Shown: piece by piece, positions 1 to 64,000 of the stretch | Numbering within the stretch: the first letter of the stretch is position 1 | How the letters are laid out: each line of letters begins with the position of its first letter | Assembly (NCBI GenBank): GCA_963693285.1 | Contig: OY848931.1 | Span: 3,149,644 to 3,213,643 of the forward strand | DNA: 64,000 nucleotides | From: Xestospongia muta | Taxonomy: Eukaryota > Porifera > Demospongiae > Haplosclerida > Petrosiidae | Direction of reading: 5' to 3' | Notes under the pieces: model-generated | What the model saw: the letters and a program-made list of their open reading frames with translations, nothing else | The model's database searches: none | What the model was told of the DNA's origin: nothing | Made by a program: the position numbers and the translations under genes

Positions 1-2
1 GA

Positions 3-1000
3 CGAAGAGGAGTCCATTGTTGGGTATGTGACTCGAAAGCCAGAGCATTATCCCAACCTGCTAGAAGTGCTATAGCTGAGTATCTCACTTTAGTGAAGGT
101 AGGTCCTATCTAATGAGTAGAATGTATATTAGTCCACTTAGGGTGGTGAACAACAAGTAAAGAAAGTTCATTTGAGAAGCCCAGTTCATCCATCTGTCAA
201 GTTAGTATTATGATTGTACACAGAATTAACTTAAATCACTTACAGAGCTTCATTAACAATTACTAACGAATATATTAAAGATATAATTGAAGAACAAGAG
301 CTCCTTGAGACACCAGAACAATGGGCAAAAATACTTCAATTAATTCCAACCAAGTACAGTATTAATATTTTAATGTTATCACTGTTGTCCTATCTTAATA
401 GGTCAATACGTGAAAAATTAGATGATGAATGGAAGGAAACTAAAGCAAACTCTTGGGAGAGATGGAATTGGATGCTAATGGAGATTAAAAACACAGTAAG
501 GAAATAAAACTTCATTATATTGCACTTGTGTCTTTGTTTAATTGTAGCCAATATTGATTGAAGAGATAAAGTTACAGTATTCCTATCCTCGTCTGGATGT
601 AAATGTTACAAAAGGTCTCAATCATTTACTAAAGAGTCCTCTCTGTATCCATCCCAAAACAGGTTAGTAATAGTATTACAATGTTTGCTAATGTTTTGTT
701 CAATAGGCAGAGTCTGTGTACCTATTGATGTTGAAAGGATTGATGACTTTGATCCATTTCAAGTGCCAACAGTCAGTCAACTTTGCTATGAATTTGAGAC
801 TGCTGGTACTAATAAAGGAAAGAAAGGTACATTCACTGTTAAACTTATGCCATTCTATAATACCAGATGCCATTTACTCTTTTTCTCTCTTCTTAGGTTA
901 CAGTAATACATCATTAGCTCCATATATGACTGTTTTCAATAAATTTGTCACTGAACTCAAGAAAGCTAATTCTATGGATAGAAAATTAAAATCCGGTTAG
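3..1000 (+). CDS. PRIM1: DNA primase catalytic (small) subunit, 3' part of gene
   Basis: Makes the RNA primers for DNA replication as part of the polymerase alpha-primase complex in the nucleus. The window begins inside the gene. Exons read by phase are <3-98, 142-200, 246-495, 548-662, 707-826 and 897-1000 (stop TAG). The first exon carries [10 protein letters not shown], matching the primase motif whose Arg/Arg/His bind the incoming nucleotide. Exon 4 has [16 protein letters not shown], and the exon 4/5 junction gives [12 protein letters not shown], whose Asp is the third catalytic aspartate of the family. All introns are 43-70 bases with GT..AG ends and all junctions keep the frame. The start codon, the first two catalytic aspartates and most of the zinc region lie upstream of the window. 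The C-terminus matches the family end in length, so the stop is probably genuine. Confidence 0.95.
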
Positions 1001-1008
1001 TTCTATTG

Positions 1009-1240
1009 TACCAACTAAGCTGTTTGTACCAACTTAGTTCTTATGTACCAACTAAGCTGTTTGTACCAATTTAGTTCTATTGTACCAACTAAGCTGTTTG
1101 TACCAATTTAGTTCTTATGTACCAACTAAGCTACTCCTTTTGTACCAACTTAGTTATTTGTACCAACTAAGTTACTCCTTTTGTACCAACTTAGTTATTT
1201 GTACCAACTAAGTTACTCCTTTTGTACCAACTAGCTCTAT
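1009..1240. repeat. short tandem repeat after PRIM1
   Basis: An imperfect array of units of about 18-36 bases built on TTGTACCAACT(A/T)AG starts a few bases after the PRIM1 stop codon. It probably overlaps the PRIM1 3' untranslated region. No coding potential is seen. Confidence 0.8.
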
Positions 1241-2069
1241 TATTGATTTTGACCTTAGTTGCCATATTTTATATCTGAGCTAAGACAGTAGAGTAACGTG
1301 GTAAAACTCCTCCTTCCTACATGTAGAGCAAACCCCAAATTCATATCTCAATCACAAGTTTCCATATTGCCATAAAATCCACATGACATTAACATCAATA
1401 TGAATATAAATTGATCCAAAGTATAAACTGACAAAGCTAACATCAGAAATGGATAAGGTACATTGAAACTCTTCAGCACTCAGCACACGTTAATACAAGC
1501 ATAAACTCTAAACATTAAAAACCACTTGAGTTGAACACAAACCCTTACAGGCATAAGTCTAAGTGCTTGTTATAGTAAAATGAGTGATATAATCTCTAAG
1601 AAGTCAGGTGTGCTTGACCATTGTAACTATTATGTTATAATATGCCGTAAAGATCTCCAGCACATGAAAACACTTACCTACTTTGCTTCAACTATGACAG
1701 AAAGGGTTAAAATTTTAGTGGTAACATTACCCCTGAGGCACAGGAGGAAGTGAGGCTGGTCATGCCCATTATAATTTTTACCACTGATTTGAAACATGAG
1801 TGTGACCATCACTCCTATATGTTCAAAAGTGTCAGACAAACCTGAATAATAGTGCAGTGATAGATTGTTAGACAGTGTATCACCTAATTCTTATATTATA
1901 GCAAATGTTTGTACATCTATTCTATCACAGTATAATTATCATTGGAAAATATGACATAAAATGTTTTTACTGTGTCTTTCTTTAGAAAACTCTATTGATT
2001 ACTGACTCCAACTATTACCGTATCATGTACAATAACATTTATATGAAATATCATTTTGAAAATCTTGTA
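1241..2069. other. intergenic, no gene seen
   Basis: About 830 bases of AT-rich sequence between the end of PRIM1 and the decayed acyltransferase copy. I see no open frame with family resemblance, no clear repeat and no RNA gene. Confidence 0.5.
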
Positions 2070-2074
2070 TTGTA

Positions 2075-3292
2075 TTGGCAAACGTCCAACTAAGAAGGAG
2101 ATCATCAAAGAGGTGGAGTTCCAAGTTTTCTTCGCCAATTGTCAGTTGCAAAGACTGCATTATGAGGCCTCTCTTTAAATTTACTGCTGGCTGCCAGTGC
2201 TAACAGAACGCCATATATTATTGTAGGAGAGATAGTGTAAGAAATAGAGATTGTTTGGGTGTTGTTATTGTTAGAAAGTCATCAGTTAACCTACAGAGTT
2301 AGAATGATATACATAAGTGATGTAGGCCAAGTCAACCAGCTGATGTGAATCTACTCTACTTGGTACATCTGACATTGGAATTTGTTCTAAGTGGATGTGA
2401 ATACATTGATATTGAGAGTAAAATCCTAGAGAAGTAATGTCAAGAGATTATGACCAGACACACCAAAGATATCTGGTGGTGAAGGTTGTACACTATTACC
2501 CTCTCTTCCTTCATATATAACAGTAGCATCATAAATAGCTTGGAAATGATCTTTGGTGTAGCTACTTGCTGAATTAGAAAATAAGGCAATTAAATCTTGT
2601 GTAATTAACCATAACATGGAAATAACAGACTATTTGATAGAGGTTGTGTAACCCACTACTAAGAGATTAGTCACTTGTTGTGTAGACTAAGGAATGATAA
2701 AAGAACACAAACTTTACTCCTGCTATATGTATTTTCTATGATGATCCATCATCCTTGCTATACTATGTACATTAGATCAGGGTATCTCTTTCAAGACATC
2801 ACTAAGAATTTTAACCCTGATGTTATTTTATAATCCCAATCTATCAGATAACAATTAGGAGTTATCTTATAAATTACACAATTTAGTACAGTTAGTCACT
2901 GGCTATACTAACATGATGTATTGTATATAGTCTTGTCTCAAAACCAGTTCTATGTGGTATTAAAACATGGTTAAGTTTTGGTATTTCTAAACTATCTGCA
3001 TAACTTTGACTTCTATCCAGTTTATCAGGTTTTTGAGAATCAAGACCAGTGCTCACAGGAAATATTACTGACCACATCTGAGACCAAAGACATTACAGGT
3101 GTAGTGTAGTTTGGTATCTATTTCTTTTGAAGTCCAAACAGTTTCTGAATAATTAAATATTCCCATAGAAACAATATGTGAATGCAAATTGTTAACAAAT
3201 GAAGTAGTAGTTGTTCTACGTATCTCAACTCCAGACCCAATCTCGTAACAATATCTGAACATATCTACTATGGAACTATAATATACTTTCAT
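2075..3292 (-). pseudogene. decayed AGPAT5-type acyltransferase copy
   Basis: Relic of a fourth member of the acyltransferase array, read right to left. Recognisable pieces are an ETVWTSKEIDTK segment near 3130 (exon 5-like), an exon 6-like piece at about 3077-2937, an exon 7-like piece at about 2600-2456 and degraded exon 8/9 pieces down to about 2075. The exons for the membrane N-terminus and the NHx4D catalytic motif are not found. The FPEGTR substrate-binding motif reads FPVSTG, exon 8 has lost the KQWLFE..KKDK half, and exon 9 contains foreign sequence and stop codons. No complete protein is possible, so I call it a pseudogene. It is the copy farthest downstream in the array. Confidence 0.8.
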
Positions 3293-3519
3293 CTCTAAAT
3301 GATGATATAGCCTTTTCCAAATATTAGGCTTAGTAATTTATCTACAACTAGAAGTATCAGATCTAGAAACTAGAGCTTAAGCCCATACATAATCATAGTA
3401 TACATATTATTATAGTATGGAACACCATCTTGCCAGTCTTTAGTTACAATGTTTCATAATTTGCAATCAGTTATGTATTGCACAAAGATAATAAGAATTA
3501 GCAAATCAAAAGTTTATCA

Positions 3520-5963
3520 CTATTGAAAAAAATTGCATTGTATTAACAAATATCCAATTGAAGTATAAAACAGTGTTGCTCCTAACCAAACAGTGCGTCC
3601 CACATTACTGCTAGCTACTAGTACTAACAGTAGTCCATATATTAGTGTAGGAGGGACAGTGTAAGATAGTGGAAGAGGTAGAGATTGTTTAGGTGCTGCT
3701 ATTGTACCAGTTGTTAGAAAGTCATCAATTAATCTACAGAATTTTAAATTAATGTTAACCAGCCAGTGTGTGGATCTACTTCTCTATTATCACTTACTTA
3801 TCTTTCTTCTGAAATCGTTCAAAGAGCCATTGTTTACGTTCCTCTTCACTATCTGGTACATCTGATATTTCAATGCGCTCTATGTGAATATGAACAGATT
3901 GACATTGACCAGAGTAAAATCCTATAGAGTGAAGTAACATTAAAAGATTATGACAAGATAGACTTACCAAACATATCTGGTGGTGAAGATTGTACACTAT
4001 AGCCCTCTCTTCCTTCATATATAATAGTGACATCATAAATAGCTTGGAAGCGGTCTTTGATTGTAGCTAGTGTAATCTAGTTGTCAGTAAGAAATGAGGC
4101 GAGTAAATTTTGTTGTTGTATGAATATATGATAGTATATTTGATATAGAGGTGGTCAAACCATCTTATTATAAATTACTTGGTAAATATAGCATAGCAAC
4201 ATAGTTGTTTGTTATGTAAACTAAGGAAAGGGTGACAAGGAAAGCAAACCACAATAAAGCATTGATCATCTTGTCAATGCAAACACTTGAAATACTATAT
4301 ATTAAGTAATGAGGAAACAATACAATGATGTACACCTGCACAAGGACAAAGGAACTTACAAATTCACTTTCTGCTGCATACGCTTTCCACAACAATCCCT
4401 TTTATGTGTAACATACTGTATTTTATTTCCATGCAATGTTATGTACATTTTTAATATATCACTTTTTTACTTTTACAAATTTAAATCTTGTGCTATTTAT
4501 GATCCTGATAAAAAAAATACAAAATCTAACACAGTTATAATCAGTACATGTCTACATTAACTGATGTACCATACATAATCCTACCTCAAAACCAGTTGTA
4601 CGTGGCATTAATACATGGTTGAGTCTTGGTAGTCCTAAACTATCTGCATAAGCTTGACTTCTCTCTAGTTTATCAGATTTTTGAGGATCAAAACGAGTGC
4701 CCTCAGGAAATATTACCAACCATATCTGAGACCCAAGACATAAGACATTATGGATGTGGTTAACTGGTAACATACTGGTATCTCTTTCTTTTGAAGTTTT
4801 AACAGTTTCCTGAATAATAAAATACTTAATACATCATTGCTGTATTATATAACATACCCTTTTAACCAGTTTGGATTATTTAACTTGGTTCTTTTTAAGA
4901 AAATATTCTGTCTCTGTAGATATGGTCATTTAAAGAGGACATCCCTTATAATTAATTCACTTACAGTGGCAAGATACCAACCAAACATTGGTAAATAGAT
5001 AACACCATACTTCAAGAAATAATGTACACGTCCTCCATAACCACCTTGTTTTAGGCACAACACCTCAGCTATGATCCAGTCAACTAAATATGAAATAATA
5101 TAACAATTATATATTCAGGAACACTACTAGTACAAAAGAAATGGCATATTTATATACAATATATATTTACAATTAACCGATATGCTGAATTGTGTTATGT
5201 AATTGCTATGGGTCCATTTTTACAAGAACTTTGTCATATTTTGTATCTCGGCCAGGAAGATCAATTAATAGACTATATGGATACCATATTATGTAATTTG
5301 TAATCAAATTTTGTTACATGATGCCAATTTATTGCATACTTGAATTGTCATCATAACTAGTTATGGTCTCAACCCTAGACTGTAAGTCTGTCACACAGTG
5401 CAAGTGAAAAGTACTCTATTTTCAGTGACAAACACAACCAAGCTTTATAACATGTGCAGAAAACTGCTTTTTATCTAGATCAAGAAACAATCAATAATCG
5501 TGGCCCCAGACCTCACTGAAGGTATACAGTAGTCTTACATAGCTATAGGTCAAGCAAACAAGACATAACATGACTATCCTTCACTGTAGGTAGCATGTCA
5601 TGATCAGTCTGTGGCTGAAACTGACCGGTGCATTGATGATTACTTATATACAACACACTCTCTGGTTCCTTGGGCAAAGGATCCCCATAAAAATGATACT
5701 ACAATAGATGAGATAGTCATATGCATGAGTAAAAAGAAGTCTACCTTGACTCCAGACCACGTCTCAAAGAAATACCCTACAAGACTTACGATAGAGCTCG
5801 TTACTCTCTGATCTAGACGATGATATACATTCCTACGAAACGGCAGACTGAGTAGTTTAGCTGCAGTACTAAGTATCCATAAACTAGTAGCAGAGCCCAT
5901 GACCATAACAAAAGGTACTATACATCGTAGAGAGAGTATGAGAAAAGGAACATGAAAGATCAT
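3520..5963 (-). CDS. AGPAT5-type lysophospholipid acyltransferase, array copy 3
   Basis: Expected to transfer an acyl chain to lysophosphatidic acid, giving phosphatidic acid, in ER or mitochondrial membranes. Exons on the minus strand: 5963-5745, 5698-5626, 5083-4965, 4913-4858, 4809-4776, 4725-4585, 4076-3968, 3921-3798, 3733-3520 (TAG). Phases all agree and give 362 residues (human AGPAT5 has 364). Residues 1-73 form an N-terminal membrane segment. NHQCTVD is the NHx4D catalytic motif, formed across the exon 2/3 junction, and FPEGTR (exon 6) binds the substrate phosphate. The C-terminus has two hydrophobic segments. ATG 5963 is chosen because MIF is shared by all copies. The next gene upstream (copy 2) ends 149 bases before this start. 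Activity is inferred from motifs only. Confidence 0.9.
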
Positions 5964-6112
5964 ATCGTCGCTAATGATTGATTTCTAACAACGTCATCAC
6001 AAAATTGTCAAAAATGTTAATTAATTACAAGCACTGTCTTAACACACTATATTTCTATCTATATTATCATAGTCTATGATAATATCTACTACAAAAGTGA
6101 ATTCAACATTAT

Positions 6113-9100
6113 TTAATAAAATTTGCATTGTATTAGCAAATATCCAACTAAAGAATACACCAGTGTTGCTCCTAACCAAACAGTGCGTCTCTCTTTACTG
6201 CTAGCTAACAGTACTAACAGTAGTCCATATATTAGTGTAGGAGGGACAGTGTAAGATAGTGGAAGAGGTAGAGATTGTTTAGGTGCTGCTATTGTACCAG
6301 TTGTTAGAAAGTCATCAATTAATCTACAGAGTTAGAATGATATATATAAGTGTGATGTAGGTCAAGTCAACCAGCCAATGTGTGGATCTACTCTACTTAC
6401 TTATCTTTCTTCTGAAATTGCTTAAAGAGCCATTGTTTATGTTCGTCTTCACAATCTGGTATATCTGACATTGCAATTCGCTCTAAGTGGATGTGAACAC
6501 GTTGACATCGACCAGAATAAAATCCTAAAGAGAGGAGTATCGTCAGAAGTCTATGACAAGACTTACCAAACATATCTGGTGGTGAAGAACGCACACTATA
6601 ACCCTCTCTTCCTTCATATATAATAGTGACATCATAAACAGCTTGGAAACAATCTTTGATTGTAGCTAGAGTAACCTACAAGAGAATAGATTGTAATACA
6701 ATTAAAATAAAGATTTGTGAAAGTGTTAAAACTATTTGTATAACCTATCGAGATTGAAGTCATTGTGTTTAGGCATTCACAATGCCATAAATTATATTAA
6801 CTTTATCCATCAATTTTCATTGAAGTTCCTTTTTGTGCTTACAAGGCTATGTCACATGTCACATGTCACAGACGTCTGTTATAACTTAGACCTATTATTA
6901 ATTACATCTATTAAATTATAAAAATTCAGATTTAGTTAATTTAGCAATTTCTAAGCAATAACCAATTCAATCTAATTTTAAGATGAATTAAAATTTTTAA
7001 TACATAGAAATTTTATGAGTTAGTCATGTGATACCATAGAAGTTAATGGAAATGTATTTTAATGATTCAAATAGCTGATTTTTTCCAGGTTTTGAAGACA
7101 AATATCTGACACCTGAGAACTTTTCAACACAAACTTGAAGTTAGATGTACCAAATACAATAAAATATTTAATTTTAGATCGATCTGCAACTACTACTGAA
7201 GATCCAAAAATCAATAACGAGATGGTTTTATAGATCATTTTTGAAATTGTAAACCTTGTAGAAACATGCTTTTTAAAATCAAGGTAAAAGGAAAGAGATG
7301 TTTCTTCACATGTAAAAGTCAAAGTTCTCAAAAGGTTTAGAAATCTTCAATATAGCAAATTTGTGATAAAGTATAGTGTTACTTTTGTAGATCCTTTCAT
7401 CAAAAATAAGAACTCAATCAAGAAAACTTTACTAAACAAAGAGAGGCTTGCTATTAGGATACATATAATTTTGTAGGCTATAATTAACTAGTCTATTTTA
7501 TTAAGAGGACAAACCTCACTCCTATAAACAAGTAGTAATATTTTTTGCTAATGTATAGTGAATTATTTTATCACGTAAAAATTGATACTATAACATGAAC
7601 ATATAACATGAAGTAATGTTAGGTAGGATATTGCTCATTTCCAATCTTGTGCCAGATGTCAATGTTAACATAACTAATGATAGGCCTAAAGATACTAGAT
7701 TAAATGTTCTTTTGATCAAACTACTAAATAAAATCCTCACATATTTTCCAATTCTCTGGCATGATTTACTGTATATAATCCTACCTCAAAACCAGTTGTA
7801 CGTGGCATTAACACATGGTTGAGTCTTGGTAGTCCTAAACTATCTGCATAAGCTTGACTTCTCTCTAGTTTATCAGATTTTTGAGGATGAAAGCGAGTGC
7901 CCTCAGGAAATATTACCAACCATATCTGAGACCAAAGACATAACAAATTATATGGGTTTGGTTAACTGGTAACATACTGGCATCTCTTTCTTTTGAAGTT
8001 TTAACAGTTTCCTGAATAATAAAATACTTAATACATTATTACTGTATTATATAACATACTCTTTTAACCAGTTTGGATCATTTAACTTGTTTCTTTTTAA
8101 GAAAACATTTTGCCTCTATAGATATGGTCATTTAAAGGGGATGTCCCTTATAATTAATTCACTTACAGTAGCAAGATACCAACCATACAGTGGTATATAG
8201 AGAATACCATATTTCAACAGATAAAGAACACGTCCTCCATAACCACCTTGTTTTAGGCACAATACCTCACCTATTATCCAGTCAACTATTGATAAAAAAT
8301 ATGTGACCATTACATATTATTATAATAGCCTATTGATGCTGCTATTCACTCAGTGACATACAATAAATGACATTATACATTAGCATCACATAACTATATA
8401 TGGTTTGCTACTTTCTTGTAGCACTAGAGAGCCAAATTTTATATACAAAATGCGTATTTGCAAGCTGAATTGATTGGTCCAAGTCCCATGCAGATAGCAT
8501 ACAAAACAGCAAACTTATTTACATGTCCACGTAGCACTTCTCAACTCAGACAGGGTATAATAAGCCATTTAGCTACTACCATTAGTATGATCACATGACC
8601 TAAAGTGCCACAAAAATGACGAGCAGCACAACAAATGCATATAAATATTTGTTCATGAGGATATGGTCAATTATTTCATGTTAGTACGGAATTAAAAGCC
8701 TTCAGTATTTTAATTGTAATATCAAATTTATGCTAATAGAGATAATACAATCTGTGATTCTTGATTTACCTTCTGTTGCCACACCTCCAAAATTGTCTGT
8801 AGATTACTATTAACTATATGTTAGTTTGATTATCATAATAGAGTGGATGTCAAGGGATCAAGGCAATATACACAGAGTTAAAATAAATATTAAGTTAAAT
8901 CAATGTGTATACTATTCTTCTATTACACCATGACAAAACAACGCTAAATTAGTACCTGTGCATTGATGATTACTCATATACAACACACTCTCTGGTTCCT
9001 TGGGCAAAGGATCCCCATAAAAATGATACTACAATAGATGAGATAGTCATATTTATCAATTAAATTAGCTCTACCTCAACTCCAGACCACGTCTCAAAGA

Positions 9101-9293
9101 AATATCCAACTAAACCGATCATAGAGCTCACAAGTGTCCGATCTAAGCGTTGATATGCACTCCTACCAAACGGTAGACTAAGTAGTTTAGCTGCAGTAAC
9201 AAGTATCCAGAAACTGGTGGCAGAGCCCATGATCATAACAGAAGGTACTACACATCGTAAAGAGAGTATGAGAAAAGGAGCATGAAAGATCAT
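6113..9293 (-). CDS. AGPAT5-type lysophospholipid acyltransferase, array copy 2
   Basis: Same family and exon plan as its neighbours. Exons on the minus strand: 9293-9075, 9028-8956, 8285-8167, 8115-8060, 8011-7978, 7925-7785, 6675-6567, 6524-6401, 6323-6113 (TAA). The product is 361 residues with NHQCTVD and FPEGTR intact and no internal stop. Introns 2 (about 670 bases) and 6 (about 1110 bases) are much longer than in copy 1, and I recognise no gene in them. The last exon ends differently from copies 1 and 3 (CKFY rather than CNFFQ). The stop codon of copy 1 is only 126 bases upstream of this ATG, so the promoter must be very short or shared. Confidence 0.9.
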
Positions 9294-9419
9294 ATCTACA
9301 GTTCACAAGTCCACGTGGCGTGTCTGCTTGAATTCATGATCAATGAATTTTAATTATTATTAATATTAATTAAATAGACTAGCTGATTGCTTTACAACAA
9401 AACACAAAGTGCGATGTTG

Positions 9420-11249
9420 CTATTGAAAAAAATTGCATTGTATTAACAAATATCCAATTGAAGTATAAAACAGTGTTGCTCCTAACCAAACAATGCGTCC
9501 CACATTACTGCAAGCTACTAGTACTAACAGTAGTCCATATATTAGTGTAGGAGGGACAGTGTAAGATAGTGGAAGAGGTAGAGATTGTTTAGGTGCTGCT
9601 ATTGTACCAGTTGTTAGAAAGTCATCAATTAATCTACAGAATTTTAAATTAATGTTAACCAGCCAGTGTGTGGATCTACTTCTCTATTATACTTACTTAT
9701 CTTTCTTCTGAAATTGTTCAAAGAGCCATTGTTTACGTTCCTCTTCACTATCTGGTACATCTGACATTGGAATTCGCTCTAAGTGGATGTGAATACGTTG
9801 ACGTTGACCACAATGAAATCCTAGAGAGAAGTATCATCAGAAGTGTATGACCAAACTTACTAAACATATCTGGTGGTAAAGAACGCACACTATAGCCCTC
9901 TCTTCCTTCATATATAATAGTGACATCATAAATAGCTTGGAAACGGTCTTTAATTGTAGCTAGAGTAACCTACAGATTTTATATATAATCCTAACTTCTG
10001 TACCTATTATGTCCACACACAAAACTGTATTAGGGTTTGAATTTATAAAAATGTAAAATATGTAGGCAAACTGAAATGAGACTATATACTATTCCATATC
10101 AAAATGACTGGCTTTATCATGATATAATCCTACCTCAAAACCAGTTGTACGTGGCATTAATACATGGTTGAGTCTTGGTAGTCCTAAACTATCTGCATAA
10201 GCTTGACTTCTCTCTAGTTTATCAGATTTTTGAGGATCAAAGCGAGTGCCCTCAGGAAATATTGCCAACCATATCTGAGACCAAAGACATAACAAATTAT
10301 ATGGGTTTGGTTAACTGGTAACATACTGGTATCTCTTTCTTTTGAAGTTTTAACAGTTTCCTGAATAATAAAATAATTAATACATCATTACTGTATTATA
10401 TAACATACTCTTTTAACCAGTTTGGATTATTTAACTTGTTTTTTTTTAAGAAAATATTCCGCCTCTGTAGATATGGTCATTAAAGGGGACGTCCCTTATA
10501 ATTAATTCACTTACAGTAGCAAGATACCAACCAAACATTGGTACATAGAGAACACCATACTTCAAGAAATAATGTACACGTCCTCCATAACCACCTTGTT
10601 TTAGACACAGCACCTCAGCTATGATCCAGTCAACTAAATATGAAATTAAGCTCATTTTTAAAAGAGAAGAATAGCTCAACATCTTGATACATATCACATA
10701 TGTAATATGGCTTACAGTCTGGTACATAGAACTTATCTCAATGCATATGCTAAAGTAAAACTACCTTAACTGTCAAATTTGTCAAGTAAGCCAGACTAAC
10801 AACCAAGTTTTCCTCAAATACATTCCTAGCAATCTTTTCCCATAATCGAATGCTACATATCTAATAATTGTCAGTATTAGTAGTCTTCATTTATTAACAC
10901 AATGTTAGTGTGTGTTATACCTGTACACTGATGATTGCTTATGTACAAGACACTTTCTGGTTCTTTTGGCAAAGGATCCCCATAGAAATGATACTAGAGT
11001 AGATGGTTATATTCATTAGTGTAATACTAACTCTACCTCAACTCTAGACCAGTTCTCACTGAAAAGCCCAATCATACCAATCATAGTGCTTAGAATCATC
11101 TGATCTAAACGATGATATGTACCTCTACCAAATGGTAGACTGAATAGTTTGAACAAGGTAACTATTATCCAACCACAAACAGCAGCGCCGATGATTATAA
11201 GAGGAGGTATTATACATCGTAAAACGAGTATGATAATGCCAAAGATCAT
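9420..11249 (-). CDS. AGPAT5-type lysophospholipid acyltransferase, array copy 1
   Basis: First and most compact gene of the array. Exons on the minus strand: 11249-11037, 10993-10921, 10633-10515, 10464-10409, 10360-10327, 10274-10134, 9969-9861, 9820-9697, 9633-9420 (TAG); 360 residues. NHQCTVD and FPEGTR are both present. The N-terminal exon is the most divergent of the three ([12 protein letters not shown]), and one residue in FPEGTR's exon differs from the other copies (WLAIF rather than WLVIF). An in-frame ATG 15 bases upstream (11264) is possible, but ATG 11249 aligns with the starts of copies 2 and 3. It lies 154 bases downstream of the CDK5RAP3 stop on the same strand. Confidence 0.9.
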
Positions 11250-11403
11250 ATTATTAGTTCGCACAGAAATGTTGAAAGAACATGTGGTGAGAGATTATAT
11301 AACTATTATAACTGTAATGCCATGACAACCACCATAAACCACAAGAATGACAGTACAGTGTGACATCATATTACAGTTAATAATAATTAATATTACTTAA
11401 TAT

Positions 11404-14400
11404 TTATATTTGATTAATGTCTCCAATAATATTGACTGTTCTATGATTGTACTTCTTTGAGATTTCCTCAACAACCTATCAAAGAGAAACACATCATGTT
11501 TATACAGTTTATTATGTGACGTGAATAATATGTGTCTTCATATCTACTGCCACTTTTTAGTGATATCAACAAAACGGATTATAAAATTAATATATTAGAA
11601 TCCAGCTATATCTAGCTAACAGTAAAAGTGGAATCTAAGAATAAACAAGAAGTCGTCCTCCATTATATATCAGATCATGTATAAAACTATAACTAATATT
11701 ACATGTACTGTATACCAATTCTTTTATTCTCTTGATCTTCTGTACAAGAACTTTCAATTCTTCTTCAAGTCCTTGCTGTTGCTGACTTGCTTCTTCTATT
11801 TTGTGAGTGTGGTCAATGGCTGATGAAAGAGCTCGCTGACTTAGCTCTTGCTGACGAACCAATTGCAAAGAGAGACGATCTAAATAGCTATAAGATATAA
11901 TAGCAACAACAAGAGAGTCTATAACAACTATCAAAATACAAAACAATACATATTTGTAGTCACAATTCATATAATATATTATAACTACATGTACCAGTTA
12001 ATAAACTTTTAATCTCAATATTAATAAACTTTTAATCTCAATTTTGCAAGGATACATTTACACTTGTCGTCACAAAGCATACACATAACCCTGTTACCAT
12101 GACAATGATTACATAAAATCATTACCTTTGTGATCCCAACATAAGTAACAACTGTTGTATTCTCTTGTTAGTCAACTTATCAAGTACTAACATAACATTT
12201 CCAATCATCTCCTGCACATCCTTGCTAGAATGAGCTTGTAAAGATGAAGGTAGCTGAGTATCGACCTGCAATAATCCTCCAGCATCAGATGACAATTCAG
12301 ACACTCTCTGTTTCACAAACTCCAGTAATTCCATTATATCATCAAGTACTAAATTACGAGTAGTAAAATCTTCCAAAAGAGTAGGGTAAGTTGTTTTTGT
12401 TGAGAGAGCTAAAGTCAAACAGAAAACAACAAAAATGATTTTTTCTATGTTATATCAGTTGTCCATAAACAAAAGGTGTAAATAGAGCACATTTTCATGT
12501 AAAACCAGAGGGGCCAAAACAAACTTGTCTTCATAGAATAGTGGCTGAGTGAGTGATTGACATGTCATAACTATAATGTATTTGTGGTTTAATTATATCC
12601 ATCACACTGCTTGTACTAAAATAGAGTTTAATGATGTCATTATGATAATATACAATAGCCTTGCATGATATGAATTTTCTTACAAGTAGTGATTGTATCT
12701 CCTCCATCTTCAACTGTTATGCCAGAGAGATCCACCTGATCAAGAGTAATGTCATAGTCAATTTCACCCTCTCCAAAATCAATCCCTGCTTCATCTTCGT
12801 TAGCATTTGCCAAACCGCCCCAATCAATGACTAATTCATCTTCCTTTTGTTGTGGCTGTGGAATTGATTCCTATGGGAGATACAAAACAGTAATTAAGGC
12901 ACCTAAATCTTCAAGGTTATACTTGATCATACAAAGAGATTCATTGCCAGGTCATAATTTACAGAGGTGGACTATCTGGCAACATATGTCAATGAAAACA
13001 AACTTTCAAGAATCACATAAATGACCTAATCACAAACATCTTCTAAATGTTGCTCATTATAAAAGAGATGTGTTAAATAAATGCATACCAAGTGAGTTAG
13101 GACTCATAAATTGCAAATTAGAATTTAGAATACATTGCATGAAGGCTCTTACTCGTTCAACAGTTGGAGGTATTTCACCATGTTCCCATTGGTATACTGT
13201 AGTATTACCATGTGTTACTAGATATGTTAACATAGATAAGATCTCATTGTCACTACATGACCTGCAAGGGAGTAGTCCAACAGTTAATTCAACAATGGCA
13301 ATCATGTACATTGATATCATTGCTGCTAATATATTATAAATTAGCACACACATATATACAATGGAACACATTTCAAGAACAGGTGCACAACAGTCTTAAT
13401 AAGCAGTAGTGACATAGTGTGTCTATTACCGTGAAATAGTGTAGTCACGAAATGCTTTATAGTAGTCTATTGCAGGTTGTAATATGGGTATAAGCGCTAC
13501 CACTTCACTGAAAAGTTCTGGCAATTGTGTTGATAAGAGATGAGTCAGCTCATTGTGGATATCTTTGCCCTATAGTGGAAGACACATGGAAGATAAAATT
13601 ATTATCAAATTAAATTTTATTAAATTTATTACAAACAGTACCAAACCCATAATTTAATAGACATTATCTACACTAGTAATTACATGATAATGAAAACACA
13701 CTAAATCAAGTTATATATTTGCCAAGTTAAGGTAACATATAACAAAATGTCTATACTCTAGTGAAACAGCTGTCTCAAGAAGGCCAACAATATTATTAGT
13801 CACATTTATGGCATTTTAGTACAAATTGTTTGTTTTTAAAATGGAATGTGGTTAGAACACACCCAAACCAAACACGATGTAACAACAAAATCCATCTATT
13901 TCCATAAATGGTATAACACTAAACTACACCACAGAGTATATAAAGAGAAGAAAGTGTCAGTTCAACTCAAAAGTCATTTATAACAACATAAAATGCTTTA
14001 TTCTCAAGTTGTTCTTCTTCTATTCTTCAACCTCTTCATTCTAAGTCATAGCCACCCACGGAGATTGAGCTGTGATGAGATAACTTGTTGTCCTGGTAAG
14101 GTATGCACTCTTACTCACACAGGACGATCTCGTTGTAAATATGCAACATCATGTGATGAGCTTGAGTGTCCCCATGGATTACGATGTGCACCTCGGAGAG
14201 GAAAAACTCCTAAAGGAAGAGTAGAATGTCGTGTTTCATGTGATGATATCAACTGTCCCAGTTTCTTAGAATGTAAAGCTAGAGGACGAGGAAAATCATC
14301 TTATGCTGTATGCAAGCCACGTAAAGCCTGTCCAACAACTTGTCCACAAGGAACCACTTGTGTTAATGCAAAAAGAATTGGAGGTGTGTGCTTAGCAGAT

Positions 14401-17400
14401 TCTTGCAGCAATGTAGACTGTGGAAACAATACAATTTGTCTAGAAGGTCAAGTAAAAGGTACTTCTACTGGTGCACTTAAAAAGTTCCTAAGACTAATTT
14501 TAAAAGGGCGTGGTAAGCGATCACACAGTCGTAGCAGTTCCACCAAAGGTGCCAAAAAAAAGGTGGAAGGTCGTGCAACATGTATACCAAAGTGTACTAA
14601 TACTACTTGTCCATTTGGTTTAGTTTGTGAGGAGAGAAAGATTGAAGTACGATGTCGTACACCTCGTACTTGTGAGGAGTTGAATTGCCCCATTGGTCAA
14701 ATATGCCAAATTACAGGATGTGGCAAGTATAGTAATCGATTCCCATTTCCACGTACCAAATCAAAGTTTATCATAAGATGTGTTGATGTGACACCACAAC
14801 CAACAACTATGGTTCCTCAACCAAGTACATCAGAGGTAGCCTCTTTGTTAACATCATCTAATGCTGAAACCACTGTTCCTGCTGCTGAAACTACTGTTCC
14901 TGCTGCTGAAACTACTGTTTCTGCTGCTGAAACTACCGTTCCTGCTGTTGTTATGACAACATTTATAGACCAGACTACTTCTAATGACAGTCCCACTCCT
15001 ACTCCAACTGAAATCGAGGGTGCTCCAGGAGGTAAATAATAATAAACTCCTTTTCAGTAATTTTGCGTTGTTTTGTTATCATGTTCGTATTAAAAATAAT
15101 ATTTTAGAAACATTCAAATTACAAATTAGTAGTAAAATATCTCATCTGGTTCAAAGAAACTGGCCTTTGTTTATTTATCCTTTAGTGCCAGAGTCACCTA
15201 TAGACTTTGTACCAGTTCCTATTGTTATAGGTGATTTAGGAGGTACAGGAGGTTTAGTAGGTTTTCCATCAGATGTAGGGGGTATAGGAGGTCCAGAGTG
15301 TTTAGCAATAGGTTTTGCAGCATCCAGGGGGCTTAGGAGGTTTGGGAGGTCCAGTAGATTTAGGAGACTCAGTTCCAGGGGGCATGGGAGGTTTGGTAGA
15401 TTTAGGAGACTCAGTTCTAGGGGGCATGGGAGGTTTGGGAGGTCCAGTAGTAGATTTTGTAGGTTTGATACCAGTTCTTGTAGTATTTTCTGGCAGTCTG
15501 TAGGTTTTCTACCAGTTCCTGGGGGTTAGTTGGTTTTGTAACATTTCCTGGGGTTTTGGGAGGTTTGATAGGTTTGGTACCAACTCTTGTAGTATTTTCA
15601 GCACATTCAAGAACACATTTATGAGGTCTGGTAGATTTTCTGCCAGTTCCTGGGAGGCTAGTTGATTTTGTATTGCTCCCTGGATGTCTGATGTGCTTTG
15701 TGAAATTTCTCATAGTAAACAAAGATTCTGATGCACACCAGAAGACAGACCATGTAATTTCTTCCCTTTGGGAACTTTAAGTGTGACTCTGCAAATAGTC
15801 CCATTGGTGCACTCTGGCTGACATAGCAATATATTAACACATTTAGCCTTCATTGCTTGATGAGAGCATGCCTTTCACTTAGTGAGAACCTGTAGTTAGG
15901 TGTTTTATGACAACACTTCTTTTAGATAATTACATGTTTGACGCATACTTGATCGTCAGAACATTTCAATTGCTCGCAGTCTCTGCTCTTACCATTTTCC
16001 TTTCTTTCGCTAGAGAAATCATAAACAATATCAGCAACAAGAGAAAGTCTTCATTGCTACTTCTAAAAATTTGCAACATGAGTGAACGCAGCAGCGTGAG
16101 GCGGGTCAGCTTTATAATTATCATTGTTTTACAAAATTGAAATAATCACTTACTAACTAACCTTGATTCCCAATTCTTTACACTGGTCCCCAAATCTTGT
16201 CTGTAGAGTGCTGGCATTAGCTTGACTCTCAGTAGATTTACGTGCACTTTCCTACAATTAATACAACATCCAAAATGTCATTATAAAATAATTTAGATTA
16301 AGTTACCCTTTGTTGTTGTTGACAACGACTAATTTGTCTTTTAAGAGATGCTATCTCATAATTTACAAGACGTGTCATCATTTGAGCACCTTCAGCTAGT
16401 GGTAATGATATTGTTATTTTGAGGATTATTCAGTTTAGTTTACCTAAATGTAAATTCTTTTTTTCATATGATCTGAGGATATCGTTCCATTCCTAACAAA
16501 AAAAAATGTAATAAAATAATATGCAGACCAGAAACACATAATAAGAAAAACATGAAACTCACACACATACTTAATTAAAACACCTCAGGAGTTGTGTGGT
16601 CTACTATTGTGGTTGTGGGTATGGCTATCATTTGAATGATCTTTTTATAATTGTACTTATTATCATGTTTCTTCTTGATTAAAGACATGTTCTATCTTAA
16701 GATAACTTTTGCTATACTATTGTTATAACCTCTTCCTGTTTCTTCATTATACTGTCCTGTTCAAACTAGTAGAGACTAGTAGACTACCAAATTATTTTGA
16801 TGTAAATGGCTAGAAACTATTTCTATAATCATAGCAGAGTTACACAATAACAACAAACAAAAACACAAAACAATCTCTCTCTCTATCTATTTTTTATTTC
16901 ACTGATCTAATCAAATTACAAATCTCCATTGTACATCGCATGTACAACAGTTAATGTTACTGCAAGAATGTAAAATATAATGGGAAATTGAGCTAAGGGT
17001 TTAAATTTGTGATTTGATAACACTTAATAGATTTACTAAATCTTTACCTACACAGCATGATCACTCTTAACACTAATTTTAATTTGGTTTAAGTACAAGC
17101 TGTTTGCCCAAATTTTATTCTTGCTAGTATAGTTACCTGAACTAAGGCAAAAGTATTGTAATGATCTGATCCACCATTACTGACAGCATTATAATGCCAA
17201 TGACTATATCAAAGTAATCTTTTCATCAATATCTTTGTTAAATTCAATCTTTGCCATATGGCCAAAGTCCTTTTCCAGTCTGTCATTTAATCAATAGAGA
17301 AGATAGGCCTAATACAATGTTAGTAAGGTAAGCATTGCAGTGATCCTGACCCTTACCCTATCATATAAGCCAAAGAAGTACCTGATTAAGACTACACTCA

Positions 17401-17913
17401 TAACTAGTTAATGTATTTTCCTTATAATTAAGAGGATATCCCAATAAAACATTGTATACATTTCTGTTCACATATAGATTAAAAATTCTAGTATAATTTC
17501 AACTTCGAAAGTGTACTAGTTTAAATACCTTTAGCTTTGCTGATGAATATTGGCCAAGAATATTTTTATCAGGAGGCTCAACTGTTTTCAAGTACTCCAT
17601 CACATCAACACAGTCAATATAAGTTATATCTATCATATCATAAACTCTTTATAGTATTGAATTATGTGCAACTACCTTCTTTAGTTAAGATAGACTCGAG
17701 TTTGAGGACATCTTTTGGGAGATTTACAAGACCATGTTTGACCCTATCTTTAATGTCTCGTAACTGATGGTGCCAACGAATGTCACAATGTCGACGGTCT
17801 ATTAACCAATCTAAATTTAGTAGGTAATTTAGTTTAAGATAATGTTTATGGCTCATTATCTTACCTAACAATTTATTGTAGTGAATGTCAATAGGAAGAG
17901 AATCTTCAGCCAT
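11404..17913 (-). CDS. CDK5RAP3: CDK5RAP3 (UFM1-ligase adaptor)
   Basis: Adaptor of the UFL1-DDRGK1 ligase that attaches UFM1 to ribosomes at the ER and supports ER-phagy. Twelve minus-strand exons keep one frame: 17913-17865, 17810-17676, 17629-17529, 16492-16444, 16395-16307, 16251-16162, 13569-13430, 13261-13153, 12870-12684, 12408-12126, 11887-11716, 11475-11404 (TAA). They encode 491 residues (human 506). Diagnostic matches are LPIDI and DWLIDRRHC at the N-terminus, VNYEI..LKRQI in exon 5, the acidic IDWG / IDFG / IDYD linker motifs of exon 9 (this region binds UFM1/ATG8-type partners in the family), the LLE...TRN..LD motif of exon 10, and a C-terminal coiled coil. The intron at 16161-13570 is about 2.6 kb and holds an opposite-strand gene. 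Confidence 0.94.
13937..13943 (+). promoter_or_regulatory. TATA box of the nested secreted-protein gene
   Basis: TATATAA 50 bases before the ATG at 13993, in a stretch with no other function. The spacing fits a TATA promoter with a short 5' leader. This supports an independent gene inside the CDK5RAP3 intron. Confidence 0.6.
13993..15039 (+). CDS. secreted Cys-rich repeat protein with mucin-like tail
   Basis: Single-exon gene of 348 residues on the strand opposite to its host, CDK5RAP3. Residues 1-21 form a signal peptide (MLYSQVVLLLFFNLFILSHS). Residues 25 to about 260 hold roughly eight short repeats of the type C-[DE]-E-L-x-C-P-x-G-x-x-C, resembling the small disulfide modules of follistatin/TIL-like secreted proteins. 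Two strongly basic stretches, around residues 165-200, interrupt them. The tail from residue 265 is Thr/Pro/Ala rich with four tandem AAETTVP-type units, as in O-glycosylated mucins. An AATAAA at 15041-15046 directly follows the stop. The function is unknown; a secreted matrix or defence protein is a guess. No family name can be given with confidence. Confidence 0.8.
   Translation: MLYSQVVLLLFFNLFILSHSHPRRLSCDEITCCPGKVCTLTHTGRSRCKYATSCDELECPHGLRCAPRRGKTPKGRVECRVSCDDINCPSFLECKARGRGKSSYAVCKPRKACPTTCPQGTTCVNAKRIGGVCLADSCSNVDCGNNTICLEGQVKGTSTGALKKFLRLILKGRGKRSHSRSSSTKGAKKKVEGRATCIPKCTNTTCPFGLVCEERKIEVRCRTPRTCEELNCPIGQICQITGCGKYSNRFPFPRTKSKFIIRCVDVTPQPTTMVPQPSTSEVASLLTSSNAETTVPAAETTVPAAETTVSAAETTVPAVVMTTFIDQTTSNDSPTPTPTEIEGAPGGK
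15190..16110 (-). pseudogene. decayed relative of the nested Cys-rich gene, tail to tail
   Basis: On the minus strand, separate frames show a hydrophobic leader-like stretch (about 16079-16000), then a Cys module with CEQLKC..QVC (about 15985-15930), a second with CQPECTNGTIC (about 15820-15785), and a Pro-rich tail with MPP.TESPKSTKPP-type units (about 15480-15330). Stops and frame changes separate the pieces. The order (leader, Cys modules, low-complexity tail) is the same as in the + strand gene at 13993-15039, so I infer a broken inverted paralogue. It could still be a spliced gene whose introns I cannot place. Confidence 0.45.
15335..15460. repeat. G-rich tandem repeat
   Basis: About three imperfect copies of a 57-base G-rich unit (GGAGACTCAGTTC(C/T)(A)GGGGGCATGGG core) lie within the Pro-rich tail of the decayed minus-strand gene. 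The forward-strand glycine-rich reading frames here are shadows of it. Confidence 0.7.
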
Positions 17914-18521
17914 TGTTCAGATGTGAGGGTTAAATAATAACATTTAGCCCCTCCTCAAATTAGTCTCTTTGTGCAGCACAGATTCGGAGGATGACAGAAA
18001 TAGAGAGTGCCAACAGAAGTGTGTACATCAATTGCATAAGATATCACCAAACTATAAACTGAATCAATGCCAATTTAAGGATTATATCATTTCATTGCCT
18101 GTCTGTTCTTAATACAATCATTGTGGCTTGTATTTTGAGGATGCATGTCTACAAATCAAATGATAAAGTTATTATGGACAGCATATGATTGAGGTTGATT
18201 GGTTGTTATGTAACATACTTGATAATCTTCTATCCTTTCCCATAATACATAGATTAACATAACATTAAAATGTATAAGTAATAATGGCTAATAATTTTCA
18301 TAATTAGATTCACATTTATATTCAATGCATATAGCACTGATTTTTTCAAATACTATCATTGTCTTTTCAACTTTACCCTTGATTAGCATAATATTATAAT
18401 CCTCTCCTTAAATTGACAAATTTAATTTTATAGGGACTGGGATAGAAATGTAATAGAAGTTAGTGTGGTTATGATAGTAATAATAATTACTATTAAGAAA
18501 AATAAATTAGTGCATACAAAT
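17914..18521. other. intergenic, no gene seen
   Basis: Upstream of CDK5RAP3 and before the repeat domain. AT-rich, with a short stretch at about 18120-18150 resembling the flank of the 115-bp arrays (TTGTATTTTGAGGATGC). Any CDK5RAP3 promoter would be here, but I see no clear element. Confidence 0.5.
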
Positions 18522-19336
18522 ACTTGAATGAAATTAAGATAGATAACAATATGTATATATATATATATACATAATATATATGATGAATCCTATTATCTAT
18601 AGTGAGACAATGCAAGTTAAGAAACCATGTGGGTATCAATGGTGATGTGATTTAGTAGTGGGTGACTGGGTGGGTAGGGAGAATACTTGAGTTTCTCTTT
18701 CTTTCTGTCTGAAGAGAGTCATATATAAATTGCAAATATATGTATGCTGTTCTATAAAGCCATACTTTAATAGAAAATTCATTTTTAAGTCACGGAGTAC
18801 TACTGCTACTCAAGGTTAACAATTCAGACTTTCACTTAGGGTACAAATTTGAGAGAGTCATGTGTAAATTCATATATTTTGTTAAGACCAGTCTTTAATA
18901 GAAAATATATTATTAATTCATAGAATATTAATAAACATTCTACTCAAGTTTAATTTACATATATGGGGTAGAAATGTGATGGAAGTTAATGTGGCTATAA
19001 TAGTAATAGTAATGTGTATTTAAAATAGAATATACATTAGTACATACAGTTACTTTACTATAATATAATGAATCCATCTACATGTTCTATTACTTGGCAC
19101 ATAGCCACCTGAACTACATTGTTGTATGTGCTAAAAGCCTAGACCACATCTATGCCAATCTTTATTTTTGGTCAAATTAAATTATTGATTCTATGTAACA
19201 AGTTAAAATTCAATTGTAAATTTTATTTTAAAGGTCAACAACATTACTAAAATCAAAATGTACAAAACATTTCACCTAATATTTTTATGTAATATTACTA
19301 ACACAGCAGTAATAGTTATTTGAATGTTCTCTGTTT
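18522..19336. repeat. outer inverted repeat, left arm
   Basis: This segment, with the adjoining 3' exon of PLAT-like copy A, is almost identical to the reverse complement of 33892-34706, some 15 kb away. The match includes a (TA)n run at 18551-18572 and the AATAAA-bearing 3' flank. It stops sharply near 18522 / 34706, where the flanks become unrelated. Confidence 0.85.
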
Positions 19337-19937
19337 TTAGAACATTTGCAAGGTCATATCAAATCGCCTAGCACTTGTTCCTTGATCTCCATCAACCCAA
19401 CGGAAGGTGTTAATGTCCATTGAAGCCAGCTCAAATTGACCATTAGAGGTTCCAAAAAAGGTTACAATGGAATCAATGTGCCAACCATCATTGCTATCTT
19501 CCACGAGAGCTATATTTTCAACCTCATTTTTCTTAATGCAAGAATCTCCAAAACCAAAACTAGGCACACTTATTTTCCAGAGATCACCTTTATTTTTTTG
19601 AAAGTCATTTCCAACAAGGTTAGGAAGATTTCCTTTGCGACGCACTCCATTGACTTTTAATTCAATTTCATGTGCACTTGCATGAGTGTGAGCATCAACA
19701 TAACCCGAAGTAAATGCCATAATGTAAAGGACAGTGATACAGGAACCTAAAAAAAGAATTGGAAGTAGCCATTCATGAATGGACACATATAACTTACCAG
19801 ATGAGACATCTCTGCGTTCAATGTCTTTTTCAGCTTTTAAATTTGCAGCATTGTGTTCAATTTCTTTCAATGCATTACATGAAACAGATACCAACAGCCC
19901 TATAAAAAAGGACAGAAAGATACCACATCATTGCCAT
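19337..19937 (-). pseudogene. secreted PLAT-like protein, copy A (frameshifted leader)
   Basis: Two-exon gene: exon 1 is 19937-19798 and exon 2 is 19746-19337. Exon 2 (410 bases) is intact and nearly identical to copy B. In exon 1, two bases are missing in the T-run inside the signal peptide (near 19905), so the ATG at 19937 runs out of frame into CFM and a stop. A shorter in-frame ATG at 19894 would give a protein without a leader. A conserved TATA box lies upstream. It could be a recent pseudogene or a sequence error; the family is described under copy B. Confidence 0.6.
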
Positions 19938-20015
19938 TACTATAATGTATCCAAAGTTGTTAGTTTTCTCCAAAGACACCTAATAAACTGTGTGAACTAT
20001 CCTGGAGCTTCTCTC

Positions 20016-20021
20016 TTTATA
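20016..20021 (-). promoter_or_regulatory. TATA box, PLAT-like copy A
   Basis: TATAAA on the minus strand, 78 bases upstream of the ATG, inside a promoter block conserved in all five copies. Confidence 0.6.
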
Positions 20022-20069
20022 TACTGTCTTAATTACCAAAATTGTTTATAAATTTTTGTCACTTATATG

Positions 20070-21545
20070 GTACAAAGTTGATAGAAAATATATTTTTGAG
20101 AGTCGTGTGTAAATATATGTATGTTGTTAAGACCAGTTTTTAATAGAAAATATATTTTTAATATTACTGATATTCTACTTGTATTCAGCCTTTCACTTAG
20201 GGTACAAAGTTGAGAGTCATGTGTAAATACATGTATGTTGTTAAGACCAGTCTTTAATAGAAAATATATTTTTAATATTACCGCTACTCTAGCTTGTATT
20301 CAGCCTTTCACTTAGGGTACAAAGTTGAGAGTCGTGTGTAAATACATGTACGTTGTTAAGACTAATCTTTAATTAAAAATATATTTTTAATATTACCACT
20401 ACTCTAGCTTGTATTCAGCCTTTCACTTAGGGTACAAAGTTGAGAGTCGTGTGTAAATACATGTACGTTGTTAAGACCAGTCTTTAATAGAAAATATATT
20501 TTTAATATTACCACTACTCTAGCTTGTATTCAGCCTTTCACTTAGGGTACAAAGTTGAGAGTCGTGTGTAAATACATGTATGTTGTTAAGACCAGTCTTT
20601 AATAGAAAATATATTTTTAATATTACCACTACTCTAGCTTGTATTCAGCCTTTCACTTAGGGTACAAAGTTGAGAGTCGTGTGTAAATACATGTATGTTG
20701 TTAAGACCAGTCTTTAATAGAAAATATATTTTTAATATTACCGCTACTCTAGCTTGTATTCAGCCTTTCACTTAGGGTACAAAGTTGAGAGTCGTGTGTA
20801 AATACATGTATGTTGTTAAGAGCAGTCTTTAATAGAAAATATATTTTTAATATTACCACTACTCTAGCTTGTATTCAGCCTTTCACTTAGGGTACAAAGT
20901 TGAGAGTCATATGTAAATACATGTATGTTGTTAAGACCAGTCTTTAATAGAAAATATATTTTTAATATTACCGCTACTCTAGCTTGTAGTCAGCCTTTCA
21001 CTTAGGGTACAAAGTTGAGAGTCGTGTGTAAATACATGTATGTTGTTAAGACCAGTCTTTAATAGAAAGTATATTTTTAATATTACTGCTACTCTAGCTT
21101 GTAGTCAGCCTTTTACTTAGGGTACGAAGTTGAGAGTTGTGTATAAATACATGTATGTTGTTAAGACCAGTCTTTAATAGAAAGTATATTTTTAATAATA
21201 CCATTACTCTAGCTTGTATTCAGCTTTTCACTTAGGGTACAAAGTTGAGAGTCGTGTGTAAATACATGTATGTAGTTAAGACGAGCCTTTAATAGAAAAT
21301 ATATTTTTGAGAGTCGTGTGTAAATACATGTATGTTGTTAAGACCAGTCTTTAATAGAAAATATATTTTTAATATTACCGCTACTCTAGCTTGTAGTCAG
21401 CCTTTCACTTAGGGTACAAAGTTGAGAGAGTCGTGTGTAAATACATGTATGTTGTTAAGATGAGCCTTTAATAGAAATTACATTTTTAATATCACTGCTA
21501 CTCAAGGTTAACTATTCAGTCTATCACTTAGGGTTCAAAATTGAG
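20070..21545. repeat. 115-bp tandem repeat array 1
   Basis: About 12-13 head-to-tail units with a period of exactly 115 bases (for example, starts at 20401, 20516 and 20631). Each unit holds CTTAGGGTACAAAGTTGAGA, TACATGTATGTTGTTAAGA and a poly-A/T-rich AAAATATATTTTTAATATTA segment. Some units are truncated. The array lies just upstream of PLAT-like copy A. The open frames within it are repeat shadows. Confidence 0.9.
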
Positions 21546-22370
21546 ACAGTCTTGTCTGTTCTTGATGCTGTTGTTGTGAGTTGTATTTTGAGGATGCCTA
21601 CAACCTCTAGCTACATACATGTGGTTAAAGCTATTTATCTAATACATCTTTCTTCATCAATTGCAAGATAAAACAACTGTGACCTTTTAGCTATATATAG
21701 ACCTGACTTTGACTAACAAGGAGGGCATTAAAATGGTAATGTGTACAGTATATATGATTGAGATTTATTGGTTGTCATGTATCCTCAACTATCTCCCATC
21801 ATTCCTTCCTGCTGTACTGTTCACATCTATGTAGCAATAAGTAGCTAAAGATTATTTCTTTAGAATGTCAAATGGTTAAAAATAGTTTAGCTATTTGTTT
21901 TTATAATTACATTTACAATACATAAATAGCACTGATTTTTATAAATTATCAATGTCTATCCTTAAATTTATGTGCTTAATTTTATAGGGACTGGGGTAGA
22001 AATGCAAAGAAAGTTAGTGTTGCTTTAATATTAATAGTACTTACTATAAAGAATATACATTAGTACATACAGTTACTTTACTACGATATAATAAGTCTAT
22101 CTACATGTTCTATTATTTGGCACATAGCTACCTGAACTACATTGTAGTATGTATTTAAATCTCCTAGCCCACATTATCTATGTCAATCTTTATTTTTAAT
22201 ATTGGTCAAGATAAATCATTGATTCTATGTAACAAGTTGAAATTCAATTGTAAATTTTATTTTAAAGGTCAACAACATTACTAAAATCAAAATGTACAAA
22301 ACATTTCACCTAATATTTTTATGTAAAATTACTAACACAGCAGCAATAGTCAATTGAATGTTCTTTGTTT
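21546..22370. repeat. duplicated 3' flank of PLAT-like gene (block 1)
   Basis: This 825-base stretch between array 1 and copy B is nearly identical to 26966-27805, between array 3 and copy D. No gene is seen. It shows that gene, flank and array were duplicated together as a unit of about 3 kb. Confidence 0.8.
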
Positions 22371-22973
22371 TTAGAACATCTGCAAGGTCATATCAAATCG
22401 CCTAGCACTTGTTCCTTGATCTCCATCAACCCAACGGAAGGTGTTGATGTCCATTGAAGCCAGTTCATATTGACCATTAGAGGTTCCAAAAAAGGTTACA
22501 ATGGAATCAATGTGCCAACCATCATTGCTATCTTCCACGAGTGCTATATTTTCAACCTCATTTTTCTTAATGCAAGAATCTCCAAAACCAAAACTAGGCA
22601 CACTTATTTTCCAGAGATCACCTTTATTTTTTTGAAAGTCATATCCAACAAGGTTAGGAAGATTTCCTTTACGACGTACTCCATTGACTTTTAATTCAAT
22701 TTCATGTGCACTTGCATGAGTTTGAGCATCAACATAACCAGAAGTAAATGCCATAATGTAAAGGACAGTGATACAGGAACCTAAAAAAAGAATTGGAAGT
22801 AGCCATTCATGAATGGACACATATAACTTACCAGATGAGACATCTCTGCGTTCAATGTCTTTTTCAGCTTTTAAATTTGCAGCATTGTGTTCAATTTCTT
22901 TCAATGCATTACATGAAACAGATACCAATAGTCCTACAAAGAAAAGGACAGAAAGATACCACATCATTGCCAT
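22371..22973 (-). CDS. small secreted protein with PLAT/LH2-like fold, copy B
   Basis: Exon 1 is 22973-22832, then a 51-base GT..AG intron, then exon 2, 22780-22371; 183 residues. MAMMWYLSVLFFVGLLVSVSC is the signal peptide. A spacer with EKDIERRDVSSG precedes a second short hydrophobic stretch (CITVLYIMAF). The C-terminal 110 residues (VNGVRRKGNLPNLVG, NKGDLWKISVPSFGFGDSCI, DGWHIDSIVTFF) resemble a PLAT/LH2 beta-sandwich: a strand, the DxW..V segment, then the GWxxDSI strand. I chose ATG 22973 because the longer reading upstream would start with GTG. The fold call is by eye. Function is unknown; a secreted lipid- or protein-binding role would fit PLAT domains. Confidence 0.7.
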   Translation of the reverse strand: MAMMWYLSVLFFVGLLVSVSCNALKEIEHNAANLKAEKDIERRDVSSGKLYVSIHEWLLPILFLGSCITVLYIMAFTSGYVDAQTHASAHEIELKVNGVRRKGNLPNLVGYDFQKNKGDLWKISVPSFGFGDSCIKKNEVENIALVEDSNDGWHIDSIVTFFGTSNGQYELASMDINTFRWVDGDQGTSARRFDMTLQMF

Positions 22974-23051
22974 TACTATAATGTATCCAAAGTTGATAGT
23001 TTTCTCCAAAGACACCTAATAAACTGTGTGAACTATCCTGGAGCTTCTCTC

Positions 23052-23057
23052 TTTATA
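23052..23057 (-). promoter_or_regulatory. TATA box, PLAT-like copy B
   Basis: TATAAA on the minus strand, 78 bases upstream of the ATG, followed by the conserved GAGAGAAGCTCCAGG and TTCACACAGTTTATTAG leader found in the sister copies. Confidence 0.65.
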
Positions 23058-23104
23058 TACTGTCTTGCTTACCAAAATTGTTTATAAATTTTTGTCACTT
23101 ATAT

Positions 23105-24165
23105 GGTACAAAGTTGATAGAAAATATATTTTTGAGAGTCGTGTGTAAATATATGTATGTTGTTAAGATCAGTTTTTAATAGAAAATATATTTTTAATAT
23201 TACCACTACTCTAGCTTGTATTCAGCTTTTCACTTAGGGTACAAAGTTGAGAGAGTCATAAGTAAATACATGTATGTTGTTAAGACCAGTCTTTAATAGA
23301 AAATATATTTTTAATATTAACTGCTACTCTACTTGTATTCAACCTTTCACTTAGGGTACAAAGTTGAGAGTCGTGTGTAAATACATGTATGTTGTTAAGA
23401 TGAGCCTTTAATAGAAAATATATTTTTAATATTACCACTACTCTAGCTTGTATTCAGCCTTTCACTTAGGGTACAAAGTTGAGACATTCCTGTCTGTTCT
23501 TGATGCTGTTGTTGTGTGTTAAAATCTAGTCCGCTTTATTTATACCGATCTTTATTTTTAATATTGCTTAAGTTAAATCATTGATTCTATGTAACACTCT
23601 AGAAAATATATTTTTAATATTAACTGCTACTCTACTTGTATTCAACCTTTCACTTAGGGTACAAAGTTGAGAGTCGTGTGTAAATACATGTATGTTGTTA
23701 AGATGAGCCTTTAATAGAAAATATATTTTTAATATTACCACTACTCTAGCTTGTATTCAGCCTTTCACTTAGGGTACAAAGTTGAGACATTCCTGTCTGT
23801 TCTTGTTGCTGTTGTTGTGTGTTAAAATCTAGTCCGCTTTATTTATACCGATCTTTATTTTTAATATTGCTTAAGTTAAATCATTGATTCTATGTAACAC
23901 TCTAGAAAATATATTTTTAATATTAACTGCTACTCTACTTGTATTCAACCTTTCACTTAGGGTACAAAGTTGAGAGTCGTGTGTAAATACATGTATGTTG
24001 TTAAGACAAGCCTTTAATAGAAAATATATTTTTGAGAGTCGTGTGTAAATACATGTATGTTGTTAAGACCAGTCTTTAATAGAAAATATATTTTTAATAT
24101 TACCACTACTCTAGCTTGTATTCAGCCTTTCACTTAGGGTACAAAGTTGAGACATTCCTGTCTGT
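23105..24165. repeat. 115-bp tandem repeat array 2 with a 300-bp higher-order unit
   Basis: The same 115-base units as array 1, but here grouped into three longer repeats of about 300 bases that also contain GTGTTAAAATCTAG(T/C)CCGC and a fragment of the PLAT-gene 3' flank (around 23515, 23815 and 24185). This is a second level of repeat organisation. Confidence 0.85.
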
Positions 24166-24401
24166 TCTTGATGCTGTTGTTGTGTGTTAAAATCTAGCCC
24201 GCTTTATTTATACCGATCTTTATTTTTAATATTGCTTAAGTTAAATCATTGATTCTATGTAACAAGTTGAAATTCAATTGTAAATTTTATTTTAAAGGTC
24301 AACAACATTACTAAAATCAAAATGTACAAAAACATTTCACCTAATATTTTTATGTAATATTACTAACACAGCAGTAATAGTTAATTGAATGTTCTCTGTT
24401 T

Positions 24402-25003
24402 TTAGAACATTTGCAAGGTCATATCAAATCGCCTAGCACTTGTTCCTTGATCTCCATCAACCCAACGGAAGGTGTTTATGTCCATTGAAGCCAGTTCATA
24501 TTGACCATTAGAGGTTCCAAAAAAGGTTACAATGGAATCAATGTGCCAACCATCATTGCTATCTTCCACGAGTGCTATATTTTCAACCTCATTTTTCTTA
24601 ATGCAAGAATCTCCAAAACCAAAACTAGGCACACTTATTTTCCAGAGATCACCTTTATTTTTTTGAAAGTCATATCCAACAAGGTTAGGAAGATTTCCTT
24701 TACGACGTACTCCATTGACTTTTAATTCAATTTCATGTGCACTTGCATGAGTTTGAGCACCACCATAACCAGAAGTAAATGCCATAATGTAAAGGACAGT
24801 GATACAGGAACCTAAAAAAGAATATGAAGTAGGCATTCATGAATGGACATATATAACTTACCAGATGAGACATCTCTGCGTTCAATGTCTTTTTCAGCTT
24901 TTAAATTTGCAGCATTGTGTTCAATTTCTTTCAATGCATTACATGAAACAGATACCAACAGCCCTACAAAAAAAAGGACAGAAAGATACCACATCATTGC
25001 CAT
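24402..25003 (-). CDS. small secreted protein with PLAT/LH2-like fold, copy C
   Basis: Exon 1 is 25003-24862 and exon 2 is 24811-24402. The 50-base intron is one base shorter than in copy B, so unspliced readthrough would break the frame. The protein is nearly identical to copy B; a visible change is GYGGAQ for GYVDAQ just after the second hydrophobic stretch. Signal peptide, splice sites and stop are intact. See copy B for the family description. Confidence 0.7.
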
Positions 25004-25081
25004 TACTATAATGTATCCAAAGTTGATAGTTTTCTCCAAAGACACCTAATAAACTGTGTGAACTATCCTGGAGCTTCTCTC

Positions 25082-25087
25082 TTTATA
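25082..25087 (-). promoter_or_regulatory. TATA box, PLAT-like copy C
   Basis: TATAAA on the minus strand in the same promoter block and at the same distance from the ATG as in copies A and B. Confidence 0.65.
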
Positions 25088-25134
25088 TACTGTCTTGCTT
25101 ACCAAAATTGTTTATAAATTTTTGTCACTTATAT

Positions 25135-26965
25135 GGTACAAAGTTGATAGAAAATATATTTTTGAGAGTCGTGTGCAAATATATGTATGTTGTTAAGACC
25201 AGTCTTTAATAGAAAATATATTTTTAATATTACTGATATTCTACTTGTATTCAGCCTTTCACTTAGGGTACAAAGTTGAGAGTCGTGTGTAAATACATGT
25301 ATGTTGTTAAGACCAGTCTTTAATAGAAAATATATTTTTAATATTACCGCTACTCTAGGTTGTATTCAGCCTTTCACTTAGGGTACAAAGTTGAGAGTCA
25401 TGTGTAAATACATGTATGTTGTTAAGACCAGTCTTTAATAGAAAATATATTTTTAATATTACCACTACTCTAGCTTGTATTCAGCCTTTCACTTAGGGTA
25501 CAAAGTTGAGAGTCATGTGTAAATACATGTATGTTGTTAAGACCAGTCTTTAATAGAAAATATATTTTTAATATTACCGCTACTCTAGCTTGTATTCAGC
25601 CTTTCACTTAGGGTACAAAGTTAAGAGTCGTGTGTAAATACATGTATGTTGTTAAGACCAGTCTTTAATAGAAAATATATTTTTAATATTACCGCTACTC
25701 TAGCTTGTATTCAGCCTTTCACTTAGGGTACAAAGTTGAGAGTCGTGTGTAAATATATGTATGTTGTTAAGACCAGTCTTTAATAGAAAATATATTTTTA
25801 ATATTACCGCTACTCTAGCTGTATTCAGCCTTTCACTTAGGGTACAAAGTTGAGAGTCATGTGTAAATACATGTACGTTGTTAAGACTAATCTTCAATTA
25901 AAAATATATTTTTAATATTACCACTACTCTAGCTTGTATTCAGCCTTTCACTTAGGGTACAAAGTTGAGAGTCGTGTGTAAATACATGTATGTTGTTAAG
26001 ACCAGTCTTTAATAGAAAGTATATTTTTAATATTACCGCTACTCTAGCTTGTAGTCAGCCTTTTACTTAGGGTACAAAGTTGAGAGTCATGTGTAAATAC
26101 ATGTATGTAGTTAAGACGAGCCTTTAATAGAAAATATATTTTTGAGAGTCGTGTGTAAATACATGTATGTTGTTAAGACCAGTCTTTAATAGAAAATATA
26201 TTTTTAATATTACCGCTACTCTAGCTTGTATTCAGCCTTCCACTTAGGGTACAAAGTTAAGAGTCGTGTGTAAATACATGTATGTTGTTAAGACCAGTCT
26301 TTAATAGAAAGTATATTTTTAATAATACCACTACTCTAGCTTGTATTCAGCTTTTCACTTAGGGTACAAAGTTGAGAGTCATGTGTAAATACATGTATGT
26401 AGTTAAGACAAGCCTTTAATAGAAAATATATTTTTGAGAGTCGTGTGTAAATACATGTATGTTGTTAAGACCAGTCTTTAATAGAAAATATATTTTTAAT
26501 ATTACCGCTACTCTAGCTTGTATTCAGCCTTCCACTTAGGGTACAAAGTTAAGAGTCGTGTGTAAATACATGTATGTTGTTAAGACCAGTCTTTAATAGA
26601 AAGTATATTTTTAATAATACCACTACTCTAGCTTGTATTCAGCTTTTCACTTAGGGTACAAAGTTGAGAGTCATGTGTAAATACATGTATGTAGTTAAGA
26701 CAAGCCTTTAATAGAAAATATATTTTTGAGAGTCGTGTGTAAATACATGTATGTTGTTAAGACCAGTCTTTAATAGAAAATATATTTTTAATATTACCGC
26801 TACTCTAGCTTGTAGTCAGCCTTTCACTTAGGGTACAAAGTTGAGAGAGTCGTGTGTAAATTCTGTATGTTGTTAAGATGAGCCTTTAATAGAAATTACA
26901 TTTTTAATATCACTGCTACTCAAGGTTAACTATTCAGTCTACCACTTAGGGTTCAAAATTGAGAC
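25135..26965. repeat. 115-bp tandem repeat array 3
   Basis: The longest array, about 15-16 units of the 115-base repeat, including three hybrid units (about 26110, 26410 and 26710) where the AAAATATATTTTTGAGAGTC junction skips the middle of the unit. It ends in the degenerate ATTCAGTCTACCACTTAGGG edge also found at the end of array 1. Confidence 0.9.
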
Positions 26966-27805
26966 AGTCTTGTCTGTTCTTGATGCTGTTGTTGTGAGTT
27001 GTATTTTGAGGATGCCTACAACCTCTAGCTACATACATGAAAAAAGCTAATAAAGTGATTAAAGCTATTTATCTAATGCATCTTTCTTCATCAATTGCAA
27101 GATAAAACAACTGTGACCTTTTAGCTATATATAGACCTGACTTTGACTAACAAGGAGGGCATTAAAATGGTAATGTGTACAGTATATATGATTGAGATTT
27201 ATTGGTTGTCATGTATCCTCAACTATCTCCAATCATTCCTTCCTGCTGTACTGTTCACATCTATGTAGCAATAAGTAGCTAAAGATTATTTCTTTAGAAT
27301 GTCAAATGGTTAAAAATAGTTTAGCTATTTGTTTTTATAATTACATTTACAATACATAAATAGCACTGATTTTTATAAATTATCAATGTCTATCCTTAAA
27401 TTTATGTGCTTAATTTTATAGGGACTGGGGTAGAAATGCAAAGAAAGTTAGTGTTGCTTTAATATTAATAGTACTTACTATAAAGAATATACATTAGTAC
27501 ATACAGTTACTTTACTACGATATAATAAGTCTATCTACATGTTCTGTTATTTGGCACATAGCTACCTGAACTACATTGTAGTATGTATTTAAATCTTCTA
27601 GCCCACATTATCTATGTCAATCTTTATTTTTAATATTGGTCAAAATAAATCATTGATTCTATGTAACAAGTTGAAATTCAATTGTAAATTTTATTTTAAA
27701 GGTCAACAACATTACTAGAATCAAAATGTACAAAAACATTTCACCTAATATTTTTATGTAATATTACTAACACAGCAGCAATAGTTAATTGAATGTTCTC
27801 TGTTT
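26966..27805. repeat. duplicated 3' flank of PLAT-like gene (block 2)
   Basis: Nearly identical to 21546-22370, with a small insertion near 27041. No gene is seen. Confidence 0.8.
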
Positions 27806-28403
27806 TTAAAACATCTGCAAGGTCATATCAAATCGCCTAGCACTTGTTCCTTGATTTCCGTCAACCCAACGGAAGGTGTTAATGTCCATTGAAGCCAGCT
27901 CAAATTGACCATTAGAGGTTCCAAAAAAGGTTACAATGGAATCGATGTGCCAACCATCATTGCTATCTTCCACAAGAGCTATATTTTCAACCTCATTTTT
28001 CTTAATGCAAGAATCTCCAAAACCAAAACTTGGTACACTTATTTTCCAGAGATCACCTTTATTTTTTTGAAAGTCATTTCCAACAAGGTTAGGAAGATTT
28101 CCTTTGCGACGCACTCCATTGACTTTTAATTCAATTTCATGTGCACTTGCATGAGTTTGAGCACCACCATAACCAGAAGTAAATGCCATAATGTAAAGGA
28201 CAGTGATACAAGAACCTAGAAAAAGATTTGGAAGCAGCCATTAATGAATGAACATATTACTTACCAGATGAGATATCTCTGCGTTCGATGTCTTTTTCAG
28301 CTTCGTTTGCAGCATTGCGTTCAACTTCTTTCAATGGATTACACAAAGCAGATACTAATAGTCCTGCAAAGAAAAGGACAGACAAATACCACATCATTGC
28401 CAT
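27806..28403 (-). CDS. small secreted protein with PLAT/LH2-like fold, copy D
   Basis: Exon 1 is 28403-28265, the intron is 49 bases, and exon 2 is 28215-27806; 182 residues. Exon 1 belongs to a second subtype shared with the + strand copy E (FFAGLLVSALCNPLKEVERN, no LK insertion), while exon 2 resembles copies A-C. Copy D is therefore mosaic, as expected from gene conversion. GDQGTSARR reads GNQGTSARR here. The frame is intact. See copy B for domain evidence. Confidence 0.7.
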
Positions 28404-28481
28404 TATTATAATGTCTTCAAAGTTGTTAGTTTTCTCCAAAGATATCTAATAAACTGTGTGAAATGTCCTGCAGCTTCTATC

Positions 28482-28487
28482 TTTATA
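28482..28487 (-). promoter_or_regulatory. TATA box, PLAT-like copy D
   Basis: TATAAA on the minus strand upstream of copy D, equivalent to 33211-33216 of copy E in the opposite arm. Confidence 0.65.
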
Positions 28488-29560
28488 TACTGTCTACCAA
28501 AATGGTTTATGAACTTTGTAATAACAAAAGATAAGAAGGTACACAAGTACATCTTCTCACAACTCTATCCTTTGAAGATTTAACCAGCATTTCCTTTCAG
28601 AAGCCATACTGACTGTAGGCTGCAAACACATAACAGTTTAGTGGTATAATGAAAGGTCACAACTGTCTTATGCAGGGTACATAGTTGGAGACCATTTGGC
28701 ACCTGTAATCTGATCATTCAATCAGATACACCCACATGAATACCTTCAACTGAATGAAATCATCACAAATAATGCTGAGTGTGTTAGCTCATAAAGAATA
28801 AGAAGTTGGAGACAGTTTGGTGTCTGTCAATTGATCAATGAGACAGATATATACACCCACACTAATACTTTCAACTGAAACTATCACAAGTAAATAAAAA
28901 ATTCTTTTAAAATAAATGTAGGGATGGTCAAACAGGCTTAACATAGGAATGGGAATATGGGCACCCTTATATAGTAGCCATTATATCAAGGGCACAATGC
29001 TTTGTTGCAACATTTGTATGATGCAAACAATGCCATAAAAGTCTAAATTAAAAGAGTACTCAGTTAGATAGAAAGTGAGGATTTTGTATCAAAAAGTTTC
29101 TTTATTACGAGAAAGTAATTATATATTGTCCCTTTCTCTATCTTAAATTAATACAAGGGTAAAAAATCTCTTGTTGCACACATATAAACATTTAATTTAT
29201 GTTTGATCCTATGTTTCTGTTTTACCATATATAATTAGTTATGTTTACAGTATCATCTTAAATATAATATGTATATATCATAGTGAGAATATTATGATAA
29301 ATGTTTACATGTTGATAAGAGCATACATCTTTGTTGATAACCTCAGGGTAGAATATTCTTTGACCTTATAAATAGCTTGAGTTATATAAGATTACCATAT
29401 ACTGGTCAGTCATAATCAGTGGGTAGTAGTTCTAACATGTACTTTCAATTAATACATAAGCTCACAATTGTTATTAAGTACTCCTGACCTCAACACATGC
29501 ACACTATAAACTATATATAGTACTTGGCATTCCCCTTAAAAAAAACCTAACAGACGTAGT

Positions 29561-30479
29561 TGTCTTCTTTTAGCGAACGCCCTGTAATGGTTCATACAGG
29601 AAACAAATATATGTGTGTGTGTGTGTGTGTTAGAGTACAGAGTGCAAGTTTGAGACAGTTTGGCTGTATTCAAGATAGTTTTGTACAGTATTACTCACAT
29701 ATTGGTATTTGGTACATATAACATTTTGAATAAAGGAGATACAATAGATCAAATATAAACCTGATGCTTATATATCTGTGTGTACCAAAGACTTTGTGTT
29801 TTGTGTAAAGAAATAATAATAAATAATTACTTTATATAGTGTATTGAAAACCAAGAAAATTTAAAGTTCCATCTTGCAAACAATTTAAAGTGGATATACC
29901 ATAATTGTACGCTGATGTTGATTGGACAAATAGCACTAGGCCCATGCAGATCAATACACCCAGATTTATGCTTCACTAATTGAAATATGAAGACAGTTTC
30001 GATTAAAGCAGGTGTTTATTATCTACCCAACTGTCTTGCTGATCAGGTATAACAGGCTCCAAACTGTCTCCAACTTTGTACCCCACATAAACTTTGGTAA
30101 TAATATATAAGTTAATGGATGCATATACAGCACTACTTTCATGTGGGCGCATATCTTCCGGATCTCAGCTGTCTTACTGATTGAGCCATACTGTCTCCAA
30201 CTAGTTGTAGTAACAACTTGAATGCAAGCAGAGTGTGCTGAGGGAAATCCCAAATCATGTTTGTGCTAGAGCTCAGCAGCAAATAACAATTGTAACCTTT
30301 CATTAGACCAATATGTGTGCACTGCTGTCAGCTGCAGCATGGCTTCTGAAAGGAAATACTGGTGAATATTAATTGCCAAACTATCCCCAACTTTGTACCC
30401 TGCATGAGCTAATACACCCAGGATTACTTGTGATAGTTTCAGGTAAAGGTATTCAAGCAGAGTGTGTTGAGGGAAATTT
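29561..30479. other. spacer of the inner inverted repeat
   Basis: About 900 bases with no convincing gene. It contains a (GT)n run near 29612-29630 and several scattered copies of AACTGTCTCCAACTTTGTACCC (about 30050-30083, 30190, 30381), a motif related to the start of the 115-bp unit. Confidence 0.5.
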
Positions 30480-30757
30480 TTTTTGAGGGCACTCCCAATT
30501 ACTACAGTTTATAGTGTGCGTGTGTTGAGGGTCACCAGTATATAATAACAAATGTGAACTTATGTATTAATTGAAAGTACATGTTAGAACTACTACCCAC
30601 TGATTATGACTGACCAGTATATGGCAATCTTATATAACTCAAGCTATTTATAAGGTCAAAGAATATTCTACTTTGAGGTTATCAACAAAGATGTATGCTC
30701 TTATCAACCTGTAAACGTTTATCATAATATTCTCACTATGATATATACATATTATAT

Positions 30758-30761
30758 TTAA
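30758..30761. other. TTAA target-site duplication, left
   Basis: TTAA directly before the G-run end of the element. The paired uninserted arm (29241-29260, reverse complement) has a single TTAA at this point. Confidence 0.85.
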
Positions 30762-30957
30762 AGGGGGGGGGACATGCCAAAATTCAAAAATATTTTTTTT
30801 GCATAAATGTTATCTTTGACATATGCAATTCACCCTAAAAATATTTAAAAATTTTCTAAAAATTATTATCACTGTTAAAAGCAAGCTTCTTTTCGAAGCT
30901 CTTTTAAGGATTCTTCTGAGATTACAATGTTCTTCCTAGTAGGGTGGGGCTCCCTTG

Positions 30958-30965
30958 TGACGTCA
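30958..30965. promoter_or_regulatory. CRE-like palindrome, left arm
   Basis: TGACGTCA, the cAMP-response/ATF palindrome, 39 bases before the ATG of the P2RX7-like exon. The right arm has the same site at 32229-32236. Regulatory activity is only inferred. Confidence 0.4.
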
Positions 30966-31003
30966 CAGGGGGAACGAATGCTAGCATTCCTAGGTGCAAA
31001 GTA

Positions 31004-31590
31004 ATGGCTGAAGACTTTCAATGCAATGTATCTAGTCGGTATTCCAGCATATTAAGCCTCTCCTACTCTTCTTCTTCTTTTGATATGATCGAAAGCAGTG
31101 ACCCTGCTTCGTGTGTGGAATCTGACCTCGAGGAAGGCTCTGAGAACATAGTTGTTCCATATCAGTATGAACCAGAGGAAAATGGCTCTGAGTCAGAATC
31201 TTCAGATGAGTCTCAGAATGATGGGAGGTTACTAAATACTGAATGGTTAGTCTCTTGTGTCTGTTAGTCAGCTATAATAATGAATAAGAAGGCTACATGA
31301 GCTGTCTGAGCTAACTTCAAAATATTGTGTTATGTTATATATATATAGATACAATTTACCTGTGTAACTGTGGACATTGTATAGTCATGTCTACTGTAGC
31401 TGAGTGCATATGGTGTTGTGAGATAGACATTACAATCCAGAAAATGGGGCAGATTCAAGCACAGATATCCTGTATCACTGAACATGAAGGATTTGAACCT
31501 GTTTGCCTAAATGTTTGAACATTACAAGCAGGATATTTCAGTTATGGTACACATGATATTCAGGACCAACCAGGATATGAGTAAGTACAG
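31004..31590 (+). pseudogene. P2RX7-type zinc domain gene carried by the TTAA element
   Basis: Exon 1 (31004 to about 31246) encodes an acidic/Ser-rich start (MAEDFQCN, SSILSLSYSSSSFDM) and VPYQYEPEENGSESESSDES ending NTEW. Exon 2 (about 31350-31590) has CNCGHC, MSTVAECIWCCEID, ISCITEHEGFEPVCLN and LQAGYFSYG, which is the Cys/His zinc-binding intracellular domain of P2X7 receptors, here without a channel, as in many cnidarian and sponge stand-alone copies. A TGA at 31516-31518 replaces the Trp expected between VCLN and LQAGYF. The phase at the exon junction does not fit the best splice sites either. I read it as a captured, broken gene copy. Confidence 0.7.
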
Positions 31591-31947
31591 GGTTTTATTG
31601 AACTCACTTACAGTAGGCCATTACATACAGGCAATACAAATTTATCTCTTATCAACAGTTTACTAGTTGGTGTTGGGATTGGGTTGGAAGAAACATACAT
31701 GTATTACCTAGCTGTGTTGACAACAAAATTTGGACAAAGTTTCCATCTGCTCATTATGTTGGGTTCAAGTATCACTAACTCAACGAGACTAACATATAGT
31801 TAATGAGTTTAGAGTCAAGAGTAATGATATTAATTATTTTCATAACAAACAAATAATAACATTATTGAACTAATATTGAACTAATTTTGGAGAAGGCTGA
31901 AACGACTTCTGTGGCTCTTGATAGCAGAATCTGACACAAGAGACTAA

Positions 31948-32190
31948 TCATTCAGTATTTAGTAACCTCCCATCATTCTGAGACTCATCTGAAGATTCTG
32001 ACTCAGAGCCATTTTCCTCTGGTTCATACTGATATGGAACAACTATGTTCTCAGAGCCTTCCTCGAGGTCAGATTCCACACACGAAGCAGGGTCACTGCT
32101 TTCGATCATATCAAAAGAAGAAGAAGAGTAGGAGAGGCTTAATATGCTGGAATACCGACTAGATACATTGCATTGAAAGTCTTCAGCCAT
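31948..32190 (-). pseudogene. second copy of the P2RX7-like first exon (right arm)
   Basis: Inverted copy of exon 1 within the right arm, starting at ATG 32190. The final Trp codon (TGG in the left arm) is TGA here, and no second exon follows, so it cannot encode the domain. It exists because the element is a foldback. Confidence 0.75.
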
Positions 32191-32432
32191 TACTTTGCAC
32201 CTAGGAATGCTAGCATTCGTTCCCCTTGTGACGTCACAAGGGAGCCCCACCCTACTAGGAAAAACATTGTAATCTCAGAAGAATCCTTAAAAGAGCTTCG
32301 AAAAGAAGCTTGCTTTTAACAGTGATAACAATTTTTAGAAAATTTTTAAATATTTTTAGGGTGAATTGCATATTTCAAAGATAACATTTATGCAAAAAAA
32401 ATATTTTTGAATTTTGGCATGTCCCCCCCCCT

Positions 32433-32436
32433 TTAA
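32433..32436. other. TTAA target-site duplication, right
   Basis: Second TTAA, directly after the C-run end of the element. It continues as GATGATACTG, as in the uninserted arm. Confidence 0.85.
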
Positions 32437-33210
32437 GATGATACTGTAAACATAACTAATTATATATGGTAAAACAGAAATATAGGATCAATCATAAATT
32501 AAATGCTTATATGTGTGCAACAAGAGATTTTTTACCCTTTAGTATTAATTTAAGATATAAAAAGGGACAATATATAATTACTTTCTCGTAATAAAGAAAC
32601 TTTTTGATACAAAATCCTTACTTTCTATTTAACTGAGTACTCTTTTAATTTAGACGTTTTATGGCATTGTTTGCCAGTACAAATGTTGCAACAAAGCATT
32701 GTGCCCTTGATATAGTGGCTACTATATAAGGGTGCCCATATTCCCATTCCTGTCTTGGGCTTGTTTGACTATCTCTACATTTAATGTATTTTAAAAGAAA
32801 TTTTTATTTACTTGTGATAGTTTCAATTAAAAGTATTAGTGTGGGTGTATATATCTGTCTCACTGATCAATTGACAGACACCAAACTGTCTCCAACTTCG
32901 TATCCTTTATGAGCTAACACACTCAGCATTATTTGTGATGATTTCATTCAGTTGAAGGTATTCATGTGGGTGTATCTGATTGAATGATCAGATTACAGGT
33001 GCCAAATGGTCTCCAACTCTGTACCCTGCATAAGACAGTTGTGAACTGACATTATACCACTAAATTGTTATGTGTTTGCAGTCTACAGTCAGTATGGCTT
33101 CTGAAAGGAAATGCTGGTTAAATCTTCAAAGGATAGAGTTGTGAGATGTACTTATGTACCTTCTTGTCTTCTGTTATTACAAAGTTCATAAACCATTTTG
33201 GTAGACAGTA

Positions 33211-33216
33211 TATAAA
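33211..33216 (+). promoter_or_regulatory. TATA box, PLAT-like copy E
   Basis: TATAAA 78 bases upstream of ATG 33295, within the conserved promoter block of the family. Confidence 0.65.
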
Positions 33217-33294
33217 GATAGAAGCTGCAGGACATTTCACACAGTTTATTAGATATCTTTGGAGAAAACTAACAACTTTGAAGACATTATAATA

Positions 33295-33891
33295 ATGGCA
33301 ATGATGTGGTATTTGTCTGTCCTTTTCTTTGCAGGACTATTAGTATCAGTTTCATGTAATCCATTGAAAGAAGTTGAACACAATGCTGCAAACGAAGCTG
33401 AAAAAGATGTTGAACGCAGAGATATCTCATCTGGTAAGTTATATGTTCCCTCATTAATGACTGCTTCCAATTTTTTTCTAGGTTCCTGTATTACTGTCCT
33501 TTATATTATGGCATTTACTTCGGGTATTGGTGGTGCAAATGCTCATGAAAGTGCACATGAAATTGAATTAAAAGTCAATGGAGTACGTCGTAAAGGAAAT
33601 CTTCCTAACCTTGTTGGAGATGACTATCAAAAAAATAAAGGTGATCTCTGGAAAATAAGTGTGCCTAGTTTTGGTTTTGGAGATTCTTGCATTAAGAAAA
33701 ATGAGGTTGAAAATATAGCTCTCGTGGAAGATAGCAATGATGGTTGGCACATTGATTCCATTGTAACCTTTTTTGGAACCTCTAATGGTCAATTTGAGCT
33801 GGCTTCAATGGACATTAACACCTTCCGTTGGGTTGATGGAGATCAAGGAACAAGTGCTAGGCGATTTGATATGACCTTGCAAATGTTCTAA
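33295..33891 (+). CDS. small secreted protein with PLAT/LH2-like fold, copy E
   Basis: The only plus-strand copy: exon 1 is 33295-33433, the intron 48 bases, and exon 2 is 33482-33891; 182 residues. The 48-base intron contains no stop and is a multiple of three, so both spliced and unspliced readings are open. Exon 1 is of the copy D subtype (NPLKEVEHN). Exon 2 has private changes (GIGGANAHESAH, GDDYQKNK). AATAAA at 34001-34006 is the likely polyadenylation signal. I chose the ATG over an upstream TTG-initiated reading. Family features are as in copy B. Confidence 0.72.
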   Translation: MAMMWYLSVLFFAGLLVSVSCNPLKEVEHNAANEAEKDVERRDISSGKLYVPSLMTASNFFLGSCITVLYIMAFTSGIGGANAHESAHEIELKVNGVRRKGNLPNLVGDDYQKNKGDLWKISVPSFGFGDSCIKKNEVENIALVEDSNDGWHIDSIVTFFGTSNGQFELASMDINTFRWVDGDQGTSARRFDMTLQMF

Positions 33892-34706
33892 AAACAGAGA
33901 ACATTCAAATAACTATTACTGCTGTGTTAGTAATATTACATAAAAATATTAGGTGAAATGTTTTGTACATTTTGATTTTAGTAATGTTGTTGACCTTTAA
34001 AATAAAATTTACAATTGAATTTTAACTTGTTACATAGAATCAATAATTTAATTTGACCAAAAATAAAGATTGGCATAGATGTGGTCTAGGCTTTTAGCAC
34101 ATACAACAATGTAGTTCAGGTGGCTATGTGCCAAGTAATAGAACATGTAGATGGATTCATTATATTATAGTAAAGTAACTGTATGTACTAATGTATATTC
34201 TATTTTAAATACACATTACTATTACTATTATAGCCACATTAACTTCCATCACATTTCTACCCCATATATGTAAATTAAACTTGAGTAGAATGTTTATTAA
34301 TATTCTATGAATTAATAATATATTTTCTATTAAAGACTGGTCTTAACAAAATATATGAATTTACACATGACTCTCTCAAATTTGTACCCTAAGTGAAAGT
34401 CTGAATTGTTAACCTTGAGTAGCAGTAGTACTCCGTGACTTAAAAATGAATTTTCTATTAAAGTATGGCTTTATAGAACAGCATACATATATTTGCAATT
34501 TATATATGACTCTCTTCAGACAGAAAGAAAGAGAAACTCAAGTATTCTCCCTACCCACCCAGTCACCCACTACTAAATCACATCACCATTGATACCCACA
34601 TGGTTTCTTAACTTGCATTGTCTCACTATAGATAATAGGATTCATCATATATATTATGTATATATATATATATACATATTGTTATCTATCTTAATTTCAT
34701 TCAAGT
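33892..34706. repeat. outer inverted repeat, right arm
   Basis: Reverse complement of 18522-19336, nearly base for base, including the (TA)n run. It contains the 3' untranslated region of copy E (AATAAA at 34001) and one degenerate 115-bp-type unit (about 34320-34400). Confidence 0.85.
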
Positions 34707-34970
34707 TTAAAGAAATATAATTTTATAACTGAAGTATGAACTGTGAATTATTGAATTTCTATAGCAGTTGAATTGGCTTAAGTGAATCCATGGCCAACTC
34801 AGTTGGATAAGTTGATATACTACCAAACATTCACAAGAACTACTTTCTGAATGAAATTCCTGTGATAGCTGGAATAATTTGAAGTTATAGTCAACAAATT
34901 CATTCACAAAACATAAAAAACAACACCTAACTATAAAAACAAAAAAAAATTAGCAAAATTACATTAATAG

Positions 34971-35906
34971 TCACTGTATGTAAACTTCAATTAATTCAAC
35001 TGGTACATCTTGTGTACTGTTTATGGTTCCACAGCTTCGAACTTCAACATCAGCATTTGTAGTTTCATTTAGCTCCTTAACGAACCAAGGTGGATCATTA
35101 AACTTACAGCAAATCTCTCCATTTTCACATCCTTTGCCATCCCATAGAGGATCTTCTTCAAAAAAAAAGATCTTCAGGAAAAGGTGGAAGAGGGACTGTG
35201 GGTGTTCCACTTTCGCAAAAGAAGGAATCACCCACCCAAGGAGGGACAACATAATTTGCATATGTGTTATTGGTGCATGGACAAAATCTACATCCCTCAC
35301 ACAAAGAAGCAGCAAAACTCCATATATGTTTTCGTGGGCTTCCATATGTGATAGCAATACCATCAAGGTAGTAAGTATCTATGGTAGTGGTGTTTTAAAC
35401 TGGTTGTAATAGGAAAATGCGTATGTGCGGCCATGTTGATAACCAATGATTCGACCACGCACTTTGTTGTAGCGTATTCCTTGCGTAGGATAAATTACAG
35501 AGTCACAATAATAAGTCCTATATTTTTTAGTGCATGTTCTTATAGGATGTGTAATTTCCTTCCATGTTGAAGAACAGTGGTGGGTGGGATCAGACATATT
35601 GAGGAAAGCAATACGTGTCCATGCACCATCACAATAAGCTTGTACAATACTACCATTTGATGCCTTTATCCAGTAGTAACCTGGAGGAAGTCCTGGTCGT
35701 AGTTTAGCAATTTCTTTGCAAGAAGCAGCAGGGTAATAAGCTTCACCAACTATTTCTTTTTGTAATGCTAGTTTAACTGCCTGTTCAATAAGCTGTCCAA
35801 TTTTTTGATAGGTTTTTTCTTCCTGTGTGCTGTTTGAAGTTGCCATGGAAACAGCAAAGAGCCAGAAGATACATACATAATTCACAATTATAAGTTTGAC
35901 TTCCAT
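34971..35906 (-). pseudogene. fibrinogen-related secreted protein, two frame breaks
   Basis: A single long minus-strand coding region from ATG 35906: signal peptide (residues 1-20), a short helical stretch, then a fibrinogen-like start SCKEIAKLRPGLPPGYYWIK and AYCDGAWTRIAFLNM. After the first break (about 35390, at an A run), DGIAITYGSPRKHIWSFAA, CPCTNNTYANYVVPPWVGD and FFCESG follow. After the second (a 9-base A/T run at 35160-35168) come EEDPLWDGKGCENGEICCKF, NDPPWF and the stop at 34971. These motifs occur in this order in secreted fibrinogen-related proteins of sponges and cnidarians. Everything is in order except two single-base shifts in homopolymers, so sequence error is as likely as true decay. 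Confidence 0.7.
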
Positions 35907-37406
35907 TTTACTTAAAATAGTTAATCAAAATGATTATAATTAACTAAAATCGATGCTAAACTCTACTCAGCTAGCTGTATAATATAATAGCATCAAAGGA
36001 TATTACATCATCATATATCCAGCGTGCATGTATCCCCTTGACAATTATACAAAGAGTAGTACTATATATCATTGTTAAAATAGACTAACCAATTCACGTC
36101 ACTTAGGTAGTATACATATGCCTACAAATTATATTAATAACATGTATTGTTTTGTTTATTAATTACTATGGAATTGACATATCATGTCCTTTTATAAATG
36201 ACTTCTCAATAGAATGCATATTATAGTATAGAGGACTGTCCTATCATAAATTCTATAGTGACAGCCCTCACACATATACATGTAGGCCCAGCATTTATGA
36301 AAATTATAGCTAATGATAGGCTAAAAATAATCTTTATAGCTTTATACAACAATAATTATTGACATTACAACTGTCAAGTGTCAATCAGCGAAGAAACAAT
36401 CTGATACTTACTACTTCTCAGTGTCTTATCCAACAATTCAATCTTTTAAATAGCATATATAACCATACACTATTAAAAATACTTTACCAATGCAACCTAT
36501 TTACTTAGACTAATCTACTACTTTGCAACAGTATGAAGTATACAATTAGTCATTCAGTGATCCCTCTTTCAAATATCAAATATCAACTAAGTATTATAAT
36601 ATAATTATGATCAATTTTATGAGCAATATCAACTGCCAGAGCTAAGGTTCTCTTCTGATCAGTCAAAAAGTCCTTAACTGAATTATATTATACTATATAT
36701 TTCATCGGTCGTTGCACGACACTTGTGGAGATAAGAAGATGCACAAGTACATCATCTTCTCACAACTGAAGACTTTCCCATTTCCATTAAGTCACATGGG
36801 ACATATTTTGTAAGCAGGTAAATGGAAAGCTAAGAATGATAAGTTCACAATACTGCTGAGCTTTAATGTGTGCAAAATATGACTTAGGATTTCCCTCAGT
36901 AACATCCTTACATAATATTTAAAATCTCCTAATAGTTAAAACTGCATGTTATTAAATTGGTAATAGTATGACACACAAGTCACTGATTACCTTCAATATG
37001 TAACTGCATTAATTATATTACTACTGCATATCATGTTGATATAACTTAATAAGTACAACTGATATTAAAGCATGTTCATGAGCAACATATTAGTTATGTA
37101 CATGTAACAGCCTAACAGGTTTTGTCCTATGGCTATGTCCTAAAGTAATTTGTACATAATCCTTCATAAAATTAGTCATCCAATTATTAGGTCATAAAAT
37201 AAACTAACTAGCTTTTTACTATTTATTAGTTTTAAAGCAAACCAAAGAGTTATTACATGCATGCATATAATAACATCTGGTAATGATAAAACCTATATAA
37301 TAACCTATTAAACTTAATGTGTTACCCAAACTTCCATAAAAGTTATGACTACAAACCGAAACAGTTCTAATTTGAGTTAAGGATAGAAGGCTGCTATTCT
37401 GACAAT
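35907..37406. other. intergenic, no gene seen
   Basis: About 1.5 kb of AT-rich sequence. A short stretch near 36720-36770 (AGATAAGAAGATGCACAAG, ATCTTCTCACAACT) resembles the upstream region of PLAT-like copies D and E. Otherwise nothing is recognised. Confidence 0.5.
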
Positions 37407-38028
37407 AGAAACTAAGTATACATCTACCCACAATACTAGGGTATACCACAATTCCATAGACTAATGTGCCTACTGGATAATATGCACATTAAGTTTTAGT
37501 TTTAGTTTCTAATTATAGTATACTTAAAGTGGCACACCTAAATAATACAAGTTTCAACTATGGTTTTCATCATTTTTGATTAATATACGATATATGACTT
37601 AGAATTCCCTCATACTTCAACACATTGTGTATACATAATATTTGTGTACACTATGAAGCCAGATACTTTTCTTATAATACTAAATACCATGTACAAAGCC
37701 ATGTCCAAACCACCTAAAGCTGTATTACAATGGCTAGTAATCAAAGTTGGAAATGGGAAGATCTTCAAGATCTTGGTGTAGCATAAGAGCTACAATCAGG
37801 ACTGTATTTATTAGAGTTTGGATCTGACAGTATGAGGTAAGTCTAGTCACACGTGGTACTATAGAGCATGTGCTATGATGGATAACTCCGTATTTAATTT
37901 ATGGATGTGTATCAATCACATTCACGTGATTGTCACATGCACAAATGATATGAAGAACTCGTCCTTATACTGAGCATACAACCATAAATAAAAAATTACA
38001 ATTTTTATTACTTAAACATCAAGTTATC
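37407..38028 (+). repeat. duplicate of the TFCP2 promoter/exon 1 region
   Basis: Matches 56985-57915 around the intact TFCP2-type gene, lacking about 300 bases (57300-57602). The match ends abruptly in GTTATCT at the edge of the BEL element. Confidence 0.8.
37730..37836 (+). pseudogene. copy of TFCP2-type exon 1 with stop codon
   Basis: Encodes [18 protein letters not shown] and then a stop (TAA in GTAGCATAAGAG), where the intact gene has LAEELQSG. The donor site GTAAGT is still present. The rest of the copied gene is cut off by a retrotransposon. Confidence 0.85.
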
Positions 38029-38054
38029 TTAATGAGGTTCCAATGAGACTTCTA

Positions 38055-39173
38055 ACGGGTAAAGGTGGCAGACTGAACGTCGCAATGAAGTCAAACGACT
38101 ATTGCTACCTCCACTGTCCTCGAGGTCGATCCTGGTCATAGACTAATACAACATCTCCAACGGATGGAGACTTTGGGTTTGGGTTATGTTTTGAAATTTG
38201 ATGACGGTGGCATTCTCTCAACTTAATTAAATACTCTGATTGCCATCTTTTCCAAAACTGGTTTAACAAATTGTCGAAGTAGGCCATTCTTTTATTTAGA
38301 TTAACTGACTGTACTGTTGTGTTGTAATCAAAATCTTCCGGGTAGTTACATGAGGGTAAGCTCAACAGCCTGTGTCCAACTAACAGGTGTGACGGAGTTA
38401 GTGGTTCTTGTAAATCGTTGGATGAGACAAATGAAAGTGGACAGCTGTTCAAAACCATTTCAATCTCAATTAAGGCTGTGAGGAGCTCATCATAAGACAA
38501 TGAGGAATTACTGAGGGTCTTCTTCAACAGATTTCACCATGCGCTCGAAGAAGCCACCCCACCAGGGAGCTCTTTCTAAATTAAACGTCCATTTAACCTG
38601 CTGATTATGGAAGTGTTCTTTCACTTCAGCACTAGCAAACATTCTTCGAATGATGGTAGTAGCTGCCTTAAATGTCCGACCGTTATCTGAAATTATCAAA
38701 TGAGGTAATCCTCGTCTGGAGCTGAATCTTCTGAAACTGTTTAGAAATGTTGTGGTATTGAGATCTCTTACAAGATCTAAGTGTACAGCCCTGACTATGG
38801 CACAAGTATAAAGACAGATCCATACCTTACTGGTCACACCAGATGTCTTAAACAATGGCCCTCCAAAGTCATCACCAACGACTGAGAATGGTTGACCTCT
38901 GTTCACTCTGAATACAGATATTGGAGGAGGAGGGGGTAGCTGGTAGTGAGGACCTTCTAATTTACGACAAATGAAGCAACGTTGAATTATCTTCTGAATT
39001 ACTGATTGTCCTTTGATGATCCAAAATCTTGATCTAAGTTGCGTTAATGTCTCCTTTACCCCATTGTGTTTCACTCTTTCATGACAGTCTATCACAATTA
39101 GTCTGCAGACTGGGTGTCCTGACTCTAATAGTATGGGGAACCTTGTGTCATGAGGTAAATCGGCATTCTCCAA
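38055..39173 (-). pseudogene. BEL/Pao integrase
   Basis: Shows an HHCC-type zinc region (H..H..FICRKLEG), a catalytic core with VVGDDFGGPLF, ISDNGRTF and an E-containing PWWGGFFERM, and the typical C-terminus VGDVVLVYDQDRPRGQW. LYPLEV follows in another frame, with the stop near 38038. There are two main frames (39173-38508 and 38527-38105). Confidence 0.85.
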
Positions 39174-39529
39174 CCTTCCTCTACATTGAATTAATCCATT
39201 ATCATCAAAAAACAGACCAAACTGTAACTTTCACAAACGATATTTTGGGTCAGATGTCAACGATGACTGGTAATCAAGTAGCCAAAGTCTTTCTGTTTCT
39301 ACCAGTGTTTCTTCATCAGATGGCAATCCTCCTTTGAGCCATTTCATGAACTTTAGCACATACATAGTTACTCGATAAAGCCTTGATAATGAACTGAACC
39401 TCTGGATCTTAACAACCATACACTTACATTGCCTACGACTTCTGTATCTCTGGTACCAGTCAACCAACTGGGTCCATTCCACCAAATCTTCTACGACCGT
39501 AATGACTCTAAACCGCTTCCCCTAGATGG

Positions 39530-40090
39530 AATATCTGCGGGGTTGTCTCCACTATGACAATATTTCCAACAATTGACTGGAACAAGTCTACGTATTTCTT
39601 GTATGCGATTTTCTACAAATTGCTTCCATTGTTTGGTGACACCCTTGATCTAACATAATGCTACTTGAGAGTCAGTATAACACATTGGTTCATCTAAGAC
39701 ATAACACATTGAGTCTAGCAAGTAGCAAACACGAAAGTAATTCTAATCTTGGAATGGTTTGGTTTGACAGTGGAGCTACTCTTGATTTGGCGGCAACAAA
39801 CTTTATCAAACCTCCACAGTCAGTCTCAATTAGTAAATAAATTACTGTGGCGTATGCCTTCGACGATGCATCACAGAAACCTCTCAAGGAGTATCTAATA
39901 ATGTTGGATTCAGTAGTAAGGTAACATCTATCTATAGTAACAGGTTCAGCACTTGAGAATCCAGTGATGACTTCTTTCCTACATTCCAATAACTCATTGG
40001 TAAGCACTTGATCCGAATGATCCCAGGATACACCTGATTTACAGAGCAACTGAAAGAATATCTTCAATTTAGCAGTCACTGGGCCCAGAA
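39530..40090 (-). pseudogene. BEL/Pao RT-connection/RNase H region
   Basis: The frame with PVTAKLKIFFQLLCKSG, LRGFCDASSKAYATVIYL and QTIPRLELLSCLLLARL is typical of the segment after the RT palm in BEL/Pao polyproteins. Its upstream half was separated by the hAT insertion and resumes at about 41730. Confidence 0.8.
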
Positions 40091-41735
40091 AGATCTGCTG
40101 CTGTGCAACAATCCATTGTCTCACACCTCCAGAAAACATCTGTAGTTTGTGTGACTGTCGGCCTGTGGACCAACCGACAACTTCGCAGTTATTTTGGAAT
40201 TACAGCTCACTTTATCACAAGTCCTGACTGGGATCTCAAGTCTGTCATGCTAGCTTGTTGTCGTTTCCAAGGATCACACACAGCCGATGCTATAATCAAG
40301 CAATTCCAAATAACCATCTCTGATTTTGATATTTCTTCTAAGCTAACTTTCATTGTAACAGACAGTGCATCCGACATGTTGAAAGCATTTCACTTCCAGG
40401 TTTTGAAATGATAGACCAAGGGATCTGTGAGAGTGATGAAAGTGACGACGATGAAAGTGACGACAGTGTTATCACAGAGGATGATGACAATGACACCTTG
40501 CAATTTTATGATGATCTTTCGAACATTAGTCAACATGTACCCTGCTTCGCTCATACAGTACGACTTATCATTAAGGATGGCTTCAAACAAGTGAATAGTA
40601 TTGCTAAAGTTCTTAAAAAGGCTTCATCAATAGTTTCATTTGTAAAGAAATCAAAAATAGCAGCTGATTTACTGGAATCAGAAAAGTGTTTGAGATCAGC
40701 GAACGCTACAAGGTGGAATTCTCAACTTCTAATGATAAGGTCTATTCTAAGAATTCCAGAGGAGAAACTCAATTAATTGGACACCACCGTTCACTTGTCA
40801 GCATATGAGCGTAACATTCTTGAAGATGTTGTGGAAATATTAACTCCTTTTGAAACTGCTACACACTGTATTCAAGGAGATAACGTTGTGACAAGTAGCA
40901 TGGTTGTTCCATGTGTACGTGTTTTAAAGAAGACATTCAAGTCATTGTCTGAAAAATTTTCAACAAGGTTTGTTGCTCAGCTATGCTCATCTATTGACAA
41001 GCAGTTGACTCGTTGTGAAGAATGTGATGCTTTCTTGACTGCTGCCACATTAAACCCTCGTTTTAAATTAAAATGGTGCACTAATGCAGAAGGCAGCATT
41101 TTGGAATCAAATTTAATTGATAAAGTTAAACAAGCCAATCCAAACTCATCTGAAGATGTGGCTGTAGTCAATATACTTGTAGCAACACCAAAAAAGAAAG
41201 AAAGTTTATCATTCTTTGACAGTTTAATGACCAATTCAAGTTCAGACTCTGTTAATCAACACTCATGTGACATTGATTCTATTGTCAAAAGATATCTATC
41301 TCAATCATGCTTGTCTCAAAATGAAAACCCTCTTGAATACTGGAAAAGTCATGCTGACAGCGAATTTGCATGTATATCAATAATAGCACTAAGGTACTTG
41401 TGCATTCCTGCCTCTTCTGCACCTGTAGAAAGAATCTTTAGCATTCCAGGCAAGGTTTTCCAACCAGAAAGGTGTCGCCTTAAAGATAAAACTTTTGAAC
41501 AACTCATGTTTATCAAGTGTAATTTAAATTGTCTTAAATAAATTCTTTGAAACAAAATAAGAACATTGTATTTTTAATTGTATTCAAATACAGAGAGGAG
41601 TATTTGTATTTGTATTTGAAATACAGACGTAAATGGGTATTTGTATTTGTATTTGTATTTAGCTCTTGTCAGGTATTTGTATTTGTATTTGTATTTGAAA
41701 TACTGAACCATGTATATGACCCCAAGTCTGCACTG
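40091..41735 (+). mobile_element. hAT (ZBED-type) transposon nested in the BEL element
   Basis: It splits the BEL reading frame exactly between GFISPV (right side) and PVTAKLKIF (left side). CACTGGG occurs at both junctions, a partial trace of the 8-base hAT target duplication. The right end contains short GTATTTGTATTTG repeats (41600-41700) typical of hAT subterminal DNA. The 5' part of the transposase, including the BED zinc finger, is missing. Confidence 0.75.
40145..41541 (+). pseudogene. hAT transposase, 5'-truncated, with frameshift and stop
   Basis: Frames show TVGLWTNRQLRSYFGITAHF and TDSASDMLKAF (RNase H-like core), then after a frame change near 40400 an acidic insert, CFAHTVRLIIKDGF and SANATRWNSQLLM. 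A TAA at 40774-40776 interrupts. The C-terminal dimerisation domain is complete (LEYWKSHADSEF, CIPASSAPVERIFS). It cannot be active. Confidence 0.85.
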
Positions 41736-42620
41736 GGGATATAAACCCCAATGGGTAATAAATCTTTGCTACCAGACGGACCATGTTCCGTTTCGTTGGC
41801 TCTAATTGTCGGGCTTGCTGAGTAATGTGTTTAAAATCCAATAAAATCTTGTCTGTGTCAGTGTTCCAAAGTACACCAAGGATTCGTTGTTCCTGATTGG
41901 AATCATTTCTTTCACTTTCAAACATAGATTTCGCATAGCTAACATCATCGGGAATAGTATCTGGACAAATGGTGGTTGGTGTAGTCTCATTAATTTCTTC
42001 AAAACGAATGCGAGAAGTTAATTCAAAAGAATTGCTTGTAAACTTCCTGAGTTTAAATCCTCCTTGCAGGAGTCTTGACCTAGACTACTCATACAACTTG
42101 TATGCATCCTCAGGATTTTCGGCACCAGATATGACGTCATCTACATACATTGATCTACTTAATTTTTTGACAAAAACTGGGTCTGACTCCTTATACTTGT
42201 TAAGATGATGACTTATAGTAGCGTTGAGTAGGAAGTGACTTGCCGTCACTCCAAATACTACTTGAGTAAAACGTAATGAAACAATTTTAGGTGTAGAACT
42301 GTTAATGTTATTGACCCAGAGGAATCGAAGTACATTCTGATCCTCTTCATCAATCCCAACTATCAAAAACGCCTTCTCTATGTTGGCTGAGAAAGCAACA
42401 CGATGAACTCTAAAACGAATGAGAATATTTATGATGTTTTGATCGAATTTTAGTCCCTTGTGTAGGCAGTTGTTAAGTGAAGTTCCATTTTTGCCCCTTG
42501 CAGATGCGTCATATACAAATCTTATTTTGGTAGTAGATTAGTCTGTACAAACAACAGCATGATGAGGTATGTAGTGGATTCGTCCTTGAATTTCTGACTC
42601 TGAAAATTTGACTAGTTCCA
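41730..42620 (-). pseudogene. BEL/Pao reverse transcriptase (N-terminal part)
   Basis: Contains IHYIPHHAVV, the IRFVYDAS..NG region, FLWVNN and the polymerase motif MYVDDVISGAE near 42140, then ILGVLWNTDTDKI and YYPLGFISPV just before the hAT insertion. Several frames are needed. Confidence 0.8.
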
Positions 42621-43095
42621 CAATTTTGTTGTGTACTTGTTCGTTGATGATGCTATCATACTCCTGAAGGAGTTTTGGAGTGTGACGCAAACTTTCAAAA
42701 GACTGGTGAGACAATTTTTACTCAATTCAAAGTTATCACACAGCTCACTACGCTCATCTTTCCAAGGTAATTTGACCTGGTAACGGTCATCCTTAAAGGT
42801 TATAGTGTCACAAAATTTTGATAAACTGATGATTCCTCACTAGTGATACCTAGTGACTCCAGATTCCAAAATTTATTTAATCCGAGTTCAATCAGACTAT
42901 TATCATCGTTGTCCACATAAAGTGTGTGGTTTGACTCCAGAGAAATAAAGTTCACAAACAAGCTTGGATCTTCCATGGGCCCCAACAACACCCAACCTAC
43001 TCTAGTTTCCATTGCAATGGGCCCAGCACTCCCCTGCTTCACTGCTCCTGTAAGTAATCTCCAATAATACTCGGATCCAACTAATAAGTCTAAAC

Positions 43096-44859
43096 CTAAA
43101 CAACCAGTGCCACAAGATGATTCGCCAAATCTAATCCTTGTAGGTGATCAAACTCTTCTTTGGCATAAGCCACTGGTTGGTGCAAAAGTGGTTCACAGAT
43201 TAACAGAACTACTAATAATGACAAGTGTAGGTCAGTGTTATCCTTTGTCTTTATTCCAATTCCAATTACATCACAGTTCTCACGTTTCCCCTTGTTACTA
43301 CCAAACGTCTTTATACTTAGAGCTTCAGTGTAGGTAGCTGATAATGACAAAGTGTTCTTGACATGGTCACTGGCATAGGAGCGTTGGCTACCACTGTCTA
43401 GAATTAACCTGACCCTCATGGTCAGGTCAGGATGGTCTGGATTATAGATGGTACACTAGCTGTTTGGAGAAATACAGGTGAATTATGTGTTGTTGATGAT
43501 GTGATGTCGTTTACACTGGTGGTTGATATAGGTGGTGAGTTACTGGGACGTGTCTGTGGGTGAATCATGGGCTCTCCTTGTGTACAAATACTGCCATGAT
43601 GTCGGCCTTTGCAGTGATAACACCTTCTTCCTGATCGACAGTTAACAGCAAGGTGACCCTTCCGAAGACAAATAAAACAACGTCCTGAGGATTTGAGTAC
43701 ATCCTTTCTAGCGTTAAGTGTGTTAAACTTCTTGCAGAACGATGGAATGTGGGACTCATTGCAGTAAACACAATTAGTACTAGGAGAGTTATCAGACATA
43801 AAGGTTGCTGTAGGGACAGACCTCTGATTTTGTGGTGTACAATGAACCGAGACTGTTTCTGATCTCTCTCTTGCACTGATTTCCATTTCTACAATTTGTA
43901 ACAGCATATCAAGTTCCCAATTCTCCCCTGTGACTGTCCAGCTGATGATTCATCGGAATTCCGGAGGTAATTTGTTCATCAGCACTGATGAAAGTAGACT
44001 CCCGTATGACGTTGCACTAATTCCGAGTGACTTGAGTCCTCTTACGTGTGATTCAACTGTATCATATAGTCGGCGTAAATTCTTGAGATTAGTGCTCAAA
44101 GTGACAGCATTTAACTGAAGAAATGCTTCCATGTGACGATTGATGATTTAACTGCTTGTTTCTGAACCTTTGCATTAAAATGTCAATCACTTCCTCGTAA
44201 TTAGAAGATGTTAGGGGTAGTCCCACAATTGCATCAGCAGCAGACCAATCCAGTAATGAATTCAGGTAATTAAACTTGTCTATATTTGACAGTGACGGAT
44301 TCTTGTGTACAGCTGATTCAAAGGACTCCCAGAAGGTAGTCCACATTGTTAAATCGCCATTAAAACATCTCAGGGTAAGTTTGGGAAGTTTAACTTGAGT
44401 GGGTTGTTCCGTATCTCCCGAAACAGTTGTGGAAGAAATAGTTGAAGGATCTTCAGTTCTGGGGTTAATTAATGTAGACTGTGTAGTCTCCCCGGTTGGT
44501 GTGGGTGACCTACTTGTTGTAGTTGATCTAGTTACTCTTACAGACTCTAGCAAAACCCTTTTCTTAGGTGATTCACATTTCGTCTTTATCCTTTCTAGCT
44601 CTAACATCTCCAGTTTGATTTTCTCTTGAATGGCGTCGGACTGTTCGATTTCCGCTTCCAACCCTTCATCTTCAGTTACTTCTAACAACTCACTATCGAG
44701 TCCTTTGAGTATCTCACTCTTCTCTTTCTTCTGCTTCAATTGTGTAACATCTGGACTATGCTCTTCTAACAGCTCGCTTATCTTCGATAAAAGTCGAGTT
44801 ACTACTGACCTATGAGCACTGCGCACCTTTTTCTTTCTTCCAATTTTGTCTGATAACAT
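43096..44859 (-). pseudogene. BEL/Pao Gag, zinc knuckles and aspartic protease
   Basis: Gag frame 44859-44089 starts with a basic region and coiled coil, then LPKLTLRCFNGDLTMWTTFW and the family's NSLLDWSAADAIVGLPLT. A second frame (43907-43422) has CVYC..H..C, CFICLRKGHLAVNC and CYHCKGRHHGSIC knuckles. A third (43419-43096) has the protease motif LILDSGSQRS. Three frames mean at least two breaks. Confidence 0.85.
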
Positions 44860-44957
44860 GACTGAAATCGACCACGTTCACGTGTCAGTTGAAATCCGTT
44901 TCAATCCTGCTAACAATTCGACTAACAGTTTCTCGACAGATCCGGTTCGGTGGACCA

Positions 44958-45150
44958 TGTAATATTTTGTACTAAGACAATCCCAATAACTTATTAGTTG
45001 ATCTTTACAATCGTTCAGTTCTCTTAGTCGATCTTTACAATAGTTCAGTTCTCTTTTCTCTTTAATGTAAAATCAGTTCACGTGGTCTCACAATAATTAA
45101 TTAGGTCGTAATAATAAATGAAATAATGATAAATGAATAAATAATCCGTA
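44958..45150 (-). repeat. possible remaining BEL LTR
   Basis: AT-rich DNA between the putative primer-binding site and the start of the TFCP2-copy sequence. Its position fits the 5' LTR, but there is no second LTR in the window to compare with, so the limits are a guess. Confidence 0.35.
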
Positions 45151-45757
45151 CAATATTTAATGAAAAGTTCGTGCTAAACCTTAAATGTATTAGTTTACCA
45201 TAGTTATGATATTCTATTACTATATAATACTCTGGAGTCTAGACACTGTCTAAGGATTACATCATTTCTAGTCTATGTGTATGACGTACTCCATTAACTG
45301 TGTTACTTTAACCTCCATAGGTCAAAGCTATTGTTTGACATTAACTTCTAGTCACTTGTCTGATACATCTATGCTTAAGGTAAGAATATTTGGTATGTGT
45401 ATACCATGTGACCTTTGACCTTTGTGACCTTAGAGCATACTGACAATTGAATTTCATGATTTAAGATTACGTAACAGTAGTGAGGAAGCTCAAATCCAAC
45501 AATGGATACAGGGTTATCCTGGACAATGTATGATTGAGATAGGTTGGTCATTATATAGTGTCTTCTCCACAGTCTCACCAACTCTGCTCTCTCTTTTCCT
45601 CTAGATTTTGCATCATGTGACGGTATATCTAATATAGAACATGATGGATTAGTTAATATGACTAGTTTTATGTGGTGTCCTCAACAACAAACTGTAATAG
45701 CATTAAACTAAGGAATTATAATGAATAAACAACATGGTATTATATCAATTTCACCAG
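45150..45757 (+). repeat. duplicate of the TFCP2 exon 4-6 region
   Basis: Closely matches 58245-58845, introns included. With 37407-38028 it represents one duplicated TFCP2 locus cut by the BEL insertion, with exons 2 and 3 lost. Confidence 0.85.
45321..45706 (+). pseudogene. copies of TFCP2-type exons 4, 5 and 6
   Basis: Exon 4 ([19 protein letters not shown]) and exon 5 ([20 protein letters not shown], with one extra Ser codon) are nearly unchanged. The exon 6 copy reads ...TVIA, then a stop, because the TTTAAAGTAAGG donor became TTAAACTAAGG. It is a non-functional relic. Confidence 0.85.
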
Positions 45758-45826
45758 TTATATCACCAGTTTATGTGGGCTAGAGAGAACTAAAATGTAC
45801 CCCATGACTACATAGAAGAAAAACCC

Positions 45827-46325
45827 TTGTTCCTTCTTCTAGGTATAGATTGCCACACTCCCACTGAGGCTCTCTTGCTTCCACCTCATACCATGGAACC
45901 TGAAGACATCTCTGATTATCGAGGGAAAGTTATTCTCTCTCTCTCTCCTGCATGCAAAATGGCAGCAGATTCTATTTGCAAGGGTCAGGCCAAATACAAG
46001 AAGTCCTATGACAAAAAGTTTGAGGTTAAGAATTATAAACTTGAGGATTGGGTTCTAGTTAAGTTCCCAGGAGAAGAATTTGGTAAGGAGCATACGTTGT
46101 CTCGTCCTTGGATTTGGTCTCTGCCAAGAGGATTGTTGAGTGTAGGGACCCTGACCTGACAGTTGTAAAAATTTATGTTCCACAGGATGACCAGATTCAG
46201 ATTTATCAATCTCAGATATTACCCAGTCCTCCAGAACTACCATTTGGATTCTATTTGTATGGTAAGAAGAGAGCCACATTTCGGGTATCCATGCAAATGG
46301 ATAGATCAATTGTTCCAGGATCCTA
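45827..46325 (+). mobile_element. Ty3/gypsy integrase C-terminal fragment
   Basis: Frames with PEDISDYRGKVILSLSPACK, YKKSYDKKFEVKNYKLEDWV, RIVECRDPDLTVVKIYVPQD and SPPELPFGFYLYGKKRA are the C-terminal tail of a gypsy-type polyprotein. The first frame shifts near 46110. No other part of the element is seen. Confidence 0.75.
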
Positions 46326-46769
46326 ATTACCCAATCATCATGTCAATATGAACCTGAGACTAAAAATTCCTCTTTGGATAAATCAATACCCGTGTTGGAG
46401 GGACTCAATGAATCTGAAGATGTAATTGAAGAGAATACTGATGACTCACCTGACCTGTTGTCCCACAATACCAAGGATTAGTCTTCCATGAGATATCACC
46501 TACAACCCAAAACCAATTGACCCACTATTTATAATGTGATGCTTGAGGTCAAGCTACTCTCAGTAGGACGAGGTGATGTAATGGGACTTATTATTATTCA
46601 TACATACCAAATTGTAACTATTATCTTTTATAATAATTGTGCATAGTAAGAGAGAGTACCACATGGTCCTTGTTTTTGGAAAAAAGAAATTTTTGGTGTC
46701 AAATAGATGCTCTAAATGTTTAAATGTTATTACATGTAACAACATACTTTTAATAAGAAATCAGTCCTA

Positions 46770-46945
46770 AACCCTAAATGTATTTGTTTAGCGCTAGCAT
46801 AAATATTGATACAGTATTTGTTGCCAATATTCTAGAATCTAGACACTGCCTAAATAAAATAAAGGATTACATCATTTCTAGTCTACGTGTACACCATACT
46901 CCATTAACTGTCAATTTAACCTCCTTAAGTTAAAACTATTGTTTG
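46770..46945 (+). repeat. second relic of the TFCP2 intron 3/exon 4 edge
   Basis: Resembles 45185-45350 and 58270-58425 (TTACATCATTTCTAGTCTA, CTCCATTAACTGT), with the exon 4 acceptor altered to CCTTAAG. No coding value. Confidence 0.7.
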
Positions 46946-46999
46946 TTTTGTTTGTCCCATTGTACACTCTAAATAATGTCCCACATTAGCTCACTGGTA

Positions 47000-47437
47000 C
47001 ACGATTGTATAAAGTAGTTATCGAACCAGTAATGGCTATTATTAAAGGTGTCATATCCTTGGTTGGTTCTTCATCAATGAGGGGTGTGGTCTTCATGTAA
47101 TGCCCAACACTTTGAGCTTCTCTTCTTGCATGAGGTAATGAACCTAAAATCCATTCTTCACCTTTAAATTTAAATGGAGGTGTATATGGGTCACCAACAA
47201 TACATACGGTACGACAATCAGAAGAGATCTTAATAACAGTGGATGTGATCTGGGTCACCACTCCAAGTACAAGCAATGAAGGGGCAAATCGAAGAGTGCA
47301 AGTATCTCCAAAATATATTTCACTGTCACAATCACTGAGAGCTGGAAATGGTATCATTTTTGTACTTCTATCAGGAATAAGAATGATCTTTTTTGGAGGA
47401 CATTGGCTATCTGGAGTTATACCTTTAATATAGTATC
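47000..47437 (-). pseudogene. CHAT fragment with an internal inversion
   Basis: 47000-47048 reads forward as the CHAT linker RLYKVVIEPVMAIIKG. The next segment, 47049-47437, is the immediately following part of the CHAT gene (ITPDSQCPPKK to EEPTK) in reverse orientation. It equals an in-place inversion of about 390 bases in a CHAT copy otherwise lost. Sequence is nearly identical to 50356-50720, so the event is recent. Confidence 0.8.
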
Positions 47438-47511
47438 GCCTTTTGGTCCAGTAGCTCTTGTCTTGTAATTAGTAAATTCGAAATGTTTCTTTAATTAGAA
47501 TTACGGTATTT

Positions 47512-47570
47512 GTAGGCGAACCCGGAGTAGGCGAATCCGTAGGCAAACCCGGAGTAGGCGAATCCGTACT
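47512..47570. repeat. direct repeat before the CHAT gene
   Basis: Two copies of GTAGGC(G/A)AACCCGGAGTAGG followed by CGAATCCGTA, about 100 bases before the presumed CHAT gene start. It is GC-rich compared with the surroundings and its function is unknown. Confidence 0.6.
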
Positions 47571-47635
47571 AACTCCTCTCACTGACTTTCAGGAGTGGTC
47601 TTTACTCTTTAGTTGTTTTTCTGTGAAGGCCCAAA

Positions 47636-50600
47636 ATGAATTCACCAAAGGATGGAAAATCTTCAAAGGAACCTGAAAAGGCTGTTAAAGAAAGAATGTT
47701 ACAATTAAAACTAAAAGTATGTAATATATGATTATATTATATATAGTAAATGTATTGTTATTTTTACAGAACATAAAAAACAATTTAATGAAACAAAATG
47801 GGTTGATGGAACAAAACAATTCAATGGAAGTAATAAGAGAGACCTCGCATACTCCAAAAGATCCACAGAAACATAAATACTTTGAAACTGATATTACTAG
47901 AGGGAGTTTCGTCAAAATTCAAACACGCTCCGTTAAAGTGAAGACCTTGCATACTCTAGTACGTGAAGACTTTAAATCTGTTATTACTAGAAAGAGTTTA
48001 GTCAAACTTCAATCATGCTTTCATGCCTTGTATATGATGTATACTCTGTCATCATGTCATAGAGTTTTTTTACTTGCTCAAAAATGTGAACCTATTGGAA
48101 GTAATAAAATGAAGAAAACCAGCAACAAATCAGCAAAACCTCTCAAATTATTTCCAGATCTCTTTGAAGCACCACACATTTATGAAATGAATGTACCTCA
48201 AGAAATGGAGAAAACCCACAATGTACCTCAAGAAAAAGAAAAACCTACAGCTCTTGTGCCTAATGACAGCCACACCAATGAACTGGAGAAATCTGTAGCT
48301 TTTGTGCCTTATGACACCCATACCAATTTTCCTCAAGAAGAAGAGAAGCCTATTGTTCTTGTATCTGATGACAGCCACACCAATGAACAGGAGAAACCTC
48401 TGGCTCTTGTGTCTGATGACACTTGTAATGTTGCCAATGATAATCCAGATATTCAGGACTTATTGTGTCAGTCACAACTACTTCATGATGCGATGTATTA
48501 CACCGAGATGGAGAATTTGTTATCAGAATGTGTAAAGTTGTGTACTTTACCACAAGAAACTGCTCTGATATCATTTGGTATTGGTCTAGCATGTTTTGAG
48601 CAGAAGAAGTATGAAGAAGCTATTCAGTATTTTCAAGAGAGTGAAGAGAAATTACATGAGTGCTATCGGTATGATCCTGACCCCACCCACCTTAGTGACA
48701 TATCTTACTGTAGAGTATATATGGGAGAAGTAGAGAGTGCTCAGAGTCACTATTCTGCTGCTATTGAACACTTCCGTGAAGCAGTGAAGACACATCAATC
48801 ACAGATCCGAGATCAACCACAAAGCCCAGTTCTACATTTTCAGTTACCAGTACTCTCATTATCTGCTAAAATATCAAAACTTGCTTTAGCTCTTCATTGT
48901 GCTAATCAAGTAGCAGATTCTGAGAGATACTACAGGAAAGCTTTATTTTGTGATGATGCCACACCTTCTGATATCATATCTGCCAAAATTAGTCTTGGAA
49001 ACCTGTTACACAGTGTTGGAGATCACGAGAGAGCTGTTGAAGAATATGTTGTTGCTATTGAGAAAGCTGAAGTTGAAAATAATGCTCTATCTCAAGCTTG
49101 GACTCATGGTAACCTTGGTAATACATACCTCAGCCTTGGTAAGTGTGAGCAAGGTCTTTGTCATCTCCAGAAATCTCTTGAGCTTATAACGGTGTATGAG
49201 CCTACTCCACCAGCCATTAGTCAAGCCCTTAACAACCTTGGTAGAGCCTATCAAGCTCTGTCTAAGTTAGATGAAGCTAAAAGCTATTATGAAGAAGCTT
49301 TATCTCAAGCTATATATGGTAATGATTTGAATGGTCAAGTTAGGGCCTATGGTAACATAGGTAATCTTTACATGTTACAGAAGAATCAAGAGAGAGCTAT
49401 ACAACATTATACTGAAGTCTTAAGACTTAGTAAAGATCGCTCAACAGTTTATGTTGCTTATTACAATCGAGGTTGTGCATTCTTTGATCTTGCAGAAAAG
49501 AGAAAAAAAGAGCAATTTAATGATTGTCCAAGGAGAGAATATCAGTACATAGCCTGGGGTCCTAATACTAGTGACCTTGAATCAAAGCATTATCAAGACA
49601 AGTTAGAAAATGATATTGTCCAATTATACAAGCAGGGTCTCTCTGATTTTAAAAAGGTCATCAAAAATCATGAGAGTACTTTCTTTAATAGCAATTCATC
49701 AGTGAAAGGTCTCAATTTATTTGCATCTCTCTTTGAAGCTAATGCTACAACTTTTTCACGAGCTCAAGACTGTGCTTTTAATCTAAATGATCATCATCTT
49801 TCCCTGCTATTTGCTGAGCAATGTCGTTCTCGCACACTTGGAGAACTATTCTTACATCGAAAACTGCATCAGCTTAAAGTTCCATTCCAAGCTCCACTTA
49901 CTCTTGATCAAATGGTATCAATTTTACGTCTTCAAGATCCTTTTGTTCCTGTGGTGATGTTATCATACACAGGAACCCGTCTCCTAGTCTGGGTCTTAGT
50001 CTTTGATGGTAAAGAAGTATCGATGAATTTAATTGAGCAGGAGGCAAATGATGATCTATTTGAGGGCAAGTCCCTGGATATGTACCTTCATTATACCATC
50101 AACGAGCTGTTAACAGGTGATTTGGAGCTATATGGTGAAGAAAAGAAAGTTTCCAATAAAATTAAGGAAGATAAATCATCTATGTCTCTTGAGGAGGACA
50201 GTAATACATTAAGTGATAGTGAAGATGAGGCCAAAGAAACGAATGATGTTGACAAAGGCTTGCTTAAAGGTTTACCTGTTACTTCTCACTCTAATGATGA
50301 TATTTTAACACGATTGTATAAAGTAGTTATCGAACCAGTACAGGCTATTATTAAAGGTATAACTCCAGATAGCCAATGTCCTCCAAAAAAGATCATTCTT
50401 ATTCCTGATAGAAGTACAAAAATGATACCATTTCCAGCTCTCAGTGATTGTGACAGTGAAATATATTTTGGAGATACTTGCACTCTTCGATTTGCCCCTT
50501 CATTGCTTGTACTTGGAGTGGTGACCCAGATCACATCCACTGTTATTAAGATTTCTTCTAATTGTCGTACTGTATGTATTGTTGGTGACCCATATACACC

Positions 50601-53600
50601 TCCATTTAAATTTAAAGGTGAAGAATGGATTTTAGGTCCATTACCTCATGCAAGAAGAGAAGCTCAAAGTGTTGGGCATTACATGAAGACCACACCCCTC
50701 ATTGATGAAGAACCAACCAAGGAAGTTGTTTTATCTCAACTTCGTCAAGCCAAAGTCATCCATTTAGCCACGCATAGTTCAACTAGTCATGCTTTCATTG
50801 TTTTAGCTGGTACACGCTATGATATTCAGTCCACTATGGTACCAACCTGTTTTACAGAGAACAAAAATGATATCTTACTTTATGCTTCAGATGTGGAGTC
50901 TATCCAGTTACAACCATCACTTGTTGTATTAAGTTCTCATGACTCTGGTTGTGGAGTATTTAAAGATGGTGATGTTCAAGGAATGGCACTAGCATTTCTT
51001 TTGTCTGGAGCACAGGCAGTGCTAACATCATTGTGGAAAGTTCCTGATCAAAGTGGTTGTTATTTTATGCAGTATTTCTATCGATACATGTTAGATGGAT
51101 ATACTAGCAGTGAAGCATTACAAAAAGCTAGTCTCAGCATACGTGGTTGCCTAATGTTCTCGCAATATATCCACTGGGGAGGTTACCAGCTAACAGGGAA
51201 AGATGTCAGGATAGAAATTGAAGTTACACCTGAAGACAAGTCTGTATGGAGTAAACTAGGTCGAGGTTGTTCTCCTTTCCCTCATTTTGATAACCAATTG
51301 GCACTAGAGAATAACCTCTTATCACTTGACTCTCAATATATCCAGGTATTGTCACTATATTATATTATTATGTTATAATGTACACTTTTATATTATAGGT
51401 GATCAATGGTTCTGGTGGTGCAGATATATCTGAACAAGTCATTGATTTTATTGCCAAACATCATAGTTGTTTCAACTCTATATTTTGGTTAAATGCTAGT
51501 CATCCTCTTAATATTACTACCACTGTTAAGGATATAATGGAGGTAAGAATTTGTAACACAAAACTCTATTAGATATATTCATAGTAGAGAAAAGTGCAAG
51601 CTCAATTGAATTGTCATTATTGACATAGTTGTCACCAGTATAGAGTACATTCATCATGCTTAGCAAAACAAGACATGAATTTTAATGTAAAAACTTGTTG
51701 ATTGTATAGGAATATTTGCTAGCATATGATGTTTTTTGTGTTGTTTGCAGGTCCTCTCAGAACCTGCTTTAATAATTGTAGATGATGTCACAGTGGATTG
51801 TCTGCCACATCTTAAGCCTTTTTGTGAATGTTCTGATGTTAAAGTGATCTTACTAACATATTCTCCTATTGATGAAATGAGTTTACATATTGATTCAGTG
51901 TTACATAGAGGTACCTCTCAAATAATATCAGTATCACCTCTTACTAACCTACAAGTAACACAGAGATTAGTTTATACTTTGGTCCGTCAGTTTAACCTCA
52001 CTCCAAACAAGTCTGATCAACGAGTTATTTCTGAGCTCTCATCATTATGTTGTGGTTCCCCTGTAATATTATGTTTAATGGAGTCCTTGGTGACACACTG
52101 TATGACAAGAGGGAGTAATGGATTAACTATGTGTTTTAACCTAATAGAAGAGAAGATGGATGGAGTACTAATATCTCAAGTTGATATAGATGAGATTCAA
52201 GATAATATTGATAATCTTAACATCCGACCTTCATTAGTAATCTCCGGTATATTGGGTTGTCTGATGGATATTGGGAAAATTTCAACAGCTAGTCGAACTC
52301 TCCTAAACTGTTTATCGGCAATACGAGGAGTTCCTATACCTCTTGAGGTTATCACATGTATAAAACAGGAAATAGAGAGCAGTTGTACTATGACAACATC
52401 AATAATTGAGGAGCTACAACAATGTAACTGTTTATGTACATACCCTTCTCCTGTAATTAAGTCTTGTAATGATCCTTTGATCAATAGTAAATTATTTATT
52501 GTTCCTGACATAATTGGTGATGCAGTGTGGAATCATTTAACTACTGATGACGATTGTGTTATAGCAATTGCTGTTACAACTAAAACTTTAAACAAATTAT
52601 TACTTCAATGTGCAAATAATGAGCTTATATCTGCCTGCTATATTCCTGCAGTTGTGGATTCATTAAAACAATCTTGTGATACTCTACTGTTAAATAATCT
52701 TGTACAAAAAAATGAAGTAGACCATTTATATTATGGACAGTGCTATGCTGATGTTATAGTCTTAGAAGAACTTGTATATTACCTCATCCCATTGCCATCT
52801 GACAGCCATAGCAACATACAAAAGGAGATGCAGACTCCATCTAATGTGTCATCAGACAGTCATGTTAACATACTTCCATCTAACTTGTCATCAGACACCC
52901 ATGTCAATGTACCTCCATCTAATGTGTCATCAGACACCCATGTCAATGTACCTCCATCTAATGTGTCATCAGATACCCATGTCAATGTACCTCCATCTAA
53001 TGTGTCATCAGATACCCATGTCAATGTACCTCCATCTAATGTGTCATCAGATACCCATGTCAATGTACCTCCATCTAATGTGTCATCAGATACCCATGTC
53101 AATGTACCTCCATCTAATGTGTCATCTGACACCAATGTCAATATACCTCCATCTAATGTATCATCAGACACCCGTGTCAACGTACCTGATGACACTTGTA
53201 ATGTTGCCAACACTCAAGACTGTGCTTTTAATCTAAATGATCATCATCTTTCCCTGCTATTTGCTGAGCAATGTTGTTCTTGCACACTTGGAGAACTACT
53301 CTTACATCGAAAACTGCATCAGCTTAAAGTTCCATTCCGAACTCCACTTACTCTTGATCAAATGGTATCAATTTTACGTCTTCAAGATCCTTTTGTTCCT
53401 GTGGTGATGTTATCATACACAGGAACCCGTCTCCTAGTCTGGGTCTTAGTCTTTGATGGTAAAGAAGTATCGATGAATTTAATTGAGCAGGAGGCAAATG
53501 ATGATCTATTTGAGGGCAAGTCCCTGGATATGTACCTTCATTATAGCATTAACGAGCTGTTAACAGGTGATTTGGAGCTATATGGTGAAGAAAAGAAAGT

Positions 53601-56600
53601 TTCCAATAAAATTAAGGAAGATAAATCATCTATGTCTCTTGAGGAGGACAGTAATACATTAAGTGATAGTGAAGGGGAGGCCAAAGAAAAGAATGATGTT
53701 GACAAAGGCTTGCTTAAAGGTTTACCTGTTACTTCTCACTCTAATGATGATATTTTAACACGATTGTACAAAGTAGTTATCGAACCAGTAATGGCTATTA
53801 TTAAAGGTATAACTCCAGATAGCCAATGTCTTCCAAAAAAGATCATTCTTATTCCTGATAGAAGTACAAAAATGATACCATTTCCAGCTCTCAGTGATTG
53901 TGACAGTGAAATATATTTTGGAGATACTTGCACTCTTCGATTTGCCCCTTCATTGCTTGTACTTGGAGTGGTGACCCAGATCACATCCACTGTTATTAAG
54001 ATCTCTCCTAATTGTCGTACCGTATGTATTGTTGGTGACCCATATACACCTCCATTTAAATTTAAAGGTGAAGAATGGATTTTAGATCCATTACCTCATG
54101 CAAGAAGAGAAGCTCAAAGTGTTGGGCATTACATGAAGACCACACCCCTCATTGATGAGGAACCAACCAAGGAAGTTGTTGTATCTCAACTTCGTCAAGC
54201 CAAAGTCATCCATTTAGCCACGCATAGTTCAACTAGTCATGCTTTCATTGTTTTAGCTGGTACACGCTATGATATTCAGTCCTCTATGGTACCAACCTGT
54301 TTTACAGAGAACAAAAATGATATCTTACTTTATGCTTCAGATGTGGAGTCTATCCAGTTACAACCATCACTTGTTGTATTAAGTTCTCATGACTCTGGTT
54401 GTGGAGTATTTAAAGATGGTGATGTTCAAGGAATGCTACGAGCATTTCTTCTGTCTGGAGCACAGGCAGTGCTAACATCATTGTGGAAAGTTCCTGATCA
54501 AAGTGGTTGTTATTTTATGCAGTATTTCTATCGATACATGTTAGATGGATATACTAGCAGTGAAGCATTACAAAAAGCTAGTCTCAGCATACGTGGTTGC
54601 CTAATGTTCTCGCAATATATCCACTGGGGAGGTTACCAGCTAACAGGGAATGATGTCAGGATAGAAATTGAAGTTACACCTGAAGACAAGTCTGTATGGA
54701 GTAAACTAGGTCGAGGTTGTTCTCCTTTCCCTCATCTTGTTAACCTATTGGTACTAGAGAATAACCTCTTATCACTTGACTCTCAATATATTCAGGTATT
54801 GTCACTTTATATTATTTACTATTATGTTATAATGTACACTTTTATATTATAGGTGATCAATGGTTCTGGTGGTGCAGATATATCTGAACAAGTCATTGAT
54901 TTTATTGCCAAACATCATAGTTGCTTCAACTCTATATTTTGGTTAAATGCTAGTCATCCTCTTAATATTGCTACCACTGTTAAGGATATAATGGAGGTGA
55001 GAATTTGTAACACAAAACTCTATTAGATATATTCATAGTAGAGAAAAGTGCAAGCTCAATTGAATTGTTATTATTGACATAGTTGTCACCAGTATAGAGT
55101 ACATTCATGCTTAGCAAAACAAGACATGAATTTTAATGTAAAAACTTGTTGATTGTATAGGAATATTTGCTAGCATATGATGTTTTTTGTGTTGTTTGCA
55201 GGTCCTCTCAGAACCTGCTTTAATAATTGTAGATGATGTCACAGTGGATTGTCTGCCACATCTTAAGCCTTTTTGTGAATGTTCTGATGTTAAAATGATC
55301 TTACTAACATATTCTCCTACTGATGAAATGAGTTTACATATTGATTCAGTGTTACATAGAGGTACCTCTCAAATAATATCAGTATCACCTCTTACTAACC
55401 TACAAGTAACACAGAGATTAGTTTATACTTTGGTCCGTCAGTTTAACCTCACTCCAAACAAGTCTGATCAACGAATTATTTCTGACCTCTCATCACTATG
55501 TTGTGGTTTTCCTGTAATATTACGTCTAATGGAGTCCTTGGTGACACACTATATGACAAGAGAGAGTGATGGATTAACTATGTGTTTTAACCTAATAGAA
55601 GAGAAGATGGATGGAGGACTAATATCTCAAGTTGATGTAGATGAGATTCAAGATAATATTGATAATCTTAACATCCGACCTTCATTAGTAATTTCCAGTA
55701 TATTGGGTTGTCTGATGGATATTGGGAAAATTTCAACAGCTAGTCGAACTCTCCTAAACTGTTTATCAACAATACGAGGAATTCCTATACCTCTTGAGGT
55801 TATCACATGTATAAAACAGGAAATAGAGAGCAGTTGTACTATGACAACATCAATAATTGAGGAGCTACAACGATGTAACTGTTTATGTACATACCCTTCT
55901 CCTGTAATTAAGTCTTGTAATGATCCTTTGATCAATAGTAAATTATTCATTGTTCCTGACATAATTGGTGATGCAGTCTTGAATCACTTGACCAGCCATG
56001 AAGATCATATAATGGCTATTGGCATGAGAAATAAAGTGTTAAGTGATGGATCTCAAGTTCGTCGTTTTTTTTTAGGTCAAGTATTCTTGTTAAAGGAGAG
56101 TTGTAGTTGTCGTCTAGAGGAATCTGTGTCTGTGAAAGTGTGCTATTGTTTTCAAAACATAGGAAAAATGTGGTCCTGTTCTTCAAGTAAGGAAAAAAAT
56201 GAAAGCTACCAAACTAGGCCGATTGATGAGAGTCTCCTTTTTTCAGGTAAGCATTTGAATTGTTATCCACCATTCATTTTACTCATTGCTAAATTGAATC
56301 CCATGCTTTTGTCAAGCCATTACAATGTGTAGCTTTACTTATTTGTTATTGTCTATTTCTTAGGTATTTCTTTTGATCAGGATGCTTTACTTGACCTATT
56401 AGTTGATATTGACAGCAAATGGTATGAAATAGGGTTGTCTTTAAAACTTAAGCGCAATTTTTTGGATGGTTTATGTGATGAACGAATAAGCAACACTGTC
56501 AGACTATCTCGCATAATTGACAAATGGATAACTAGCATTGATCCACAGGACCCATGGAATACAGTAATCTCTGCTATTGAAGGGCGTATTGTTGGTAATA

Positions 56601-56653
56601 AAGAGAAAGGTCGGAAAATACGTGATTACCTCACTGATCAACTTAAAAATTGA
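47636..56653 (+). CDS. giant TPR-CHAT-NB-CHAT-NB-Death protein
   Basis: Seven exons in one frame: 47636-47716, 47770-51345, 51399-51542, 51751-54795, 54853-54996, 55202-56246, 56364-56653; about 2774 residues. Order: low-complexity N-terminus (28-260), about eight TPRs (289-605, e.g. SLGNLLHSVGDHERAVEEYV), CHAT 1 (about 694-1175), an NB-ARC-like unit (1220-1500: NGSGGADIS, FWLNAS, ALIIVDDV, ILLTYS), a 39-base-repeat linker, CHAT 2 (about 1755-2230) without TPRs, a second NB-like unit (2283-2600), and a Death-fold domain (about 2685-2774). Both CHAT units keep HLATH, but the LSACxTG cysteine is His (LSSHDSG). The Walker A Lys is absent. A cytosolic immune or cell-death scaffold is inferred. 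It could be two genes, but no promoter or stop separates the units. Confidence 0.82.
52840..53187 (+). repeat. 39-bp coding minisatellite in the CHAT gene
   Basis: Nine in-frame units of 39 bases (starts 52840, 52879, 52918 and so on to 53152) encode SNVSSDTHVNVPP with few changes. The inner five are nearly identical. It forms a hydrophilic linker between NB unit 1 and CHAT unit 2. The antisense and +1 open frames here are shadows. Confidence 0.92.
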
Positions 56654-56772
56654 CAATGTTTTGAGTATTAAAAATAATCAGCAATCTTATGTGTGTAATA
56701 TTTATTTTTTTAGTCCCATTACATTATTTTTGCTGATACTGTTTCTTTGTCTTGATAGCTAGCTTGGTTTAC

Positions 56773-56778
56773 AATAAA
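56773..56778 (+). terminator. polyadenylation signal of the CHAT gene
   Basis: AATAAA 120 bases after the Death-domain stop codon. It is the first such hexamer after the gene. Confidence 0.5.
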
Positions 56779-56779
56779 T

Positions 56780-57613
56780 TTACATATTTGACTTCTAACA
56801 AACAAAATGACATCATTGTGATATCCATGAGCACATAACGTTGAAGGAGTATGTAAATATTTTCAAAGTACTTAAGCTTCCAAATATGGTCATGAGTGGA
56901 CTATTTCAATTTGTTTAATGGTAGACTAGTTTGTAAGTGGGAGTTGTATACTCTTTCCTCCTTTGTGAGACTATGGGCTCCTATATAGAAACTAAGTATG
57001 CATCTATTCACAACTCTAGGATATACCACAGGACTAATGGTGCCTACTAGATAATATTGCACGTTAAGTTTCAGTTTCAGTTTCCTATTATACATATACT
57101 TAAACTGACACACCTACATAATACAAATCTCAACTACTTAGGTTTTATCATTTTTGATTAATATACAATAGATAACTTAGAATTCCCTCATAGTTCAACA
57201 CACTGTATATATAAAATATTTGTGTACACTATGAAGCCAGATACATTTCTTATAATACTAAATACCATGTACAAAGCCATGTCCAAACCACCTAAATAAA
57301 CTTTACAAAGTTGAGGTGGAAAGTCTTCTGAAATCACCAACTCAAGTTGAACTTAAGTGAGTCATTTACAGATTAAGAAAAATCCATTTTATGTATTGCA
57401 ATATAAAACGATAGTCTTGGCTATAAGCAATAGCAAATGATATCACTGGACCTTTCATGAGCCAAAATGACTGACTTGGTTCTTTTTCACATTATAGCCT
57501 ACAGAGTTGAAATTGTTATATCTTTAGTAGAAGGAGAAAGCAGATGATAATTGCAGCGCAGCTCATGGCAATATTAGCAAATGTATTTTTAACCCTTTCT
57601 TAGCTGTATTACA
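56780..57613. other. upstream region of the TFCP2-type gene
   Basis: No gene is seen. 56985-57298 is copied at 37407-37717, whereas 57299-57602 has no counterpart there. It should contain the TFCP2 promoter, but I recognise no element. Confidence 0.5.
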
Positions 57614-60600
57614 ATGGCTAGTAATCAAAGTTGGAAATGGGAAGATCTTCAAGATCTTGGTCTAGCAGAAGAACTACAATCAGGACTGTATTTATCAGAG
57701 TTCGGATCTGACAGTATGAAGTAAGTCTAGTCACACGTGGTACTATAGAGCATGTGCTATGATGGATAACTCCGTATTTAATTTATGGATGTGTATCAAT
57801 CACATTCACGTGATTGTCACATGCATAAATGATATGAAGAACTCGTCCTTATACTGAGCATACAACCATAAATAAAAAAATACAATTTTTATTACTTAAA
57901 ACATCAAGTTATCTAGTTTTTTGTCCATTTAACTGAAGGGAAATTATTCAATCATTGATGCAAGACGAAGGGGCACAAGACTCATTTTACCCGGAAAATG
58001 TTCCTACCTCATTTGCATATCACCAAGAGCCATCTTCACCGAACCCTAATCTGTCATTGGCCACACCCACACAAAGCTGGTAAGTTGACAATTATGCCAT
58101 TATTAATCTCTTTGTCTGTTCTATAGTGTGACTTGTATACTGAGGATGCCTACTGCATGTACTGCTAAGAGTGAAGAACCATCTATTACATATTTAAACA
58201 GAGGTAAAGAACAAATAAAAGGTAGCATATAGAGTTATGGTAATATAATGACATATTTAATGAGAAATTAGTGCTAAATGTATTAGTTTATCATAGTTAT
58301 GATATTTTATTACTAATACTCTGGAGTCTAGACACTGTCTAAGGATTACATCATTTCTAGTCTATGTGTATGACGTACTCCATTAACTGTGTCACTTTAA
58401 CCTCCATAGGTCAAAGCTATTGTTTGACATTAACTTCTAGTCACTTGTCTGATACATCTATGCTTAAGGTAAGAATATTTGGTATGTGTATACCATGTGA
58501 CCTTTGACCTTTAGAGCACATTGGCAATTGAATTTCATGATTTAAGATTACGTAACAGTGAGGAAGCTCAAATCCAACAATGGATACAGGGTCATCCTGG
58601 ACAACGTATGATTGAGATAGGTTGGTCATTATATAGTGTCTTCTCCACACTCTTACCGACTCTGCTCTCTCTTTTCCTCTAGATTTTGCATCATGTGACG
58701 GTATATCTAATATAGAACATGATGGATTAGTTAATATGACTAGTTTTATGTGGTGTCCTCAACAACAAACTGTAATAGCATTTAAAGTAAGGAATTATAA
58801 TGAATAAACAACGTGGCATTATATCACAATTGTTGTATTGTTGTTTATAGATTCATTCACTAAGTAGTGAATTCACAGTTAAAAAACATGGTTAGCATAA
58901 TAATTTATAATTGTTTTTAATTATTTTACTAATCAAAGGAGGTGAAAAAGGAATCCCCTTTCGATTAGTAGTCAGCACATATACTCCAGAGGAAGCAGGT
59001 GGTTCTCTTATCTCAAAATCCTTTTGTCTTATTAAAGTCTTTAAGGTAATTGACTTAATTTATGGTAGTGAAACACACCATATGTACTATTTTGTAAACA
59101 TGGTCATATTATAGCGGGTACATTTGGTAAGGAATTTGACCAAGTGTTTTCAAAATGCTGTTTGATGAGTTTAAAATTTATCAATTTTTATTTGTTGACA
59201 GATTAATTTATTAAAAAAATGTAATTTTATTTAAATTTTTTCCATATTACCAAATCCTTACCACTATTTCCTGTTATATGATGCATTATACATAAATTAT
59301 TATGATTATTATATTATAAAAGTGCTTTATTTTTAGGACAAAGGAGCTGATCGGAAGCACAAACAAGATTTACAAAAACGAGAAAGACTACCACCAGAAG
59401 AAGCTGTAAATTCATAACAATGATGCAATTATGACATCGCTCTTTTTTATTAGGCTAAGTACTGGGAAAGTCATCCAGTGACAAGATTGGAACCGGTTAG
59501 TCTGAATGGGTGTGGTGTCGAGTTAATGACTCCACCTTTTTTAGTTACCATTGTTGTCAATAAAAACTGAGCAGAAATCACCACAATATTGTAGGTCAGT
59601 GAATAAATCCAATGAAGGAACAATATCCTTAATTGTTACTATTAGTTCTTCAGTTAGTTGTATTCAGTCAACACCTAGTGGTAACTATGGCATCAACTTT
59701 CAACAAGAATGTGTCACATCACCTACAGCAGTTACAGAACCTACTTCAGTTCAGTTGACTAATTTCTCTAATGTCGATGAGACAAGACAATGGCTTCAAA
59801 ACAATCGATTTGCTCCTTATAGCTCACTCTTTGTTAATTATGGTGGTCAGTAGCATGGCTAGTAAGTATAAATAATACTAACAAATTATTACTAGGGGCT
59901 GACCTATTAAGATTGAGTCGTAAAGATCTCATGGATTTATGTGGTCCAGCTGATGGCATAAGACTATATAATGCAATACATACAAGGTATATGTAGTATA
60001 GTAGTAACGTAATTGACTTAATATTATAACAACATATAGTATACCTGGTTATCCTCACAATGAGGAAATTCCCATGCTTTCTGTGACAAGAACTAATTTA
60101 CTAATATATCATTAATTTATAGAACAACATGTGTATATCATAGTTCATTAAAAATTTACAAATGCACAAATTTTGAGTAATCGTAACTTATTTTTGTTGT
60201 TTGTTTGTATTTCCTGAACTTCTAGCATTAAAATGTACACGTTTAGAATCAATTGAGCTACTGTTAGTAACATCTACAAATTTATACTAACCAGTGTTAC
60301 AGTATTAATGTATATATAAAAGACTTAATCATTTTCTCTTACTAGATCTGTAAAGACTATTTATATATCATTAGAAGAAGGCGCAGGTAAGACAACTATT
60401 GTAACTATTACATTATTAATTTGATTTGATGATAGCCATGTTATAGCCAACCATATATCCGGAAATACAATTTAATATCTATATCATTAATGTATAAGTC
60501 AACTTAGGATGGCTTTATGATGGAAAGTTCACTTATTTATTAAGGATTAATGGATACATTGTTAGAACAGTTATTGTACTTAAAATCAGTATGCTTATAA

Positions 60601-61083
60601 ACTTAACAATTGCGATGTGATGTTTCAATTTGTATGTTATTATCACGGACAACTGTAGTCAGTATTCTCTTCTCTATCAACATTCTTCAATAGCATATCA
60701 TGCTATATTTCTGGAGACTTTAACAGCCAATCATTTCAAGCAATTACTAGCTTCCAAGCTATCTATTCTCCCATCTCATGTAACAGCTCTTCATTTGCAG
60801 CATACTTATGGCATGTTGGTCAATGTGGATGATTTGGTAGGTTTGATGGACATTCATAGAATTAATCTGCTTTGATGTAACTAATTTTTATTTTTTAGTC
60901 CGTTCAAAATATGTATGATGAACAATGTTTTATTGTACAACCAGTGAAAGGTCAGTATTGTAGTAACCATGTAGAATTGTATATTTTCTTTTATTAGAGG
61001 AACAAGGGACATATCAACTCATTCTTAAAATACCATCAAACATTCCTTATACAAGTGCATATGGTTCAGAACCTCGATCATAA
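57614..61083 (+). CDS. CP2-family transcription factor (TFCP2/UBP1 type)
   Basis: Nuclear DNA-binding protein of the grainyhead/CP2 superfamily. Exons: 57614-57720, 57939-58079, 58127-58203, 58410-58468, 58515-58620, 58683-58786, 58851-58890, 58939-59045, 59337-59405, 59454-59495, 59545-59845, 59896-59986, 60346-60386, about 60659-60836, 60899-60950, 60998-61083 (TAA). The CP2 DNA-binding domain spans exons 3-9 ([41 protein letters not shown]). A SAM-like domain follows ([27 protein letters not shown]), then the ubiquitin-like dimerisation part (YHAIFLE, QCFIVQ, YQLILK). The phase between exons 13 (60386) and 14 does not match, so a micro-exon in 60387-60658 may be missing. The SAM-type domain and GPADGIRL point to TFCP2/UBP1 rather than grainyhead. 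Confidence 0.9.
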
Positions 61084-61184
61084 TTTTGTCCTATTTTCAT
61101 TCTTTTTTCGACAATAATCAATAATGGGTGTGGTTTTAGTTATCGCCACGCCCGTTTTCCTCGTACTTTCAACTTTTTGAATTT

Positions 61185-64000
61185 ATGGCTCTATTCTACT
61201 TGATCTTGCTGAGTCTGTACTTTTGTGCTGGCGCTGTAGACAGACATCAGAAGTATAATTCAGACAGTAGAAAATGGTGGAATGATATATGTCCTGCTAA
61301 TGACTGTGAGTTACCGTTTGCAGGAAGACACAAAATTTGATTATCTTTTGTAGGTATTGAGATAGATCTGAGGAAAGTTGACAAGGTCATTTCATTTTAC
61401 ATTGTAATGTGTTTGGCATGTTAAATAGAATCAGTTAATTAAGTATACAGTTGGAAATAACACACTGCAGCTGTACTGTAGGTACTTTCCCCATTGATAA
61501 CACAGACACTAGAATATGTATTATAGCTTTCAGTGTATAGATTATGGAGTATTTATAGTCATATTAGTGTCATCACTAGCTAGTCTCATGAGACAACATA
61601 ATGAAGGGCTGACCTTGCAATACTAGTCTCCAGCTCTACTCAACAGGAATAGTGGGTCCGGCTATACTGCTCAACCGCATGATGCAGCAATCTGAATAGC
61701 AACGTTAGAGTGCAATATAATCCAAGTTTTATAGCTGTTTCTGTTCAGTCTTGCATTTGTTCTTTTAAGACAATGCAATAGATAAAGCAGCAAGACTTGC
61801 AAATCAAATTGTACATAGGTAATAAAAGTAAAAAAATAATTGCCAAAAACTGAGGCTCACATGTATGCTAAATTCAACAGAACCAACTTTTGAAATGCCA
61901 ATAGAAATGGCCAGTTTGTGGCAAATTTCAATGTGGTTGTAAGTCTTCAGAGGATTAGATTATATTCTAACCAAATCCACTGAATGTGAGTGACTATAAC
62001 ATTTATGATACTGTTTTATATTATAAGCTGATGTAACATTTATGATACTGTTTTATATTATAAGCTGATGTTATTGTTGTTCATTTTATGAACATCTCTC
62101 ATGTTTATTACAGGTCATTGAAGAATTTTCTATCTCTGGCAAAGAAGTGAAGATCTTTTGCCTACGACCAATTAATTATAGTTCACTTCCAGGATTGCTC
62201 CATATCTGGCATCACTATTATGTTTCTATAACAACCAAAAACTCCAATGAAAACACCTTAATATTTGGCAATTCAACATTGTCTATAAAGACAGAAAAAG
62301 ACAATAAGTCTGGAGGTTTTTTGTTTGGACCTGCTGGGACTAATGTAACAAAAATTCAACTCTTTCCTTTTAAAGTGAACTGTCTGGGTGTAAAGTTATT
62401 GAAGGAAAATGAAATAAAATCTCGTCAACATATACGTGCTACTTTCATGAAAAGTTAGTTCTATAAATAAAGATAGGTATTGATAAATTTGTGTGTGTAT
62501 CTGTGTCTGTATCTTTGTGTGTCTATATCTATATGTCTATCTGTGTCTGTGTGTGTATGTGTGATTTTACACATATACATTATACACAAAGGTTTATAGA
62601 CATTTTGTCTAATCCCATTTTGTCTAATAAAATGTACTGTTGTCCCATTTCATCTAAAAGTGAAATAATGCAGGTTTATATAGGTTATAGTATAGTTTGT
62701 AAAACAAACACTACATCCATGATATTTCCATACTACTAAACTTGTCAATATTACAGTATTTCTTGTTCTTTTGTGCCTATGATCTAAGATTGTGTGGCAC
62801 TCCATAATCATATAAAATAGACAATTTAAAATTAACTACTGACTCAGTTGCACCCCCTATTTGTGACACACTAAAAAGTGGGCTACAAAAAGTTGTGCAA
62901 GCTATGAAGATCAGTGACTTGGCGCTTGTCTTATTGACCTTCCTCTTGTGTCTGAATGCATTAGGTGTGATCTACAGGATTGCCTTTCCTTTCCAGATAG
63001 CTTTGTGTGTGTCTGCGTCTGTGTCTGTATCTTTGTGTATCTGTGTTTGTGTGTGTGTCTGTATCTATGTGTATCTGTGTCTGTATGTATATGTCTATAT
63101 GTGTCTGTGTGTGTATGTATGATTTTACACACATACATTATTAACACAGATTTATAACCATTTCGTCTAATCTCATTTTGTCTAACAAAATGTACTGTTG
63201 TCCCATTTTGTCTAAAATTGAAATGATCCAGATTTCAACGAAGTTTTAAATTAATACAAATTACAATGAAATCCAGTGGCTATATGCCCTAAGCAGTTCA
63301 GGTAATGTATAGTCCCTTGCTTTGTATTTTTCTTTTATAGTTGAAGTCTGTTCTCAAGATTTTGATGCTTTCTCCTGTAGCTAATTCCATTAAACTGACT
63401 TCTGTTGTTGCTTGTTCAGACTTGAAAAGGGTGACTGCTTTATAATGAGCTTCCTTATTTTGCTGTGCCATCCTTCAGCATTATTATTAGTGCAAGGACC
63501 CTCTTGAATATAAAGACTCTAAGTGTACTATACTTTTTAGAAAGTTAAGATTAAAAACTCACAGTTAGTTACACAATTTAACTTCTCTAGCCTAAATTCA
63601 ATTATGTTAGGCCTTTTATACTTTAAGACCAAATGGGACAAAGTATTACATGTTTTAGATGGAACAGGGTTACATAAAATAGCATGAGACCTACACACAA
63701 CCATTACATTCAAAGACATTATAATATCGTTGCAGAGATAATGACTGGCTATCCTGTTTTATTGCTTTTGGGACTACTCATCTTCAAGATTGCACCTTAT
63801 CTCACTAAGTAAATTCACATACGCATACTCACAATTTCATTCCATTCCAATACTATTACTGTTCATGCCTATTTTCTTGACATAGGAATGTGACCTTTTA
63901 TTATTCTGGTGGTATTGCTATTGGCATTGTGGCATCACTTCTAATTCTCCTGTATGTATTCAGTAAATTAGTTCCTAAAAAGAACCTGCTAGGTTTGGGT
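61185..64000 (+). CDS. nuclear envelope integral membrane protein (NEMP1/TMEM194 type), 5' part
   Basis: Multi-pass inner nuclear membrane protein; the family supports nuclear envelope stiffness and germline function. Exons by phase: 61185-61305 (signal peptide MALFYLILLSLYFCAGAV), 61354-61385, 62114-62453 (lumenal beta-rich domain with VKIFC and LFPFKVNC), 63736-63808 (first membrane helix, VLLLLGLLIFK), and 63886 to beyond 64000 (FYYSGGIAIGIVASLLILLY, LVPKKN), which matches the family FYYSxGxxxGIVASLL segment. The gene runs off the window. The start is 101 bases after the TFCP2 stop codon. Two long introns (about 730 and 1280 bases) are unusual for this window. Confidence 0.88.
62487..63215. 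repeat. duplicated GT-rich block in the NEMP intron
   Basis: A (GT/CT)-rich run followed by GATTTTACACA(T/C)ATACATTAT and a TTTTGTCTAATC...CCATTT(T/C)(G/A)TCTAAAA tail occurs twice, at about 62487-62660 and 62995-63215. It is a direct repeat of about 200 bases, 510 bases apart. The T/V/C-rich open frames here are low-complexity artefacts. Confidence 0.75.

Follow-up and report, generated by a model that had tools for sequence, protein, structure and literature searches.

Can a single sponge gene link TPRs, two CHAT domains, two nucleotide-binding (NB) modules and a Death domain, and would such a protein act as a protease under the control of a nucleotide switch? Within the window, the whole 64-kb stretch of Xestospongia muta DNA analysed here, seven exons with GT..AG borders splice without a stop into 2774 codons, which bears out the frame proposed in a preliminary description of the locus. 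Only one of the two donors tried for intron 1 keeps the frame, and three open frames, 1217, 1040 and 383 codons long between stops, make up the bulk of the gene. The proposed order TPR-CHAT-NB-CHAT-NB-Death stands as an order (Table 1), with the qualification that the Apaf-1-like character of the NB modules comes only from comparing a modelled structure, and that the last exon is Death-like only transitively. A paralog on C9 is 82% identical to the window protein over residues 202-1192; downstream of it, a start similar in appearance to exon 1 was seen by eye.

Table 1. Features of the gene and its surroundings (positions within the window).
Feature	Position	Strand	Basis or remark
Inverted 375-bp CHAT coding fragment	47056..47430	-	99% and 98% complementary to the two copies
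Exon 1: start codon + 27 residues	47636..47716	+	Spliced model
Exon 2: N-terminal linker, TPRs, CHAT copy 1	47770..51345	+	Open frame, Pfam
N-terminal repeat-rich linker, VPQEMEKT / SDDSHTN units	48190..48449	+	Tandem repeats
TPR region, borders approximate	48460..49506	+	Pfam TPR families, exon-2 residues about 231-579
Cassette 1, read as homogenised	49763..52526	+	About 97-98% identical to 53213-55977, introns included
CHAT copy 1 (pseudo-CHAT)	50302..51198	+	PF12770 1e-39, 3-288 of 289
HLATH His kept, CHAT copy 1	50773..50775	+	Residue 1029
CAT (His) at relatives' catalytic Cys site, CHAT copy 1	50938..50940	+	Residue 1084
Exon 3: degenerate P-loop GSGGADIS	51399..51542	+	Lacks GK[ST]
Exon 4: rest of NB copy 1, ancestral tail, 13-residue repeat linker, CHAT copy 2	51751..54795	+	Single open frame
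Apaf-1-like NB module copy 1, minus P-loop exon, plus helical tail	51751..52776	+	To end of C9-paralog match
39-bp in-frame minisatellite, 9.1 copies	52835..53187	+	13-residue units PPSNVSSDTHVNV
Putative fusion junction, 25 nt	53186..53210	+	Identical to N-terminal linker end (48413-48437)
Cassette 2, read as homogenised	53213..55977	+	
CHAT copy 2 (pseudo-CHAT)	53752..54651	+	PF12770 1.8e-39
HLATH His kept, CHAT copy 2	54223..54225	+	Residue 2092
CAT (His) at Cys site, CHAT copy 2	54388..54390	+	Residue 2147
Exon 5: degenerate P-loop, copy 2	54853..54996	+	
Exon 6: NB copy 2 + divergent tail	55202..56246	+	High identity with copy 1 stops at about 55977
Tail preceding Death-like exon	55978..56246	+	
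Exon 7: Death-like domain	56364..56653	+	Phase-1 entry, stop 56651-56653

Profile searches recovered a CHAT match in both copies and TPR families in exon 2 (Pfam matches up to 2.2e-28); the last exon itself has no Pfam match at E≤10. A TPR array followed by CHAT, as in TTC28-like TPR-CHAT proteins, is present by Pfam and by homologs, and the nearest named relatives are two Amphimedon proteins, P0022 (TTC28-like) and P0023 (CHAT domain-containing), at about 50% identity; the genome itself measures 158 Mb. At E≤1 the Pfam scan, which covered exons 2, 3, 4, 6 and 7, matched nothing in exons 3, 6 and 7, and none of the scanned exons gave a CARD, WD40, NACHT or LRR match, the last two being the combination that defines a bona fide NLR. 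PADLOC, run on exons 2, 4, 6 and 7, returned nothing but TPR matches; NCBIfam, run on exon 2, NB copy 1 and the last exon, matched only within the TPR part, always under the curated cut-offs.

Neither CHAT copy retains the His-Cys pair of an active CHAT protease: in both, the His is kept and the Cys is replaced by His, and the C9 paralog has TGT at the corresponding site of copy 1. A motif scan of CHAT loci in the same genome could read 5 of 12, of which the two window copies carry His and the three others Cys; the wider catalytic-site comparison comprised P0002-P0027, out of the best 120 of 197 homologs. Searched against the PDB, the sequence of CHAT copy 1 found no CHAT structure. The Walker A motif (GxxxxGK[ST]) is likewise replaced by GSGGADIS in both NB copies and is absent from all seven readable family sequences, while Walker B (hhhhD[DE]) can be recognised by eye in the alignment as ALIIVDD in both.

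The working caspase-like protease and nucleotide switch first envisaged for this gene are therefore not borne out. With the catalytic Cys gone from each CHAT copy and the usual nucleotide-binding motif missing from each switch, a double protease becomes less likely, and the sequence makes it more likely that the gene is a non-enzymatic scaffold or a decaying duplicate. That the CHAT copies still cleave through another nucleophile, either the His or a new Cys four residues on in SSHDSGC, which arose by an Arg-to-Cys change common to both, is highly improbable: the residue following the His has also changed, from Gly to Ser, and in the available parts of two papers on a bacterial TPR-CHAT protein the catalytic pair is His and Cys, with cleavage abolished when both are mutated (PMC9729208, PMC10028731).

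The claimed NB fold found support in the structure comparison of a model, where VIA-align detected an NB-ARC fold with winged helix, and this supports an Apaf-1-like module. The identification is carried by that second look, which followed a Foldseek search with the same model that gave nothing at E≤0.001 (plant NRC3 chains took its top two rows); among PDB sequences, a profile built from the NB alignment had no match. As to the last exon, PF00531 matches 8 of 19 aligned members of its family at E≤1 (best 1.2e-4), and 15 other families match one to four members each. The family profile reached 11 PDB chains at E-values of 0.16-0.93, ten of them FADD and one THOC1; "Death" applies to the exon only transitively. 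A single-sequence structure model of this exon was of too poor quality for use.

Doubling of the CHAT-NB cassette, also part of the preliminary description, is far beyond chance: 841 aligned codons differ at 40 amino acids, and the introns of the copies are similar. The copies match at 99 of 100 bases before the cassette border and at 42 of 70 after it, a level reached by none of 10,000 shuffles and none of 1517 same-offset controls. The tails, which share only these 42 bases, must therefore be old, and the C9 paralog is nearer to tail 1 (58/70) than to tail 2 (45/70). A fresh tandem duplication was accordingly given up for an old duplication with homogenisation, and tandem gene fusion followed by recent homogenisation accounts best for the doubled cassette. 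Because the cassettes differ by only 2-3%, within reach of allelic variation, two haplotypes or alleles might have been set in tandem by the assembly. We set this very unlikely reading aside because the flanks (on both sides) and the tails differ; moreover, linker and tail end recur elsewhere, in the relative P0121, and the window contains no N.

In P0121 there is a linker of the same kind as the N-terminal linker of the window protein, together with a counterpart to the end of the tail that precedes the Death-like exon. P0121 is carried by a contig of 232.7 kb, and P0004, P0025 and P0127 are listed with a contig of equal length. That tail was found at no second place in the genome, and neither was the minisatellite, the latter by a search that skips simple repeats. 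With all of exon 4 as query, the search for the NB-linker-CHAT arrangement returned four of 7987 scored candidates: P0001, which is the window's own protein, two distant CHAT proteins, and P0121, matched over 16% of the query. In the C9 paralog a TAG stop stands roughly at the point where the window frame continues. This stop, with an in-frame ATG at 52828 and one ATTAAA at 52662, would suit a split into two transcripts, one from a TPR-CHAT-NB gene that ends close to the repeat linker, the other from a distinct CHAT-NB-Death gene that begins within exon 4. Such a division is unlikely, however, given that exon 4 is open throughout across the junction, that the plus strand lacks AATAAA from 50155 to 53605 and that P0121 holds NB tail and TPR in a single frame.

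The locus could also be a chimaera that is decaying or neutral, one that a labile family produced by birth and death and that may be transcribed while having no selected function. Between the two copies dN/dS is 0.62, with introns diverging similarly, and chance alone would leave the cassettes free of stops with P 0.07; a long stem branch, the lost catalytic Cys, the adjoining inverted fragment of the same gene, an apparent frame break in a relative and partial internal duplications seen by eye in family members P0007 and P0027 point the same way. We regard this reading as possible though doubtful, as 2774 codons run without stop or frame break, pairwise dN/dS against the C9 paralog is 0.30-0.52 by region, and the linker is in frame both here and in P0121.

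TPR-CHAT has animal and CHAT + NLR fungal precedent in the accessible parts of the literature cited here. TPR-CHAT proteins are known in many animals, including coral expansions in which TPRs precede one CHAT (PMC12314368). The window protein shares this TTC28-type order, but its CHAT is followed by an NB-ARC-like module, doubled, devoid of the catalytic Cys and joined to a Death-like end; in fish TTC28 (P0028) the NB profile gave no convincing match, with an hhalign probability of 0.1 on the percent scale. Fungi already provide single polypeptides that unite CHAT with an NLR module (PMC10197012), and fungal NLRs with a CHAT protease are reviewed in PMC10197012 and PMC12881547. There the protease is described as the N-terminal module, and a TPR-bearing CHAT protease, of a kind also found in that setting, activates gasdermin, whereas in the window a catalytically degenerate CHAT sits between TPRs and a P-loop-less NB module. 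Unlike the NB-ARC of Apaf-1 and CED-4, this module lacks the GK[ST] of Walker A. Bacterial Csx29 (Craspase) also combines TPR and CHAT, but it partners Cas7-11 and retains the His-Cys pair that both window copies have lost (numbered H585/C627 and H615/C658 in two papers available in part, PMC9729208 and PMC10028731). Bacterial iSTAND proteins, predicted nucleic-acid receptors, resemble the window protein by description in carrying, in a death or immunity context, a STAND-like module for which inactivity is predicted, as far as the accessible text of PMC8195603 goes.

Our leading, if tentative, proposal is that the gene is a lineage-specific fused member of a sponge TPR-CHAT-NB-ARC family. Its ancestor would have been an active TPR-CHAT protein such as the C9 paralog; two tandem copies may have merged into one frame, with loss of the TPRs from the second and later homogenisation of the CHAT-NB part in both. 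The protein would then need neither proteolysis nor ATP hydrolysis in order to act: its TPR arm may bind a partner or trigger, the paired pseudo-CHAT/NB-ARC modules may form oligomers or serve as a decoy that binds substrates or active paralogs, and other Death-domain proteins of the sponge may be recruited by the Death-like tail. With these roles, it would be a pseudo-enzyme scaffold or dominant-negative regulator. A rather unlikely reading holds that tandem fusion turned an active TPR-CHAT-NB-ARC protein into two covalently joined pseudo-enzymes ending in a Death-like tail, that gene conversion keeps the two modules alike, and that the product regulates Death-domain signalling without proteolysis; as another remnant of this fusion is present in the relative, the locus would, on that account, be one of immunity or allorecognition that diversifies rapidly. 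An immune role for the window gene is something we can only infer.

In the open-licence literature searched, no description was found of an Apaf-1-like NB behind CHAT in sponge TTC28-type proteins, and it is to such a module that the present locus points. In this gene, cell-death parts of three kinds come together within a single animal polypeptide, and it suggests a route by which this may arise, through tandem fusion, an in-frame repeat linker, a homogenised double, phase-1 entry of a Death-like exon and loss of catalysis. If functional, it would provide a natural test of CHAT domain action without proteolysis.

The seven exons proposed in the preliminary description are all present, and joining them at GT-AG boundaries gives 2774 stop-free codons, two of the underlying reading frames measuring 1217 and 1040 codons, stop to stop, in a window free of N bases from a genome of 158 Mb and 28 contigs. 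In a scan of exons 2, 3, 4, 6 and 7, Pfam identifies TPR families and two CHAT domains (E 1e-39 and 1.8e-39), while exons 3, 6 and 7 give no match at E<=1. Among the matches listed, the closest relatives with a name come from Amphimedon and share about 50% identity, which makes a sponge the likely source. The domain order, the lost catalytic Cys, the lost Walker A motif, the fused frame and the phase-matched Death-like exon are readings of the sequence.

Features of the gene and of its surroundings in the window
Feature	Position	Strand	Details
Pao/BEL-type retroelement pieces	38511-44877	minus	separate frames: integrase zinc-binding, Pao peptidase, weak reverse transcriptase and DUF1759 matches
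hAT transposase dimerisation domain	40777-41538	plus	7.7e-19
Inverted CHAT coding-sequence fragment	47056-47430	inverted relative to gene	375 bp, 99% complementary, just upstream of gene
Gene	47636-56653	plus	seven exons
N-terminal linker	48190-48449		repeat-rich
Cassette 1	49763-52526		CHAT and NB module
39-bp repeat	52835-53187		in-frame minisatellite
Cassette 2	53213-55977		CHAT and NB module
Last exon	56364-56653		Death-like

The hAT domain sits between the Pao/BEL pieces, on the opposite strand, and a transcript across the inverted CHAT fragment could pair with the gene's RNA.

Both CHAT copies read HLATHSST and LSSHDSGCG at the two catalytic sites, where near relatives in the protein database mostly have HLATHGSA and LSSCDSGRG. 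Among the best 26 of 197 relatives found (P0002-P0027), the Cys site is readable in 24 (all except P0025 and P0027) and holds Cys in 23 and Ser in P0024; its codon is TGT in the single-cassette paralog on contig C9, versus CAT in both window copies. Because this Cys is replaced, and because the His-Cys pair of bacterial TPR-CHAT proteins is catalytic, with cleavage abolished in the double mutant (PMC9729208 and PMC10028731), both domains are most likely pseudo-proteases; the aligned residue is judged to be the catalytic Cys by its conserved motif rather than by a solved structure of this family. Given the Ser of P0024, catalytic loss may have occurred more than once.

The two cassettes are about 97-98% identical in DNA, introns included. 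Upstream of cassette 2, the 39-bp repeat closes with 25 nt that match the last stretch of the N-terminal linker base for base, and since these stand directly before CHAT, cassette 2 looks like a second whole gene minus its TPR part. Downstream, identity drops at a single point from 99/100 bases to 42/70, and the sequence beyond cassette 1 shares more with the C9 paralog (58/70) than with its counterpart beyond cassette 2 (itself 45/70 against the paralog); this suggests an old duplication followed by recent homogenisation of the CHAT-NB part, most simply by gene conversion. P0121, a related protein from another contig, combines in a single frame the NB tail, linkers of both types and some of the TPRs, and its end resembles the ENESYQTRPI tail found before the window's Death-like exon (E 7e-6 to 9e-6). 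It keeps the second-copy TPRs and lacks CHAT-NB at that place, the reverse of the window; within the window's genome, the ENESYQTRPI segment was found in this gene only. By eye, a start resembling exon 1 follows the C9 paralog (C9:113500-122500), hinting at another tandem member there. Internal repeats were also seen by eye in family members on other contigs, namely P0007 (a linker unit of about 19 residues occurring repeatedly, and a truncated second TPR start) and P0027 (two TPR blocks).

The last exon belongs to a very large family of Death-like exons of about 95 residues each, only partially recognized by Pfam, with at least 149 relatives elsewhere in its own genome (150 matches with itself, from 150 scored of 1467 candidates). 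Pfam Death is matched at E<=1 by 8 of 19 aligned members (best 1.2e-4), the window exon itself giving no such match, and 15 other Pfam families each match one to four of the 19. Against the PDB, the 19-member profile found 11 chains at E 0.16-0.93, ten of FADD and one of THOC1 (1wxp, its death domain). Pyrimidine-rich acceptor candidates are all phase 1 in 17/19 relatives, as in the window; none was seen in the remaining, near-identical pair. At one relative's locus, NACHT frames lie nearby on the same strand. The exon is likely a Death-like domain dispersed through exon shuffling.

TPR-CHAT proteins are known in animals, and according to PMC12314368 most species outside anthozoans have one or two such genes. 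This genome has 19 CHAT matches, some partial, which fall into 16 groups once neighbours less than 8 kb apart are merged. A CHAT protease in fungal NLRs and inactive STAND modules are treated in PMC10197012 and PMC8195603, respectively; the open-licence literature searched yielded no description of the doubled, Death-tailed TPR-CHAT-NB combination.

The main rival to the proposed scaffold or decoy is a decaying chimaera. Between the two copies, nonsynonymous changes number 42.5 and synonymous ones 19.5 (dN/dS 0.62), and dN/dS against the C9 paralog is 0.30-0.52 by region. With about 4.2% of random substitutions creating stops, the probability of a stop-free frame is 0.07 after the 62 substitutions since homogenisation and about 6e-5 after an assumed 230. 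Together with a borderline synonymous excess (P 0.046-0.080) and a window-copy stem length of 0.13 versus 0.036-0.075 in sister rows, these values argue for a frame that was probably under constraint through most of the past, recent constraint being weak or unproven. In the proposed role of a non-enzymatic scaffold or decoy, the protein would couple its TPR arm to Death-domain partners.
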